A DNA stretch of 64,000 nt, taken from assembly GCA_002844335.1 (NCBI GenBank), contig CP019155.1, forward strand, positions 62,001 through 126,000, read 5' to 3'. The translations under genes were made by a program, and so were the position numbers. The DNA comes from Haloarcula taiwanensis (lineage in GTDB: Archaea > Halobacteriota > Halobacteria > Halobacteriales > Haloarculaceae). Shown here in pieces: positions 1 through 64,000 of this stretch (positions within the stretch are counted from its first letter, which is position 1; every line of letters starts with the position of its first letter). Below the pieces are notes generated by a model. It was not told where the DNA came from. It saw only the letters and a list, made by a program, of their open reading frames with translations, and searched no databases.

Positions 1-7020: not shown

Positions 7021-8049
7021 ATGGAGATACTTGGACTCAGCCTGGCGATGGTGGTGTTGTTTGTCGGGTTCGGCCTGCTCATCGGCGTTCTCTTTGGCTT
7101 CTTCGGGATGGGTGGATCGTTCCTTGTCACCCCGGCGCTCCTAGTGATGGGGTATCCCACCCGAGTCGCCGTCGGAAGTGGGCTCGCGTTTGTGTTCGGT
7201 ACATCGGTCATTGCCACACTGAAGCACAGAGACATGGGACAGGTCGATTACAAACTGGGAGTGCTGATGATCGCCGGGACGACTGCCGGCATCGAAGCCG
7301 GGAAAGAGATTGTCCTCCATCTGGAGGCGCTCGGGCTGGCTGGCAGTATCATCAGCGTCACGTACGTCGTCCTCCTGGGCGGTATCGGCGCGTTCGTCAC
7401 CTACGAGGCACTTCGAGGTGGCGATAGCGGCGAGGGGATTGACCACGATGCCGCGGCGGGCGACATCGACGCCGACGACATCCCGGAGATAGCTAAAACG
7501 ATTCAATCGTACCGCATCCCGCCGATGATATCGCTCCGTGGCGGCGTCAGCGTCTCCCTCTGGATGATACTTGGTGTCGCGTTCGTCACCGGCTTGCTTT
7601 CGGGCTTCCTCGGTGTCGGCGGCGGATTCATCCGTATGCCCGCGCTGTTCTATCTCATCGGAGTTCCCGTCCCCATCGCTGTCGGGACTGACCTCTTCGA
7701 GATTGTCTTCTCCGGCGGACTCGGGAGCTTCCTGTACGCGCTGGACGGCGGTGTCGACCTCGGTATCGTGCTCCCACTGCTGGCGGGAAGCGCCTTTGGG
7801 GCCCGCGTAGGGTCCGCTGCGACGAGCATCGTCGACGAGGATGAGATCAAGGTGTACTTCGGGCTCATGTTGCTCGGTGGGGCTCTCGCCGTCGCAGTCC
7901 GTGAAATCGGCAACGTCTACAGTATCGACGCCCTGAATACGGTCAGTCTGGCGCTCATCCTTGGTTCCGCACTGCTGGTCAGCGGTGCTGTCGTCTACAG
8001 CAGCATCACTGCGCTCCGGGAAGAGAGTCAGTCGTCATCGACCGTGTGA
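7021..8049 (+). CDS. TauE/SafE family sulfite/organosulfonate exporter
   Basis: A 342-residue membrane protein with two similar halves of about four helices. Each half carries the family motif: 'GFFGMGGSFLVTPAL' near residue 25 and 'GFLGVGGGFIRMPAL' near residue 195, separated by an acidic cytoplasmic loop (about residues 130-165, rich in Asp). TauE/SafE proteins move sulfite, sulfoacetate or other sulfur anions across the plasma membrane. Sulfite is the product expected from the persulfide dioxygenase at 2264-3457, so export of excess sulfite is a sensible role. It is second in a pair with the 53-residue peptide. Confidence 0.9.
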   Translation: MEILGLSLAMVVLFVGFGLLIGVLFGFFGMGGSFLVTPALLVMGYPTRVAVGSGLAFVFGTSVIATLKHRDMGQVDYKLGVLMIAGTTAGIEAGKEIVLHLEALGLAGSIISVTYVVLLGGIGAFVTYEALRGGDSGEGIDHDAAAGDIDADDIPEIAKTIQSYRIPPMISLRGGVSVSLWMILGVAFVTGLLSGFLGVGGGFIRMPALFYLIGVPVPIAVGTDLFEIVFSGGLGSFLYALDGGVDLGIVLPLLAGSAFGARVGSAATSIVDEDEIKVYFGLMLLGGALAVAVREIGNVYSIDALNTVSLALILGSALLVSGAVVYSSITALREESQSSSTV

Positions 8050-8451
8050 ACATATTATCGACAGCCCGTTAATCGGTACAGTGCTGTTCGAGGCAAACAT
8101 CAACAAAGTAATAATTCCGGATATAGCCACCAGCTAATCCATTCCTCGAAGACTGGATTGCTGACATACTTTATCGGCGCTGAACCGTTATGGAAAACAG
8201 ACCGATCTACCGCCTGTTTCTCCACTCTTCGAGAGTGGCGATGTGATCATCGCTCGCTTCGAACGATGCTACGTCCACAGAATGGTGGTCTGTCATCGTT
8301 TGCATATCGGATTTAGTACACCCAGCGATACGATAACTGTCCCGCGCTGGGAATAGAACAAGATTTTTTCGAGAGAAGAGACCGAAGCCTGTTCGTGATG
8401 TAGTCGTCTGGAGGGCGGGTTTATTTGGACAGCCTGTGTACTACTTCCCGT
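8050..8451. other. Intergenic stretch, promoter of the amphi-Trp gene at its end
   Basis: About 400 bases of lower GC with no convincing gene. The only element I can place is a GTTTATT box at about 8419-8425, some 27 bases before the ATG at 8452, which would give a leaderless transcript. An 18-codon frame near 8190 is too short to support. Confidence 0.5.
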
Positions 8452-8739
8452 ATGCCAGAAGAAGTGCTGTTCAAATCGGAACGTGACCAGAGTCGAGAAG
8501 AGATTGCATCGTACCTCCGGACAGTCGCGGACAATCTCGACAGCGGGGCTGATATCACTCTGAAAGCAGGCTCTGAGACCGTAACACTGTCTCCCCCTGC
8601 TCGACCGACCTTCGAAGTCAAAGCTGAACGTGAAGGGCCGGCAGGTAACATGACCGAGCTGAGTGTCGAGTTCGAACTCGAGTGGGACGAGAGCGATGCT
8701 GAGGACGGCGGCGGAAGTAGTCAGTTGGAAATCGAGTAA
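8452..8739 (+). CDS. amphi-Trp domain-containing small protein
   Basis: A 95-residue acidic protein beginning 'MPEEVLFKSERDQSREEIA', which is the start of the amphi-Trp domain found in small haloarchaeal and bacterial proteins. A helix ('YLRTVADNLDSG') is followed by beta strands and a strongly acidic, Gly/Ser-rich tail. The upstream in-frame GTG nine codons earlier is rejected because the TATA spacing and the family start both point to 8452. Function of the domain is not established; no operon partner is visible. Confidence 0.8.
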   Translation: MPEEVLFKSERDQSREEIASYLRTVADNLDSGADITLKAGSETVTLSPPARPTFEVKAEREGPAGNMTELSVEFELEWDESDAEDGGGSSQLEIE

Positions 8740-8924
8740 CATCCCGCACACACCGAAATACTGTCAAGTATGTTCAAGCTGCTGGTCACATTCAGCCTAC
8801 CTATCGCTCACATCTTGCAGTCTCGATACGACAGAGAGTAGTGAGTAAACGATGCAGTTGATATGGGTGACGGATTCACCGTCCTCGCGGACACCTGCAC
8901 CAATCAACGTCACGAGTCGCGTGA

Positions 8925-9224
8925 CGCCGTGGTCGTTCATCGCGGAAAGTATACCTCATCGGGAAGGCCCACACACTGGCGGTTCTTAGCGCGTTCGCGT
9001 TCGCCGAGGAGCCGCTCCGGTTTAGCGATCTTGAGACCAACCTCGATGTCGCGCCGAACACGCTCTCGACGCGGCTGAAAGAGTTGAACGAAGCAGGGTT
9101 ACTCGACCGTGAAGCCTACAACGAAGTTCCGCCCCGCGTGGAGTACACACCGACTGAAAAGGCGGAATCGCTGTTTCCCGTGTTTGCGCACCTCCACCAC
9201 TGGGCAATCGAGTACGAACTCTAA
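8925..9224 (+). pseudogene. HxlR-type winged-helix regulator, broken at its 5' end
   Basis: From about 8946 the frame encodes the core of an HxlR wHTH domain: 'LIGKAHTLAVLSAF', the recognition segment 'LDVAPNTLSTRLKELNEAG' and the wing 'EVPPRVEYTPTEKAESL'. It ends normally with 'HHWAIEYEL' and TAA at 9222-9224. There is no ATG, and a TGA at 8922-8924 closes the frame just upstream. A different frame from the ATG at 8863 ('MGDGFTVLADTCTNQRH') runs into the same place, so a single-base shift near 8945 could join the two. Either the gene is a decayed remnant or the sequence has an error. It lies directly before an insertion-element scar. Confidence 0.7.
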
Positions 9225-9280
9225 GGCCGATTCCTGAAGCAATACTCGAAGTCTACGATTACCGAGAGTCGAGGAGAAAG

Positions 9281-9308
9281 CCCCGTGCTTTAGCGCGGGG
9301 AGGATGTC
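9281..9308 (+). mobile_element. Solitary IS200/IS605-type (TnpB) right-end hairpin scar
   Basis: CCCCGTGC-TTTA-GCGCGGGG (9281-9300) is an 8-bp stem with one G-T pair, followed by AGGATGTC. This is the appearance of the right end of haloarchaeal IS200/IS605 or IS1341-type elements, which is also the 3' part of the TnpB guide RNA. No tnpA or tnpB frame adjoins it, so only the end survives. Confidence 0.6.
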
Positions 9309-9605
9309 GGTCTGTCTCCAACGCGAAAGGTGTGTCATCGACAGGGGGGAACCGTTTCGTCGCTTTGTTGGCGATCCAGACCAGCACGAACTGCTCTCGG
9401 CTTTGGTAGTCGTCTCAACACAGCCGCTCCCGTTGAGAGCGCTCACTATTCGTGGTTCCACATCCTGTTGGGAGTCCGCGGCTCCGAACCTCCGTCAGTT
9501 TGTTTTTTCAGAGGCTGCATCCCAACTCGGTGTCGTATGGTGGTTTCTCAGCTACTGAAGATAGGCGCTCTCCGTTTCACGGCCGTCAAATTGCAGTTCA
9601 AGGGG
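9309..9605. other. Stretch between the IS scar and the HTH/membrane gene
   Basis: No gene that I can recognise. A frame at about 9304-9558 is open for 84 codons but its composition is not haloarchaeal-like (few acidic residues, many Cys, Trp and Ser). Together with the scar this looks like decayed accessory DNA. Confidence 0.4.
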
Positions 9606-10247
9606 ATGAAATCCTCGTCTGATTTTAATTATCCCCGTCAACTATCCGACGGTACCGTGTCCGCGATTCCAACCTGGATCGATGAACGGATTGACCGGAA
9701 CCTCGACAACACACTCACACAGGAACACGTCGTCGAGACGATGCTTGCGTCCGATCGACCGTTCTTTTCGATCCGTCAGCTGCATGCGCGCATCAAGCCT
9801 GAGGTTAGTCGGGCCACGGTTCGGAACCGGCTTCAGGAACTACAGGAGATCGACGTTGTCGCAACTGAGACGTATCCTGACTCGATCAGCCTGTACTACA
9901 TCAACCATCCAGAGTCGGACTGGCCGGTATCGCCCGAGGGCAAACATGCGCTGAACGCAAACACCCCGCTGGATCGGCTCTCCACTCGCGGATTCCTTAC
10001 CTTCTCGGACACGGCCGGAATCCGCACACTTGTGCTCGCTGGGTTCCAGTTGAGCCTTGTCATGTTCGCACTCGGTGGCGTCCTCACGGTCGCTGGGACT
10101 GACGTGCGCGGGACCCAAAGTGACATCGTTCTCTGGGGCACCGCGTTTGATCTAGTATTCGTGAGCATACTGTTGCTCGTCACCGAACGGACTGTTCGGT
10201 GGGTTCGTGACAGATACGGCCCACTGAACGTCCTGCCGTCGACCTAA
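9606..10247 (+). CDS. Winged-helix protein with two C-terminal transmembrane segments
   Basis: Starting at the ATG at 9606 the protein has 213 residues. Residues about 35-100 form a winged helix ('RPFFSIRQLHARI', then 'VSRATVRNRLQELQEI') followed by a strand pair resembling a wing. Residues about 135-200 hold two hydrophobic helices ('TLVLAGFQLSLVMFALGGVL' and a second near 'FDLVFVSILLLV'). Membrane-anchored HTH proteins of this form are common in haloarchaea and their targets are unknown. Earlier in-frame starts exist back to 9330 but that sequence does not look coding. It stands 51 bases before a DUF4870-like gene, which may be its partner. Confidence 0.7.
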   Translation: MKSSSDFNYPRQLSDGTVSAIPTWIDERIDRNLDNTLTQEHVVETMLASDRPFFSIRQLHARIKPEVSRATVRNRLQELQEIDVVATETYPDSISLYYINHPESDWPVSPEGKHALNANTPLDRLSTRGFLTFSDTAGIRTLVLAGFQLSLVMFALGGVLTVAGTDVRGTQSDIVLWGTAFDLVFVSILLLVTERTVRWVRDRYGPLNVLPST

Positions 10248-10298
10248 GCAAAGTGAATCAGAGATCAGTACCACAGTTCAAAGCCTGCCACGCAACCC

Positions 10299-11135
10299 AT
10301 GTCCTCCACACCACCCACGCCCGGACCCAAACTGCTCGATGACCGCTCACTCAGTGGAATCCTCATCCATTTCTTCGCGATTCCAACCGGTGTCGTCGGA
10401 GCTGGACTCCTGTACCTCCTCGCCACTGACGAATTCACAAAGCGAAACGCCCGTAATGCACTTGACTGGCACCTCACCGTGTTGCTGATAACAGCCATCA
10501 CGCTCGGCTCTTTCCTCACTTATGCCGAACTTACTGGACAGGGCATCACCGATGTTTCTGTTCTTCCGTCGTCCGTGTCGACGATTGCCGGTATCGCTAT
10601 CTCCGGACTTTTTGCCCTTTGGTTCGGTGTCACGGTTTGGACATTCGCCGTCGGACTCATTGCGATGGTAAAAGCCATCTTCGGGACAGCATGGCGGTAT
10701 CCGTTTTCGTTAGCTCTCGTTGAGCAGCTCGAATCACGTATCGATCTCCCCGGAGGATGGCCGCTTGTTATATTCGGGTATGTCGTCCTGTCACCACTCG
10801 TCATCTGGGCCGTTTTCTTTGCTTCAACAACTGATCTCGTGTCGATTCTTTCTGCTTTCGGACTTGTCGGACTGATACTGGTTTTGACCCCGCTAACAGG
10901 GGTCGCAATGTATCTTCATAGCCGGGGAGATTGGCTCCGAGAGACCACTCAGCAGCCATACCTTCTCGCACACGTCGGCATTCCTATCCTTGTCGCTGCT
11001 ATCGGCTATGCAGTTTCACTGGAGTTCACACAGTCCATATACCCGCAAGGCGATGCGATGTATGTCTTCCTTGCTGCATTCTGGATGTCCGCAATCGTCT
11101 ACTTGCTTCGATGGTGGACGAGACCGTCAAAATAG
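10299..11135 (+). CDS. DUF4870-like integral membrane protein
   Basis: A 278-residue protein with about seven or eight hydrophobic segments. The N-terminal 110 residues follow the DUF4870 pattern: 'LLYLLATDEFTKRNARNALDWHL' style loop between helices (Arg/Asn/Ala before a conserved 'A-x-W'), then two helices. The remaining half adds four more helices not needed by the basic domain. The function of DUF4870 is unknown; proteins of this family sit in the plasma membrane. It is followed 38 bases later by another multi-pass protein on the same strand. Confidence 0.65.
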   Translation: MSSTPPTPGPKLLDDRSLSGILIHFFAIPTGVVGAGLLYLLATDEFTKRNARNALDWHLTVLLITAITLGSFLTYAELTGQGITDVSVLPSSVSTIAGIAISGLFALWFGVTVWTFAVGLIAMVKAIFGTAWRYPFSLALVEQLESRIDLPGGWPLVIFGYVVLSPLVIWAVFFASTTDLVSILSAFGLVGLILVLTPLTGVAMYLHSRGDWLRETTQQPYLLAHVGIPILVAAIGYAVSLEFTQSIYPQGDAMYVFLAAFWMSAIVYLLRWWTRPSK

Positions 11136-11173
11136 AAACACAATTATCTCAGCCGCACTGACACCCCTTCTGG

Positions 11174-12058
11174 ATGTCTTCAGCGGCCCTCCAGCCACCT
11201 GCTGACCGGCAGTGGCTCACACTGACTCTTGTTCTTGTCTCGAATTCACTTCCGGTAGCAGGAGTCGTGGTTCTGGGATGGCGTGCAGCCGAAATACTGG
11301 TCCTCTACTGGATCGAGGTCGTCGTAATGGTGGCTGCCTACAGCGTGGCAGCACTGTTCGCGAAACAGCCAGTCGTCCTAAAAGACCGCGAATTCTATAT
11401 CGTTGGCTACGGGAGACGCGAGGAGATCAACGAGGACAACTGGAGCGGCGAGCCCGAACCGATGGACAGGCTCAAAAGCGTGTTTCCGGATGCAGTCGAG
11501 TCGCGCCTCCCCCCGATGTATCGGCGGAACTTCCCTGTTGTCGGACGGTCGCTGGCCGTCGTGCTGTTTCTCGCCATACTGTGGGGCTATCTAACTAACA
11601 CCCTGTCGAATCCGGTGACTGCCCTTCGGTCACCGACTGTCATACTCGGATCACTGCTAGTCTGTACGTCGCAACTCGCTGAACTCCGACGGGAGTATTT
11701 CGTACCGAGGACGTACGAAGACTGGTCGGCATATATGACAGTTGAGGCGGCACAGCGGGTCGTTGCCTTTTATATTATGCTGGCGATTGTCGTGGTTCCT
11801 GTGACTATTATCGGCCTGTTGGTGCTCGGACTCATACTCGATCTGGTTTTCGGTGGGCTCGTTATTCCTGACGCTGCGGGTGGTGCGTCCGGACTCGATC
11901 TATCGGTTTTCGCTCCTGTGGTCGTTTTCTCAGCGGGGAAAGCCGTGGTCGACTGGTCACGGCGGGCCGTCGGCATCCGAACCGATGCGGACGGGCTTGC
12001 AGGCTGGTTCACACCGGAGAACCCGCACCTCCGTGAGTGGGAGCAAGAGCGTCGATGA
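11174..12058 (+). CDS. DUF6498-like multi-pass membrane protein
   Basis: A 294-residue protein whose first helices include 'AAEILVLYWIEVVVMVAAY', the W-I-E segment that I associate with DUF6498 proteins. About six membrane segments are interrupted by a soluble loop (residues about 65-110) rich in Arg and Glu. The C-terminus is a charged tail ending 'LREWEQERR'. I know of no experimental function for the family. Start at 11174 is chosen because it gives an N-terminus ahead of the first helix; no better ATG lies upstream. Confidence 0.65.
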   Translation: MSSAALQPPADRQWLTLTLVLVSNSLPVAGVVVLGWRAAEILVLYWIEVVVMVAAYSVAALFAKQPVVLKDREFYIVGYGRREEINEDNWSGEPEPMDRLKSVFPDAVESRLPPMYRRNFPVVGRSLAVVLFLAILWGYLTNTLSNPVTALRSPTVILGSLLVCTSQLAELRREYFVPRTYEDWSAYMTVEAAQRVVAFYIMLAIVVVPVTIIGLLVLGLILDLVFGGLVIPDAAGGASGLDLSVFAPVVVFSAGKAVVDWSRRAVGIRTDADGLAGWFTPENPHLREWEQERR

Positions 12059-12493
12059 ATTCACAACCTCCCATGAAATTGCTCACCCTGTCTTTCCGTG
12101 GAGGCGATCACTCGGACACTCACGCATGACGTGAGCGGTATTTGGGACAAGTACACCGCCGGTAGACGGCCATTTGACCTTCTCAGTCCTCCGGGTGCGT
12201 TGCAAGGTCAACCAGTGACCGCGGCGGTTACTGCTCATCGCCGAATCGGCACCGGTGGTGTCGATGCCGTGCGCTCGCTCAGGGTTAACCGGGATGGTGG
12301 TAGTCATAGAGGGGGCGTGGTTCGGGAATGCCCTGGATGATATGGTTCCCGGTGTCGGTGTCTCGGTTGGACACGACATCGTGTTGGACAGCATCGCACT
12401 CTCCCGCGCTTCGAGCGCAGCCGTGAAATCACCACTGCAAGACAACACAGAGTCCCATTGTATTCACCTGTATACCGTTCTGCGAGCACTGGA
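12059..12493. other. Gene-free stretch, probably decayed coding DNA
   Basis: About 435 bases with high GC but only conflicting short frames on both strands and no recognisable motif. The direct neighbourhood holds an IS scar, a transposase tail and a frameshifted gene, so decayed accessory DNA is the likeliest reading. Confidence 0.35.
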
Positions 12494-12760
12494 CTACTCC
12501 CAGTAGACATCAATCGGTTCACCAGCGAGTCGTGCGCGGACGAACAGGTACGTGTAATGGACGGGGACGTAGCCGAGACAGAGTAACCAGCCCTGTGGGT
12601 TTGAGACTAACGCCCATGTGCGTTCAATGCCTCTCACACCGTCCGCTGAGAGCGCTTGCAGGCCGGTAACCGACTCAAGAGCCGGTCCGATGACCATCAC
12701 AAATATGTACATGTAGAGAATGGCCACGACAAGAATTTCGAGCGATTGGTCAGCACTCAT
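12494..12760 (-). CDS. Small membrane protein, unrecognised
   Basis: An 88-residue protein with two hydrophobic helices, one at the N-terminus ('ILVVAILYMYIFVMVIGPAL') and one near 'WLLCLGYVPVHYTYLFV'. It ends 'GEPIDVYWE'. No family recognised. Its ATG overlaps the stop of the small frame upstream by four bases (ATGA), so the two could be a small operon. It may equally be the leftover of a longer gene. Confidence 0.5.
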   Translation of the reverse strand: MSADQSLEILVVAILYMYIFVMVIGPALESVTGLQALSADGVRGIERTWALVSNPQGWLLCLGYVPVHYTYLFVRARLAGEPIDVYWE

Positions 12761-12957
12761 CGTTCGTCAAGTGGCAGACTGTAGCTGTAGGCGACACATA
12801 AAGTCACGCTGTGGATAGCTGGCATATCTATTGGCTGCGCCGACGGAGACGCCCCTGTAATCGTCACGTTTTCGCCACACGCTGCACCGATTAGCCACCC
12901 TATTTCTCGGACGATACTCACACCTTCTCCCTGAGCAACTGAATTCACCGCAGTCAA
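12757..12957 (-). CDS. Hypothetical 66-residue protein coupled to the small membrane protein
   Basis: Begins at the ATG at 12957 and its TGA overlaps the next ATG by four bases, the main reason for accepting it. The sequence has a hydrophobic middle ('EIGWLIGAACGENV') and no motif that I recognise. Codon use is ordinary. It could be a short secreted or membrane peptide, or noise. Confidence 0.35.
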   Translation of the reverse strand: MTAVNSVAQGEGVSIVREIGWLIGAACGENVTITGASPSAQPIDMPAIHSVTLCVAYSYSLPLDER

Positions 12958-13020
12958 TTCGCATCCTCGCTGGGTTTTTTCAATCGCTGCTATGAGGAAA
13001 TAACTCGCTCTACAGCGGCT

Positions 13021-13110
13021 ACAACGAGTTGTATAGGTCTTCGATCGAGCGTCGGAAGTAGTCCCGACAGGTGTCCGGAGCTAGATCAGCTGACTCTGTT
13101 GAAACCCCTG
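13021..13110 (-). pseudogene. Remnant of a transposase C-terminus
   Basis: On the minus strand a frame of about 28 codons ends '...CRDYFRRSIEDLYNSL' and a TAG at about 13020-13022. The Tyr/Phe/Arg-rich, Leu-Tyr ending looks like the tail of a haloarchaeal transposase. The plus-strand text GACTCTGTTGAAACCCCT at about 13092-13109 resembles the termini of IS5-group elements in haloarchaea. Nothing upstream of it is intact. This is a recognition by eye, with low certainty. Confidence 0.3.
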
Positions 13111-13255
13111 CTCACTGGGAGTCTGCAGTGGCTGTGCTGAATACAGGGCACGAGTCGGGCACAGTCAGTGATACTGACGTATTTGTCCACCGATGGAAAT
13201 GACCGCTTCACCGTGTCACAGGCCTGTTTATATGATTTTCAGAAGTATCGGTATC

Positions 13256-13949
13256 ATGGCATTCCTTGAACACACCACCCTCGGCGTTCACGTCCTCTTT
13301 GGCTTCGTCGCACTCACGGCCGGTGCTGGCGCGCTCCTCACGAAAAAAGGTGCTCCTGGCAGCGACGGCTCGGCCGCACGTACGTGTACGCGATGGCAGT
13401 CGTCTCGGTCACGGTACTCGGACTGCTCGTGGTCGGCCAAACGATGCTCCGGGTGTTCCTTGGCTTCGTCGCCGTGTTCAGCTTCTACGTCGCGTTCTCC
13501 GGCTATCGTGTCCTCTCCCGGAAACGAACTATCGACACCCATAGCATCGTCGACTGGGTGGCCACCGGACTCTTCGGTGTGTCTGGCGTCGCCTTGCCGC
13601 CATGGGTACGTGGTTCCTCAGCGACGGGAACCAGTTCGGAATCATCATGCTCGTCTTCTGTGGTATCGCGCTCACCGCGACTGTGAGCGATATCCGCCAG
13701 TTTCGCGCCACTGACCTCGAACCCCGCACGTGGTTTTTCGAGCACATCCAGCGCATGGGTGGAGCGTATATCGCGACTATCACCGCGTTCATTTCGACAA
13801 ATGTGAGAGACGTCTCGGTTGGTCTCCTGCCGGTAATATGGTTGACTCTCGTCGCCGTCGGTACCACTGCCGTCTGGTACGTCTCCCGGCAGTACAGGGC
13901 CAAGTTCGACCGTGGCACCGACCATCAGCCAGCGGTGGTACAGGAATGA
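13256..13949 (+). pseudogene. Multi-pass membrane protein gene with two frameshifts
   Basis: Three consecutive frames join into one plausible protein of about 230 residues. The first runs from the ATG at 13256 ('MAFLEHTTLGVHVLFGFVAL') to about 13380. The second covers about 13384-13595 ('VYAMAVVSVTVLGLLVVGQT'), and the third runs from about 13600 to the TGA at 13947-13949, ending with an Arg-rich tail. Each junction moves the frame by -1, as two single-base losses would. The pieces together give about six membrane helices. Frame use and hydrophobic profile continue across the breaks, which argues for a recently disabled gene or for base errors. The family is unknown to me. Confidence 0.65.
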
Positions 13950-14071
13950 AGTGAAACCCCGCTTATCAGCACTATTTACGACGTGAATCGTGGGATTATG
14001 ATCTCGAATTATCGCCGGGAGAATTGAGTAAGCTCATCTTTAACACCCATCCGAACAAAATGACAAATTGA

Positions 14072-15028
14072 ATGAGCCCTGCATCTACATCGAACAGGTC
14101 CCCCGAATCTTCCGATCCTGTGTCGGGCTATCGCGACACGCTCAGGTCGGCCTATCACGATTATATCGGCGAACCGGCGAAAGAGCGAGACATCTATGTC
14201 GGGTTTGGCCTCTTCTTCGCTGGGGTCACGCTTGCCGTTGTCGGATTCTGCCTCTTTTTGTACAGTAACGTGCTTGAATCCGGGAGTACACTTTACTGGC
14301 AGATCCGAGAGGTCGCACTCGTCGTCGGGTTCATCGGGCTTCCCTCCGTGCTATTGAGCGTCGTCGTGCTCCTCCCGGTGGGTTTCAAGACCCGGTTTGT
14401 TAGTGCCGCTGGCGCGGTCTTCTGTCTCGCTGCAACTGTAATTCTGGTTGATGTCTTCCCGTACGGATGGACAACCAGTGAGGGTATCAATGGGAGCGTC
14501 TGGACGATTAGCGTCTACGCTACTGGCCTAGTTACGCTTGCAGCTTCGACAGGAGCGGCACTGGTCGCGCATTATCTTGAGCAGGCGACAGCCCCAAGCG
14601 AATCGACCGAATCGCTTGAGTCAGCCGAGAGTGAATCAGAGTCGGTCAGCAAAGCCGATGTCGACAACGACATACAGCAGGCTCTGGAGGGGGCGGAGCT
14701 ATCGTGGGGTGGCGTCGAACAACAGCCAAAGACGAAGCGGCTGAATCTGGATATGCCGGACACAGACTCGGACCTCGACCGGACGGCCATCGAGAACTCC
14801 GAGGCGACCACGACACGGGCCGACAGCAACGACGTTGACGACGCAGTAGACGGACTCAGGCAACTGCAGGGAGGCCAATCAAAGACGGACCGAGGTACTG
14901 GAACCGAAGAGCAGGTCAACGCGCTTACCGAGTTCCGGAATGAACAGAGTGAAGGCGATGATGTGGAAACTGGTGTCGAGGAGCAGAAGGGACTTATGAG
15001 ACGTCTTCGGTCATTATTATTCGATTAA
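14072..15028 (+). CDS. Membrane protein with long acidic cytoplasmic tail, upstream of the actin homologue
   Basis: A 318-residue protein. Residues about 45-165 carry four hydrophobic helices, the first being 'IYVGFGLFFAGVTLAVVGF'. From about 175 the chain is hydrophilic and rich in Glu, Ser and Asp, with the motif 'ALEGAELSWGGVEQQP' (about residues 205-220) and a basic C-terminus 'GLMRRLRSLLFD' that could lie on the membrane. I think this belongs to a haloarchaeal permease-like family (DUF7139, recall only). It lies 165 bases upstream of the actin-type gene on the same strand. A membrane protein with a long tail next to a filament gene is a natural candidate for an anchor, but that is inference. 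Confidence 0.75.
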   Translation: MSPASTSNRSPESSDPVSGYRDTLRSAYHDYIGEPAKERDIYVGFGLFFAGVTLAVVGFCLFLYSNVLESGSTLYWQIREVALVVGFIGLPSVLLSVVVLLPVGFKTRFVSAAGAVFCLAATVILVDVFPYGWTTSEGINGSVWTISVYATGLVTLAASTGAALVAHYLEQATAPSESTESLESAESESESVSKADVDNDIQQALEGAELSWGGVEQQPKTKRLNLDMPDTDSDLDRTAIENSEATTTRADSNDVDDAVDGLRQLQGGQSKTDRGTGTEEQVNALTEFRNEQSEGDDVETGVEEQKGLMRRLRSLLFD

Positions 15029-15193
15029 TCCGTCTGACTGAGCCACATGACATCTACGGCGTCAGTCTGGGAGCGTAGGTTTTACCGTGTTAGTAGACTC
15101 CTACGCACCGTCGCTGTAGTGTTGGTACGTAAGTTGTAATTGGTTCTATATTATAGGCTAGTTTTTTCAACTTGGTGGGAGGAATACAACTGT

Positions 15194-16231
15194 ATGCCCC
15201 AAGGTCTCGATGTTGGTACGATGAACCTCCTGTCTGCACGTCAAGACGGTAACGAGACAGTGTTCGTGCAGCAGCGGAACTCCTTTGTTGAAATTGACTA
15301 CAGCGACATGGCCGAACAAATGCTGTCGCGAAGTGACGTTCTCCACATCCGCAAAGATGATCGGGTCTATATCGTTGGTGATGACGCCCTGAATTTCGCG
15401 AACATCTTCAGTGAGGAGACACGGCGACCGATGCAGGCTGGGATTCTCTCAAGCGACGAGCAATCAGCCATTCCGATGATTAAGCTCATTACTGAACAGG
15501 TAGTCGGACAACCGGAGTATCCGAACGAGCGGCTGTTTTTCTCGGTTCCTGCGGACCCTATCGACGCCGATGTCTCGACGCTGTATCATCAAAAGACCAT
15601 TGAGTCATTGCTTACTGATATGGGATACAGCCCGGAGCCGATCAATGAGGGGATGGCTGTTATCTACTCCGAGCTAGCAAATCGTGAGTTCACCGGCCTC
15701 GGTATCAGCTTCGGCGCAGGGATGACCAACGTCTGTCTGTCGTACTATGCAGTCCCCGTCATGAAGTTCTCTATCGCACGCGGTGGTGACTGGATTGACG
15801 AGCAAGCTGCACAGGCGACTGGCACGCCCGTCGATAAGGTTACCTCGGTAAAAGAGGAAGACTTCGCGCTAAACTTCGAGACGGATGTCGGTGGGATTGA
15901 GGGTGCGCTGAGCATTTATTACGATAATCTCCTCGACTACGTCATCGAGAACATCATCAGTGAGGTTGATGAAGAGGATGTCGAGGAGGGACTGGATGTC
16001 CCGGTTGTCGTAACTGGCGGGACATCGAGTCCTGACGGCTTTGAAGAGCTGTTCGCCGAACGGATCAACGACTCTGAGATTCCGTTCTCGATTAGCGATG
16101 TCCGTCAGGCTGAGAACCCACTGTATAGCGTTGCACAGGGAGCGCTCGTCGCAGCGCGGTCGGAAGAAGAGCGGGAAGGGCAAGCCGAGCAAGCCGAGCA
16201 GGCCGAAGAGCCGGACACCACCGCCGAGTAG
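15194..16231 (+). CDS. Salactin/volactin-type actin homologue
   Basis: A 345-residue protein with the actin/HSP70-type ATPase core. The phosphate-1 loop is '[13 protein letters not shown]' at the N-terminus, phosphate-2 is '[16 protein letters not shown]' near residue 180, and the adenosine motif is '[17 protein letters not shown]' near residue 275. It lacks the FtsA 1C-type insertion and C-terminal amphipathic helix. It matches what I know of salactin of Halobacterium, a dynamically unstable actin, and volactin of Haloferax, needed for disk-shaped cells. The start at 15194 places the phosphate-1 Asp at residue 6. An acidic tail with three AEQ repeats ends the chain. It likely forms filaments in the cytoplasm and acts in cell shape or partition. 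Confidence 0.85.
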
Positions 16232-16315
16232 CGGGTATTCACCGATCGCACTACTGCTCGCCTGCGTCAGTTGGGACCTGCTCCCCGCTCCAGGCGATAC
16301 ACCCGACAGTGGGCG

Positions 16316-16789
16316 TTACTCAGTTTCCTCCCCGTTTTCGACGGCATCAGTGTCTGTGTTTTGATTGTTCCCATCGCTCTCATCATATTTGGCTGTGGGT
16401 TCGCCACTCAGTTCGCGTTCACTCTCGTCAATAACGCGGTTCAATTCGTCAGCAGCGTCCTGTTGGAACGTGTTCGCATCAGATCCCAGAGAGATGCCGA
16501 CTGAAACACCAGCCTGTTCAAGCGAGAGCTCTGGTTGGTCTGTGGGCTCGTCACGTTCCGGAATCGGGACGCTGGGTATTCTGTCAGTATTTTCCGGCTT
16601 GCCGAGGTTAGAGTCGGGATGTTGGTTGAACCGGGTAAATGCGAATTCCCAGGACTCTGGAGGGGTGGCCTCGGTGTGATGTGACGCAGAGATGCCTGCG
16701 AAGCCGCACGATTCACAGACGATAGCTGTTTGATCAGCGGTCGCAAGCGTATATGTGCTGAGGTCTGAATCGCAGCGGGGACACCACAT
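16316..16789 (-). CDS. Zinc-ribbon protein with acidic linker
   Basis: A 157-residue protein. The N-terminus has two knuckles, 'MWCPRCDSD' and 'VCESCGFAG', forming a TFIIB-like Cys4 zinc ribbon in residues 3-33. The rest is low complexity, rich in Glu, Asp, Gln and Ser, with a short hydrophobic-heptad stretch near 'QDAADELNRVIDESERELS'. It is convergent with the actin gene and divergent from 16871. There is no nuclease or helicase domain. It may bind nucleic acid or act as a protein-protein adaptor; that is inference. Confidence 0.75.
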   Translation of the reverse strand: MWCPRCDSDLSTYTLATADQTAIVCESCGFAGISASHHTEATPPESWEFAFTRFNQHPDSNLGKPENTDRIPSVPIPERDEPTDQPELSLEQAGVSVGISLGSDANTFQQDAADELNRVIDESERELSGEPTAKYDESDGNNQNTDTDAVENGEETE

Positions 16790-16870
16790 ACCAGAGTATG
16801 CGTGTCTCTGCTATACAATGGTTCCGTCAGTTTTCGCCGTCCAGGGAACGAGTTATGAGATGGGCGGCCA

Positions 16871-17566
16871 ATGTTAGAGGCGATGCCGGAGATCGAGATT
16901 ACGGACACACAACAGGCGGATTTAACATCGGTGCAGGAGGATCTCGAAGACGCGTTCATCAAGACGTACGGTCATATTCGTACGCAGGATGTTGTTGCCT
17001 ACCTCCTCGATACGTACACACCGCCGGACCGGCTCGAAGACGAGCAAGGCCTGAGTCGTCCCGACTACGAGCGAATCGCCGAAGCTGAGTATCCGGAACT
17101 CCAGCGCATCGCATCCGATGTGCCAGAGGTTCCCGGAAGTGGTATTGAAGCCGACGAGATGCGAGGGAAACTGCTCTCGGCGCTTGGGACGAGTGAACTC
17201 GCGACGCGCCTTGCAGACATCGAAGCCGACACGAGCGCGAGCAAAGGTACTGAAGAGGGGGAAACTGGTACAGATAGACCTGGAGAGACGTCGAGCGACG
17301 GGCACGGTGGAGCACACGGCGGTGCCCAGACTGGTCCAGCATCCGCTGCCGTCGAAACCGATGACGCAGCCGAACCAACCGAGGCAGCCAACAACAGTCC
17401 GGGAGATGCCCTTTCGGTCGCGAACCGTTTACTGACCGAACATGATGAAAAGTGGACTCGGTCGGACGAAAACGACGAACCATACGAAGTCACACTCCCC
17501 GATGGGTCGACAGTGAGCGCGCGGACAAAAGACGACGTGCGAAAACTGCTGTTCCAAAACTACTGA
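16871..17566 (+). CDS. Uncharacterised haloarchaeal acidic protein
   Basis: 231 residues from 16871, or 227 from the ATG at 16883. The first 115 residues are predicted helical ('DLEDAFIKTYGHIRTQDVVAY' style surface with Leu spacing). A Gly/Ala/Thr/Glu-rich linker follows at about 120-180. The C-terminus forms a compact domain ending 'DGSTVSARTKDDVRKLLFQ'. No family recognised. It is divergent from the zinc-ribbon gene with an 80-base shared promoter region, which places it in the actin neighbourhood. A coding gene is well supported by composition, but its role is unknown. Confidence 0.7.
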   Translation: MLEAMPEIEITDTQQADLTSVQEDLEDAFIKTYGHIRTQDVVAYLLDTYTPPDRLEDEQGLSRPDYERIAEAEYPELQRIASDVPEVPGSGIEADEMRGKLLSALGTSELATRLADIEADTSASKGTEEGETGTDRPGETSSDGHGGAHGGAQTGPASAAVETDDAAEPTEAANNSPGDALSVANRLLTEHDEKWTRSDENDEPYEVTLPDGSTVSARTKDDVRKLLFQNY

Positions 17567-17628
17567 TCGGACACGCACCGGGAAACGACCATCTCCCCAA
17601 CGCGCTCTGATGGGGCCACGTCGACGGC

Positions 17629-18393
17629 TCACGACTCGCTGTCTACTGTGTCCTCGAGGTAGCCGACTCGACACTGCGGACAGACATCACCGGCAAAGAA
17701 CGACGACTCACTCACAGGGAGTTCGAACGCACACCTTGGGCACGTATATGTGGGATCCGAGTCGGTTGTAGTATTCTCTCCGTCGTCCACTGTGGGCGTG
17801 CTCCGGTCCCGGTCGTTTCTACTATCTGGCCCTTCGGATGTTTCAGACGGTGAGTGTGGAGTATCTGTAGCAGCATCGATGATGACTGCATCGTCGCTGT
17901 TCAGCGGCGTGGTGCCGGCGTCGGCTGGCTCCTGTGGTTCTGAATCAGACAGGATCACAGCATCGTCAGTCCGTTCTGGTGGTGTCGGTGGAGTCTCCGT
18001 CGTAGACGCATCACTCACTTCCGTATCCGAGGGTTGGTCCCCGACCGTGTCCGGCGCAGTCGACGCTGATTCGGGCGACTCGGTCGGGTCCGGTTCCGCC
18101 GCCTGCGCCCTGTCTGTCGCTTCGGTCTCGTCTGCTGCGTTCTCTTGCCGTTCCACTGGCTGCCGAGTCTCGGCGCTGTATTCGGCCTTGTCCGGCAGGC
18201 CGTCATTTGCGTCAGATTCTTCGATAGTGGATATCAAACCGTGGTTCTCAGAGATATTGCGGATATAGCCACATCGCTGGCAAGACCGGTATTCACGAAC
18301 GGTTAGAACAGTGCCGCGCTCGCCTTCATCGTACGACTCCTCTATCTTCGAGGCTCCGAAATCGTGTCCGAATAGTTCACAGCGCATCCCCAT
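17629..18393 (-). CDS. Double zinc-knuckle protein with long acidic linker
   Basis: A 254-residue protein. The N-terminus 'MGMRCELFGHDFG' leads to 'SCQRCGYIR', giving a first Cys2-type knuckle near residues 5 and 38-41. The middle (about residues 55-215) is a Thr/Glu/Asp/Pro-rich linker of repeated 'DDAVI' blocks ('TDDAVILSD', 'SDDAVIIDA'). The C-terminus has 'YTCPRCAFELPVSESSF' and 'DVCPQCRVGYLED', a complete Cys4 ribbon. This matches a haloarchaeal family I recall as DUF7093. It converges with the gene at 16871. Two metal sites on a flexible tether suggest an adaptor; function unknown. Confidence 0.75.
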   Translation of the reverse strand: MGMRCELFGHDFGASKIEESYDEGERGTVLTVREYRSCQRCGYIRNISENHGLISTIEESDANDGLPDKAEYSAETRQPVERQENAADETEATDRAQAAEPDPTESPESASTAPDTVGDQPSDTEVSDASTTETPPTPPERTDDAVILSDSEPQEPADAGTTPLNSDDAVIIDAATDTPHSPSETSEGPDSRNDRDRSTPTVDDGENTTTDSDPTYTCPRCAFELPVSESSFFAGDVCPQCRVGYLEDTVDSES

Positions 18394-18696
18394 GCACGGC
18401 TATTTACTTTGCATAGCTAAGAAGGTATTCACAATCAGTGACAACTATGTCTCGTCATACCCGGGCGAGGCCGTCTGTGATTAATCTCCCCCATCGCAAA
18501 ACACCATGGCTGATACTGAGAGGGACTTGCCCCGGTAGACTGCCCCGACTCCGATCTTGCTGCTGCCTGCTGGCAGTCACGCGGTGAGTGGTATGGCTCT
18601 GTCGAAAGTCGCTTCTGCCATGGTTTAGGGGCGTTGTGGATCGAAACCGAACAGCGGGTCAGTGTGTTGAAGTCCGTTCAGTCCGTGTCTCGGAAT
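18394..18696. other. Intergenic stretch before endonuclease III
   Basis: Roughly 300 bases with no supported gene. A 10-codon frame from an ATG near 18508 is too short to count. The N-terminal 21 codons of an extended reading of the endonuclease gene (from 18634) look non-coding. Confidence 0.4.
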
Positions 18697-19392
18697 ATGT
18701 CGACGATTGAGAAGTGGGATGCCACCGCTGTTCGTGCCCTCCACGAGGATCTCGTCTCGCTGCATGGCCCCGTCGAACGTGCGAGCAACCACGGTGCCGA
18801 CGCCGACCCTGGCGAAGGGGTTCGACAGCTGGTGACGACGATTCTCTCACAGAACGTGGCCGACGAGAACACGCGCCGAGCCTCCGAGGCGCTGTTTGCG
18901 GCGTACGACGACTTCGCAGCCATTGAAGGGGCAGACCACGATACGCTGGCCGACACCATCCGCGTCGCAGGGCTCCCCGACCAGAAGGCGGCCCGTATTC
19001 AGCGGGCGCTTGGGGCCATCCGCGAGGAAACCGGCGGTGCCTACTCTCTTGCCTTCCTCGACGCCATGCCCACCGACGAGGCGAAAGGCTGGCTCACCGA
19101 TATCAAGGGCGTCGGTCCAAAGACCGCCAGCGTCGTCCTGAACTTCCACTTCGGGAAGCCAACAATGGCTGTCGATACCCACGTCGAGCGGGTCTCCAAG
19201 CGGTTCGGGCTAGTGCCCGAGTCGGCGACTAACAAGCGCGCCCACGACGAGCTAGACGCCCTCATTCCTGACGAGCTGACCTACCCGCTGCACGTCCTGC
19301 TTATTACCCACGGCCGAGAGTTCTGCTCGGCGCGTACTCCCGACTGTGCGAACCCAGTCTGCGAGCGCTACTGCGGTTGTGAGGAGTGTTAG
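18697..19392 (+). CDS. nth: Endonuclease III (DNA glycosylase/AP lyase)
   Basis: A 231-residue HhH-GPD glycosylase. The helix-hairpin-helix is 'IKGVGPKTASVVLNF' with the Schiff-base Lys142, and the catalytic Asp160 lies in 'MAVDTHVERVSKR'. Substrate-lesion loop 'ILSQNVADENTRRA' is typical. The C-terminal iron-sulfur ligands are Cys-rich ('EFCSARTPDC...CERYCGCEEC') but their spacing (C-x6-C-x4-C-x3-C) differs from the bacterial C-x6-C-x2-C-x5-C. It excises oxidised pyrimidines and nicks abasic sites in base-excision repair. Start at 18697 fits the family length; a longer version from 18634 is rejected. Confidence 0.9.
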   Translation: MSTIEKWDATAVRALHEDLVSLHGPVERASNHGADADPGEGVRQLVTTILSQNVADENTRRASEALFAAYDDFAAIEGADHDTLADTIRVAGLPDQKAARIQRALGAIREETGGAYSLAFLDAMPTDEAKGWLTDIKGVGPKTASVVLNFHFGKPTMAVDTHVERVSKRFGLVPESATNKRAHDELDALIPDELTYPLHVLLITHGREFCSARTPDCANPVCERYCGCEEC

Positions 19393-19431
19393 CGCCGGAT
19401 TCCAGAGCCGGGACAAGTCAAAACAGCCGTC

Positions 19432-20847
19432 TTACTGCGAACTCAACAGGTCGCTTCGGCTTCCGTTTCGAACGACGATAGCCAGGGCGACGGTACCGAC
19501 GACAGCAATGAGTGCTCGGCCGCCGAGTCCCAGCGACATCCCAGCGAGCGACGCGAGGGTGTTCGTCAACAGGAACAGCACGACAACGGGGAGCACCCAG
19601 CTAACGGTTAGAAGCCACGGCTTGGCTACCCATTCGAAACGGTCGGTTCCGGCGCGGAACTCGGCCAGCGCTTCCACGCGCAGCAGCCAGCCGACGATGA
19701 CAGTGAACGCGAACAGCCCGACAGTCAAGAGGAGGTCGGCGAGCGTGCCGGAGACGAACTGGAACACCGAGCTTGTGAGCGACAGTCCGCTCCCGGTGGC
19801 GGCGAGCAGGACCGATACCAGCACCGTCGCCCGGCGTCGCGGGACGCCGAAGCTGTCGACGAGCGTTGCCACCGGCGTCTCAAGCAGGCTGATGCCGCTG
19901 GTCACCGCGGCCATCAGCACAGTCGCAAAGAACGCGGTTGCAACGAGTTCGCCGCCCGGAAGCGTCGCAAACGCCGTCGCGAGCGCCACGAACAGCGCAC
20001 CGGGACCGCCCTGTCCGGGGTCGACGCCCTGTGAGAAAAGCAGCGGGATGACGACCAGTCCGGCGAGGACTCCGATGAACGTGTTTGAGACTGCGATAAC
20101 GAGCGTATCCCGTGGAAGCGATGCGTTATCGTCGAGATACGAGGCGTAGGTCAGCATGACTCCAGCGCCGAGCGAGAGGGTGAACAGCGCCTGGCCCGCC
20201 GCCGGCCCGATGACGCTCAGGAAGTTCGCGGCGAGGTATTCAGCGTCGAAGCTGAGATAGAACGCGTAGCCGGCGGCCGTACCCGGCTGGGTGGCCGTCC
20301 ACACTGCGAGGCCGAGGAGAATAATCACGACGCCGGGGAGCATCACCTTCGAGACGCGTTCGATACCGTGGCTCACGCCGAAAAAGACGATAGCAGCGAC
20401 GATACCGAGGAACAGCAGGTGAAAGGCGACCGCGTCGAGCCCGAAGCTCATCGCCCCGAAGTACTGCTGGGGCTGCCCGAAGTAGGCTCCGACCGGCGAG
20501 ACGAGCGTGTAGCGGAGGATCCACCCGCCGACGACAGAGTAGAACGAGAGGATAACGAGCGTTGTGAGGACGTTGAACGCGCCCAGCCATGACCCCCAGC
20601 GGGAGCCGGTGAGTGAGCGCAACGCCGCGGTTGGCGTCTGCCGCCCACAGCGTCCGAGGACGAACTCAGCGAGCAGTCCCGGAACGCCGATGCCGACGAC
20701 GACGAGCAGATAGACGATGAGGAACGCGCTGCCGCCGTTCCCGGCGGTCAGCCACGGGAACCGCCAGATGTTCCCGAGGCCCGCTGCACCGCCGACAGCG
20801 GCAAGCACGAAACCGAGGTTCGAGATCCAAGAATCACGATCGGACAT
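19432..20847 (-). CDS. Sodium-dependent transporter of the SNF (NSS) family
   Basis: A 471-residue protein with about eleven or twelve helices. The first helix carries the family's sodium/substrate motif 'AAVGGAAGLGNIWRFPWL', followed by 'NGGSAFLIVYLLVVVGIGVPG'-type helix 2 (conserved Gly-Gly and Pro). LeuT-fold proteins of this family import amino acids or related amines with Na+. The residues that fix the ligand differ between members, so the substrate is open. It converges with nth (39-base gap) and is upstream of nothing on its strand; the minus-strand urt genes follow. Confidence 0.88.
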   Translation of the reverse strand: MSDRDSWISNLGFVLAAVGGAAGLGNIWRFPWLTAGNGGSAFLIVYLLVVVGIGVPGLLAEFVLGRCGRQTPTAALRSLTGSRWGSWLGAFNVLTTLVILSFYSVVGGWILRYTLVSPVGAYFGQPQQYFGAMSFGLDAVAFHLLFLGIVAAIVFFGVSHGIERVSKVMLPGVVIILLGLAVWTATQPGTAAGYAFYLSFDAEYLAANFLSVIGPAAGQALFTLSLGAGVMLTYASYLDDNASLPRDTLVIAVSNTFIGVLAGLVVIPLLFSQGVDPGQGGPGALFVALATAFATLPGGELVATAFFATVLMAAVTSGISLLETPVATLVDSFGVPRRRATVLVSVLLAATGSGLSLTSSVFQFVSGTLADLLLTVGLFAFTVIVGWLLRVEALAEFRAGTDRFEWVAKPWLLTVSWVLPVVVLFLLTNTLASLAGMSLGLGGRALIAVVGTVALAIVVRNGSRSDLLSSQ

Positions 20848-21023
20848 TCGTGTACACGTCTGTACGATGGGTACTCAAGTTCCTGTTGATTCGGTTGCTT
20901 GCGTGTAATCAGGAAGTAGTTAGAAACGCAATATGACAGCGCGTCCGAACCGCCATGGGTCGCTCCGTAGGCGACCGCCAGAAGGTCGGTGCCAGCGGTC
21001 CAGACCAGCGCCAACAGCCCGTC

Positions 21024-21722
21024 TCAGACCGCGAGGTACTCCGCAATCGCGTCCTCGTCGGCAATCGTCGACGGGCCGAGTTCGTCGACGACCGTCCCAC
21101 GCTCCATCGCGTAACAGCGGTCGGCCATCTCACGGATGACGCCGAGGTTTTGCTCGACGAACAGAATCGTCGTCCCGAGGTCGGCGTTGATGGTCTGCAT
21201 ATCCTGGCTGATCTGATCGACAATAGAGGGCTGGATGCCCTCGCTGGGCTCGTCGAGCAGGAGCAGGTCGGGGTTCGAGACCAGTGCGCGGCCGATGGCG
21301 AGCATCTGCTGTTGCCCGCCCGAGAGCGTGCCGGCCTCCTGGCTGGCCCGCTCTTCGAGTACGGGGAAGTAGTCGTATATCTGGTCGTACAGCGTTTCAT
21401 CGCTGTCAGACCGAATGGTCTCACCCATTTTGATGTTCTGTTCGACGGTTAGCTTTGGGAACACGTCCCGGCCCTGCGGGATATAGCCGATTCCGGCCCG
21501 GGCGCGCTCGTCGGCGCTCGCGTGGGTCACATCCACGCCGTCGTAGCGGATGGTCCCCTCGCTGGACTCCAGTAAACCCATCACCGTCTTCAGGAGCGTC
21601 GTCTTGCCGACGCCGTTTTTTCCCATCACGCCGACGATTTCCCCCTCCTCGACAGAGAGGTCCACGTCCCGCAGTATCGGCGTCGTGTCGTAGGCAGCGG
21701 AAACGTCGTCGAGTTCGAGCAT
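21024..21722 (-). CDS. urtE: Urea-type ABC transporter, second ATP-binding protein
   Basis: A 232-residue LivF-like ATPase. Walker A is 'GVMGKNGVGKTTLLKTVMGL', signature 'LSGGQQQMLAIGRALV', and Walker B 'LLLLDEPSEGIQPSIV'. The 'D-(E)-P-S-E-G-I-Q-P' variant is typical of UrtE/LivF. The ATG at 21722 overlaps the urtD stop by one base; a GTG three bases earlier (21725) is possible. It is the last gene of the urtA-B-C-D-E unit and supplies one of the two ATPases. Confidence 0.88.
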   Translation of the reverse strand: MLELDDVSAAYDTTPILRDVDLSVEEGEIVGVMGKNGVGKTTLLKTVMGLLESSEGTIRYDGVDVTHASADERARAGIGYIPQGRDVFPKLTVEQNIKMGETIRSDSDETLYDQIYDYFPVLEERASQEAGTLSGGQQQMLAIGRALVSNPDLLLLDEPSEGIQPSIVDQISQDMQTINADLGTTILFVEQNLGVIREMADRCYAMERGTVVDELGPSTIADEDAIAEYLAV

Positions 21723-22528
21723 CACGACTCACCACCCAGATAGATCCGCTGGACCTCCGGGTCGGATTCGATTTCCGCAATCGCTCCCTCGCGGAACACC
21801 TCGCCGTTGTGCAGGACGGTCACTTCCTCGGCGATGCTCGCGACGAAGTCGGTGTCGTGTTCGATGACGATGAAGGCAATCCCTTTCTCCTCGTTGAGCC
21901 GTCTGATCCGCTCGGCGATAGCTTCGCGCTCGCCCACGTCGAGGCCGGCGACCGGCTCGTCCAAGAGGAGGAGGTCGGGTTCGAGCGCGGCAGCCATCCC
22001 GATTTCGAGTTGCTGTTGCTGGCCGTGTGAGAGCTGGCCGGCTTCGACGTCCTCGTAGCCGGTGAGACCAGCAGCCCCGATGGCCTCGGCGACAAGCCGC
22101 CGTCGTTCCTCCCCGTCGGCGAACTGCTGGACGGGGAGTCTGACGTTCTCTCTAACGCTCAGGTCACCGTACACGGACGGGACCTGGAACTTCATACTGA
22201 TGCCGCGTGACACCCGCTCGTGTGGTTCGAGGTCGGTGATATCGTGGCCGTTGTAGTAGATACTGCCGTCACTCGCCTCGTAGGTACCGGTAATCAGGTT
22301 CAGTAATGTTGATTTGCCAGCGCCGTTTGGACCGATGAGACACCGTAGCTCCCCTTCGGCGACCGAGAAGTCCACGTCGTCAGTAGCGGTGAACCCGCCG
22401 AACTGTTTGACGAGCCCGTCGGTCTGCAGCAGTGTCTCGGTTCTGTCGCCCGTTGCCAGTTCCGCAGCGGTCTGCCGGACGTTCGGTCCAAGCGGGTCGA
22501 TGTCGGATTCGGTTTCAGTATCACTCAT
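21722..22528 (-). CDS. urtD: Urea-type ABC transporter, first ATP-binding protein
   Basis: A 268-residue LivG-like ATPase. Walker A 'CLIGPNGAGKSTLLNLITG', signature 'LSHGQQQQLEIGMAAAL' (Ser-His-Gly in place of Ser-Gly-Gly, seen in UrtD proteins), and Walker B 'LLLLDEPVAGLDVG'. The N-terminal 35 residues precede the nucleotide domain and are acidic. The ATG at 22528 shares one base with the urtC stop. It partners UrtE to drive the UrtBC permease. Confidence 0.88.
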   Translation of the reverse strand: MSDTETESDIDPLGPNVRQTAAELATGDRTETLLQTDGLVKQFGGFTATDDVDFSVAEGELRCLIGPNGAGKSTLLNLITGTYEASDGSIYYNGHDITDLEPHERVSRGISMKFQVPSVYGDLSVRENVRLPVQQFADGEERRRLVAEAIGAAGLTGYEDVEAGQLSHGQQQQLEIGMAAALEPDLLLLDEPVAGLDVGEREAIAERIRRLNEEKGIAFIVIEHDTDFVASIAEEVTVLHNGEVFREGAIAEIESDPEVQRIYLGGES

Positions 22529-23682
22529 TAGTCACTCACCTCACTCGGCGCATCGGGTGTGTCGGCTCCACCGGCTTCGCCCGGTCCGAGTCGAGTTGCG
22601 ACGATCTGCTCGTGGAGCCACGGAACGAGACCGCTCGGAAGAACCAGAATCGTCACTAGCAACAGAGTGCCAAGCAGGACCAGCGCCAGCTCACCCGCCA
22701 TCGAGATGCGGAGGTATTCGATGGCAAGCGTTGCGACAACGGCCCCGAGCAAGCTCTTTCGGCCGCCGATACTCACCCAGATGACCGGCAGCGTCGCGAA
22801 CAGCAGCGAGAACACGGTCGGGTCGATGTAGACGTTTCGTGCGGCGTACAGCACGCCGGACAGGCCCGCCAGTGCGCCGCCGAGCGTGAACACGACGAAC
22901 TTGACGCGGGTCACGTTGTAGCCGAACATTTCGGTTCGGTCCTCGTCCTCGCGGACGGCGACCATCACGCGACCGTAGTCAGAATTGACGAGGGCTCGCA
23001 ATGCGAGGTACGTCCCGACCAACAACACTAGGACGAGGTAGTAGAACGGACTGATCTCAAACGCTCCGATGCCGATTACCCGCATCGGGAACGGGTTGTA
23101 AATGAACTGGTACGACAGCCCACCGACACCGAGAGTCAACAGCGGGATGTCCGGCATCCCGTTGAACCCGCCGAGCGCCGCCTCGCCGATGGCCCACTCG
23201 GAGCCGGCGGTCTGGGCCATGAACGTGTGGAGCACGATGGTCGAGACGAGCGTGATGATAGTCACGTAGACGTCACGCACCCCGCCGTAGAACATGAAGT
23301 AGCCCAGTATCGCTGCGCTGAGGCCACCGCCGACGATACCGGCGACGACGGCGGCCGTAATCCCACCCGGGGTCGCAAAGTTGATCGAGACGACGCCGAA
23401 CGTGTAGGCTCCGATGCCGAAGAAGACGACCTGCCCGAAGCTCAGCACGCCAGAGTAGCCCCAGACGACTGACAGGGAAAGCCCCAAAAGAGCCAGCACC
23501 ATGAACAGCGACAGCTGGGAGCTGTCACCGAAGGCTGGGTAGACGGCGAGCGCCGCTACAGCGGCGGCGAAGCCACCCCAGAACCCGCGGGATTCCCCGA
23601 TGGTGTTTGGCCCCTCGAACCGACTGCGGAGCCGACCCGGAAGCGACCTGTTCGCCTCGCCGTTTGCACTGTTTCTCGCCAT
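22528..23682 (-). CDS. urtC: Urea-type ABC transporter permease
   Basis: A 384-residue LivM-like permease with a Arg-rich cytoplasmic N-terminus ('PGRLRSRFEGPN') and about nine hydrophobic segments. Conserved features include 'GALAGLSGVLYAARNVYIDP' and 'PVIWVSIGGRKSLLGAVVATL', the second matching the EAA-like loop 'GG-x-x-x-L-x-G' that contacts the ATPases. The C-terminus is acidic. It follows urtB immediately (start 23682, urtB stop 23683). Confidence 0.87.
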   Translation of the reverse strand: MARNSANGEANRSLPGRLRSRFEGPNTIGESRGFWGGFAAAVAALAVYPAFGDSSQLSLFMVLALLGLSLSVVWGYSGVLSFGQVVFFGIGAYTFGVVSINFATPGGITAAVVAGIVGGGLSAAILGYFMFYGGVRDVYVTIITLVSTIVLHTFMAQTAGSEWAIGEAALGGFNGMPDIPLLTLGVGGLSYQFIYNPFPMRVIGIGAFEISPFYYLVLVLLVGTYLALRALVNSDYGRVMVAVREDEDRTEMFGYNVTRVKFVVFTLGGALAGLSGVLYAARNVYIDPTVFSLLFATLPVIWVSIGGRKSLLGAVVATLAIEYLRISMAGELALVLLGTLLLVTILVLPSGLVPWLHEQIVATRLGPGEAGGADTPDAPSEVSD

Positions 23683-24621
23683 CTAGTCGCTCTCCTGTCT
23701 CCGTTTCCGCAGTTGGTCGATGAAGCCGGTGATGCCGTTAGGGAGGAACCGTAGGGCGATCAGCGCAGCAACGAGCAGCGCGATACGGCCGATGAACGTC
23801 CCGTAGAGATTCGAGAACGTGGCCAGAATCGCCCCGAGGACACCCCCCGACAGCGCGGTCCCGAGGACGACGCTCGGCCCCCCGACGACGACGGCGACGA
23901 ACGCCTCAACCAGAAACTGGTCGCCCAGCGTCGGCTGCATCGAGATGACCGGCGCGAACAGCGCGCCGGTCAGTCCCGCCAGCGAGGAGCCGATTCCGAA
24001 CGTCAGCATGTACATCCGGTCGGTGTTGACGCCCATGGCCTGTGCCGTTTGCTTGTCCTGTATCGTCGCCCGGGCACGCATCCCGAAGTCCGTCCGAGTG
24101 AACAGGTAGTAGGTGACCAAGAGCAGCCCGATGCTGACGCCGGCCAGGACGATTCGGTACGACGAGTACGAGAACTCCCCGTACGATATCGCACCGAACG
24201 GCGTGGCAATCTGGTCGATGGAGTTCCCGAAGCGTATCCGAGCGCCTTGTGTCAGTATCAGGCTAAGCCCGAAGGTGGCGACCATGGAATCGGCCAGTCG
24301 GTCGTACAGCGGCTCGATGATGTCACGGCCGAGCGTCCGCTGGCTGACATAGTTGGGCCACGCTCCGGAGATTATCACCCGCTCAGTCAGAATCCCGAAG
24401 AGGCCGGTGACCAGACCGCCGACAAGCATCGCCACGACGAGCGGGAGTCCGAGTTGCGTCACGGCCAGCGTCGCAGTGTAGGCCCCGATAAGAATGAACT
24501 CCCCGTGTGCCAGGTTGATGACGCCCATGATGCCGAAGATGATGGCCAACCCCGCCGCGGCGAGTACGATGAACGCGAAGCTATCGAGGAACTGTAACGC
24601 GAGGTTGATCCCGTTTACCAT
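23683..24621 (-). CDS. urtB: Urea-type ABC transporter permease
   Basis: A 312-residue LivH-like permease of about eight helices. 'FIVLAAAGLAIIFGIMGVIN' then 'LAHGEFILIGAY' is the start of this family, and 'FVAVVVGGPSVVLGTALSGG' carries the cytoplasmic GG loop. It pairs with UrtC to form the transmembrane pathway. Two bases separate it from the urtA stop, so it is in the same transcript. Confidence 0.87.
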   Translation of the reverse strand: MVNGINLALQFLDSFAFIVLAAAGLAIIFGIMGVINLAHGEFILIGAYTATLAVTQLGLPLVVAMLVGGLVTGLFGILTERVIISGAWPNYVSQRTLGRDIIEPLYDRLADSMVATFGLSLILTQGARIRFGNSIDQIATPFGAISYGEFSYSSYRIVLAGVSIGLLLVTYYLFTRTDFGMRARATIQDKQTAQAMGVNTDRMYMLTFGIGSSLAGLTGALFAPVISMQPTLGDQFLVEAFVAVVVGGPSVVLGTALSGGVLGAILATFSNLYGTFIGRIALLVAALIALRFLPNGITGFIDQLRKRRQESD

Positions 24622-24623
24622 CC

Positions 24624-25931
24624 CTACTCGGCCTCCTCGTAGTAGTCGACCGGGGTGTACTGGGTCTGCTCCGGGTTCTCGGGGAGGTTACAGCCGGCCG
24701 TCTCCGAGAGGAACGTCTCGGGAATCTGGCGGTTCTCGACGGCCTCGATGTTGTGCTCCTCGTCGGCGCGCATAATCCACATGTGGTGGTCGACGTGGTG
24801 GGTCGCGCCGTCGAGCCTGATAGTCTCGCCCTCGGGCGCTTCGGGGGCCTCCTCGGTGCCGAGTTCGATGCCCGATTCCAGGGCGTCGATGACTTCCGGC
24901 TGTTCGGTGGTCCCGGCCTGCTCGACGGCCTTCTTGTACATGTACGTCGAGAAGTAGTTGGTCTCGGCCTCTTCGTTGAGGTAGGGTGCGTCGGGGTACA
25001 TCTCGAAGTACCGGTCGACGAAGCCGCCGTCACCAGTATTGCTCTCGGTCGGCACCTCCTCCATGTAGTTGACGCCGGCGTAGATGTTTGCCATCGCGGG
25101 CGGGTCGAGCCGACGGTGCTCGTACCCCTGTGCCATCGCCGTTGACGTGCCGATAGGAATGTCGAGGCCGGCCGAGGCCTTCTGTTCGTAGAACGACGTG
25201 TGGTTCGCCCCGACAAGCATCGACATGACGAAATCCGGGTCCGCCTCCTGAATCCGGTTGATGGTCGACCCGAAGGAGGACTCGCTCAGCGGGATGAACT
25301 CCTCGCCGAGGACGTTCGCGTCGTTTTCGTTCGCCAGCACCTTTACCCAGTCCGCAGAGAGCTGGCCGAAGTTGTAGTCGGCCGCGATGGTGTAGATGTC
25401 CGGGCCGAACTCCTCGACCAGGTACGGGAGGACGATGCCGAGTTGCTGGCGGGCGGTCGGGCCGACCGCGAAGGTGAACTCGTCGCAGACGCCGCCCTCG
25501 TACTGGGTGGTGTAGAAGTACAGCTGTTCGTTGCGGTCGATAATCGGGCGGATGGCCTCCCGAGTCGCCGAAGAGTAGCCGGCCCACAGCGCGTCGACGT
25601 TCTCCTCGTTTATCGCCGTGCGAGTCAGTTCCTGGTAGCGCTGGTTGTCCGACTGAGGGTCGCGCTGGAACGTCTCTATCTGCTTGCCGTCGATGCCGCC
25701 GTTGGCGTTGATTTCCTCGATGGCGAGCATCGACGCCTTGGCCTTCGGGTCGCCGACGAGGGCGAAGTTCCCGGACTGGTCCTCCAGCACGCCGATTTTG
25801 AGCGTATCAGTACTGCTTGCGGTGTCCGTAGAAGTCCCACCTTCACCGGCGGAACAGCCGGCGAGGCCGGTGACGAGTGCGGCCCCGCTCGCGCCGAGGA
25901 ACTGGCGGCGACTGAGAGGGGACCGGCTCAT
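24624..25931 (-). CDS. urtA: Urea-type ABC transporter substrate-binding lipoprotein
   Basis: A 435-residue periplasmic-type binding protein. The signal 'SRRQFLGASGAALVTGLAGC' has the twin-arginine motif and a lipobox ending at Cys, so it is probably a Tat-exported lipoprotein, as usual in haloarchaea. The body is the type I binding fold ('KIGVLEDQSGNFALVGDPK' near residue 45; 'ALWAGYSSATREAIRPII'). The 'G-Y-S-S-A-T-R-E-A' loop resembles UrtA and short-chain amide binders rather than branched-chain amino-acid binders. Context (urease on the other side of the promoter) supports urea. It heads the operon. Confidence 0.88.
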   Translation of the reverse strand: MSRSPLSRRQFLGASGAALVTGLAGCSAGEGGTSTDTASSTDTLKIGVLEDQSGNFALVGDPKAKASMLAIEEINANGGIDGKQIETFQRDPQSDNQRYQELTRTAINEENVDALWAGYSSATREAIRPIIDRNEQLYFYTTQYEGGVCDEFTFAVGPTARQQLGIVLPYLVEEFGPDIYTIAADYNFGQLSADWVKVLANENDANVLGEEFIPLSESSFGSTINRIQEADPDFVMSMLVGANHTSFYEQKASAGLDIPIGTSTAMAQGYEHRRLDPPAMANIYAGVNYMEEVPTESNTGDGGFVDRYFEMYPDAPYLNEEAETNYFSTYMYKKAVEQAGTTEQPEVIDALESGIELGTEEAPEAPEGETIRLDGATHHVDHHMWIMRADEEHNIEAVENRQIPETFLSETAGCNLPENPEQTQYTPVDYYEEAE

Positions 25932-26561
25932 GCTTTCACATCCGAGACTAGGTTTTTGTTAGGATTGTTACTTCCATTATCTTTGGTCATCTCTCGTTCT
26001 TTACTCAGGATATCCGAACGTTCGTCCATGATATCGTTCACAGTGTTGCCGTCTGGGAGGTAGCAAATAAGGTTTACCACTCTTATCTTATATTGTCCAC
26101 CACACACTCTTGATAGTATAAGGTCGTCAAAGGATATGACGAATAGTCGCCGTACCCATCAATATTAGAGTTTAAGTTTGGATTGTTTCATAATTTCATC
26201 TCCCAATTATTCGATGCGGAAAAAGTAGAAGTCAAAGCGTTATTTTTTCACAGCGAATTATCTCGCCGCTGTCAGGCAGTTTTGCGCTCTCAGTCCGCAG
26301 ATCACCCGTCATATCCTCGCCCGCGTCACTGGAGCCATCGCTGTCGGTACAGACGACAGACTGGACGTGAGTCGTGTTGACTCCCGGAAGTAGGACAGTT
26401 CGATAGTCGAACCCCTTTATCTGGGTCCGGAACTTTATTATTTAATCCAGTTCTCGACATAGGGGCGTCACTTGCGCAGAGAGCAATCATTTTAGTATGC
26501 GTATTCAAAGAAAGGGGCAGATGATAGACAAACAGTCAGAAATGCGCGGGGCGGTGGCGCG
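25932..26561. promoter_or_regulatory. Shared divergent promoter region of the urt and ure operons
   Basis: 630 AT-rich bases. Nearest urtA the minus strand has several AT boxes, best TATAAGATAAGAG at about 26085-26096. Nearest ureB the plus strand has CTTTAT (26415-26420) and TTTATTATTTAA (26434-26444). A perfect palindrome (26398-26412) lies directly before the first box. No gene is supported in between; the two operons stay divergent and could share nitrogen control. Confidence 0.55.
26398..26412. promoter_or_regulatory. Perfect palindrome GTTCGA-TAG-TCGAAC before the urease TATA box
   Basis: Exact inverted repeat of six bases with a 3-base centre, ending two bases before a CTTTAT box. Its position fits an activator or repressor site for the ure operon. 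Only one copy was noticed in the window. Confidence 0.5.
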
Positions 26562-26565
26562 ATGA
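26497..26565 (+). CDS. Possible 22-codon leader peptide overlapping the ureB start
   Basis: An ATG at 26497 opens a frame of 22 codons ('[19 protein letters not shown]' and three more residues), with a second ATG at 26521. It ends in TGA at 26563-26565, which overlaps the ureB ATG by four bases (ATGA). The charge is basic, unusual for this genome. It could couple ribosomes into ureB, or be chance. No Shine-Dalgarno sequence decides the matter. Confidence 0.3.
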
Positions 26566-26963
26566 GTGACGGACTCGTTCCCGGCGAGGTCATCCCGGAC
26601 GAAGGGACAGTGACGCTGAACGAGGGCCGGGAAACGACCGAGGTGACCGTCGGGAACACGGGCGACAGACCCTCGCAGGTCGGGTCCCACTTCCACTTCT
26701 TCGAGGCTAATGCAGCCCTGGAGTTCGACCGCGAAGCGGCCATGGGGATGCGGCTGAACATCCCCGCCGGGACGGCCGTCCGGTTCGAGCCAGGCGACGA
26801 ACAGACCGTCGAGCTTGTCGAAATCGGCGGGAAGCGCCGCGCCCACGGGATGAACGGCCTCGTGAACGGGAGCGTCGACGGCGACACGAGCGACGCGGTC
26901 GAGCGCATGCGCGCGGCCGGATTCGGAGACAGCGGGGCCGACGACGAGGAGGGAGCGGAGTGA
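26562..26963 (+). CDS. ureB: Urease beta subunit
   Basis: A 133-residue small urease subunit. '[25 protein letters not shown]' style text (Gly-Asp-Arg-Pro-x-Gln-Val-Gly-Ser-His-x-His) is the beta-subunit signature, and '[15 protein letters not shown]' follows. The tail beyond residue 105 is acidic, an adaptation to high salt. Gene order B-C-A differs from the bacterial A-B-C. Its stop overlaps the ureC GTG start by four bases. Confidence 0.95.
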
Positions 26964-28666
26964 CACGCGACATCGACCGCGAGAACTACGCCGAACTGTA
27001 CGGGCCGACGGAAGGCGACAAAGTTCGGCTCGGCGACACGGAGCTGTTCGCCGAGGTCGAGAAGGACCTGCGGACCCACGGCGACGAGGCGGTGTTCGGC
27101 GGCGGCAAGACCCTCCGTGACGGGCTGGGCATGGCACCCGGCGTCACGCAGGCGGAGGGCGCGCTCGACTGGGTGCTGACGAACGCGACGATTATCGACC
27201 CCGTGCTGGGCATCGTCGCCGCCGACATCGGCATCCGAAACGGCGAAATCGCCGGCATCGGGAAGGCCGGCAACCCCGACACGATGGACGGCGTCGACAT
27301 GGTCGTCGGCCCGTCGACGGACGTGTACCCGGCCGAGGGGAAGATCGCGACCGCCGGGGGCCTGGACATCCACATCCACTTTAACTCCGCACAGCTCCAC
27401 GAAAACGCGCTGTCGGGCGGTATCACGACGATGCTCGGCGGCGGGTACGGGGGCGGCGCGACGACGACCACGACCGGCCCGGAGAACATCAAGCGCTTCC
27501 TGCAGGCAGCCGAGGCGTGGCCGGTCAACGTCGGCTTCTACGGGAAGGGCAACGCTTCGGAACCGGGACCGCTCCGCGAGCAGGTCGCGGCCGGGGCTTG
27601 CGGGCTGAAACTCCACGAGGACTGGGGGTCGACGCCCGAGACCATCGATACCTGCCTCGAAGTCGCCGAGGACGAGGACGTGCAGGTCTGTATGCACACG
27701 GACACGCTGAACGAGGCGGGCTTCTTGGAGAACACCTTCGGGGCCGTCGACGGCCGGACCATGCACCTGTTCCACATCGAGGGTGCGGGCGGCGGCCACG
27801 CGCCGGACATCATGGAGATGGTCGGCGAGCCGAACATGCTCCCGTCGTCGACCAATCCGTCGATGCCCTACACCGACAACACGTTCGACGAGCACCTCGA
27901 CATGGTGATGGTGTGTCACCACCTCAACCCCGACGTGCCAGAGGACGTGGCCTTCGCAGAGTCGCGGGTGCGGGCGGAGACCATCGCCGCCGAGGACGTC
28001 TTGCACGACATGGGGGCCATCTCGATGATGACCTCCGACTCACAGGCGATGGGGCGGATGGCCGAGGTCATCCCGCGCACCTGGCAGACCGCCTCGAAGA
28101 TGAAGTCCCAGCGCGGGCCGCTCCCCGAGGACGAGGGGACCGGCGCGGACAACCACCGCATCAAGCGCTACATCTCGAAGTACACCATCAACCCCGCCAT
28201 CTCTGCGGGCATCGACGAGTACGTCGGGACGCTGGAACCGGGGAAACTGGCCGACATCTGCCTCTGGGACCCCGCCTTCTTCGGCGTCAAGCCGGCGATG
28301 ACGTTCAAGGGCGGCTTCCCGGTCCACTCCGAGATGGGCGAGGCCAACGGCTCGCTGATGACCTGCGAGCCCATCATCCAGCGCGAGCGGGCCGGCGCGG
28401 TCGGCAAGGCCAGACACGCCCTCTCGCTGTCGTTCGTCTCCCCGGCGGCCGCCGAGGCCGGCGTCGGCGAGGAGTACGGGCTCGACTCCCGCGTCGTGCC
28501 GATAGAGGGCGCGCGAACGCCCGGCAAGGACGACATGGTGTACAACGACTACTGCCCCGACGACATCGAGGTCGACCCCGAGACGTTCGAGGTCCGGGTC
28601 GACGGCGAACACGTCACCTGCGAACCGTCCTCCGAACTACCACTCGCACAGCGGTACCTGCTATGA
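26960..28666 (+). CDS. ureC: Urease alpha (catalytic) subunit
   Basis: A 568-residue nickel amidohydrolase, normal family length, starting at a GTG inside the ureB stop. Nickel ligands are '[17 protein letters not shown]' (two His), the carbamylated Lys in '[15 protein letters not shown]', later His residues, and Asp in '[10 protein letters not shown]'. The mobile flap '[14 protein letters not shown]' has the catalytic His next to Cys. It hydrolyses urea to ammonia and carbamate in the cytoplasm. It is followed by ureA with an ATGA overlap, so the three subunits are coupled. Confidence 0.97.
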
Positions 28667-29046
28667 AACTCACAGCCAAAGAACAGGAGCGACTCACGGT
28701 CTTTACCGCCGCAGAGGTCGCGCGACGCCGCAAGGAACGCGGCGTCCCGCTGAACCACCCCGAAGCCGTCGCCTACATCAGCGACTGGTGCATCGAGCGC
28801 GGCCGCGACGGTCAGTCCGTCGCCGAAATCCGGTCGGGCGCGTCGAAACTGCTCGGCCGCGAGGACGTGATGGACGGCGTCCCGGAGATGATCGACATGA
28901 TTCAGGTCGAACCGGTGTTCCCCGACGGGACGAAACTCGTCACGGTTCACGACCCGATTCGCTCCGACAGTGTCGGGGCGGCCGACAGCGAGAGCGAGGA
29001 CGCGGCGGCCGACGGCGGCGACGCCGCGACGGAGGCCGAGGAGTGA
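28663..29046 (+). CDS. ureA: Urease gamma subunit
   Basis: Starts at the ATG at 28663 overlapping the ureC stop by four bases; 127 residues. The text '[20 protein letters not shown]' and '[17 protein letters not shown]' are the gamma-subunit signature. The last 25 residues are an Asp/Glu/Ala-rich extension not present in most bacterial UreA, a salt adaptation. Its stop overlaps the ureG GTG start by four bases. Confidence 0.95.
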
Positions 29047-29666
29047 GCCTCACGCACCGCGACGTGGCGACGGTCGGCATCGGCGGCCCGGTCGGCTCCG
29101 GGAAGACGTCGCTGTTGACCGCGCTCGTCCCGAAACTGCGTGAGCAGGGCCTGGACGTGGGCGTCATCGCCAACGACATCCTGACCCAGGAGGACGCCGA
29201 CGTGCTCCGCGAGCGGTTCGCCGGGGTCGTCCCCGAGGACCTCGTCGCCGGCGTCGAGACCGGCGCGTGCCCGCACACGGGCATCCGCGAGGACCCGTCG
29301 ATGAACCTCCAGCAGATAGACGCCTTCCTCGCCGAGCACCCGGAACTGGACCTCGTGTTGGTCGAGAGCGGCGGCGACAACCTCGCGGCGACGTTCAACC
29401 CCGAACTCGCCGACTACTCGCTGTACGTCATCTCCGTCGCCGAGGGCGAGGACATCCCCCGCAAGCGCGGGCCGGGGGTCGTCGACTGTGACCTGCTCGT
29501 CGTCAACAAGACCGACCTCGCGCCCCACGTCGGCGTCGACCTCGACGTGATGGAGCGGGACGCCGACGAGGTCCGGGACGGCCCCGTCGTCTTCACCAAC
29601 TGCAAGGACGAGACAAACGTCGACGAGGTGCTGTCACACGTCCGGGAGGGGGTGCTGTTCGCCTGA
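29043..29666 (+). CDS. ureG: Urease accessory GTPase
   Basis: A 207-residue SIMIBI GTPase with GTG start overlapping the ureA stop. P-loop '[16 protein letters not shown]', '[13 protein letters not shown]', the nickel-binding '[11 protein letters not shown]' (Cys-Pro-His), '[12 protein letters not shown]' and the guanine motif 'VNKTDLA' are all present. With UreD and UreF it forms the complex that delivers nickel to the urease active site using GTP. Confidence 0.95.
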
Positions 29667-30565
29667 TGGCCGCCGACGCGCCCCATCCGGCGTTCGAGGG
29701 GTACGCGACCGAGGCCGTCCCGCAGGCCGCCGTGGGGTCGCCGGGCAAGGACGGGGTGCTCGAACTGACCTTCGAGCGGACCGGCGACGGGACGACCCTG
29801 GTCCACGACTACGCGACGGTCCCGTTCCACATCTCGGGGACGCTGGGCCACGACCCCCTCCCCGAGGCCGACACCGTCTTCGTCCAGTCGCCGACCGGCG
29901 GCGTCGCACAGGGCGACCGCCACGACGTGACCGTCGAGGTCGGCGAGGACGCCGTCGCCCACGTCTCGACCCAGAGTTCGACGAAGGTCCAGACGATGAC
30001 GTGTAACTACGCCGCCGCCGAGACGACCCTCAGCGTCGGTGCCGACGCCCACCTGGACTACGTGCCCGAGCCGACGATTCTCCACGCCGACTCGCGGTAC
30101 CTGCAGGAGCTGTCGGTCGAGTTGGCCCCCGGCGCGACCGCCGTCGTCAGCGACGTGGTCGTCCCCGGACGACTCGCCCGCGGCGAGCGCTTCGAGTTCG
30201 AGCGGTACCTCTCCCGCGTGCGTGCAGACGGGCCGGACGGCCTCCTGTTCGAGGACGCGACGCACCTGACGCCGGCCGACGGCGACCCCACGGCCCCCGG
30301 CGTCCTCGGCGAGTTCACCGTCTACGGGACGGCGTTTGTCCTCGCGCCCGACCGCGACGAGGGCGAACTGAGCGACGCCTTGCACGCGGTCGTCGCCGAC
30401 GGCGAGGCCCGGGCCGGCGCGACGGCGCTCCCGAACGGTGCCGGCGTCGCGGTCCGTGCCCTCGGCGACCGGGCCGAGACCGTGCAGTCGACGCTGCACG
30501 CGGCCTGGGACCACGCCCGACGGGAGTTGCTGGACGTGCCCGCGCCGTCCGGGAGGAAGTACTGA
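29666..30565 (+). CDS. ureD: Urease accessory protein UreD
   Basis: A 299-residue protein whose ATG shares one base with the ureG stop (TGATG). 'VSTQSSTKVQTM' and 'YVPEPTILHADSRYLQELSV' are UreD (UreH) signatures. It binds the apo-urease and channels nickel. High GC and many Asp/Glu. Confidence 0.92.
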   Translation: MAADAPHPAFEGYATEAVPQAAVGSPGKDGVLELTFERTGDGTTLVHDYATVPFHISGTLGHDPLPEADTVFVQSPTGGVAQGDRHDVTVEVGEDAVAHVSTQSSTKVQTMTCNYAAAETTLSVGADAHLDYVPEPTILHADSRYLQELSVELAPGATAVVSDVVVPGRLARGERFEFERYLSRVRADGPDGLLFEDATHLTPADGDPTAPGVLGEFTVYGTAFVLAPDRDEGELSDALHAVVADGEARAGATALPNGAGVAVRALGDRAETVQSTLHAAWDHARRELLDVPAPSGRKY

Positions 30566-31131
30566 TGCTGGTCGCGGACACCTACCTCGGCCACCGCGAC
30601 GACGAGGCCGTCGCCGAGGCGGTCGACGGGTCGGACCACGCGACGGTCGTGCTCTCGGACACCGAACGGCGGCGCTCGCGGGTGCGCACCGAGACGACGG
30701 CCGGCCGGGACCTCGGTATCGTGGTCGCCCGCGACCTCGCGGACGGCGACGTGTTGGAAGCCGACGGCGGCACCCTCGTCGTCGTCGAACTCGCCGCGGT
30801 CGAGGCCCTGGTGCTCGATTTCGCCGCCAGCGACGTGTCATCGACCGCGGCGCTGGAGGTCGGTCACGCGGTCGGGAACAGGCACTGGAACCTCGCGGTC
30901 CGCGGCGAAGAGGCCCTGTTCCCGGTCACTGAGTCGAAATCGAGGATGGAGGCCACGGTGGCCGACCTGCTCCCTGCGGACGTGCCGACGCGGTACGAGC
31001 ACGTGCCGCCGACCACCTTTGACGATGACGAGGTCGACCACACCCACGGTGACGGGGGTCACGGAGGCCACAGTCACGGCGGCCGCGCCCACGACCACGG
31101 CGTCCGCACTATCGACGGAGAAGAGCAGTGA
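30565..31131 (+). CDS. ureE: Urease nickel metallochaperone UreE, His-rich tail
   Basis: A 188-residue protein (ATG shares one base with the ureD stop). 'VGHAVGNRHWNLAVRGEEAL' is the nickel-site signature of the UreE C-terminal domain. The last 30 residues alternate His, Gly and Asp ('HTHGDGGHGGHSHGGRAHDH'), a metal-buffering tail as in the Klebsiella protein. It binds nickel and hands it to UreG. Its stop overlaps the ureF GTG start by four bases. Confidence 0.92.
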   Translation: MLVADTYLGHRDDEAVAEAVDGSDHATVVLSDTERRRSRVRTETTAGRDLGIVVARDLADGDVLEADGGTLVVVELAAVEALVLDFAASDVSSTAALEVGHAVGNRHWNLAVRGEEALFPVTESKSRMEATVADLLPADVPTRYEHVPPTTFDDDEVDHTHGDGGHGGHSHGGRAHDHGVRTIDGEEQ

Positions 31132-31817
31132 GCGACGCTGCAACGCTCGAATCGTTCCGGCTGGCGGATTCGTTCTTGCCGGTCGGGACCTACACTGTCT
31201 CCTACGGGCTGGAACAGTTCATTCAAGACGACCGGGTCGAGGACGCGACCGACCTCGAAGCGCTCCTGTCGACGTACCTCCGCCGGCAGGTCGGCCCCGC
31301 CGAACTCGTCGCGTTACGGGCCGCACACGCTGCCGCCAGCGGCGGTGACCTCGATGAGGTCTGCCGGGCCGACCGGCGGCTTTCGGCCGTGACGCTGGCC
31401 GCGGAGTTCCGCGAGAGCGCCCAGCAGTCCGGCGACCGACTGCTCTCACTCCAGACGGAACTGCGCGACGAGGCCATGCTGGACCGCTACGCGGAGCGCG
31501 TCGACGCCGACGACGCGCCCGGGAACTACGCCGTCGTGCTCGGCGTTGCGACGGGACTGGCCGGCGTCGCCGTCCGCGAGGCCTGCCTGCTGTGCTGTCA
31601 CGGCTTCGTTACTGGACTGCTCGGCGCGGCTCAGCGGCTCCTCTCGCTTGGCCACACGGACGCCCAGCGGATTCTGGACGACCTGCAGCCGGTGATGACG
31701 GCCGCAGTCGTGGAGAGCGCTGACCGGGGGCTGGACGAGATGGCTCCGTTTGCCCCCCTCGTAGACGTACTGGCCGCCGACCACGAACGGGCAGAGCGCC
31801 GGCTGTTCGCCAGTTGA
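31128..31817 (+). CDS. ureF: Urease accessory protein UreF
   Basis: A 229-residue all-helical protein with GTG start. 'FRLADSFLPVGTYTVSYGLE' and the 'GAAQRLLSLGHTDAQRIL' helix identify UreF, which gates the UreG GTPase in the nickel-delivery complex. It closes the seven-gene operon. No nickel transporter gene is attached. Confidence 0.93.
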   Translation: MSDAATLESFRLADSFLPVGTYTVSYGLEQFIQDDRVEDATDLEALLSTYLRRQVGPAELVALRAAHAAASGGDLDEVCRADRRLSAVTLAAEFRESAQQSGDRLLSLQTELRDEAMLDRYAERVDADDAPGNYAVVLGVATGLAGVAVREACLLCCHGFVTGLLGAAQRLLSLGHTDAQRILDDLQPVMTAAVVESADRGLDEMAPFAPLVDVLAADHERAERRLFAS

Positions 31818-31918
31818 CGGCCAGACGTTCGAGCGCAACAGGTCGGCCAGTACTGTTCCCGGACAGGCTCTCAGAGGAAAGAAGAAACCGGGGGAGTTCG
31901 GGTGTCAGGGCTGGCCCG

Positions 31919-32479
31919 TTATTCAGCACTCGCGACGAGCAGAAATGTCTCCGGCCGCACAGCTGCGAACTCAACCGTGAACTCGTGCTGTCGGAGCGCG
32001 TCCGTCGCCTCGTCAGCGGAAAATCGTTCATCGACGGGCGGCCCACTGTGACCACTGCCGGAAGCCGCCCAATCGGCGACAGCGAACGTTCCGCCAGATT
32101 TGAGCACTCGTGCAACCTCGTTTAGCGCCCCGTCGCTAGCGAACTCGTGGTACGTCATCGTCGAGAACGCCCCATCAAGGCCGGCAGTATCGAACGGGAG
32201 GTCATCGACCGCGCTCGTCACAAGATCGACGTTGTCGGGGACACCTTTCTCCCGGTAGTAGTCGTGCATCGCCTCCTGGATATCCACGGCGTACACGTGG
32301 TCAACGGCCGATGCAACATCGTCGGTGTAGAAACCAGTCCCACTCCCGAGGTCCGCGACCGTGTCGTCCCGATTGGCCGACAACGCCCAGCGGAGCTCTT
32401 CCGCGGAGAGAAATCGGTACCGTTGCTGTGCGTCTTCGAGCTTGTCGGCCCGGTCGGCGTCGAACGTGTGATACCCCAT
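31919..32479 (-). CDS. Class I SAM-dependent methyltransferase
   Basis: Start at the ATG at 32479, giving 186 residues; a longer frame would run back through the DUF302 gene. Motif I is 'TVADLGSGTGFYTDDVA', motif II 'VYAVDIQEAMHDYY', and 'VDDLPFDTAGLDGAFSTMTYHE' fits the motif IV region. These are small Rossmann methyltransferases of the UbiE/arsenite-methyltransferase style. No substrate can be read from the sequence. It follows the DUF302 gene with a 1-base gap, so they are one transcript. Confidence 0.85.
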   Translation of the reverse strand: MGYHTFDADRADKLEDAQQRYRFLSAEELRWALSANRDDTVADLGSGTGFYTDDVASAVDHVYAVDIQEAMHDYYREKGVPDNVDLVTSAVDDLPFDTAGLDGAFSTMTYHEFASDGALNEVARVLKSGGTFAVADWAASGSGHSGPPVDERFSADEATDALRQHEFTVEFAAVRPETFLLVASAE

Positions 32480-32480
32480 G

Positions 32481-32921
32481 TTAGAGGTTCTGGAACGCCT
32501 CGTCAACGATTTCGCCGGTGTCAGCCACGATGTCTGCCATCTCCTCGTTGTGGGGGGCCATTCCAACGAGGCGAGCAATACGCATAATCGAAACGTGATA
32601 GACGCGCTGTTGTTCGGGTTCTTCCTCCCAGATGACGACGTTGCAGGCCATGAGTGCGCCGAGTTTGTTGTCCGTCGCGTCGAGAGCACGGTCAGCGACC
32701 TCGGGATTGCAGGCACCCAGCACGTAGTATGGGTCACGGTCCGCGTCAATCTTCTCGTTGAGCATCTCAGACGGCGAGAATTCGACGGGGACCCCGAATC
32801 CAGCGTCGGTAAACACGTCCCGGACGTGTTCGATAGCGTCCTCGTGGCTCATTTCGAGCGTCGCCTGTTGTTCACCGATGTCTTCAGGGTCGATCTGACT
32901 CGGGTCGATTGGGAGCGTCAT
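32481..32921 (-). CDS. DUF302 domain-containing protein
   Basis: A 146-residue protein. 'EHVRDVFTDAGFGVPVEF' then 'PYYVLGACNPEVADRAL' and 'LGALMACNVVIWEE' follow the DUF302 layout, a small alpha/beta fold with two conserved Cys. It is the first gene of a two-gene unit with the methyltransferase. A TATTGT-N9-ACAAAA palindrome lies just upstream, the same element seen before tusA and the stress protein at 5638. The function of DUF302 is not known; in several genomes it accompanies sulfur or redox genes. Confidence 0.85.
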   Translation of the reverse strand: MTLPIDPSQIDPEDIGEQQATLEMSHEDAIEHVRDVFTDAGFGVPVEFSPSEMLNEKIDADRDPYYVLGACNPEVADRALDATDNKLGALMACNVVIWEEEPEQQRVYHVSIMRIARLVGMAPHNEEMADIVADTGEIVDEAFQNL

Positions 32922-32931
32922 TCGTGTATTG

Positions 32932-32952
32932 TATTGTGGCTACAGAACAAAA
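32932..32952. promoter_or_regulatory. Palindromic operator candidate TATTGT-N9-ACAAAA upstream of the DUF302 gene
   Basis: TATTGT (32932-32937) and ACAAAA (32947-32952) are nine bases apart, one base from perfect symmetry, and 11 bases before the DUF302 start on the minus strand. Third copy of the motif at 6505-6525. Confidence 0.5.
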
Positions 32953-33496
32953 TCTCTTCGGGTGCACGTCAGCGGCGTGAGCCGTTCTCGCAGATCTTGA
33001 ATCAGACGAATCGGTCGCTACATATTGAGGGTGTGACTGTCATCTGTGGGCTGAATATAGGTATCGTCCAGCCACTCAGGAGTGATGTAGATGTAGAGTG
33101 GCACGGAAACTGCGCCGTGAGCGAGTGCTACCGAGCTACCGCGCTGGGTCTGTCCTTGGAATCCCGCGCCAACGCTCTCAGGAAGAACCGGTCGTGTGAA
33201 AAGTGGGCAGCAATACCACAAATACAGTGGTATCAAAGGTTCAGCCACGGGTACGACTCAATCGTTCTCCGCCACAAAGACGACATGAGCGGTTGAGTAA
33301 GCAGCACCGGGTGTGTCGAGGCCGGGGAGTGAAACTGGCACGACACCGCGACGGGGGAGACTGCCTTGACGGTAAAAGTCGTGTCACTTGTATGACTGTG
33401 CTCCCACCCACTCGTTAGCTAGCAGCTTTTGCGTGCATTTGTGCGAACTGTACACAAGTCTTTTAACCGCGTAGCGGCTACGAAGACGTGATAACA
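32953..33496. other. Gene-free stretch before the HTH regulator
   Basis: About 540 bases. A minus-strand frame near 33018-33248 (76 codons, ending '...WLDDTYIQPTDDSHTLNM') is hydrophobic and may be the tail of a lost membrane protein, but has no upstream half. The right end holds the regulator's promoter (TTTTAA at 33461-33466) and an inverted repeat. Confidence 0.4.
33439..33457. promoter_or_regulatory. Inverted repeat TTGTG-N9-CACAA before the HTH regulator
   Basis: TTGTG (33439-33443) and CACAA (33453-33457) are exact inverted repeats. It stands three bases upstream of the TATA-like TTTTAACC, where an autoregulatory site is expected. It resembles the TATTGT-N9-ACAATA sites but is not identical in spacing. 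Confidence 0.45.
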
Positions 33497-33901
33497 ATGC
33501 CAGATTCGATGTCTGAACAACTCCGACAGGACATGCAGTGCGAGGGGCTATTGGAATGTTTCCACGGCCTCAAGGAACTCGATAAAGAGTGCTTTCGAGC
33601 GCTCGTCGAGGCTGACGAACCGCTGACCGTCGACGAGCTCGCCGAAGCAGTCGACCGAGAGCGCTCGACCGCGTATCGCGCCGTCCAGCGGCTCCTCCAG
33701 ACGGGCTTCATCGAGAAAGACCAGATCAACTACGATCAAGGCGGCTACTACCACGTCTACTCGCCGACAGACCCGTCACAGATCGCAGACGAGATGCAGC
33801 GGATGCTCAACGACTGGTACGCAAAGATGGGGCAACTGATTCAGGAGTTCGAAAACAAGTACGAACAGGCTGAGTCCACGGCCCCTACTGTCGAAAGCTA
33901 A
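33497..33901 (+). CDS. HTH transcriptional regulator with Cys-containing N-terminal segment (TrmB-like fold)
   Basis: A 134-residue protein from the ATG at 33497 (GTG at 33488 and ATG at 33509 are alternatives). The N-terminus 'MQCEGLLECFHGLKELDKECF' style text holds three Cys in about 20 residues. The winged helix spans about residues 30-90, with 'LTVDELAEAVDRERSTAYRA' as HTH and 'VQRLLQTGFIEKD' after it. A helical C-terminal segment ('LNDWYAKMGQLIQEFENKY') probably dimerises. Close Cys pairs in a small HTH suggest thiol, persulfide or metal sensing (inference). It stands in front of thioredoxin and the DsrE-like gene. Confidence 0.78.
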   Translation: MPDSMSEQLRQDMQCEGLLECFHGLKELDKECFRALVEADEPLTVDELAEAVDRERSTAYRAVQRLLQTGFIEKDQINYDQGGYYHVYSPTDPSQIADEMQRMLNDWYAKMGQLIQEFENKYEQAESTAPTVES

Positions 33902-34054
33902 CGACGCCCCTCTATCGTACCCTGGCTCCCGCGCCGCGTCGATTTGTACCTGTGGCGACGTATATTTTTACGGTGTCTGTCCGGCATTCAATAATTCATA
34001 GTATTGTGCTTTCTGTGCAAACACTTATTTATCGCAAACGCCTATGATATATCG

Positions 34055-34414
34055 ATGACAACCGATACTCCGTCCGACACCGAGATGGCCGCGACGAACG
34101 AACCGCTTCACATTGACGGAGCGGACCAACTCAACGATGTCATCGGCAAGCACAATGTCGTCCTCGTGGATTTTTATGCCGACTGGTGTGGCCCGTGCCA
34201 GATGCTCGAACCGGTAGTCAAGACGCTAGCCGCGGAAACCGATGCGACCGTAGCCAAGGTCGATGTCGACGCCAACCAGCAACTCGCTCAGTCGTATGGT
34301 GTCCGGGGCGTCCCAACACTCATTCTGTTCGCCGACGGTGAGCAGGTCGAAGAGATCGTCGGCGTCAGAGGCGAAGCTGACCTCCGAGCGCTTATCGAGT
34401 CCTACACTGAATAG
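34055..34414 (+). CDS. Thioredoxin
   Basis: A 119-residue thioredoxin. 'VLVDFYADWCGPCQMLEP' carries the active-site pair Cys45/Cys48, and 'YGVRGVPTLILF' has the cis-Pro. The N-terminal 20 residues are an acidic extension. A TTATTTATC box (34025-34033) centred 26 bases before the ATG fits a leaderless transcript. Two direct TGTGC elements (34005-34009 and 34014-34018) precede the TATA box and may belong to the sulfur/redox regulon. It reduces protein disulfides in the cytoplasm. Confidence 0.93.
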   Translation: MTTDTPSDTEMAATNEPLHIDGADQLNDVIGKHNVVLVDFYADWCGPCQMLEPVVKTLAAETDATVAKVDVDANQQLAQSYGVRGVPTLILFADGEQVEEIVGVRGEADLRALIESYTE

Positions 34415-34663
34415 AATCGCATTTCTACACCGTCGAATAAGGAAAGTATCGCGACGACTGAGTCGAGCACGTGAGGTCGACCACCGTCGACGACGAGTCT
34501 GAGAAGCCGAGTCGCCCGCCATCCGCCAGCACGCGGTTGCCCTCTGTGGGCTCAGCTCACTCACTGTCCGACTGATCTTGGTTTATAAATACTTGGTGCG
34601 AGTTCAACCCCGGTGCACGCACCCACTCGTAATATATTGTCGGGTCCGCTATTACGCCACGTA

Positions 34664-35020
34664 ATGACAAAAGCAGCCATCATCATCCTCGCAGGGACGG
34701 AGGGACACGAAAACCTCGGCCGGCTCGCAAACGGCCTCGAAGCCGCAGCGGAGTTCGCACAGAACGATGAAGACGACCTCGAACTCATCTTCGACGGGGC
34801 CGGAACACAGTGGATTCCGGAACTCGAAGACGAGGACAGCGACTACCACGAACTGTATCAGAGTCTCAAGGATGACGTTGCAGTCTGTGACTACTGTTCC
34901 GGCGCGTTCGGCGTCGAAGACGCCGTCGACGACGCCGGGCTTGTCACGCTGGACGACCACGACGGCCACCCGAGCATCCGCTCACTCGTCGACGACGACT
35001 ACGAGGTCATCACCTTCTAA
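34664..35020 (+). CDS. DsrE-family-like protein
   Basis: A 118-residue protein from the ATG at 34664 (26-28 bases after the TAATATATT box at about 34630-34638). 'AAIIILAGTEGHENLGRLAN' and 'LELIFDGAGTQWIPEL' match the DsrE/YchN fold. 'VAVCDYCSGAFGVEDAV' has a CxxC pair where family members carry reactive Cys. Placement between thioredoxin and a CoA-disulfide-reductase-like protein suggests a persulfide or disulfide substrate; this is inference. Confidence 0.82.
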   Translation: MTKAAIIILAGTEGHENLGRLANGLEAAAEFAQNDEDDLELIFDGAGTQWIPELEDEDSDYHELYQSLKDDVAVCDYCSGAFGVEDAVDDAGLVTLDDHDGHPSIRSLVDDDYEVITF

Positions 35021-35209
35021 TTCCGACAGCAGAGGTCCAATCGCGCTGTATCGACCCACAGCGCGGCTGAATCGAAGGCCGTCCGTGTCTTTCACGGGAA
35101 CCACCGGACAGCCAATTCGAATCCGCTCCGGACACAAATATTCACAGTGGTCTCTGCAGTTACCCATTTCTCACTCAACACTAAGTACTGCAGCGACGCA
35201 ACGGACTGT

Positions 35210-36631
35210 ATGACAGACCCGTTCGTAGTCATCGGTGGCGACGCAGCCGGGCTAAGCGCCGCGAGCAAGTTCGCCCGTGAGGCACCGGACCGTGGCGTGA
35301 TTGTCTTCGAGAAGGGTGAGTGGGTGTCCTACGCCCACTGCGGGACGCCGTACTACGTGAAGGGAACTGTCGAGCGGCTGACTGACCTCCTCTCGCTGTC
35401 GCCCGAGCAGGCGGCCGAACGAGGTATCGACCTTCGCCGGGACCACGAGGTCGTCAGCGTCGATACCGATGCCGAGACGGTCACCGTCGCGCACGACGGC
35501 GAGACGTTCGACCAGCCATACGGCGACCTGCTCGTCGCGACAGGTGCACACGCCGTGACTGGACCGATCGCAGGGGCGGACCTCGACGGCGCGTTCACGA
35601 TGCACGGGCTGGACTCGGCCGCCGCAGTCCGCGCCGCGCTGTCCGGACCTGACGACGACGCCGTCGACACGAGTATCGAATACGTCGATACGGCGCTCGT
35701 CAAAAAGTATACCGACTGGGAGCCACCCGAGCGCGTCGCCATCGTCGGCGGCGGCTACGTCGGCGTGGAGATGGCCGAGGCGTTCCGCGCCCACGACGTG
35801 GAGACGCACCTCTTCCAGCGGTCGGGCCACCTCCTGCCGCCGTTCGGGGAAGCAGTGGGCGAGCGCGTTGCCGACCACCTCCGGGAGCAGGGCGTGACGC
35901 TGCATCTGAACACCGCTGTAGACGAACTCGTCGGCGACGAAAACGGGCGTGTTGCGTCAGTCGCTCACGACAGCGGCACCACCGATATGGGCCTCGCACT
36001 GGTCGGTATCGGCATCCGGCCGAACACCGCACTCGTCACAGACACACCGGTTGAACTGGGTGGTTCCGGGGCGATAGCGGTCGACGAGTACGGGGCGACG
36101 AACGTCGATGGCGTCTACGCCGCCGGGGACTGCGCCGAGGACCGCCACGCCGTGACCGATGCGCCCGACTGGGTTCCGCTCGGACTGACTGCGAACCGGG
36201 CCGGTCGCGCAATCGGGCAGACCGTCGCTGGTGACCCCTCCCTCGTCGGCGATATCGCCGGGACAGCCGTCGTGAAGGCGTTCGACCTCGAATGCGGGCG
36301 CGTCGGCCTCCTCGACCACGAAGAGGCCAGCGCTGCCGGGTTCGACCCGGTATCGAAAACAGTCACCGCCGGCTCCCGGTCAGGGTACTACCCCGGCGGC
36401 GACGACACCGACGTGACATTGGTCGCAGACCGGAAGAGCGGTCGCCTGCTGGGCGGTGCAATCGTCGGCGAAGACCGAGCGGCGATACGTATCGACACGC
36501 TCGCGACGGCCATCGAGGCTGATATGACTGTCGACGAACTGGAACGACTTGACCTGGCGTACGCGCCGCCGTTCAGCCCCGTCTGGGACCCGGTGCTGGT
36601 CGCCGCGAAGGTGCTCAACGGACACCTCTAG
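35210..36631 (+). CDS. CoA-disulfide-reductase/NADH-oxidase-like flavoprotein
   Basis: A 473-residue protein of the pyridine nucleotide-disulfide reductase class that uses a single Cys. 'VVIGGDAAGLSAASKFAREA' binds FAD, 'WVSYAHCGTPYYVKG' carries the redox Cys44, 'VAIVGGGYVGVEMAEAF' binds NAD(P)H, and 'DGVYAAGDCAED' is the second FAD motif. Single-Cys members reduce CoA disulfide, CoA persulfide or polysulfide, or act as NADH oxidase. The sulfur setting favours the CoA-disulfide or persulfide role. Start at ATG 35210; an upstream extension lacks homology. Confidence 0.88.
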   Translation: MTDPFVVIGGDAAGLSAASKFAREAPDRGVIVFEKGEWVSYAHCGTPYYVKGTVERLTDLLSLSPEQAAERGIDLRRDHEVVSVDTDAETVTVAHDGETFDQPYGDLLVATGAHAVTGPIAGADLDGAFTMHGLDSAAAVRAALSGPDDDAVDTSIEYVDTALVKKYTDWEPPERVAIVGGGYVGVEMAEAFRAHDVETHLFQRSGHLLPPFGEAVGERVADHLREQGVTLHLNTAVDELVGDENGRVASVAHDSGTTDMGLALVGIGIRPNTALVTDTPVELGGSGAIAVDEYGATNVDGVYAAGDCAEDRHAVTDAPDWVPLGLTANRAGRAIGQTVAGDPSLVGDIAGTAVVKAFDLECGRVGLLDHEEASAAGFDPVSKTVTAGSRSGYYPGGDDTDVTLVADRKSGRLLGGAIVGEDRAAIRIDTLATAIEADMTVDELERLDLAYAPPFSPVWDPVLVAAKVLNGHL

Positions 36632-36649
36632 GGGCCACGGCTCAGAGCG

Positions 36650-39235
36650 TTACAGACGCTTCACGCCGCTGGCGACAGCGAGGTACAGCGGCAAGGCGAG
36701 CAAGAGAGCCCCACCGATCAACCCCCAGTCGGCGAAGCCGAGCGGGACCGTCCCGAAGTAGGTGTTGAGAGGAGTGTACAGGACGGCGAGCTGCAGGAGT
36801 ACCGACCCACAAACGGCGGAGGCCAGCCACCGGTTCGACAGTTGCGGTGTCTCCCGGAGCCAGCGAATCACGTGCAGTTTCTCGAATTCGAGGAAGACGA
36901 ACCCGGTGAACACCATCGTCATCGCGTAAGGCGTGACTGTGGGTGCGCCTGCAAGCGTGACCAGTAGCAGCCCGAGCATTACGGCTGTCGAAATGACTCC
37001 CGTGCCCCCGATGAGTGCGAGCATCTCGCGGTCGATGATGCCCCGGTCCGGGTCTCTGGGCGGCCGCTGCATCACGTCGCCGCTTTTCGGGTCGGCCCCA
37101 AGCGCGAGCGCTGGCAGTCCGTCAGTCAGGAGATTAATCCACAGCAATTGTACCGCCGGCAAGACGAGGTAGCCAAAGAGCGAGGCGAGAAAGACGATAG
37201 CCACTTCTGCCACATTGGCACTCAGCAGGTACCCGACGAACTTCCAGACGTTGTCGAAGATCGCCCGTCCGCGCTCGATTGCCCGCTCGATTGTCGCGTA
37301 GTTATCGTCCAGCAGGATAACATCGCTGGCCTGTTTGGCCACGTCAGTTCCGCGGACGCCCATTGCGACGCCGATATCGGCGTTTTTCAGCGCCGGTGCG
37401 TCGTTGACCCCGTCGCCAGTCATTGCGACGGTATGGCCGTTCGCCTGTAACGCTTGCAGAATCCGTACTTTGTGCTCCGGAGACGTGCGTGCGAACACGT
37501 CCACAGACTCGACGCGGTCACGGAGCGCTGCCTCGGAGCAATCCTCGACGTCGCGGCCGTCCATCACGCGCTCGCCGATCCCGAGTTTGCCGGCGATGGC
37601 CGCGGCGGTCCGGACGTTGTCCCCGGTCACCATCTTCACGCCGACGCCGGCACGCTCAGTCGCCGCAATCGCGTCGGCGACCTCTCCACGGGCCGGGTCG
37701 ATCATGCCGAGCAGCCCGGCGAAGATCAGGTCGTCGCTGATATCGTCGGCCCGCCCGGTTGTGTCATCGCGTTCGACCACGTCGGCGTCCGCTGAGTACG
37801 CCACGGCGAGCACCCTGAGCGCGTCGTCAGCGAACGCTCTGACTTGCCCCCTGATCTGCTCGGCGCTGTCGGCCGTTAGGTCCGCCGGTCCAGTGTCGGT
37901 GAGGACACGGGCGCACTTCGAGAGGATGACTTCGGGTGCGCCTTTGACGTAGACCGTGTCATCGTGCACAGTGCCCATCCACTTGCGCTCCGAGGAGAAC
38001 GGTATCTCGTCTGTTCTCGGGTTCGCTTCACGGAGACGTTCGACGTTGATGCCGGACTCATCAGCCGCCATGACGATGGCCTGCTCCGTCGGGTCGCCCT
38101 CTTCGAGGGTCGCATCGCTACACAGTGTCCCTGCACGCAGCACTTTGGCAACGCGGTCCGGCAAGGATTCCCCGTCTATCTCGCCAGTGTCGACAACGGC
38201 GTTGTTGACCCAGATCCGACTAACTGACATTCGCCCCTCGGTCAGCGTCCCGGTCTTGTCCGTACAGATGACATCGACGGAGCCCAGCGCCTCGACGGCG
38301 GGCAAGCGCCGCACGAGCGCGTTCTCGTCGGCCATTTTCCGGACACCGAGGGCCAGCGTTAGCGTCACCACCGCTGGAAGGCCTTCCGGAACCGCAGCCA
38401 CCGCGAGTGATATCGCGGTGAGTGCCGCCTGAACCAGTTCGGTCCCCTGGAGGACGAGAAGAGGGACAACGAGCGCAGCAAGAGCTATCACACCGATACC
38501 AAGTGTCCGCCCGAGTGCGTCGAGTTCAGTCTGGAGTGGTGTGTCGGTTTCCTCCGTGCCCGCGAGCTTGCGGGCGATGGACCCGACCTCAGTGTTCATC
38601 CCGGTTGTCGTGATGACGGCGACAGCCGAACCGCGCGTGACGTTCGTCCCCTTGTACACCATCGGTTCGCGCTCCGCAAGCGGTGTATCGGTTCCGACCG
38701 GCTCAGTTCCCTTCGCGACCGGCGTGCTCTCACCAGTGAGCGCTGCTTCGTCTACTTCCAAGGACTGACAGTCAATCAGCCGACCGTCGGCTGGAACGAC
38801 GTCACCGCTCTCCAGTTCGATAACGTCACCCGGGACGAGTTCGGTCGCGTCGACCTCGACAGATTTGCCGTCGCGCCTGACTGTCGCGGTTGGAGCGGTC
38901 AGTTCTCGCAAGGATTCGAGCGTTCCCTCTGCACGGTAGTCCTGGACGAAGCCGAACAGACCGTTCCCGACTACAATCACGGCTATCAGGACTGCGTCGA
39001 CAGCGTGTCCCGCCCACACGGACAGTATCGCGGCCGCAACGAGAACCCAGATAAGGCCGCTATCGAACTGTGCAACAGCGATATCGAGTGGTGTCCGTTT
39101 GCTGCCCTGCGTGATTTCGTTCTCGCCGTGTCTGTCGCGCCGAGAGCGGGCTTCCGACGCCGATAGCCCGGCAGACTCGCTGTCGAGTCCGGAAAGAACG
39201 TCGGCAGTCGGTTGCGTGTGGGCAGCTTCGGACAT
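36650..39235 (-). CDS. Cation-transporting P-type ATPase, P2A (calcium-type)
   Basis: An 861-residue P-type ATPase. The actuator motif is 'LTGESTPV', the phosphorylation site '[13 protein letters not shown]', and the hinge '[17 protein letters not shown]'. In M4 the ion-site text is '[18 protein letters not shown]', and in M6 '[15 protein letters not shown]', a combination typical of calcium (SERCA/PMR1-like) pumps. The N-terminal region has the 'GL-x-x-x-EA-x-x-R-x-x-x-x-G-x-N' segment of the cation ATPase N domain. It would extrude Ca2+ (or possibly Mn2+) from the cytoplasm. It converges with the flavoprotein gene and is not in an operon. Confidence 0.9.
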
Positions 39236-39384
39236 GGACGGCAGATCTACCGCTGTGTTGATATGAGTTTACCTCCGTAGTACGGCAGTGCTTCTTTGAG
39301 ACGCTGGTTTCGACGGGGAATGGACGCATCAATTGTATGATATCCATACTCGCACTCGCCGGTACTGCTGAGAGCCGTCTCGTG

Positions 39385-39819
39385 TTAGAGTTCGGTTCGT
39401 CCCGTCAGGTCATCCGGCACGAGGCGGTAAAATTCGAATGTCACCTCGCGGAGCGGGCGTTCGAAGATGTCGACCAGCGGAATGTCGACGTGTTCGAGTC
39501 CCGCTAGCGTGTCCGTCTCAATTCCCTCCCGTTCGACATCTTCAAGTCGACCGCTGGCGGCCACACTCTGCCACCCAGTCTCTGTCTCGCGATAGGTCAC
39601 GAACGTCGCCGAGCGGTCGCTGAGTTCGCCCTTCGACTTCTCAGCGCCGACAGCCAGCCGGAAATAGAAGGTAGTAGTCGGCGCGTCGTACCCGTATGAT
39701 ACCGGAACCGAGTGTGGCGGTGCGTCGCCGGCAGCCAGCGAGAGGACGCCCGTCCCCCCGTTGCCCAGAAGCGCGTCCCGTTCCTCGTCCGTCATCGTAA
39801 TCGGGTTGTCCGCGGACAT
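39385..39819 (-). CDS. Pyridoxamine-5'-phosphate-oxidase-like (split-barrel flavin) protein
   Basis: 144 residues from the ATG at 39819 (an ATG eight codons on is possible). 'GTGVLSLAAGDAPPHSVPVSYGYD' style text with 'GEKSKGEL' and 'ATFVTYRE' follows the PNPOx split barrel: strand-loop-strand with a Ser/Tyr-rich flavin site. Family members bind FMN, F420 or heme. It is one of two such genes here (see 41130-41609), separated by a stress protein. Function is not fixed. Confidence 0.8.
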   Translation of the reverse strand: MSADNPITMTDEERDALLGNGGTGVLSLAAGDAPPHSVPVSYGYDAPTTTFYFRLAVGAEKSKGELSDRSATFVTYRETETGWQSVAASGRLEDVEREGIETDTLAGLEHVDIPLVDIFERPLREVTFEFYRLVPDDLTGRTEL

Positions 39820-39946
39820 AGTTACTGTCACAACAGGAACAGCAATAAGTGCACGGTCGAGCCGCATCTGACTGCTGGCTCGCTGGGGACATGGCCGACG
39901 CCGTCCGCAGTCAGACGCTGGCAGACAGAAACGCGTGACGCTGTTT

Positions 39947-40849
39947 TCAGGCTTTGTCGCCATGCTGGTCTCGGGCATTGACTGCCAGCACAGGCATGTC
40001 AGCGTGTCTGATGACCCGTTCTGTCGTGCTTCCCATGAGGAACCGATTGAGCCCTGTCCGACCGGCCGTCCCCATCGCAATCAGATCGACATCGTTCTCC
40101 TCAGCGTAATCGAGAATATCTGCCGCCGGGAATCCATCGACGACCTGCGTGACAGCGTCCACGCCGGACTCGCGTGCTTGCGCTGCAATCCGCTCGGTCA
40201 CCTTCTTACCTTGTGATTCCAGAGTATCGATCAAGTCTTTCGGCAGCGTGTATTCCGAACCGGTCGCCACGTCGCCGAGGTTGACGACGTTCAGAACGTG
40301 AACGCGAGAATCGAACTGCGCTGCAATCTCGCATGCCGGTTCGACAGCAGCCGTTGCAGACGTGCTTCCGTCCGTCGGGATGAGAATGTCGTCGTAGGAG
40401 TCGGTCTCGCGACTCTGTTCGGTTGCGCGGACGGTAAAAACGGGGACATCAGCCTGCCGGACGACGCTCTCTGTCACGCTTCCGGCGAGATATCGCCCGA
40501 CACCGGTACGACCGTGCGTTCCCATCGCAATCAGGTCGATATCGTGGTCGTCGCGGTATGCACAGATCTCGTCGACAGGATTGCCCGTGCGGATAGTCGT
40601 CTGTATCGCTCCAGCGGCGTCCACCGCGTCTGTGATGGCCGTGACTGCTGCGTCGGCGTCGGCCCTCATGCGGTCGCGTGTCTCGTCGTCGAGTTCACCA
40701 CTGCTGAATGGTCCGCCCGCCGTTCGCGTATCGATGACAGCCATGACGTGCAGAGTCCCGCTGAACGCACGCGCAAGCGCTGCCCCGTGTTCAGCGGCCC
40801 GGGTTGCGTGCTCGCTGCCGTCGGTCGGAACCAGGATTGAATCGAACAT
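39947..40849 (-). CDS. Universal stress protein, tandem UspA domains
   Basis: A 300-residue double-domain protein. Halves begin 'MFDSILVPTDGSEHATRAA' and 'YDDILIPTDGSTSATAAV'. The ATP loops are 'MGTHGRTGVGRYLAGSVTES' and 'MGTAGRTGLNRFLMGSTTER', intact G-2X-G-9X-G(S/T) in both halves, unlike the divergent set in the protein at 5638. It may bind ATP and act under stress or low oxygen. Flanked by two flavin split-barrel genes. The promoter region lies in 40850-41129. Confidence 0.9.
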   Translation of the reverse strand: MFDSILVPTDGSEHATRAAEHGAALARAFSGTLHVMAVIDTRTAGGPFSSGELDDETRDRMRADADAAVTAITDAVDAAGAIQTTIRTGNPVDEICAYRDDHDIDLIAMGTHGRTGVGRYLAGSVTESVVRQADVPVFTVRATEQSRETDSYDDILIPTDGSTSATAAVEPACEIAAQFDSRVHVLNVVNLGDVATGSEYTLPKDLIDTLESQGKKVTERIAAQARESGVDAVTQVVDGFPAADILDYAEENDVDLIAMGTAGRTGLNRFLMGSTTERVIRHADMPVLAVNARDQHGDKA

Positions 40850-41129
40850 TGCTGCGTTTACAGCTCGTTGCTGTCAGTCAATAAACTGCAGTCGTGGTTC
40901 TCACGTTATTAGAAATCCGGTAGGTGGGTGTGGCACCCAACTGTTTTACCGGGATTATCACGAGTTCTCGGCGGGATGTGTCCCGGGAATATAACGAGTA
41001 CCGGGTCCGTTCGGAGATGGCGCAGTATCTGTGCCACACAGCAGGCGGCCTCTCCCTGAGGAGCGCGCTCTACTTTTTTTACCGTGGGGTCACATTCAGG
41101 ATACGTAACTGGATGATCAGACGCGAGCT
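40850..41129. promoter_or_regulatory. Divergent promoter region with nested hairpin
   Basis: 280 bases between the stress protein (minus) and the flavin-barrel gene (plus). CCGGTA (40917-40922) and TACCGG (40947-40952) enclose a second stem TGGGTG-TGG-CACCCA (40925-40939). A T-rich ACTTTTTTTACC box at about 41071-41082 is the likely plus-strand TATA region. No gene seen. Confidence 0.45.
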
Positions 41130-41609
41130 ATGACAATCGATGAATTAGAGGCGTACGGACTTGAGCGGATGGACGACGAGGAGATACAGGAGTTCCTCGC
41201 CACACACTCAACCGGCGTCCTCGGGCTTCCGACAACAGATGTTCCGTATCTGCTGCCGCTCTCGTACGGCTTCGACGATGGGGCGTGTCTCTATTTCACG
41301 TACCTGCTGGGCGAGTCAAGTCAGAAAGCGGACCTAACTGAGCGGGCCGGCCGCGGCCGGTTTCTCGTTTACGAGATTGACACCGCGTTTGAGTGGCAGA
41401 GCGTGATGCTTGCCGGGGATATCAACAGTGTCCCAGAAGACGAGTGGGCAGAGATTACGGCGATGACACAAAACGCCTGGCGACCCAACACGCTCCAGAC
41501 GGCCACCACGTCCGGCGGAGTCGCGCTTTACGAATTCGAGATAACGGATCTCACCGGAATCAAGCAGACCGGACTGGCTCCCGACTTTCGGGAGAACATC
41601 GAACCGTGA
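41130..41609 (+). CDS. Pyridoxamine-5'-phosphate-oxidase-like (split-barrel flavin) protein
   Basis: A 159-residue protein. 'QEFLATHSTGVLGLPTTDVP' and 'LLPLSYGFDDGACLYFTYLLG' are the opening strands of the split barrel, then 'GESSQKADLTERAGRGRFLV' style helix and strand that bind the flavin phosphate. It is about 30% similar by eye to the minus-strand gene at 39385. It starts at the ATG at 41130. Like its partner it may sit in a redox or stress module with the Usp between them. Confidence 0.82.
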   Translation: MTIDELEAYGLERMDDEEIQEFLATHSTGVLGLPTTDVPYLLPLSYGFDDGACLYFTYLLGESSQKADLTERAGRGRFLVYEIDTAFEWQSVMLAGDINSVPEDEWAEITAMTQNAWRPNTLQTATTSGGVALYEFEITDLTGIKQTGLAPDFRENIEP

Positions 41610-41743
41610 CTGTCGGTTGCTCGTGGTACAACCGGACGACATTACTGAAATGACGATACTCCTGCGCCAGTAGAAGCTGGCAGATTCCGCTGTTGGCGGG
41701 CGCTACGTGTAATAAGGTGCAACTAAGTGAGGATTGTAAGTAG

Positions 41744-41992
41744 ATTGAAATAGGATGGGAGCCTGCGCTGGCAGAAGTCGCCGAGAGAGGCGACGCCGTT
41801 GACGTCGAGGTCACCACTCGATGCTGTCACGGGAACCCGTACCTGGAAATTATCAGCTATACAGACGAGGTCGACGCCGATCTGGTCGTGCTCGGCTACC
41901 ACGGCCATTCTCACAGCAAAGGCAACCAGATCGGCAGTGTGACAGACCGGGTTGTCCAGAACGCGGGGCGGCCAGTGCTGGTGGCTACCTGA
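41744..41992 (+). pseudogene. 5'-truncated universal stress protein
   Basis: The open frame runs from a TAG at 41741-41743 to TGA at 41990-41992 and has no ATG or GTG near its start. It encodes the second half of a UspA domain: 'DLVVLGYHGHSHSKGNQIGSV' (ATP-loop G-2X-G-9X-G(S/T) with changes) and 'DRVVQNAGRPVLVAT'. The first 70 residues are missing. It is likely a fragment left after a deletion. Confidence 0.65.
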
Positions 41993-42127
41993 GAGGGCGA
42001 CAGATCCGTTCGAACAGGGGTTCGCCGGTGGAGGTGTGTCTGAGTACATCCGTCTGTGATTCAGCGGCGGCAGCGACGGCGACCGAAACCGATTCCAGTG
42101 CTACTGTTCGAAACAGACTATTGAGAG

Positions 42128-42448
42128 ATGCTCCAACCGACGGCTGACTGGATCGGTCCCGGTCAATCCGCAGTGTTGATCGCCGTACTAGGCCTCGCTA
42201 CACTCGGAACGGTGGCGCTGTTTGTCGTCGCAGCGGTCAGTACACGCCGGCGCCGGTCACGCCCGTACGTGCTGTTGACCGTCGCTATCGGGTTACTGGT
42301 CGTGCGGTCCGTGGTCGGTATCGGGACCGTTCTCGGTGTCGTCCCGATGGTCGTACACCACCTCACTGAACACGGGTTCGACTTCCTGATCGCGCTGCTG
42401 GTACTGAGTGCGATCTATTCGGTCGCACCGCCGAGCGTCCCCGACTGA
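42128..42448 (+). CDS. Small three-helix membrane protein next to nosL
   Basis: A 106-residue protein with three hydrophobic helices and an Arg-rich loop ('VSTRRRRSRPYVLLTV'). I recall a haloarchaeal family (DUF7471) found beside N2O reductase genes, but this is unverified. It is 58 bases upstream of nosL on the same strand. Possible partner of the nos maturation system or a heme/copper relay component; no motif shows this. Confidence 0.65.
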   Translation: MLQPTADWIGPGQSAVLIAVLGLATLGTVALFVVAAVSTRRRRSRPYVLLTVAIGLLVVRSVVGIGTVLGVVPMVVHHLTEHGFDFLIALLVLSAIYSVAPPSVPD

Positions 42449-42506
42449 CCGGCGTTTCGACGGTCGCACCATGAACCATTTGGTGTCGTTCAGTGTACTA
42501 CCTCGT

Positions 42507-43073
42507 ATGTCCAAACACACAACAGGGTTCACACGGCGATGCTTCTTGGCCGGGGCTGGGACTGTGGCCGTCGTCTCGCTTTCGGGGTGTCTGGGAACCA
42601 GTGAGGAGATGGACCCGGTCAGCATCGAAAGCGGCCAGAACTGTGACCAGTGTGGAATGGTTATCGACCAGCACCCGGGGCCAGCCGGCCAAACGTACTA
42701 TCAGAACAATTCGCCCGAGGGCCACGACCCGCCGGCACGGTTCTGCAGTACGACCTGCACGTATCGCCACCGATTCGCCAAAGAACAATCGGGGTGGACG
42801 CCCGCGGAAACGTTCCTCACCGACTACAGTACACGCGACTACGAGACCCAGACCGACGGGGGCAAGACAATTATCTCTCGCCATCTGGGGCGAGAAGCCT
42901 TCGCTTCGACGGAACGCCTCACTGTCGTCGCGAACTCCGAGGTAGAGGGTGCGATGGGGACCGCTATCGTTCCGTTTAGCGACAGCGGGGACGCCGAGTC
43001 GTTTGCCGAAGAACACGGCGGTCAGACGCTCCCCGCAGAGGAGATATCGCGGGAACTAGTCGGCGGAATGTAG
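42507..43073 (+). CDS. nosL: NosL, copper chaperone lipoprotein for N2O reductase
   Basis: A 188-residue protein. The signal 'TRRCFLAGAGTVAVVSLSGC' has a twin-Arg and a lipobox Cys. 'GQNCDQCGMVIDQHPG' is the CxxCGM copper motif of NosL; 'ARFCSTTCTYRHRF' adds a second Cys pair. 'GAMGTAIVPFSDSGDAESFA' is the closing NosL text. NosL delivers Cu(I) to the CuZ site of nitrous oxide reductase outside the membrane. The start at 42507 follows from the signal peptide. nosZ is not in the window. Confidence 0.92.
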   Translation: MSKHTTGFTRRCFLAGAGTVAVVSLSGCLGTSEEMDPVSIESGQNCDQCGMVIDQHPGPAGQTYYQNNSPEGHDPPARFCSTTCTYRHRFAKEQSGWTPAETFLTDYSTRDYETQTDGGKTIISRHLGREAFASTERLTVVANSEVEGAMGTAIVPFSDSGDAESFAEEHGGQTLPAEEISRELVGGM

Positions 43074-43143
43074 GCGAGTTCCCACGCGGTGAGAACGTTC
43101 GATACCCTGTTGTTTCGGTGGATAGAACGCTGTCTTGAAGACA

Positions 43144-43671
43144 ATGTCCACGGTTACTGAGCAAGTGCGTTCCCACGTCGAGTCCAAACCGGGAGTTCAT
43201 TTCAACGCGCTTGCAGCAGATCTCGATATCGCGACTGGCCAAGCACAGTATCACCTGCGGAAACTGCGCCGTGCCGGCGATATCGTCGCCGAAGAGATTC
43301 AGGGTAAAACGCACTATTACAGCCGGGAGTACGACCCCTGGGAGCGGCGTGTACTCGCCTTTGCCCGGCGGGAGACTGCGCGGACGATTCTCTTGCATCT
43401 TCTGGAAGCGGAGTCCCTGTCAGCAGACGAACTGACCGACCGGCTGGGCGTCGCCCGGAGTACGGTTTCCTGGCACGTTTCGGCACTGGCCGACGCAGAG
43501 ATACTCGAGAAGTCGTACGGTGACCGGGGTCGTGTCGTCGTGACCCTGACTGACCCGAACGAGACACAGCGGCTGCTTGCGGCGGTTCGTCCGTCGCTTA
43601 CAGATCGTCTTATCGACCGGTTCACGCGGCTGGTCGACGAAGGGCTCGCGGCCGCGGCAGACGACGGCTGA
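43144..43671 (+). CDS. Two-domain winged-helix regulator
   Basis: A 175-residue protein from the ATG at 43144 (TTG at 43135 is less likely). The first winged helix covers residues about 1-65 ('VHFNALAADLDIATGQAQYH', 'LRKLRRAGDIVAEEIQGK'). The second covers about 75-145 ('LSADELTDRLGVARSTVSWH', 'VSALADAEILEKSY'). This two-HTH layout is common for haloarchaeal regulators beside nos and nar genes. It lies between nosL and the nosDFY operon (convergent with nosY), so it may control them. Confidence 0.8.
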   Translation: MSTVTEQVRSHVESKPGVHFNALAADLDIATGQAQYHLRKLRRAGDIVAEEIQGKTHYYSREYDPWERRVLAFARRETARTILLHLLEAESLSADELTDRLGVARSTVSWHVSALADAEILEKSYGDRGRVVVTLTDPNETQRLLAAVRPSLTDRLIDRFTRLVDEGLAAAADDG

Positions 43672-43673
43672 AC

Positions 43674-44486
43674 TCAGGCCGCATCCGTCGCGAGCATCGC
43701 CCCCACAAACGTGAGTCCCCACCAGAACAGCAGCGAAAGGGAGGCGACCCACGTCGGGACGAACGCCGACCGGCCCGGAACAGCGACGTACAGGACCTGA
43801 TCGAACACGAGTCCGCGGTAGGCTCCCGCCGGGGTCATGGCGAGCGCGCCGCCGAGGGTGTCCGTGGTAACACCGGTGTCAAGCGCTGCGAATACCGCCA
43901 GATCACTTCCGACAGTGAGGACGAGCAGCCCGGCGAGTGCGAGCACAAGCGCCCGGCCCCGGCTGCCGGCGAGCGCTGACAGCAGGAACGCGATAGTCAG
44001 CGAGGAGAGCGCATACAGGACGGTCAGCGCGATAAACCGGATGAACAGGAACGGTGAGTCGACGCCGCGATGGCTCGCAAACACCGTCGTCTCCGGTCCT
44101 GCAGTCGTCGCCACGTTGATGCCCAGCGCCAGCAACGGACCGACGACAATAGTGAGCAACAGCAGGGCGCGGCCCGCGTACACTCCGCCGACGTACGCCC
44201 ACGTCGACAGCGGATAGGTGTCGAGGATGTCGAGTTCGCCCCGGACGGCGGGGTCAGCAATCGCGCGATAGCCGACGGCAAAGGCAAGCGTCGGCACGAG
44301 TACTTCGACGGCGACGAGCGTATCAACGACGGTTGGAACGTAGCCGCCGGCTGGGCCACCGCCGGCGTGGGCGAGGCCGAACAGAACAACCCCCGTGACC
44401 ACACCGAGGGCGATATATGTGCGTGTCCTGACTGCGCTCCGGACCTCTCGGACGAAGACCGTCCAGAAGCGACCGCCCGCTGTCAT
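43674..44486 (-). CDS. nosY: NosY-type ABC transporter permease
   Basis: A 270-residue protein with six hydrophobic helices, beginning 'FWTVFVREVRSAVRTRTYIA', the amphipathic start of ABC-2 permeases. The large helices include 'VEVLVPTLAFAVGYRAIAD'. It starts with an ATG overlapping the nosF stop by four bases. With NosF it forms the ABC exporter needed for N2O-reductase CuZ assembly, probably handling sulfur for the cluster. Confidence 0.87.
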   Translation of the reverse strand: MTAGGRFWTVFVREVRSAVRTRTYIALGVVTGVVLFGLAHAGGGPAGGYVPTVVDTLVAVEVLVPTLAFAVGYRAIADPAVRGELDILDTYPLSTWAYVGGVYAGRALLLLTIVVGPLLALGINVATTAGPETTVFASHRGVDSPFLFIRFIALTVLYALSSLTIAFLLSALAGSRGRALVLALAGLLVLTVGSDLAVFAALDTGVTTDTLGGALAMTPAGAYRGLVFDQVLYVAVPGRSAFVPTWVASLSLLFWWGLTFVGAMLATDAA

Positions 44487-45208
44487 GGCTTCTCTCCCCC
44501 CGGCGCAGCGATAGTGGTTCTGTCCTGTTCGAGAAGCGCTGTAAACGTCTCGTGGAGCGGCCCGCCGGTCTGTTCCCGCAGAGATGCAACCGACCCGGTT
44601 CGGACAAGGCGACCGGACTCGAGCACAACCAGTCGGTCAGCCGTTTCCTCGACGAGTGGCAGTTCGTGCGAGCACAGAACCACGGCGCGACCGGCGTCGG
44701 CAATCGATTCGACGATGTCGAATATCAGACGGCTCATCGCCGGGTCGAGCCCGCTCGCTGGCTCGTCGAGCATCACAATCGGCGGGTCGCCGGCCAGTGC
44801 CTGCGCGATTCCCAGCAGGCGCGTCATTCCCCCGGAGAGTCCTGAGACGGGGCGGCTGGCCACTTCTTCGAGGCCGACACGTTCAAGCAGTCGGTCCGGA
44901 TCGTCGTCGACGAGGTCCGCGTAGAATCCGGCCGTCTCCCGGACGCTGAACCCCGGCCGGAAGGTCGGCCGCTGTGGCAGGTAGCCCAGTTGCCGTTCGG
45001 CGTCAGGCCCGCTGTACGAGACGGTGCCGCTTGTGGGTCGCTCGACGCCCAGAAGCATGCGCAGGAGCGTCGTTTTCCCGGACCCGTTCGGACCGATGAA
45101 TCCGGTGACGGCGTTGGACGGGATGTCGAGTGATACTTCTGAGACGGCCGTCACATCACCGTACGATTTCGTGACATCCGACGCCGTGAGGTACGTCTCG
45201 CCGGTCAT
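44483..45208 (-). CDS. nosF: NosF-type ABC transporter ATPase
   Basis: A 241-residue ATPase. Walker A 'GFIGPNGSGKTTLLRMLLG', signature 'LSGGMTRLLGIAQALAG', and Walker B 'PIVMLDEPASGLDPAMSRLI'. The D-loop and H-loop follow normally ('VLCSHELPLVEETAD'). It overlaps nosD upstream and nosY downstream by four bases each, so the three are coupled. Confidence 0.9.
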   Translation of the reverse strand: MTGETYLTASDVTKSYGDVTAVSEVSLDIPSNAVTGFIGPNGSGKTTLLRMLLGVERPTSGTVSYSGPDAERQLGYLPQRPTFRPGFSVRETAGFYADLVDDDPDRLLERVGLEEVASRPVSGLSGGMTRLLGIAQALAGDPPIVMLDEPASGLDPAMSRLIFDIVESIADAGRAVVLCSHELPLVEETADRLVVLESGRLVRTGSVASLREQTGGPLHETFTALLEQDRTTIAAPGGEKP

Positions 45209-47118
45209 GCTGGGTCCTCCATGGCTGTCTCGTTTCGAAGTCGCCTGACGGTCTCGGGATTCGCAGGGTCCGACAGAGGTGCCCTGTCGACGATGCTTCC
45301 CCGGCGAAAGCCGGGTGTGGTGCCGCGAAGCGCTCGGAGACCCCGGACGCTCGGGGCCGACCTGAGGGCGATGGCGGCGTCAGTCTGATGGAGCCGACGG
45401 TCGACGGAATCGGTGGGTGAGTAGGACTGGGCCAGCACCGGGCCAGTTTTGCCAGTGAGGTCGTACGCGCCGCTCCAGTAGTTCCCTCTGCCGTCGTGTG
45501 TGTACACGCGTAGCGGCCCCGGCCCGGAGACGGCGTGGCGGTCGTTTGCGATGAAATCGTTCTCGGTGACGATGTTCGACGGGACGACTGTCGACGCTCT
45601 CACACCGATGTCGTTCCCGTACAGGACGTTGTGCTCGTACAGGGACTGGTCGGCGTTGGTCGACATCGCCTGCGTAGTGTCGACCACCACGTTGTGCGCA
45701 ATATAGCTCCGGGAGCCGGCTAACATGACGCCACTCCCGGAGTGGCGCACGTCGTTCCCGACGATGGCGTTCGCCACGGGGTTCGTCATGACGACGACAC
45801 CAGCGTACTCCTGTCCCCGGGCGACGTTGTCGGCAACGAGCGACCGGGAGGTGTACATCAGGTGGACGCCGAAGCGGTTGTCCCGGAAGGTGTTGTTCCG
45901 GATGACGGTCCCGTCGGCCCGGTGGAGATACACGCCGTCACGCCCGCCGTTGAACACCGAGTCCTGCACGACAATCGGCCCATGCATCCCGATAACGCCC
46001 ATAAACCCATCCTGCCAGTCTGCCGTCCCGTTGACCGTGACGTTCTCGACGACCGAGCCGGATGCCTGTCGCAGAACGACGCCGCTTGCGGGCGTCTCGG
46101 CGGTGAGATTCGCGACGTACAGTCCTGAAACGTTGCGACCGGTCACGGCGGCGTCGCTGTTGCCGTAGGCGGTCGTGACGGTCGCGTCCCAGGCGCTGTC
46201 GTTGGCCGTCGCTGGGTCGCCGACTGTCCTGTTGCCGACGCCGACGATTTCGAACCCGGTGACGCCGACCCGGTCGGCGGTCACTGTCACGACAGTACCG
46301 TTCCCACCACCGTCGAGCGTCGCTCCGGAACCGCGGAGTGTGAGTGGTTTGTCTATCGTCACCTGCTCGTTGTACGTCCCGGTCGGGACAACGACCGTCG
46401 TGTTCGGCGGGGCCGCATCGACGGCCGCCTGCACCGTTGGGGCATCGGTTCCGACTTCGACAGAGACAGGTCGGTCTCGACGCTGTCGTGTTGCCTGTAC
46501 GATTGCGTTCGCATCATTTCGCCGCGGACCGACCTGTTTTCGGACTGCCGCCGCCTGCTGGAGGTCGAACGAGTGTGTCTTGAGGGCCTCCCAGTCGACG
46601 ATTCGACCGCCACAGCTATCGGTGAACGCTTCGGCGTCGTCCCGGTCGGCGAACGGCACAACTGCCGACCCGGACGGGACCCGCGCCGACCCGTCGACGA
46701 CGTAGTAGGCCTGATTAGCTTCGACCCAGTCCGGCGGCGTTGCGGTCCGGAGCGAGCCGTCGTCACCGCACCTGACTGGCCGGTCACTGTAGTCAGAAAC
46801 GTACACCGCAAGTGGATAGCCGAACTGCTGCTCGTGCCCCGGTTCCGTGAGCGCGGTCACAGCCTGATCGATGCCGACGTAGCCGACAACGTAGCGGTAC
46901 TGTGAGTAGAAGACTTGCGCCCGCGGAACGCTGATGCTCCGATTCCGGGCGATCTGTTCGTCGGCCATCGTGATCCCACGCTGGACAGTGTTATCAAACG
47001 GGACTGGTTCAGGACGGGCGCTGGTTGTATCGACGGCAAACGACATCGCAACGATCAGTGTGCCAAGAACTACCGCAAGGAGCGCGACGAGTTGCACAGT
47101 CGACAGGGCTAGTCGCAT
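45205..47118 (-). CDS. nosD: NosD beta-helix maturation protein with N-terminal NosL-like domain
   Basis: A 637-residue protein, longer than usual NosD (about 400-450). An N-terminal membrane helix ('VQLVALLAVVLGTLIVAMSF') is followed by residues about 60-175 that read like a NosL domain: 'QAYYVVDGSARVPSGSAVVPF' style, then 'ADRDDAEAFTDSCGGRIV', close to the 'GAMGTAIVPFSDSGDAESFA' end of NosL. The Cys pair for copper is not clear in this part. From about residue 225 to 545 a right-handed beta-helix with 'GNDIG' and 'NTFRDNRFGVHLMYTS' turns is the CASH/NosD fold. NosD and NosFY assist CuZ assembly of nitrous oxide reductase outside the membrane. Confidence 0.88.
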   Translation of the reverse strand: MRLALSTVQLVALLAVVLGTLIVAMSFAVDTTSARPEPVPFDNTVQRGITMADEQIARNRSISVPRAQVFYSQYRYVVGYVGIDQAVTALTEPGHEQQFGYPLAVYVSDYSDRPVRCGDDGSLRTATPPDWVEANQAYYVVDGSARVPSGSAVVPFADRDDAEAFTDSCGGRIVDWEALKTHSFDLQQAAAVRKQVGPRRNDANAIVQATRQRRDRPVSVEVGTDAPTVQAAVDAAPPNTTVVVPTGTYNEQVTIDKPLTLRGSGATLDGGGNGTVVTVTADRVGVTGFEIVGVGNRTVGDPATANDSAWDATVTTAYGNSDAAVTGRNVSGLYVANLTAETPASGVVLRQASGSVVENVTVNGTADWQDGFMGVIGMHGPIVVQDSVFNGGRDGVYLHRADGTVIRNNTFRDNRFGVHLMYTSRSLVADNVARGQEYAGVVVMTNPVANAIVGNDVRHSGSGVMLAGSRSYIAHNVVVDTTQAMSTNADQSLYEHNVLYGNDIGVRASTVVPSNIVTENDFIANDRHAVSGPGPLRVYTHDGRGNYWSGAYDLTGKTGPVLAQSYSPTDSVDRRLHQTDAAIALRSAPSVRGLRALRGTTPGFRRGSIVDRAPLSDPANPETVRRLRNETAMEDPA

Positions 47119-47319
47119 CTGCCGGTACTACGAGTGAGGCCCCATTACAGTATGTGGTGTGGCTCTCGAAACTGGCAGCGCACCCGCACACGGTCACCCA
47201 CACCAGACCGGAGCACAGTTCTAGGGCGTTCAAGTGGCGTCGTTTTGCTACCCTGATAAAATCGCCTACGTTTTACCGGTCGGCTACTTGTAGCTGCACT
47301 CCCATTACTCAGCGTAGAA

Positions 47320-49371
47320 ATGGGCACCGACCAGAACCGAAATCCCCGGGCCGAGCAGACAGTCTGTCCGTACTGCGGCGTCGGCTGTACGATACAGTAC
47401 GCGGACAACGGAAAGGCGACCGGCACAGCGGGGCCAGTGAACACGAAAGGAGAGATCTGTCCGAAGGGTGGAGCCGCGTACGACGTGGTCGAACACGGGG
47501 ACCGACTGACCGAGCCACTCGTCCGTGAGAACGGGCAGTTCGCCACTGCGCCCTGGGAAACCGCCATGGCTCGCGTGGCCGACCGGCTCAATGACATCGT
47601 CGACCAGCACGGGCCGGACGCCGTCGAGTTCTTCGCGTCCTCGAACTGCACGAACGAGGAAAACTACGTCTTTCAGAAGATTGCGCGGATGCTCGGCACC
47701 AACAACGTCGACAACTGCGCTCGCCTCTGTCATTCGTCGACGGTCGCCGCGATGAGCGAGCGGTTCGGTGCCGGAGCGATGACGAACACGCTCGATGACC
47801 TCGCGGAAACCGACTGTCTGCTCGTCACCGGCGCGAATCCGGCCGAACAGCACCCCGTCATTTTCCGGTCGTATTTCCTGCCGGCGATTCGGAACGGGGC
47901 CACGCTCATCCATATCGACCCGCGCGAGACGGACACGACCGATGCCGCCGACATCCACCTCGATGTTCGCCCCGGATACGATATCGAACTCCTCAATTCG
48001 ATGGCGAAAGTCTTTCTCGACGAGGACCTCGTCGACGAGTCCTTTGTCGAGGAACGTACAACCGGCTATTCAGACTTGACGGCACATCTCGACAACGTCG
48101 ACGTCGGATCGGGTGCCGACGTAGCCGGCGTCGACCCGGAAACCGTTCGGGAGGCAGCCCGAGCATACGCCGAGGCCGATACAGCGGCAATCGTCACCGG
48201 GATGGGAATGAGCCAGCACACGTGCGGGACCGACAACGTCCACGCGCTGTTGAACCTCGCGCTGTTGACCGGCAACGTCGGTCGCCCGGGCACGGGTGTG
48301 AACCCCCTCCGTGGCCAGAACAACGTCCAGGGGGCCGGCGACGTTGGCGCGCTTCCCAGCGTGCTCCCCGGCTACGAACCCGTTACGGACCCGGATGCTC
48401 GACAGCGTGTCGCCGACGAGTGGGGTGTCGAGCCGCCGAGCGAACCCGGCCTGACGGAGACGACTGCGACACATCAGTTCGGCGACGCGGTCAAGGCTGC
48501 GGTGGTGTTCGGCGAGAACCCGGCCGTCACGGAACCGAACGCCAGTTCTGTCAGGGCCGGCTTTGACGACCTCGATTTCTGCGTCGTCATCGACCTTTTC
48601 GAGACAGCGACCGTCGACCACGCCGATGTCGTGCTGCCGGGAAGCAGCTGGGCGGAGAAAGCGGGGACCGTGACCAACACGGACCGGCGGGTGATGCGGA
48701 TGCGGCCGAACGCCGATCTGCCCGGAAACGCCCGTCGGGACCTCGATATCCTCACAGACCTCGGTCATCGGTTGGTCGACCAGCCAGACGCGTTCGACTA
48801 CGACGGGCCTGAAGCGGTGTTCGAGGAGCTAACGCGGGTCACTCCGCTGTACGCCGGTATGAGTTACGACGGCATCGGTGAGGGCTACCAGCGCTGGCCG
48901 TTCCCGGCAGAGGCCGATTCCGGAACCGACGTGCTCCACACGGAGACGTTCGCCTCGGGCGAACAAACGGCGCCGCTACGCCCAGTCTCGCCGACACCGC
49001 CAGCCGATGCCGTCTCCGGGGACCAGCTCGTGCTCACGACGGGACGCGCGCTCCAGCACTTCAACAGCGGCGCGCTCACTCGCCGGTCGGAGACGCTCAT
49101 GCGAATGCGCGGAGAGGACGTGCTCGAAATCCATCCAGACGACGCTGCCGCTCGCGGTATCGAGGACGGCGATGCTGTCGTCGTGGAGAACGGCCGGGGC
49201 AGCGTGACAGTGTCGGCGGCTGTGACGGCGGCCATTCGGCCCGGTGTCGTATTCTGCACGTTCCACTATCTGGACCCGCTCGCAAACGCCCTAACCGGTG
49301 ACTCGCTCGACCCGGTCGCCGAGATTCCCGAGTACAAGCATTCGGCGGTGACGGTACGGAAGGCAGGGTAG
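47320..49371 (+). CDS. Formate-dehydrogenase-like molybdopterin oxidoreductase (Cys-type), catalytic subunit
   Basis: A 683-residue protein of the DMSO-reductase family. The 4Fe-4S site is 'VCPYCGVGC' with a fourth Cys at 47 ('GEICPKGG'). The Mo ligand is Cys137 in 'DNCARLCHSSTVAAM', the place of selenocysteine in E. coli FdhH ('CARVUHGP'). 'LRGQNNVQGAGDVGALP' fits the MGD-binding text, and the final 110 residues are the C-terminal MopB domain. It would oxidise formate or reduce CO2 with an external electron partner. No FdhB or FdhC gene is adjacent. An assimilatory nitrate reductase is less likely given the His-Ser after Cys. A single-gene unit in the plus strand. Confidence 0.85.
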   Translation: MGTDQNRNPRAEQTVCPYCGVGCTIQYADNGKATGTAGPVNTKGEICPKGGAAYDVVEHGDRLTEPLVRENGQFATAPWETAMARVADRLNDIVDQHGPDAVEFFASSNCTNEENYVFQKIARMLGTNNVDNCARLCHSSTVAAMSERFGAGAMTNTLDDLAETDCLLVTGANPAEQHPVIFRSYFLPAIRNGATLIHIDPRETDTTDAADIHLDVRPGYDIELLNSMAKVFLDEDLVDESFVEERTTGYSDLTAHLDNVDVGSGADVAGVDPETVREAARAYAEADTAAIVTGMGMSQHTCGTDNVHALLNLALLTGNVGRPGTGVNPLRGQNNVQGAGDVGALPSVLPGYEPVTDPDARQRVADEWGVEPPSEPGLTETTATHQFGDAVKAAVVFGENPAVTEPNASSVRAGFDDLDFCVVIDLFETATVDHADVVLPGSSWAEKAGTVTNTDRRVMRMRPNADLPGNARRDLDILTDLGHRLVDQPDAFDYDGPEAVFEELTRVTPLYAGMSYDGIGEGYQRWPFPAEADSGTDVLHTETFASGEQTAPLRPVSPTPPADAVSGDQLVLTTGRALQHFNSGALTRRSETLMRMRGEDVLEIHPDDAAARGIEDGDAVVVENGRGSVTVSAAVTAAIRPGVVFCTFHYLDPLANALTGDSLDPVAEIPEYKHSAVTVRKAG

Positions 49372-49526
49372 CAGAGCCGGCGGGGGACTGGGCGTACAGG
49401 CGGCCGATTCGAACGGCGTGCGAGGCCTGGGCGACGCGCTCCAGTCACCAATAAAACAGTTTCTACGGTTCTCACTGCAGTGGATTAGTCGCAATAGTAA
49501 TTCCTGTCGGACGCGTAGATGAATGT

Positions 49527-49805
49527 ATGTTGGATAGTCGAAAAAGTCGTAAGCTCAGTGCAGCAGTCGTCCTCTTCCAGGGGGTCGTGACTGCGCTCTT
49601 CCCGCAGATAAGTGTCAAGTTCATCAAATCCATGATCGGAAAGAACTTCGACAATGCGTCGGAGTTGCAGGTGAAGCCAGCGTATCGCCGGCAGTTGCGC
49701 GCAGTCGGCGTTGGTATGGTTGCCGCAGCCGGTACGGATCTCCTGTTGCAGAGCGCTGGAGAGACAGACGACGACCTGCCCGCGGCTGACGGGGACGGCG
49801 AATAG
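49527..49805 (+). CDS. Small membrane-associated protein, unrecognised
   Basis: A 92-residue protein with one or two short hydrophobic segments ('SAAVVLFQGVVTALFP' and 'LRAVGVGMVAAAGTDLLLQ') and a basic N-terminus. The tail is acidic ('GETDDDLPAADGDGE'). I recall no family. It stands 155 bases after the formate-dehydrogenase-like gene and could be an unlinked small membrane gene. Coding character looks real. Confidence 0.6.
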   Translation: MLDSRKSRKLSAAVVLFQGVVTALFPQISVKFIKSMIGKNFDNASELQVKPAYRRQLRAVGVGMVAAAGTDLLLQSAGETDDDLPAADGDGE

Positions 49806-49925
49806 CGAAGGCAACAACATCGCCGGAACTCCAGTCTCCCAACTCCTTCATCAGCGAGAGTGGCGCGGACCGGTGGGGTTGAAGTTCATCACGCGGGCAC
49901 CTTTCTCGAACACACTGAAGCCGGC

Positions 49926-51035
49926 TCAGTCGTCGCTGTCGACTGTCGCCTCGGTGCCGGCGGTACGGACCTGTGTGGCTTCACTCTCCACGTTAACGCC
50001 TTCCCAGTCGTGGTCCGTGTGGTACCCCTCGCGTTCTTTCGCGCTCTGGGCGACACGGATGAACTCCGCCTTATCACGGGCCGTAGCGATGGTCTGTCCG
50101 CCACAGTAGGAGAGTCCGGAGCGAATGCCGGCACAGAATTCCTCAGCCACAGCAGCGACCGAGCCTTTGTACGGAGTCAGTGCTTCGACTCCCTCGTCAG
50201 CGCTGACGTTGTTCTGTTTGTCGTCACGGTCTTCGGCCGCGGCGGTGGTCGCCATCCCCCGCGACCGCTTGTACTGCGTCCCGTCGACTTCGACGATCGC
50301 ACCGGGAGCCTCCTCCGTGCCGGCAAAGAGGCTGCCGAGCATCACGGTATCGGCACCGGCCATGAGGGCTTTCACCGCATCACCAGACGTGCGAATCCCG
50401 CCATCCGCACAGAGGGTGATGTCAAGATCCGCAGCGGCTGTGGCGCAGTCATCGACAGCGGTCAGCTGTGGGACGCCGGCACCCGCGACCTTCCGGGTGG
50501 TACAGTGTGACCCCGGTCCGATGCCGACTTTGACACAGTCGGCTCCGGCGGCGGCAAGGTCTTCAACACCTGCGGGCGTCGCAACGTTGCCGGCGATGAG
50601 GTCAGTGTCGGGAAACTCGTCAGCGAGCGTCTCGACGGCATCAAGCGCCCGCTCAAGATGACCATGGGCTACGTCGACGACGAGCGCATCAACGCCGGCC
50701 GCAATGACGGCCGCGCTCCGCGCCACGTAATCCTCATTTATACCGACGGCAGCACCGACCCGTTCGTCCGCGGTCTTCACTTGCGTGACCTGTTCGGCCT
50801 GTTCGTCCGGCGTCAAGAAGCGATGCAACACCCCAAACCCGCCTGAACGCGAAAGCTCGATTGCCAGTGCTGCCTCTGTGACAGTGTCCATCGCGGCCGA
50901 GACGAGCGGCGTGTCTAGTTCAACGGTTGGAGTAAGGGGCGTCGAGAGGTCGATGTCGCTCCGACTGTCGACCGGTGATCGTTTCGGGACGAGAAGAACG
51001 TCGCCATAACTCAATCCAGTACGTAACTCGTTCAT
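49926..51035 (-). CDS. IMP dehydrogenase/GMP reductase-like protein without CBS domains
   Basis: A 369-residue TIM-barrel enzyme. The catalytic loop '[17 protein letters not shown]' puts the nucleophile at Cys178; '[20 protein letters not shown]' binds the IMP phosphate, and '[10 protein letters not shown]' is the flap start. CBS domains, found in most IMPDHs, are absent and the 'S-H-C' differs from the usual 'S-I-C' of IMPDH and 'S-V-C' of GMP reductase, so the direction cannot be fixed. It stands alone, with its promoter at about 51060-51072. Confidence 0.87.
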
Positions 51036-51140
51036 GCCCCGCTGCTAGTGTACCGCCTAGAACAAAAGTAGGTCGGATTGGAGAGTTCCCCCGGAAACGT
51101 GAGTGGCCGAAACAGAGGTTGCGCTCCAGCAAGGAAGCGG

Positions 51141-51272
51141 ATGACGGGTGGCGGTGGGCACCGTGTGTGCCACCCACTGCAGTCAGAGGCACGACCGGGT
51201 TCTGAATCCGAGGCATGGGGTGAAACGCGTGGGCTCAAAGTATGAAGAAGCCCAGAGCGGGAGCCAGAACCC
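51141..51272 (-). ncRNA. Candidate structured RNA, unit 1
   Basis: Minus-strand reading starts GGGTTCTGG at 51272 and pairs its first eight bases with CAGAACCC at 51197-51204. Inside this are two more stems. A 7-bp stem GGGTGGC/GCCACCC follows at about 51146-51175. A CATATCTTTT box (51297-51306) lies about 29 bases upstream of the 5' end. Part of a three-unit family; see findings. No open frame is conserved among units. Confidence 0.45.
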
Positions 51273-51400
51273 GTGTTTACGTAAGCCGCCGTTGGTCATA
51301 TCTTTTGTGGTAAGCCTTAACACAGTGGCAGGTCTGCACAATCCAGTCAGCACCGGAACGCGCAGCTCTGCCGATCACACGAACGAATGGTACGTTGCTG

Positions 51401-51514
51401 TGGGGTGGGAGAGGTGGGTGCAACGCACCATCGGAAGTCGTCGAAACTGACGATGGGGTCCGGCCCGGGCAATCGTGTGGGAAAAGCCAGCGCGATTGGA
51501 CAGGCTCAGAACCC
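51401..51514 (-). ncRNA. Candidate structured RNA, unit 2
   Basis: Minus-strand 5' end GGGTTCTG (51507-51514) can pair with 51456-51463; one G-U pair works only on the minus strand. A hairpin ATCGTC...GACGAC(T)...CGAT follows, then GGTGC-AAC-GCACC, read on the plus strand at 51415-51429. A strong TATA box TTTATATATA (51533-51542, minus) is centred 24 bases before the 5' end. A 79-codon frame begins here (ATG at 51516) but is not shared with the other units. Confidence 0.5.
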
Positions 51515-51657
51515 ATCTAGCTCCGCTACCAGTATATATAAAATGCTTGCGGGATCCGTTCGCTGTCTGTTGGTTTGACCGCAAGTCGCACAGTTCTCAC
51601 GGGCGTTACTCCCGTCCGGTCGCGTCAGCAATACACCCGAATGCTACCAGCGACGGA

Positions 51658-51790
51658 ATGGTGGGCAGCCGGGGGGAGTGTGCACCGCACCATTCACGGT
51701 CGTCATCCACGACGACGGGTTCTGGACCCGGGCCGTTTGCTGAGGGTGCCCGGATTCAGTGGGGGAGAGGTGGCGCGGGAACCAGAACCC
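51658..51790 (-). ncRNA. Candidate structured RNA, unit 3
   Basis: The 5' GGGTTCTGG (51782-51790, minus) pairs perfectly over nine bases with 51717-51725. GTCGTC-x-GACGAC hairpin and a GTGC-ACC-GCAC hairpin follow. A perfect 10-bp inverted repeat AACCCTATTA-GAGA-TAATAGGGTT (51786-51809) covers the 5' end. An AT box GTTATTCC at about 51814-51822 lies about 28 bases upstream. Confidence 0.5.
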
Positions 51791-51925
51791 TATTAGAGAT
51801 AATAGGGTTACTTGGGAATAACGACTGTGACGTTTTAGTTCATTTTATTGGCTCTGTGGTTACTGAGCGTCCGCAATCGCAGCATGGGCAGTCGCGATGA
51901 GCGCGCACCCGCTTGTCAGCCGGGA

Positions 51926-53881
51926 TTATTCCACGGCTTCGAGGCCCGTAATCTCGAATCGTGTCCCACCCATCGAACTCTCAGTTGCGTGAATCTCCCA
52001 GCCATGAGCGTCAACGACTCGTTTGACGATGTTGAGACCCAGACCAGTCCCCGATTCGGAAGTCGAGTAGCCGGCCTCGAACACTTTTTCCCGGTCCTCG
52101 TCGGGGATGCCTGGACCGTCGTCTTCGATGTAGAATCCGTTGGCGTCTCCGAAAATCTCGCCGACTACCACAGTAACGTCTAGACCTGCGTGATCAATCG
52201 TGTTCCGGAACAGGTTTTCGAGCAGGTGCCGGAGTTGGTCGGGGTCAGCTTTTATCACTGGCTGTGCATCGGCCCCACAATCACAGTACAGCTCGGCCTC
52301 GTCTGCAGGGTCAGAGACAAGCTTCCACGCAGCCGCAGCGACTGCGTCGATTGCGACAGGTTCCAGCGACCCGATCTCTTGTTGCTCCCGCGCGAGCCAG
52401 AGGAGGTCCTCGACAATGCGTTCCATCCGATCAGTCGCGGTCTCGATCACATCGAGATGATCGCTCGACTGTTCGGCTTGAACGAGTCCAAGCCGACCCT
52501 GTATGACGTTGAGCGGGTTCCGCAGGTCGTGGCTGACAGTTGCGGCAAACTGCTCCAGCTGTTCTTTTTGATCCTGCAGTTCCCGTTCACGCCTCGTACG
52601 TTCGGCTATGTTTCGACCGGTGCCGACAAGCCCTATCATGGTACCGTCGGCGTCAGTTAGTCGGTCAGCAGTGAACTCGTAGGGAACGCGGTTCCCCTCT
52701 GCGGTACGGAAATCCGCTTCGATGGTCGAGTGCCCCGTTGTGAGCGCCTCCTCAATCGCCTTAGAGACTGCCTCCCGTTCCTCTTCCGGAAAAAGACTGC
52801 GTACGTCAAGATCCGTCATCTCTTCGTCGGTGCACCCGGCCAGCTTTTCGAAGTGTTCGTTACAGCGCTGGACGTTGCCTTCGGAATCAAGCACGTAGAA
52901 TATATCGGCAAGTGAATCGAGCGCCTGATCGATAAAAGTCCGTTCTGTCCGGAGTTCGTTTCGGATCTTTAGCGAGTGTATGGCGTGCGAGATGCTGTTC
53001 CCGAGTTCGGTGAGTAGCTCCTGTTCGTCCTCTGCGAAAGCGAACGGACGGGACGAATAGACGCACAGAAGGCCATAAAGCGTGTCATTGTATTCTAGCG
53101 GAACCGCAGCACTGCTCCGATAGTCGCGGTCGAGTGCTTCCTCTCGCCAGACCTCGAACGCCGGGTCAGCCTGAATGTTCTGCGACGTAGCAATGCGTCG
53201 GTGCTGGACGGCCCTGCCCGCGGGGCCCTGTCCGGTCGGAGAGTCGTCCGCCGTGACAACAATCGTATCGAGATACTCGTCTTCGACGCCGGCCCAGGCC
53301 TGTGGCTCGATTCGGTCTGTCTCAGGATTGGGCTCGCCGATCCAAGCAAAACGGTAGGGTTCAGAGTCGCTAATAATCTCACAGACACGCGTTTTGATCT
53401 CCGAGAGCGAACTCGCCCGGATGAGAGCCTGGTCGATACTGCTTACGAGAGCGCGAACCCGTTCAAGTTCAGCAGCGCGCTGATTGGTGCGGTACTGGTC
53501 GACGGCGTTTTCGATACGATTTGCGAGGAGTTCGTATCGTTCCGTGCCGTGCCCTTTCCGCAGATAGTCGGTTGCACCGGCGGCAATAGCATCGCTGGCG
53601 ACCGCTTCGCTCCCCTCTCCGGTAAAAAGAATAAACGGGAGATCAGGGTACTCCGTACGGACAGTTTCGAGGAGTTCGATGCCATCTGTCTCGGGCATCC
53701 GGTAATCGCTGACAATACAGTCAATAGACCGCGTCGCGAGTCTGTCGAGCCCTTCAGCAGCACTCGTCGCAGGGACGACAGTGAGTTTATCTGATTGCTG
53801 TGTGAGTATTTCTGATGCCACATCTAAAAAGTCCGGTTCATCATCGATATGAAGCACAGCGATACTCGACATCTCTGACAC
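51926..53881 (-). CDS. Hybrid sensor histidine kinase: receiver-GAF-PAS-HisKA-HATPase
   Basis: A 651-residue protein. Residues 8-125 are a receiver with an intact phospho-acceptor ('IDCIVSDYRMPETDGIELL') and the acidic pocket 'LHIDDEPDFL'. A GAF domain follows (about 140-310), then PAS ('FYVLDSEGNVQRCNEHFEKL', about 320-435). The phospho-His lies in 'AATVSHDLRNPLNVIQGRL', and the ATPase has 'HLLENLFRNTIDHAG', 'IEDDGPGIP' and 'GTGLGLNIVKRVVD'. The receiver at the N-terminus would be an input from another kinase. It is divergent from the 1299-residue kinase (212 bases apart), so both may be controlled together. Confidence 0.9.
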   Translation of the reverse strand: MSEMSSIAVLHIDDEPDFLDVASEILTQQSDKLTVVPATSAAEGLDRLATRSIDCIVSDYRMPETDGIELLETVRTEYPDLPFILFTGEGSEAVASDAIAAGATDYLRKGHGTERYELLANRIENAVDQYRTNQRAAELERVRALVSSIDQALIRASSLSEIKTRVCEIISDSEPYRFAWIGEPNPETDRIEPQAWAGVEDEYLDTIVVTADDSPTGQGPAGRAVQHRRIATSQNIQADPAFEVWREEALDRDYRSSAAVPLEYNDTLYGLLCVYSSRPFAFAEDEQELLTELGNSISHAIHSLKIRNELRTERTFIDQALDSLADIFYVLDSEGNVQRCNEHFEKLAGCTDEEMTDLDVRSLFPEEEREAVSKAIEEALTTGHSTIEADFRTAEGNRVPYEFTADRLTDADGTMIGLVGTGRNIAERTRRERELQDQKEQLEQFAATVSHDLRNPLNVIQGRLGLVQAEQSSDHLDVIETATDRMERIVEDLLWLAREQQEIGSLEPVAIDAVAAAAWKLVSDPADEAELYCDCGADAQPVIKADPDQLRHLLENLFRNTIDHAGLDVTVVVGEIFGDANGFYIEDDGPGIPDEDREKVFEAGYSTSESGTGLGLNIVKRVVDAHGWEIHATESSMGGTRFEITGLEAVE

Positions 53882-54093
53882 GATACCGACTGTACCGAAC
53901 TTCGGAGGATAAAGTTGCTGACCCGAGTATCAGAACCTATACTCTAATCTTGGACGTGGTATGTGTCAATAGCGGAAATTTTCAGCACCGAATCACCTGA
54001 CACCCGTGATTTCTGATTTCGGCGGGTCGCAATAGTATCACAGATAAAAACCGGGCCACTCGACTGATAAAAGCCCACTACGTAGTAGTTCCA
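53882..54093. promoter_or_regulatory. Divergent promoter region between two sensor kinases
   Basis: 212 bases of lower GC. AT boxes for each direction are visible (CCTATACTC at about 53937-53945 and ATAGTATCAC at about 54033-54042), but neither is strongly positioned. No gene. Confidence 0.4.
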
Positions 54094-57000
54094 ATGGCCT
54101 ACACAGGTGACAGGACTCCCGATTCAATTCAGGTTCTGTATGTAAACAACGATGGTGAGTTTGCTGAGCTAACACAGACGAAACTCGCACATCTCTCATC
54201 GGATTTTGACATGACAGCTGTCGGGACTGTGGAGGCTGCTCTCGACTCGCTCGAAACATCGACTATCGATTGTGTGGTCACCTCGTATTCACTGCCGGAC
54301 GGGACGGGAATCGACCTCCTGAATCGGCTCCAGGCTGGCGAGTACGAACTACCGACGATTCTATTTACCGGCCGCGGGAGCGAGCGAATTGCGAGCGAAG
54401 CGACACAGGCGGGTGTTTCCGACTACATTCCGATCCGCGCGGGCCAGAACAGTTTCGAGGTGCTCGCGGGCCGCATCCAGACGCTCACCGATGCCGCTCG
54501 CAAACAGGCGGCCGCCGAGCGGCTATCCGACCGCTTCCAACGAACCTTAGAGCGGGCGACTGACGGGATTTATGCCGTCGACAGCCAATGGCGAATCGAA
54601 TACGTAAACGAGAAGATGGCTAACCGGGTCGGCCGCGACCCCAAGGCTATCGTCGGTACGGTCATCTGGGAAGAGTTCCCCTCGGTAGTTGGGACGGAAC
54701 TCGAAGACAAATACCGAACGGCAATGGAAACCGGTGACCCGGTGTCGTTCGAACAGTACCTTGGCGAACCCTTTGAGTACTGGGTCGAAGTGCGGGTATT
54801 CCCGGACGATGACGGGCTCACCGTCTTTTCACATGAAACGACGGCCGAGCGGGAGCGCGAACTGGAACTGGAGCGCAGTGAAGCGATCCTCGAAACCATC
54901 CACGACGCCGTGTTCGTCCTGAACGATGAGGGGACGATCGAATTCGCGAACGCGGCGTCGAAACGGCTGATTGCCGGGGAACGGGCAACGCAGGTCGCGG
55001 GGCAGCAGTTAGAGACAGTCGTGGGTGACCGCGTTTCCACGTCTGATGCGGAGCAGTTTACATCTGCGGTCCGCTCGACGCTCAATGACATAGAGGGCGA
55101 CGGTGGCGTCACGGGGTTGTACGACGCGGACTTACAGCTTGATATCACGACCGGTGGCAATAAACGCACACTTGATGTCCGAGTGACACCGTTCCAGAGC
55201 AACAAGAGCAGTCAAGCGCTTGTCGTTGCTCGGGACATCACGGAACAGAGCGAAGCCAAGCGACAGTTGGAGCGAGAGCGCGACGCGCTCCGGGAACTCC
55301 AGAATATCATGGCAAGCAGCGATGTCTCGGCCGAAACACGCCTTCACGAACTTCTCGAACTGGGGTGTCAAACGCTCGGTCTCGACATCGGCATCGTCTC
55401 ACACATTCAGGGGGATGAGTACACGGTCACGGCAGTGCACGCGCCGACTGCCGAAATCGAATCCGGGGATCAGTTCGATATCGGATCGACGTACTGCGAA
55501 GAAGTCGTGGGCACAGATTCCCTCTGTTCGTTTACCGATGCGGTGGCCGACGGGAGAGAAACCCACCCAGCATATCGTGAGTTCGAGTTAGAATCGTACA
55601 TCGGCGTCCCATTGGTCGTTGACGGGAGTCGGTACGGGACAGTCAATTTTTCGAGTCCCACAACGCGGGTCGCTCCCTTTGGAGCGCTCGAGCGGACGTT
55701 CGTGAAGCTACTCTCAGAGCTCGTGAGCGCCGAAATATCGCGTAGACAAGACCGGGCGGAGCTCCAGCGACAGGAGTTCCTGTTCGAACGAGTGCAAGCC
55801 ATCGCTGATATCGGTGTCTGGGAGTACTACCCGTCTACAGGCGACCTCGACTGGTCCGCTGGAGTGCGTCGGATTCACGGGGTCGACGACGATTACGAAC
55901 CGATTATCGACGACGCTATCGAGTTCTACCATCCTGAGGACAGGGGGACGATTACGAAGGCCGTCGAGCGGGCAATCGAGGCCCGGGAGTCGTACGATCT
56001 CGATCTCCGAATCGTTCGGACAGACGGTGAGGTACGCGATGTTCGGGCATGGGGGGAGCGCGTCGACGGTTCGCAGGACAACGAGCCCGTGCTTCGGGGG
56101 GTTTTCCAGGATATCACCGAGCGACGAGCCGAGGAGCGCGCGCACCGAGAGCTTGCAGAGGAATACGAGGCACTGCTCAACACCTCCGGTGACGCCATAT
56201 TCATGCTCGATGTCGAGACAGCCGGTGACGAGCCAGCGTTCGAGTTTGCGCGACTCAGCCCCGGCTACGAGTCGCAGACGGGACTCACGACCGAGGACGT
56301 TCGAGGGCAAACACCGCGGCAGGTCTTCGGTGCCGAACGCGGTGCTGAGCTCGCAGCGAACTACACTCGCTGTGTCGAACAGCGTGCGCCAATCTCGTAT
56401 CGTGAGGAGCTGAACATCGCTGACGACGCACGGTTCTGGGACACGAGCCTCGCGCCGGTTATTGTGGGTGACGAGATCGTCCGGATCGTCGGCATCGCCC
56501 GCAACGTGACTGAGCAGGTCGAGCGGGAACGCAAACTCGAAGCGACGAACCAGCGACTGGAGTCACTCATCGAGGCGACGCCGCTCACTGTCATGGAAAT
56601 CGACACGGACGGGACGGTCATCCGCTGGAATGATGGAGCCGAGAATATGTTCGGCTGGTCGAGCGAAGAGGTGCTTGGCGAATTCAATCCGATGGTCCCA
56701 GACGAGCACCAGGCTGAGTTCGCCTCTCACCGGGAGCGCGTATTGAGCGGCGAGCCGATTCGGGGCAAGGAGGTACGACGGAAGACGAAAGCCGGTGAGG
56801 AACTAGATCTGCTCCTGTCGGCTGTCCCAATCACTGCTCCTGACGGAGAGATAGTGAGCATACTGGCCGTGTTAGAGGACATCACTGAGCAGAAACAGTT
56901 AGAGGCGAAACTCCGGTCGCTGCAGGAAACAGCACAGCGGCTCAGTGGCGCACGGTCGAATGACGAGATCGGAGACATCGCGATCGAGGCTGCCGTCGAG

Positions 57001-57993
57001 ATTCTCGGGTTCGAACTCACCGGTATCTGGGAGTACGCCGACCGGACCGACGAGCTTGTTCCGCTGTCGGCGAGTGCAGCCACGAGGGATCGGTTCGGTG
57101 AGCTGCCACGTGTGCAGTCCGATTCGGCGTTTGTCTGGGAGGCGTTCCAGGCCTCAGAAGTGCGTCGATACGATGACATCCAGTCCGTGACATCGTTCGG
57201 CGAAACCGGCACGGCTCTCAGAAGCGGTCTGTTCGTTCCGCTGGGCGAGTTTGGGCTTATCGGCGTCGGAACGACACAGGAACAGACGTTCTCTGATACA
57301 GACGTGGATCTGTTCCAGATACTGGGTGCGACTGTCGAGGCGGCATTCACCCGTGCAAGCCGCGAGGCCGAACTCCAGCGGCAGAACGAACGGCTCGATG
57401 AGTTCGCCAGTGTCGTCGCCCACGACCTCCGGAATCCGCTATCCATCGCCATCGGGTTTCTCGACATCGTCGAGGAGACAGGCGACCTCAGTCACGTAGA
57501 CCGGATCGAGGCGGCACATGATCGCATGGAGCGGCTGATCGACGACCTCCTGACGCTATCGCGCGGTGAGACCACAGTTACGGATGCGAAACAGATCGAC
57601 CTCAAGGCTGTGACGACGGAGGCCTGGGGATACGTCGACACCGCTGAAGCGACGCTGACGGTTGCTGACACGGTCCCGACAGTGGCTGGTGACGCCGGGC
57701 GGTTGACGCAGCTATTCGAGAACCTCTTCAGAAACGCTATCGAGCACGGCGGGGACACCGTCACCGTCACTGTCGGGCAGTTAGACGGCGGCGACGGGTT
57801 CTACGTCGAAGACGACGGTGACGGGATTCCCACGGGGAAGCGTGAGGAGGTGCTAGAACACGGCGTCACGTCTACCAAAGGGGGTACTGGCTTCGGACTC
57901 TCAATCGTCGAAGACATCGCCAATGCGCACGGCTGGAGCGTCCGTGTGACAGACGGCGCTGCTGGCGGGGCGCGGTTCGAGTTCTGCTACTGA
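54094..57993 (+). CDS. Large multi-PAS/GAF sensor histidine kinase with pseudo-receiver
   Basis: A 1299-residue protein. Residues about 10-125 have the receiver fold but the phospho-acceptor Asp is replaced ('CVVTSYSLPDGTGIDLL', Ser at the Asp site) and the acidic pocket is changed to 'VLYVNNDGEF'. Five PAS domains ('LERATDGIYAVDSQWRIEYV' and others) and two GAF domains follow, roughly at 150-400, 415-555, 560-935 and 940-1085. HisKA text is 'ASVVAHDLRNPLSIAIGFL' and the ATPase has 'LFENLFRNAIEHGG', 'VEDDGDGIP' and 'GTGFGLSIVEDIAN'. A cytosolic sensor integrating several ligands. The output response regulator is not adjacent. Confidence 0.9.
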   Translation: MAYTGDRTPDSIQVLYVNNDGEFAELTQTKLAHLSSDFDMTAVGTVEAALDSLETSTIDCVVTSYSLPDGTGIDLLNRLQAGEYELPTILFTGRGSERIASEATQAGVSDYIPIRAGQNSFEVLAGRIQTLTDAARKQAAAERLSDRFQRTLERATDGIYAVDSQWRIEYVNEKMANRVGRDPKAIVGTVIWEEFPSVVGTELEDKYRTAMETGDPVSFEQYLGEPFEYWVEVRVFPDDDGLTVFSHETTAERERELELERSEAILETIHDAVFVLNDEGTIEFANAASKRLIAGERATQVAGQQLETVVGDRVSTSDAEQFTSAVRSTLNDIEGDGGVTGLYDADLQLDITTGGNKRTLDVRVTPFQSNKSSQALVVARDITEQSEAKRQLERERDALRELQNIMASSDVSAETRLHELLELGCQTLGLDIGIVSHIQGDEYTVTAVHAPTAEIESGDQFDIGSTYCEEVVGTDSLCSFTDAVADGRETHPAYREFELESYIGVPLVVDGSRYGTVNFSSPTTRVAPFGALERTFVKLLSELVSAEISRRQDRAELQRQEFLFERVQAIADIGVWEYYPSTGDLDWSAGVRRIHGVDDDYEPIIDDAIEFYHPEDRGTITKAVERAIEARESYDLDLRIVRTDGEVRDVRAWGERVDGSQDNEPVLRGVFQDITERRAEERAHRELAEEYEALLNTSGDAIFMLDVETAGDEPAFEFARLSPGYESQTGLTTEDVRGQTPRQVFGAERGAELAANYTRCVEQRAPISYREELNIADDARFWDTSLAPVIVGDEIVRIVGIARNVTEQVERERKLEATNQRLESLIEATPLTVMEIDTDGTVIRWNDGAENMFGWSSEEVLGEFNPMVPDEHQAEFASHRERVLSGEPIRGKEVRRKTKAGEELDLLLSAVPITAPDGEIVSILAVLEDITEQKQLEAKLRSLQETAQRLSGARSNDEIGDIAIEAAVEILGFELTGIWEYADRTDELVPLSASAATRDRFGELPRVQSDSAFVWEAFQASEVRRYDDIQSVTSFGETGTALRSGLFVPLGEFGLIGVGTTQEQTFSDTDVDLFQILGATVEAAFTRASREAELQRQNERLDEFASVVAHDLRNPLSIAIGFLDIVEETGDLSHVDRIEAAHDRMERLIDDLLTLSRGETTVTDAKQIDLKAVTTEAWGYVDTAEATLTVADTVPTVAGDAGRLTQLFENLFRNAIEHGGDTVTVTVGQLDGGDGFYVEDDGDGIPTGKREEVLEHGVTSTKGGTGFGLSIVEDIANAHGWSVRVTDGAAGGARFEFCY

Positions 57994-58066
57994 GAGAAGC
58001 ACAGTAGCGACTTCTCGGCGCTGGGACGCAGGCGTGGAACCCGTTCCGGGACCGGCAGAAACAGAA

Positions 58067-59356
58067 CTACGGCCAGAGCCCGCGCGCTTCGTGGGCCTCA
58101 GCAATGCGCGAAAGGGCGACGATGTATGCCGCATCACGCCACGTGATGTCGCGCTTTTCGAACTCCGTCCGAACGGCGTCCCAGGCCGCTCGCATCTCTT
58201 CGTCGAGTTCATCGTTTACGCGCTCAAGCGACCATGACCGACGGTTGATGTCCTGTAGCCACTCGAAGTAGCTCACCGTGACGCCGCCGGCGTTCGCCAG
58301 AATATCCGGAATCACGACGACATCGCGGTCAGCGAGAATTGAGTCAGCAGTGGACGTAGTCGGCCCGTTCGCCCCCTCAACGACGAAATCCGCGGCGATG
58401 TCGTCCGCGTTCGCCTCGGTGATGACGTTGCCGAGTGCTGCCGGAATGAGAACGTCGACGTCCAGCGTCAGCAGTTCGTCGTTCGAAATCACGGTGTCGG
58501 CGTACTCGGTGACCGCTTCCGGTTCCTCGTCGTGTGACGGGACTGTCGCGGTATCGATTCCGCCGGGGTCGTACATCGCCCCGTTCACGTCGCTGATCGC
58601 GACGACAGTCGCACCCTGTTCGTCGAGTAACCGTGCTGCGTTCGCACCGACGCTGCCGTAACCCTGTACCGCAACAGTGGTGTCCGACAGTGGCTGGTCG
58701 TAGTACTCACAGACCTGCTGTGTGATAATCGCGACGCTCCGGCCGGGCGCGTCTTCACGCCCCTTGCTCCCACCGACGATAGGCGGCTTGCCGGTGACGA
58801 CGCCCGGTATCGTCTCGCCCTCTTGCATGGAGTAAGCGTCCATTAGCCAGGCCATCGTCTGTGGGTCCGTTCCCATGTCCGGGGCTGGTATGTCTCGGTT
58901 CGGACCGATGACCTCGCGGAGTTCCTGTGCGAACCGGCGGGTGAGCCGTTCTTTCTCGTCTCGGCTCAGCGTTTTCGGATTGACCGCGATACCGCCTTTC
59001 GCGCCGCCGAAGGGGAGGTCCATCACCGCGCACTTCCAGGTCATCCAGATCCCGAGTCCGACGCACTCATCCCTCGTCACGTCGGGATGATACCGGAGGC
59101 CACCTTTGTACGGCCCTCTGACGCTATCGTGCTGTGCTCGAAACCCGGTGAACACTTCCACCGTGCCATCGTCCCGCTCGATGGGGACGGTGACCTCGTG
59201 GACGTTTTTCGGGTGGTTCAGCCGTTCGACGATGTTCGGGTCGATATCGAGGTGGTCCGCGGCTCTGTGGAGCTGCAGCCGGGCTGTTTCGAGCGCCGTT
59301 TCCGACCCTGACGACGACTCACCCGACGGAGAGGCGGAGGTCAGTTCCGGTCCCAT
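58067..59356 (-). CDS. Glutamate dehydrogenase family protein (Glu/Leu/Phe/Val dehydrogenase)
   Basis: A 429-residue dehydrogenase from the ATG at 59356. '[19 protein letters not shown]' and '[19 protein letters not shown]' carry the substrate site, with the catalytic Lys in the 'GGAKGG' loop and Asp in '[14 protein letters not shown]'. The NAD(P) loop is '[19 protein letters not shown]'. Reversible oxidation of glutamate to 2-oxoglutarate and ammonia. The N-terminal 30 residues form a Ser/Glu-rich extension. It shares a transcript with the tiny zinc-ribbon gene upstream and stands 3 kb from a second such gene (63242). Confidence 0.92.
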
Positions 59357-59358
59357 CG

Positions 59359-59502
59359 TTATTCCAGCGGTGTCAGTCGGTTGCGCATTTCGCCGCCGCA
59401 GTCCCGACAGTTCTCCGGTTGGCTCTCTGCAGTGATGACTGTGCCACACGCAAAGCACTCGTACGGTGTCTTCTCGTCGTGGTCTTGCTCTACATCTCTC
59501 AT
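59359..59502 (-). CDS. 47-residue rubrerythrin-like zinc-ribbon protein
   Basis: Starts at the ATG at 59500-59502 and ends in TAA at 59359-59361, two bases before the gdh ATG. The sequence '[20 protein letters not shown]' continues with 'DCGGEM', so two CxxC knuckles form a Cys4 rubredoxin-like site. I recall a haloarchaeal family (DUF7129) of this length. Tight coupling to gdh suggests co-expression. It binds zinc or iron. Confidence 0.7.
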
Positions 59503-59610
59503 GTGTATTCACGAGTGACGGTGTCCGACCGCCAGCACTCGACTAAGGAATAGAAGGACATCAAAGGAATATTCAGAGGTTAAACAAAGAAGTAGGGTGA
59601 GATTGGCTTA

Positions 59611-59626
59611 TTTATTATTGAACCCC
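59611..59626. repeat. Left arm of a 16-bp perfect inverted repeat around the Bat-like gene
   Basis: TTTATTATTGAACCCC. Its exact reverse complement is at 62613-62628. This arm lies directly after the Bat-like gene stop (59629, minus) and about 110 bases upstream of the zinc-ribbon/gdh unit (minus). Confidence 0.6.
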
Positions 59627-59628
59627 CT

Positions 59629-62496
59629 TCACGACTCAAGACCCGAGACGCTCCGCTCTTCGAACAGTGTGGTGAACAGTTTCCGCTGGGCAGTCCGGAC
59701 ATGCTGGTAGAACGCCGGTGGGGAGATTTCGAGCATCGTCGCGATGTCTTCGCCGGACTTCGTGCGCGGTGACTCGAAGTAGCCGCTGTAGTAGGCGGTC
59801 TGGATCACTTCGAGTTGCCGCTCCGTGAGGTCCGTGAGGAACTCCGAACCCCGGTCCTGCTCGACACCCCGTTCGAGCGTCTCCTTGCGCTTGAGTTCAA
59901 CGCCAGAGAAGGTACTATCGACCAGTTGCGCGATATTTCGAACGTCGACGCTCTGTGGCACATCAACGACGAGTGTCGTTCCCGCCGAGTCTGCGGTCGC
60001 TTCCCGGAAGATAGCGCCGTGGTCGGCGAGTTCTATGGCGAGGAACGGCTGTGACAGCTCCAGTCGCAGGACGCCGGTGTCAGTGTCATCGTCGCTTATC
60101 TCTGTCACGTCGTCAATCGTCGTCATATCGGCCGCGGCTGCCGCGACTGTTTGCACGTCAGCATCTTCGACTGTAACGAACACGCTGTTGCCGGCCGGCG
60201 CGTGTTGGATGCCACCCTCGTAGGAAAGCGTACACCCCACAGACCGGGCCAGTCGCGACAGGAGGAACCGCTCGTCATCGATGGCGAACTCGACGCGGGT
60301 CACCGAGGTCGTGAGCAGCGCGTGTTTCCGTTCGATGGCGCTGAGTGCCGAGGCAATCGTTTCGCCGAGTTCGTGCAACACAGTGCGCGTTGTCTCGTCG
60401 AACGCGTCTTTCGTGTCCGCATAGATGGTGAGAATCCCGTGCCTGAGGTCGTTGTACACGAGTGGGATACTCAACACAGAGAGGAAATCGCGCGTGAGTG
60501 CGTCCGACCGCCACGGCGCGTTTCGGAGGTCGGCGGCGACGTTGGGAATCATCGTCACGTCGCCGGTCGCAGCCGTCTGGCCTGCGGGCTCGGTCTCAGA
60601 GGGCGCGACGGTGACTTGCTGACTGTCGAGATACCCCTGTTCGGTGCCGGCCCACGCTCGCGGTTCGACGGTACTACCGCCCGGGTCGACACTCCCGATC
60701 CACGCAAACTTGAATCGGTCCGTGTCAGTCAGCCGTTCACAGACAGTGTGGTTGATCTCGTCCTGCGTTTCGGCGCTGACGATTGTCTGGTCTATCTCCC
60801 GAATCGTGTTGTTGATGTGATTCAGGGCGGTTAGTTGCTCGTTTTGCCGCTGGAGTTCGCGGTCCTGTTCCCGGAGCTGGGATTCCCGGACGACCCGGTC
60901 AAGGGCGGCTTCGGCGGTCGCTGCGAGCAGGTCGGTGAGTTCCTGTGTCACGTCGTCGAACACCCCGACCGCAGTCGACCCGGTGACGAACACGCCGTGA
61001 TTGCCGAGCGGAATGAACATCACGCTCCGGAGGTCGGTCGCCCGGTTTTCCAGCCGATCCGACGTATGGACGTCGTCGAACACGAGTGTCTCGTCGTTGA
61101 CGAAGCTGTGGCTCGGGAGCGTGTCGTCGTTCGTGCGGACGGCCGGCAGCGGCCCGTGGTGTTCGGTCATCGCCTGGGACTGTGCCACTGGCTGGAGTTC
61201 GTTCGTCTCGGCGTCGTGCAGATAGATTGCACTCGCAGAGACATCGAACACACTGAGCACGTCATCGACGATATGCTGGGCGATTTCCTGATTGGTCTCT
61301 GTGTAGAGGAACTTCCGTGCGGTCTCCTGCAGCGTCGTCAGTGCTTCCTCGCGCTGTTTCCGTTTCGTGATGTCCCGGCAGCTATACAGTAGCGTTCCGT
61401 CCTGAATCGAGACTTCGCGGACGTTGACCAGCAGCGTGTGCTCGTGACCCGCTTTGTCGGTGACGGTACACTCGATGTTCTTGAGAACGCCCTTCTCGGC
61501 GAGTTCCGCTCGGTCGAACAGGTCCTCACCGAGGAGCGTATCGATCGTTTCCTGCTCGCGGATCTCGTCGTCGGTGTAGCCGAAGATGAAGTGGACGTTC
61601 GGGCAGACGTAGGTGTACTCTCCGTCCTCGTTCGTCATGAGAACGGTGTCGGTCATATTGCTGAGCGTAACTCGGTGGAGCTCCTCGGACTGGCGGAGGT
61701 CGCGGTCGAGGGTGACCTGCTCCGTGATGTCGATTCCTTCGATCACAATCGAGGTTACGTCGCCGAAGTCGTTCTCGACCGGCCGAACTGAGAGCTCGAT
61801 AACGCGGTCTGTGGCTGTGGTCGGCTGGTGGACGACCACGTTCCCGAACTGCCCGTCGCGTGCGGCTTCTACGAGTTGCCGGATGTCGCGTTCAGTTGCC
61901 TCGGATCTGGACCACCACGGCAGCGTCCAGAACGGGTCACCGATGACCGCGTCCACGTCCTCGTCAATCATCGCCCGTCCCGTCTGATTCACACGGGCGA
62001 GCGAGCCATCCGGGTCAAGGACCCACGTGGCCGTCTGTGTGTCGTGAAAGACGGCGTCGAACTGCCGTGCCCGTTCGCGCTGCATGGTCGCTCGCCGCGT
62101 GGATCGGAGCACCTTCTCGGTTCGTTCGACCAAGTCGTCTATTTGCAGGCCGTCTGTCTCCGCAAGGGGTACGTAGTCGGAAACGCCGGCCTCGATTGCC
62201 TCACTCGCCAGGGCCTCACTGCCGTCCGTTGCCCCGAGAACGACTGGAGGGTCCGGAGCCGAGTCCCGGAGCTGTCGGACCAAATCAGTGCCACTCCCGT
62301 CGCTAAGTGTCGCTGCCGTGACCATGCAGTCGACTGAGCGCTGACGCGCTATGTCCAGAGCGGCCGGTGTTGTCCCGGCGGTGAGGATAGTGGCCCCAGT
62401 ACTCGATGCAAGCGCATCCGAGAACTGCTCGCACCAGTTCGTAGAACCGACCACGAGTACCTGTGCCGTGTCGAGCGGATTCCCGGCGTCACTCAT
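59629..62496 (-). CDS. Bat-like multi-domain regulator with HTH_10: pseudo-receiver, PAS, GAF, Bat output
   Basis: A 955-residue protein. Residues about 10-125 have a receiver-like fold whose acceptor is lost ('CMVTAATLSDGSGTDLVRQL', Ala at the Asp site) and whose acidic pocket is 'VGSTNWCEQF'. PAS domains follow at about 155-275 and 275-390, GAF at about 400-545 and 560-730. The C-terminus has the Bat-type alpha/beta domain and the HTH_10 motif 'LTERQLEVIQTAYYSGYFES' with 'MLEISPPAFYQHVRTAQRKL'. Bat-family proteins are haloarchaeal transcription activators such as the bacterio-opsin activator. The lost Asp suggests signalling is not by phosphorylation of this domain. Confidence 0.9.
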   Translation of the reverse strand: MSDAGNPLDTAQVLVVGSTNWCEQFSDALASSTGATILTAGTTPAALDIARQRSVDCMVTAATLSDGSGTDLVRQLRDSAPDPPVVLGATDGSEALASEAIEAGVSDYVPLAETDGLQIDDLVERTEKVLRSTRRATMQRERARQFDAVFHDTQTATWVLDPDGSLARVNQTGRAMIDEDVDAVIGDPFWTLPWWSRSEATERDIRQLVEAARDGQFGNVVVHQPTTATDRVIELSVRPVENDFGDVTSIVIEGIDITEQVTLDRDLRQSEELHRVTLSNMTDTVLMTNEDGEYTYVCPNVHFIFGYTDDEIREQETIDTLLGEDLFDRAELAEKGVLKNIECTVTDKAGHEHTLLVNVREVSIQDGTLLYSCRDITKRKQREEALTTLQETARKFLYTETNQEIAQHIVDDVLSVFDVSASAIYLHDAETNELQPVAQSQAMTEHHGPLPAVRTNDDTLPSHSFVNDETLVFDDVHTSDRLENRATDLRSVMFIPLGNHGVFVTGSTAVGVFDDVTQELTDLLAATAEAALDRVVRESQLREQDRELQRQNEQLTALNHINNTIREIDQTIVSAETQDEINHTVCERLTDTDRFKFAWIGSVDPGGSTVEPRAWAGTEQGYLDSQQVTVAPSETEPAGQTAATGDVTMIPNVAADLRNAPWRSDALTRDFLSVLSIPLVYNDLRHGILTIYADTKDAFDETTRTVLHELGETIASALSAIERKHALLTTSVTRVEFAIDDERFLLSRLARSVGCTLSYEGGIQHAPAGNSVFVTVEDADVQTVAAAAADMTTIDDVTEISDDDTDTGVLRLELSQPFLAIELADHGAIFREATADSAGTTLVVDVPQSVDVRNIAQLVDSTFSGVELKRKETLERGVEQDRGSEFLTDLTERQLEVIQTAYYSGYFESPRTKSGEDIATMLEISPPAFYQHVRTAQRKLFTTLFEERSVSGLES

Positions 62497-62612
62497 CTGC
62501 CTCTCCCGGGCACGGAGCTATCACTGAGACCACTGTCGCGGTGAGTGGACACTCGTTCGTGATGCCGCCACCTGTCGGAAACGAAGGGGTTCAGTCGCCG
62601 GAATGTGGATGT

Positions 62613-62628
62613 GGGGTTCAATAATAAA
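62613..62628. repeat. Right arm of the 16-bp perfect inverted repeat
   Basis: GGGGTTCAATAATAAA, exact reverse complement of 59611-59626. It sits about 120 bases upstream of the Bat-like ATG on the minus strand. A shorter GGGGTTCA copy is at 62586-62593. Confidence 0.6.
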
Positions 62629-62815
62629 CACCTGATGTCCGATATACTTCGTTGCTAAACAATTTATTATTTCCTCATTCCTGCGGTCGTTCCGATAGAG
62701 TGCCATGGGTCAACGACCGGACCGCACGGAGAGACATGACGGACAGCACATGGACTAACACAGGCGGTCCTCGCTCGTCGTCCAGAGGTCCAGCGGCTCC
62801 CGTCCCAGATCAGCT

Positions 62816-63121
62816 ATGATGGACGTACAACGTCGCTTGATGGAAAAGAGAGCTATCAGGCACATCGAGGCACCGATGTCGGTACCAGTGTTCCAATCCG
62901 TGACCCGGATCTGGCACTTCCCCAGCGGAGACGCTCTGCTCGAACGTACCGGGCATCGTGACTGCCTGATTCCGGATGTCGACCGGGTCGATGTTCCAGT
63001 GCGCGGAACGGAACAGGTTGCGGATGCTGTGGCACTCGATACGGACACCACTGTTCGGATAGCAGATAGAACAGGCAATCTAGTAGTAACAAAATTTGAT
63101 AGTAATTTGAATATAGGATAA
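62816..63121 (+). CDS. Possible 101-residue hypothetical protein
   Basis: An open frame from two adjacent ATGs. The second half is Asp-rich ('VADAVALDTDTTVRIADRTG'), as in this genome's proteins, but the first half is not and no motif is visible. It lies in the same direction as gdh with 120 bases between. It may be a small real gene or a chance frame. Confidence 0.3.
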   Translation: MMDVQRRLMEKRAIRHIEAPMSVPVFQSVTRIWHFPSGDALLERTGHRDCLIPDVDRVDVPVRGTEQVADAVALDTDTTVRIADRTGNLVVTKFDSNLNIG

Positions 63122-63241
63122 TATTTCCTGAGCTAAAGCGCCGACGTAAGCCGCTCTGTTAGCTTTATCTGTAACCATACATATGATTATTTTCTGGTAA
63201 AAATGGATAGCTTTTGGTATCTCGATGGGTCTCATGGACAC

Positions 63242-64000
63242 ATGTCTGATGTAAATCCGTACCAGAGCCTGCGGACGCAGATCGATGCAGCAGCACAATA
63301 CGTGGACATCTCAGAGGGACAACTGGAACGGCTGAAAGCACCCGAGCGTATACTGGAAACGAACCTCTCTGTCGAGATGGACGACGGGTCAGTCGAGGTG
63401 TTCCGTGCGTATCGGTCGCAGTTCAATGGTGACCGTGGCCCGTACAAGGGCGGAATCCGCTATCACCCGCAAGTAGACCGCGACGAGGTCAAGGCGCTTT
63501 CGGGGTGGATGGTGTACAAGACGGCGACGAGCGACATCCCGCTCGGCGGTGGGAAAGGCGGCATCGTCATCGATCCGAGCAACTATTCCGAGAGCGAACT
63601 CGAACGGGTCACGCGCTCGTTCGCGAAGGAGCTGACGCCACTGATTGGAGCCGACCGCGACGTGCCTGCCCCTGACGTTAACACGGGCCAGCGCGAGATG
63701 AACTGGATCAAGGACACCTACGAGACACTGGAACACACGACCGAGCCCGGCGTCATCACCGGAAAGGACCTCGCAAGCGGCGGCAGCGAAGGCCGCGTCG
63801 AAGCGACCGGACGGTCGACAGTCGTCGCGGCGCGTGAAGCCTTCGAGTATCTCGGCAAGGACCTCAAAGGCGCGACGGTGGCGGTTCAGGGCTACGGGAA
63901 CGCCGGCTGGATCGCGGCGAAACTCATCTACGAGATGGGGGCCAATGTCGTCGCCGTGTCCGATTCGAGCGGGGCGATCTACAGCGAATCGTCGTTCGAC
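63242..64000 (+). CDS. Second glutamate dehydrogenase family gene, cut by the window edge
   Basis: 253 residues are in view from the ATG at 63242; an in-frame ATG at 63203 adds 13 residues. '[20 protein letters not shown]' and '[20 protein letters not shown]' are the substrate loops, with catalytic Lys in the 'GGGKGG' loop and Asp in '[15 protein letters not shown]'. The NAD(P) loop is '[19 protein letters not shown]'. It differs clearly from the gene at 58067 (Gly-Lys-Gly site 'GGAKGG' there), so it is a separate paralogue. It lies on the far side of the Bat-like regulator. Confidence 0.9.

Follow-up and report, generated by a model that had tools for sequence, protein, structure and literature searches.

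In bacteria, the actin homologue MreB operates with MreC, MreD and RodZ, an arrangement that pairs an actin filament with dedicated membrane proteins encoded nearby. Among haloarchaeal actins, salactin of Halobacterium salinarum forms dynamically unstable filaments that are anchored at the cell poles, and its synteny is reported to be poor even inside Halobacterium (PMC10746226). Volactin, whose dynamic polymerisation in vivo has been demonstrated in Haloferax volcanii only, favours disks rather than rods and has dynamics that resemble those of ParM; imaging in that species showed filament tips attached to the membrane, an attachment for which as yet unidentified binding factors were suggested (PMC10869688). 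Volactin is also altered with growth phase and under compression (PMC10869688, PMC7617734), and its filaments were seen to alter along with cell shape and during tissue-like development.

The locus described here lies in a 64,000-nucleotide stretch of Haloarcula taiwanensis DNA (hereafter the window), which is part of a 525-kb contig. All five open reading frames of the original prediction were found in the window sequence exactly where they had been placed (Table 1). The replicon is megaplasmid-like; its best database matches are megaplasmids of Haloarcula marismortui and H. sinaiiensis (~0.4 Mb, 85% identity), in which the match spans five annotated hypothetical proteins. For the actin gene, the mechanically called ORF begins at TTG 15140, and the ATG at 15194 fits the conserved N-termini.

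Table 1. Features of the volactin locus, with positions in the window. Four-part counts give genomes with both, volactin alone, the partner alone and neither.
Feature	Position	Strand	Basis
DUF7139 protein of the volactin type, 318 aa, candidate volactin membrane adaptor	14072..15028	+	PF23600 E 2e-39; volA-linked profile 379 bits
Membrane domain of four helices, residues 38-173, both termini predicted cytoplasmic	14183..14590	+	AlphaFold2 model; loop K+R
DUF7139 tail motif 1, VD.xV.GL..LKGG, residues 254-268, volactin-type-specific	14831..14875	+	54/62 vs 0/90 paralogues
DUF7139 tail motif 2, DDQ...L..LR, residues 279-289, volactin-type-specific	14906..14938	+	59/62 vs 0/90 paralogues
DUF7139 C-terminal basic amphipathic helix, residues 306-317	14987..15022	+	model helix; 12-mer charge
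Volactin, 345 aa, actin-fold filament protein	15194..16231	+	PF25216 446.9 bits
Small zinc-ribbon protein, 157 aa	16316..16789	-	alignment; co-occurrence with volactin 133/4/1/94
U231, 231-residue acidic protein, optional fourth component	16871..17566	+	alignment; co-occurrence with volactin 116/21/1/94
DUF7093 double zinc-ribbon protein, 254 aa, Haloarcula-only neighbour	17629..18393	-	PF23373 E 5e-20

The actin homologue had been likened to salactin and volactin, and by sequence it is assigned to volactin. It matches PF25216 over the entire profile (1-321 of 321; E 6e-134; curated cut-off 35) and is 79% identical to the Haloferax denitrificans protein. Against the salactin family, PF25229, it scores 17.5 bits, under the curated cut-off of 27.1, and salactin is therefore a separate family from the window actin; the genome carries its own salactin at another place. 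Of the three nucleotide loops originally ascribed to the protein, phosphate loop 1 (GLDVGTMN, its aspartate retained) and the adenosine loop (VTGGTSS) are present. The canonical actin aspartate of phosphate loop 2 is not: where 8r2n has Asp (FIDIGGGTS), 15 aligned volactins have an invariant serine, S172 (GISFGAGMT). Judged from this alignment, S172 characterises the volactin family as a whole and is no argument against membership in it. Inspected by eye, the salactin of this genome also deviates at both motifs (VKLGST and VNMGST).

The protein encoded upstream of volactin belongs to DUF7139 (PF23600, 135 bits; curated cut-off 30), a family named in no searchable open-licence PMC paper. The predicted architecture of four membrane helices, an acidic tail and a basic amphipathic end helix is seen again in an AlphaFold2 model, which places the membrane helices at residues 38-65, 73-100, 105-128 and 136-173 (pLDDT mostly 85-96) and the C-terminal helix at 306-317, in GLMRRLRSLLFD. 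The acidic tail is modelled with low confidence (pLDDT ~40-60 across much of its length) and is mostly disordered, apart from short helices that coincide with the motifs and the C-terminus. Since K+R per loop is 0.56, 1.84 and 0.04, both termini are predicted to lie inside the cell. Foldseek returned zero PDB matches at E <= 0.001 and VIA-align found only common helical bundles (Z around 8-10.6), and on these grounds a fold assignment was dropped. A Pfam search of the protein gave no MreC, MreD or RodZ, and no recognisable sensor or enzymatic domain.

DUF7139 is present in 225 of 232 genomes, at 1-6 copies each and in genomes without volactin, so that presence of the family says little. The family as a whole was consequently rejected as a volactin partner; one subtype alone follows volactin. 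We defined this subtype by a profile built from volactin-linked copies, the window copy included. Volactin-type copies match the profile over their full length at 310-440 bits, the window copy aligning to profile positions 5-298, tail included, whereas paralogues score 45-108 bits, mostly over the membrane domain only, and one copy (L137) is intermediate at 155 bits. The two tail motifs in Table 1 distinguish the subtype from its paralogues, while WGGV is more widely shared (62/62 volactin-type and 30/90 paralogues). The C-terminal 12-mer of the volactin type is basic and amphipathic, with a mean charge of +2.3 versus -1.0 in paralogues, whose tails carry DUF7140, carry DUF1508 repeats or are short. 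We read DUF7139 as a putative membrane platform with interchangeable cytoplasmic tails.

In the 232 haloarchaeal genomes analysed, all at least 90% complete, volactin exceeded its cut-off in 137, the DUF7139 subtype was detected in 137 (E <= 1e-40; weakest 4e-84) and the small zinc ribbon in 134 (E < 1e-15). Volactin and the subtype occur together in 136 genomes, each occurs singly in one, and both are missing from 94; for volactin and the zinc ribbon, 133 genomes have both, four have volactin only, one has the zinc ribbon only and 94 have neither. Because the Fisher values (at most 6e-59) take no account of relatedness, we relied on changes of state instead. Both volactin states occur within 10 genera, where the partners track volactin except in genomes G164 and G263 and, for the zinc ribbon, G275. 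The volactin of G164, which stands without partners, is a 116-residue fragment, and G263, a Halorubrum that keeps the partners and in which no volactin was found, is an assembly of 180 contigs that is 95% complete. Volactin is present and the zinc ribbon undetected in G221, G222 and G275.

The decisive case comes from Halorubrum, in which volactin lies at one locus and the DUF7139-zinc-ribbon pair at another; where the two loci share a contig, they are ~80 kb to more than 1 Mb apart. In an rpoA1 tree of 30 genomes, several nodes of which have support of just 50-80, volactin-free Halorubrum fall in at least five places (the group of G195, G299, G273 and G269; G169; G223; G276; and G281), and each of these genomes is also without the DUF7139 subtype and the zinc ribbon. 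As a single deletion cannot take unlinked genes, this joint loss points to a shared function. Functional coupling of volactin, the DUF7139 subtype and the zinc ribbon is strongly supported by these observations, and it is coupling that co-inheritance shows, rather than the particular step involved.

Conservation of the neighbours outside Haloarcula, on which the original prediction had staked itself, is shown by the membrane protein and the first zinc ribbon. We sampled 60 volactin loci from ~50 genera and 9 families, each with 17-18 kb of context. In 56 of these the volactin-type DUF7139 gene immediately precedes volactin in the same orientation, and the zinc ribbon lies within the fetched region in 53 and is downstream and convergent in 49. 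Departures from this order in a set of 80 named loci, the majority of which had 3-kb flanks, come chiefly from Halorubrum or from loci at the end of a contig. Class-wide coordinates place DUF7139 next to volactin, on its upstream side, in 112 of 136 genomes from 43 genera, and 21 of the 24 split cases belong to a single genus, g26, taken as Halorubrum. As a background control, every neighbouring ORF around the sampled loci was clustered: volactin was recovered from 46 genera, DUF7139 from 41 genera and 9 families, and the zinc ribbon from 35 genera and 8 families, compared with 25 genera and 4-5 families for the next-best neighbours, named by eye as Dph2-like and methyltransferase-like. Ancestral gene order is thus partly retained in general, and DUF7139 and the zinc ribbon exceed that background. 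Chance or background synteny, considered as an explanation, is weakened by this control and by the co-loss of unlinked genes. The module sits together on the megaplasmid in Haloarcula, apart from its usual neighbours, and the volactin locus is on a multi-megabase contig in many other genera. The Haloferax volcanii genome, used as a profile control, yields matches to volactin, DUF7139, DUF7093 and salactin, and the full gene order is present in other Haloferax species. Synteny, together with co-loss where the genes are unlinked, makes it likely that the membrane protein and the first zinc ribbon are filament partners, as had been proposed.

The remaining genes differ in their ties to volactin. 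The 157-residue protein has a single ribbon (CPRC...CESC) in a conserved N-terminal segment of ~55 residues, aligned as C-x2-C...C-x2-C...H...ESWxxAxxRF and followed by an acidic tail. Neither this protein nor U231 matched a curated family above cut-off. The ribbon weakly resembles those of TFIIB and RpoM, a likeness that does not fix its role, and the protein is probably a regulator or adaptor. In the alignment, U231 has conserved N- and C-terminal segments and is divergent from the zinc ribbon. It occurs with volactin in 116 of the 232 genomes and apart from it in one, with 94 genomes having neither; it is missing from 21 volactin genomes, Haloferax among them. In family f3 it is often distant from volactin, yet confined to volactin genomes. 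The acidic protein is volactin-specific too, but it is optional and often unlinked. A Rho_N domain is found in some U231 proteins (best E 7e-8). The window copy has no family match, its structural model is of poor quality (pLDDT 58), and searching the PDB with its sequence yielded no informative hit. The 254-residue protein, with CxxC pairs near both ends, is DUF7093 (PF23373, 73.3 bits; cut-off 27). It adjoins the module only in Haloarcula, the fetched regions of other genera being mostly without DUF7093, and a second copy lies elsewhere in the genome. On account of this genus-level adjacency and second copy, we rejected the proposal that it too is a volactin partner, and it probably falls outside the module.

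Our model, which we hold to be reasonably probable, is that the locus represents the core of a volactin module in which the DUF7139 subtype is a dedicated adaptor that tethers filaments and the zinc ribbon is a second partner. Volactin is the dynamic filament, as others demonstrated in Haloferax volcanii, and the DUF7139 subtype would be its four-helix membrane adaptor, built on a membrane domain that would serve as a platform common to several paralogues. The two short motifs and the basic amphipathic end of the acidic cytoplasmic tail would bind volactin, and this binding would hold filaments to the membrane by their tips or sides. The small zinc ribbon would be the second near-obligate partner, most likely as a regulator or end-binding adaptor, with U231 as a lineage-dependent accessory. 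Physical binding, tip-anchoring and the roles of the zinc ribbon and U231 are what we infer from these data. Given the tip-bound filaments seen by imaging, along with the co-inheritance, tail and topology of the subtype, a DUF7139 tether is the simplest synthesis, and the volactin-type protein is the best candidate for the anchor of the filament to the cell membrane.

Could the same genes be linked for other reasons? It is highly improbable that they merely co-travel, as members of an ancestral cluster that persisted by chance and was removed by single deletions, with no functional coupling. The genes are adjacent in most lineages, and the Dph2-like and methyltransferase-like genes are also conserved nearby, as such a history would have it, but the joint absence from at least five Halorubrum lineages despite separate loci contradicts it because unlinked genes were co-lost, and the Haloarcula module is intact on a megaplasmid, away from its usual neighbours. 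Linkage and co-loss would fit equally well if DUF7139 were an upstream sensor or signalling partner that responds, for example, to tension in the membrane, to cell shape or to growth phase and controls assembly without tethering. This we regard as rather unlikely. The response of volactin to growth phase and compression (PMC10869688, PMC7617734) is in keeping with it, and the DUF7140 and DUF1508-repeat tails of the paralogues are what a receptor family might bear; the volactin type, however, has no recognisable sensor or enzymatic domain, and the short linear motifs and basic amphipathic end of its tail more closely resemble binding elements.

A DNA-positioning system akin to ParMRC, in which volactin filaments would push or hold DNA, with U231 and perhaps the zinc ribbon as DNA-binding adaptor and DUF7139 as a membrane foothold, is improbable. 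The ParM-like dynamics of volactin (PMC10869688), the Rho_N domain in some U231 members, the weak likeness of the zinc ribbon to TFIIB and RpoM and the megaplasmid location in Haloarcula would all suit it. Yet an iteron-like array, looked for in three loci, was found in none, 21 of the volactin genomes, Haloferax included, lack U231, the reported volactin phenotypes concern cell shape, and the locus is on a multi-megabase contig in many other genera.

Altogether, the tethering model names two near-universal candidate partners of volactin and one optional one, all in genetically tractable species, and makes the question of how archaeal actins are anchored and regulated directly testable. VolA of Haloferax volcanii (HVO_2015) belongs to the same full-length Pfam family as the window volactin; its publication describes the filament alone, with no neighbour or partner in the main text, whereas partners are proposed here. 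More tentatively, these genes may constitute a co-inherited haloarchaeal actin module in which an interchangeable-tail adaptor family captures filament tips by a mechanism unrelated to those of MreCD/RodZ, FtsA and ParR, and which, with U231, may link filaments to nucleic acid. Although DUF7139 is without a PDB fold match at E <= 0.001, the volactin module and MreB-MreCD-RodZ appear alike in principle.

The volactin-DUF7139 pair is present in two or three copies, on separate contigs, in some Haloarcula genomes, one of which (G086) carries a broken volactin copy on contig C4. Genome G164 retains a volactin remnant of 116 residues and is without the partner genes, as if the volactin module had recently decayed there. 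Among relatives of U231 (window 16871-17566), the acidic 231-residue protein that optionally accompanies the module, two of the ten aligned (L137 and L145; best E 7e-8) contain a Rho_N domain, a hint of nucleic-acid binding.

Actin domains also appear to occur as fusions. In genomes of family f3, which includes Natronorubrum, we observed large proteins of ~1000-1240 residues headed by a volactin-like actin domain, which scores >400 bits as such in profile searches and is followed by a long coiled-coil region and then a C-terminal glycine-rich hydrophobic hairpin. In this arrangement the actin domain is apparently joined, within one protein, to a stalk and a membrane anchor of its own. The genes are separate from the volactin locus, and some are close to ribosomal-protein genes. 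Among DUF7139 paralogues, the copies outside the volactin type, some (L199, L200, L201, L205-L208 and similar) are proteins of ~520-950 residues with repeated DUF1508 domains, and others have DUF7140 at the end, with a conserved C-terminus resembling YCGYHGERMDDM.

Locations of actin-related features, including putative actin fusions, in haloarchaeal genomes (G) and individual loci (L)
Feature	Location
f3 actin-fusion protein	L153:6812-10363
f3 actin-fusion protein	L154:6479-9898
f3 actin-fusion protein	L155:8239-11280
f3 actin-fusion protein	L156:8385-12092
f3 actin-fusion protein	L157:6684-9857
f3 actin-fusion protein	L158:1470-4952
Salactin of window genome	G000:C1:1974161-1975168 (L305)
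Multiple volactin-DUF7139 pairs	G086 contigs C3, C4, C5
Multiple volactin-DUF7139 pairs	G112 contigs C6, C7
Volactin remnant	G164:C1:1837267-1837596 (L306)

In every aligned volactin, including that of the window (15194-16231), the phosphate-2 Asp is replaced by Ser, and in the salactin of the window genome phosphate loop 1 contains Lys and loop 2 contains Asn. Profile searches of the Haloferax volcanii control genome returned a match above the cut-off of the salactin model, whereas volactin has been described as the sole actin homologue identified in that species (PMC7617734).

Follow-up and report, generated by a model that had tools for sequence, protein, structure and literature searches.

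The LhrC1-5 RNAs of Listeria monocytogenes are multi-copy sRNAs whose UCCC loops pair with the start regions of mRNAs (PMC4132741). Among haloarchaea, the intergenic sRNAs of Haloferax (PMC5892119, PMC5852579) are small RNAs with BRE/TATA promoters. The predicted RNAs which we describe here resemble the latter in these features and are found in the genus Haloarcula, two species of which, H. marismortui and H. hispanica, have long served as model archaea. To our knowledge, multi-copy sibling sRNAs have hardly been described in archaea, and none of the Haloferax intergenic sRNAs is known to us to form a tandem, multi-class family.

The window, i.e. the whole stretch of 64,000 nucleotides of Haloarcula taiwanensis which was analysed, has an 890-base gene-free region with three related units on the minus strand, placed between an IMPDH/GMP-reductase gene and a kinase gene. 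In the following list R1 is a covariance model based on A1, a sequence-only alignment of 26 class A copies, i.e. of the unit 3 type; the hairpins P1, P2 and P3 are described below.

49926 to 51035, minus strand: flanking gene with an IMPDH/GMP-reductase domain, outside the RNA family (Pfam)
51139 to 51272, minus strand: unit 1, class B RNA gene (P1, CGUGCCUCUGAC box and 3' hairpin), 134 nt (R1 match, class alignment A4)
51385 to 51514, minus strand: unit 2, class A' RNA gene (P1, P2 and P3), 130 nt (R1 match, fold, class alignment A3)
51656 to 51790, minus strand: unit 3, class A RNA gene (P1, P2 and P3), 135 nt (R1 match with E 1.1e-28 in its own genome, as a member of the training set; fold)
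51926 to 53881, minus strand: flanking response-regulator/GAF/PAS/histidine-kinase gene, outside the RNA family (Pfam)

The sequence GGGTTCTG begins at 51272 in unit 1, 51514 in unit 2 and 51790 in unit 3, minus strand, exactly where an earlier note on this DNA had placed it. The start-to-start distances are 242 and 276 bases, in agreement with the spacing of about 240–280 bases in an 890-base gene-free region given there. Each unit corresponds to a predicted RNA of about 134 nt. The 15-base motif GGGTTCTGGNYCCNG, with at most one mismatch, occurs three times in the window, always in the unit region, while 0.17 occurrences are expected. A perfect palindrome, CCCTATTA-TCTC-TAATAGGG, extends across the start of unit 3 in positions 51788–51807 and is probably accidental, because it is absent from the nearest relative (L014).

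The covariance model detects 125 matches in 15 of the 32 Haloarcula genomes, from 1 to 19 in each, with 10 copies in the genome of the window. The earlier note had proposed a model built from the three units; R1, built from class A copies only, recovers all of them: units 1 and 2, which lie outside the training set, are found in their own genome at E 2.9e-5 and 4.7e-5. Unit 3 by itself has orthologues or paralogues in 14 of the 32 Haloarcula genomes, and additional copies appeared when the unit region was searched against its own genome. Many copies form clusters of 2–5 on the same strand. The species which carry them include H. vallismortis, argentinensis, japonica, amylolytica, sebkhae and mannanilytica; one genome (G021) has a single divergent copy, which retains all three hairpins and scores 53 bits. 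The named records in which the sequence occurs belong to plasmids of Haloarcula hispanica, H. marismortui, H. sinaiiensis and Haloarcula sp. CBA1115, and these public records have nothing annotated at that place.

In the order-wide search of 342 genomes, matches at E 1e-4 appear in Haloarcula alone. The family-wide search with R1 gave matches in 17 of 146 genomes, two of them marginal, in other genera and with E about 0.002. We take both as chance: the P1 arms are missing from one of them; the other has a GGGCUCUG/CAGAGCCC stem, but an apparent open coding frame runs through it. A search of genome contigs with a 17-mer pattern was positive among archaea in Haloarcula only; its many bacterial matches were also taken as chance. 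Phage records had no match, and viral contigs had 3 and 10 matches to short patterns.

All units have in common a 5' stem, P1, formed by GGGUUCUGG and CCAGAACCC; the hairpins downstream of it define the classes A, A' and B. Their main elements in the window are the following.

51782 to 51790, minus strand: unit 3, 5' arm of P1, GGGUUCUGG (covarying helix)
51717 to 51725, minus strand: unit 3, 3' arm of P1, CCAGAACCC (covarying helix)
51699 to 51716, minus strand: unit 3, P2 hairpin GUCGUC-GUGGAU-GACGAC (covariation, fold)
51656 to 51695, minus strand: unit 3, P3 hairpin GAAUGGUG...CACCAUUC with a conserved C-rich loop, CACUCCCCCCGGCUGCC (alignment, covariation, fold)
51385 to 51432, minus strand: unit 2, long P3 hairpin GAUGGUGCGUUGC...GCAACGUACCAUU with loop ACCCACCUCUCCCACCCCACA (fold, class A' alignment)
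51182 to 51192, minus strand: unit 1, class B box GUGCCUCUGAC, nearly invariant (class alignment)
51146 to 51175, minus strand: unit 1, 3' hairpin GGGUGGC...GCCACCC, in other copies GGGCGAC...GUCGCCC (compensatory changes)

In class A, P1 has nine outer and four inner pairs. Class A' follows the same plan, and its P3 is a long stem which closes CUCUCCCACCCC; an extra hairpin shared by units 2 and 3 had been noticed before, and in fact both P2 and P3 are common to them. Unit 1 has a 3' domain unlike that of units 2 and 3: in class B, P1 is followed by the nearly invariant CGUGCCUCUGAC and by the hairpin GGGUGGC...GCCACCC. The order A, A', B is found again in clusters orthologous to that of the window and in others; in some clusters a variant with GAGTTCC/GGAACTC stands ahead of the other classes. 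The class B box is also found as an inverted pair (GTGCCTCTGAC) about 150 bases apart, in positions 1071–1082 and 1221–1232 of locus L006 (G000:C2:141994-142157) and again at G000:C4:23662-23825. Both sites are near loci of the RNA module discussed below; the pair might represent another hairpin RNA, or else a partner for the RNAs of class B.

The P1 pairing agrees with the earlier note: it has eight base pairs and a wobble in unit 1, nine in unit 3, and seven of eight in unit 2, with one mismatch. The hairpin formed with a partner 60–75 bases on is real; however it represents only the 5' half of an RNA of about 134 nt. When the folds of the units are compared with shuffled sequences, unit 2 stands out with z -6.8 (-6.76), and units 3 and 1 have -2.1 and -1.9. 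Folding thus supports units 1 and 3 only modestly, so that the case depends on the comparison of copies. In class A, 97.4% of the cells are paired and 14 show double changes, against a shuffle value of 4.4; the sliding controls are all far lower. In class B, 93.1% are paired, with 22 double-change cells against 7.2 in shuffles; a clear example is the compensatory change of GGGUGGC/GCCACCC to GGGCGAC/GUCGCCC. Since the sequences are related, these shuffle counts are not probabilities. Class A' has 97.0% of its cells paired, and unguided RNAalifold gives the same three hairpins for its 15 sequences; in these 15 sequences the count of covarying pairs is no higher than in shuffles (82 of 500 shuffles reach it).

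The strand of the RNAs is apparent from the wobble pairs. In the P1 stem of A1 (26 class A copies, aligned by sequence only) there are 27 G-U combinations and one A-C. Such G-U combinations can pair in a minus-strand RNA, and read from the opposite strand they become A-C mismatches, hence the RNA strand is the minus strand; the earlier note had argued likewise from the single G-U pair of unit 2. The alignment fitted to the model gives 162 G-U to 35 A-C, a ratio biased by the fit. All of 127 matches, with the exception of two weak overlapping ones, lie on the strand of their own cluster.

A typical haloarchaeal promoter, as judged by its sequence, is found at a fixed distance before P1 in 66 non-redundant upstream regions. 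In these copies a BRE with AA at -35/-34 is followed by a TATA-like box at -29 to -26, with 91–97% A+T at -29 to -27, and by another A+T patch at -12 to -10. Between -42 and -34, 50 of the 66 copies have the motif SRNAA, as compared with 8% of control windows. An AT-rich box before the starts, best in unit 2, was already reported in the earlier note; in unit 2 it corresponds to TTTTATATATA in positions 51533–51543, -29 to -19. The predicted promoters of the three units are:

51296 to 51314, minus strand: unit 1, CACAAAA-GATATG, -42 to -24 (66-copy frequencies, direct reading)
51533 to 51556, minus strand: unit 2, BRE region and TTTTATATATA, with the TATA box at 51533–51543 (sequence, 66-copy frequencies)
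51814 to 51832, minus strand: unit 3, BRE and TATA region, -42 to -24 (base frequencies per position, 66 copies)

These elements fit the BRE, TTWT and WW elements of haloarchaeal promoters (PMC4983044), which places the predicted start at the first G of P1 or within 1–2 bases of it. A scan for sigma-70 promoters found nothing, and this consensus is irrelevant to archaea. The ends of the predicted gene are apparent in a single copy next to phnE, which has 12 orthologues: their identity is 0.80–0.97 over -40 to +139 and 0.33–0.6 outside these limits, with 0.51 directly past +139. Upstream of unit 3, the region 51831–51890 (-100 to -41) is also well conserved among orthologues (0.74–0.84); several of them have there an imperfect inverted repeat, CTGCGAT...ATCGCAG, possibly the site of a regulator.

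We have considered whether the repeats might be DNA elements, such as palindromic binding sites or MITE-like ends, or else genes for small proteins. The P1 arms are indeed an inverted repeat in DNA and the copies are many, but wobbles restricted to one strand (27 to 1) make no sense for DNA, and the fixed distance of the promoter also speaks against such elements. As for small proteins, none of the frames is open in every unit (22 of 116 have none at all) and their lengths differ by non-multiples of 3, as expected from the earlier remark that no open frame is shared. Both possibilities are therefore highly improbable. The comparison of sequences makes us highly confident that we are dealing with real RNA genes which belong to one family, and it supports what the earlier note had suggested, a multi-copy sRNA family on the minus strand with a conserved stem, a diverged loop and its own promoters.

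Three groups of loci can be distinguished. In the first one, that of the window cluster, H. hispanica and H. marismortui have the same neighbouring kinase and GMP-reductase genes, but genes of the opposite strand are inserted on one or both sides. In the second group a single copy lies between the gene of a universal stress protein and phnE. Neither of these groups has the module described below, and the position of each is conserved across 12 aligned loci. The location of unit 1, on the same strand as the IMPDH gene and about 100 bases before its start, would suit a leader or a riboswitch-like element of that gene. However an ABC-transporter gene of the opposite strand intervenes between the RNA units and the IMPDH gene in H. 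hispanica, the downstream phnE is on the opposite strand in H. sinaiiensis, and other loci have different neighbours. These gene orientations refute a cis-leader as a general explanation, and for the units of the window it is the least probable of all the readings, with hardly any weight. The genes of the opposite strand beside the window cluster indicate that the RNAs are independent of read-through and are not leaders; together with the phnE orientation in H. sinaiiensis they point to an action in trans rather than in cis.

The third group comprises about 18 loci (e.g. L012, L073, L077, L083, L085, L097 and L102), some of them on plasmids pNG400, pNG500 and pHsi117, in which the RNA clusters are part of a conserved module. 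It consists of a 311-aa coiled-coil protein, proteins of about 70 and 99 aa, the RNA cluster, a PadR-like regulator, a winged-helix protein and a 98-aa protein. With the exception of the PadR-like regulator, the module proteins have no informative match in Pfam or NCBIfam, and their PHROG matches are of unknown function. The neighbours of the module change: they include a cas operon (pNG400), C5 methyltransferases, a TIR protein, a defence-like AAA ATPase and a Schlafen-type protein. The link of the module with defence genes is an association only. In pNG500 of H. marismortui (L078, 5044–9269) transposase-like genes split an RNA cluster, and the copies on both sides keep their promoter and strand.

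The genome of the window has its copies on contigs of 525 kb (C2) and 100 kb (C4) and none on C1; H. hispanica and H. marismortui have a similar bias towards secondary replicons, and one genome (G028) carries copies on a 3.5 Mb contig. The RNAs could serve the upkeep of plasmid-like or integrated elements, through copy control, silencing or addiction, the other copies being remnants. The location of copies on secondary replicons, in genomes with identified replicons, and the approximately 18 module loci agree with this proposal. The IMPDH cluster and the phnE single copy, conserved in position and lacking the module, do not, nor does the possible presence of several clusters on one replicon; we consider it improbable. 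A related view has about the same low probability, if anything a little lower: the family would be the RNA part of a mobile Haloarcula regulatory module which controls the element or its defence cargo, and its classes would have been recruited later to host loci such as that of the window. According to it, an RNA cluster, two small proteins and a PadR-like regulator would be inserted beside changing defence genes (CRISPR-Cas, C5 methyltransferase, TIR, AAA ATPase).

We hold with about even confidence, by analogy, that the RNAs are sibling sRNAs with a shared 5' stem, whose C-rich loops pair with mRNAs. Three separate sRNA genes would be transcribed in the cell from three promoters on the minus strand, each giving an RNA of about 134 nt. 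The shared, hardly changing P1 would probably be a common handle, for stability or for a shared protein. The 3' halves, which differ by class, would expose conserved C-rich or otherwise fixed single-stranded sequences and provide specificity. Acting in trans, the C-rich loops would be seeds, pairing with G-rich sites near the start codons or in the untranslated regions of putative target mRNAs; several copies under several promoters might allow dosage and conditional control.

In the copies there are 232 runs of at least four C and 16 such runs of G; 156 of the 232 are mostly unpaired in the predicted folds. This strong bias suggests pairing with G-rich mRNA sites, as in the UCCC loops of LhrC. 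The number of C runs is not above that of dinucleotide shuffles (232 vs 219 ± 9), so that C-richness is a property of composition and not a proof of seeds. A crude search for targets of the class A loop, by its reverse complement, yielded 4+4 one-mismatch sites, compared with 3+8 for a reversed control pattern; there was no excess, and no target came to light. In Haloferax 72% of mRNAs are leaderless (PMC4983044); as most haloarchaeal mRNAs lack a leader, there are fewer 5' sites than in bacteria.

The main rival to mRNA pairing is a protein-binding role. The RNAs would be real and act mainly as a scaffold or sponge, which a protein would bind at the invariant P1 and the fixed P2 loop. P1 is nearly invariant in classes which otherwise differ, the P2 loop (UGGA) does not vary, nor does the class B box CGUGCCUCUGAC, and a large number of copies is suitable for titration. 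On the other hand no partner gene is present at every locus, and the strong differences between the 3' halves of the classes would be needless in a pure sponge. We consider this role possible and clearly less probable than sibling sRNAs which pair with mRNAs.

The fixed classes, their fixed order (A, A', B) and their own promoters offer a system in which the divergence of archaeal sRNAs after duplication can be studied, and in which it can be asked whether C-rich loops regulate mRNAs which are largely leaderless. The covariance model makes each copy easy to locate and delete. From 10 to 19 structured RNA genes per genome are unannotated in the records of H. marismortui and H. hispanica; strain ATCC 43049 of the former has 17 copies and strain ATCC 33960 of the latter has 10.

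No known family had come to mind in the earlier note, and a search of Rfam 15 with the unit region agrees: no family matches it, even at E up to 5. The only match of the window at the gathering level of Rfam is 5_ureB_sRNA, in positions 27113–27405, minus strand, antisense to the gene of the urease alpha subunit (26960–28666, plus strand); most likely the match is due to the conserved coding sequence of urease and not to an sRNA. Archaeal C/D box sRNAs have a C box RUGAUGA near the 5' end and a D box CUGA near the 3' end. We rejected this class: a direct reading of A1 shows the P1 stem at the 5' end and no RUGAUGA. A CRISPR array or a CreTA RNA was also rejected: in pNG400 the CRISPR repeats are separate, 3.3 kb beyond the RNA cluster, and they are all that Rfam finds at that locus.

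LhrC1-5 (PMC4132741) and the Haloarcula family are alike in having clustered near-copies with their own promoters, lengths of about 110–135 nt and CU-rich (UCCC) or C-rich loops. LhrC is bacterial and has no sequence relation to our family, which has no match in Rfam. The LhrC copies are almost identical, whereas the Haloarcula RNAs form classes which differ in their 3' domains; for LhrC targets and a regulator, LisRK, are proven, whereas the family described here is known from its sequence. It also differs from the Haloferax sRNAs: among the 342 genomes of the order it is without convincing match outside Haloarcula. We found no description of it in the open-access literature, although an earlier mention elsewhere is possible. 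Multi-copy sibling sRNAs are a kind known from bacteria; this family and its three-class archaeal layout appear to be new.
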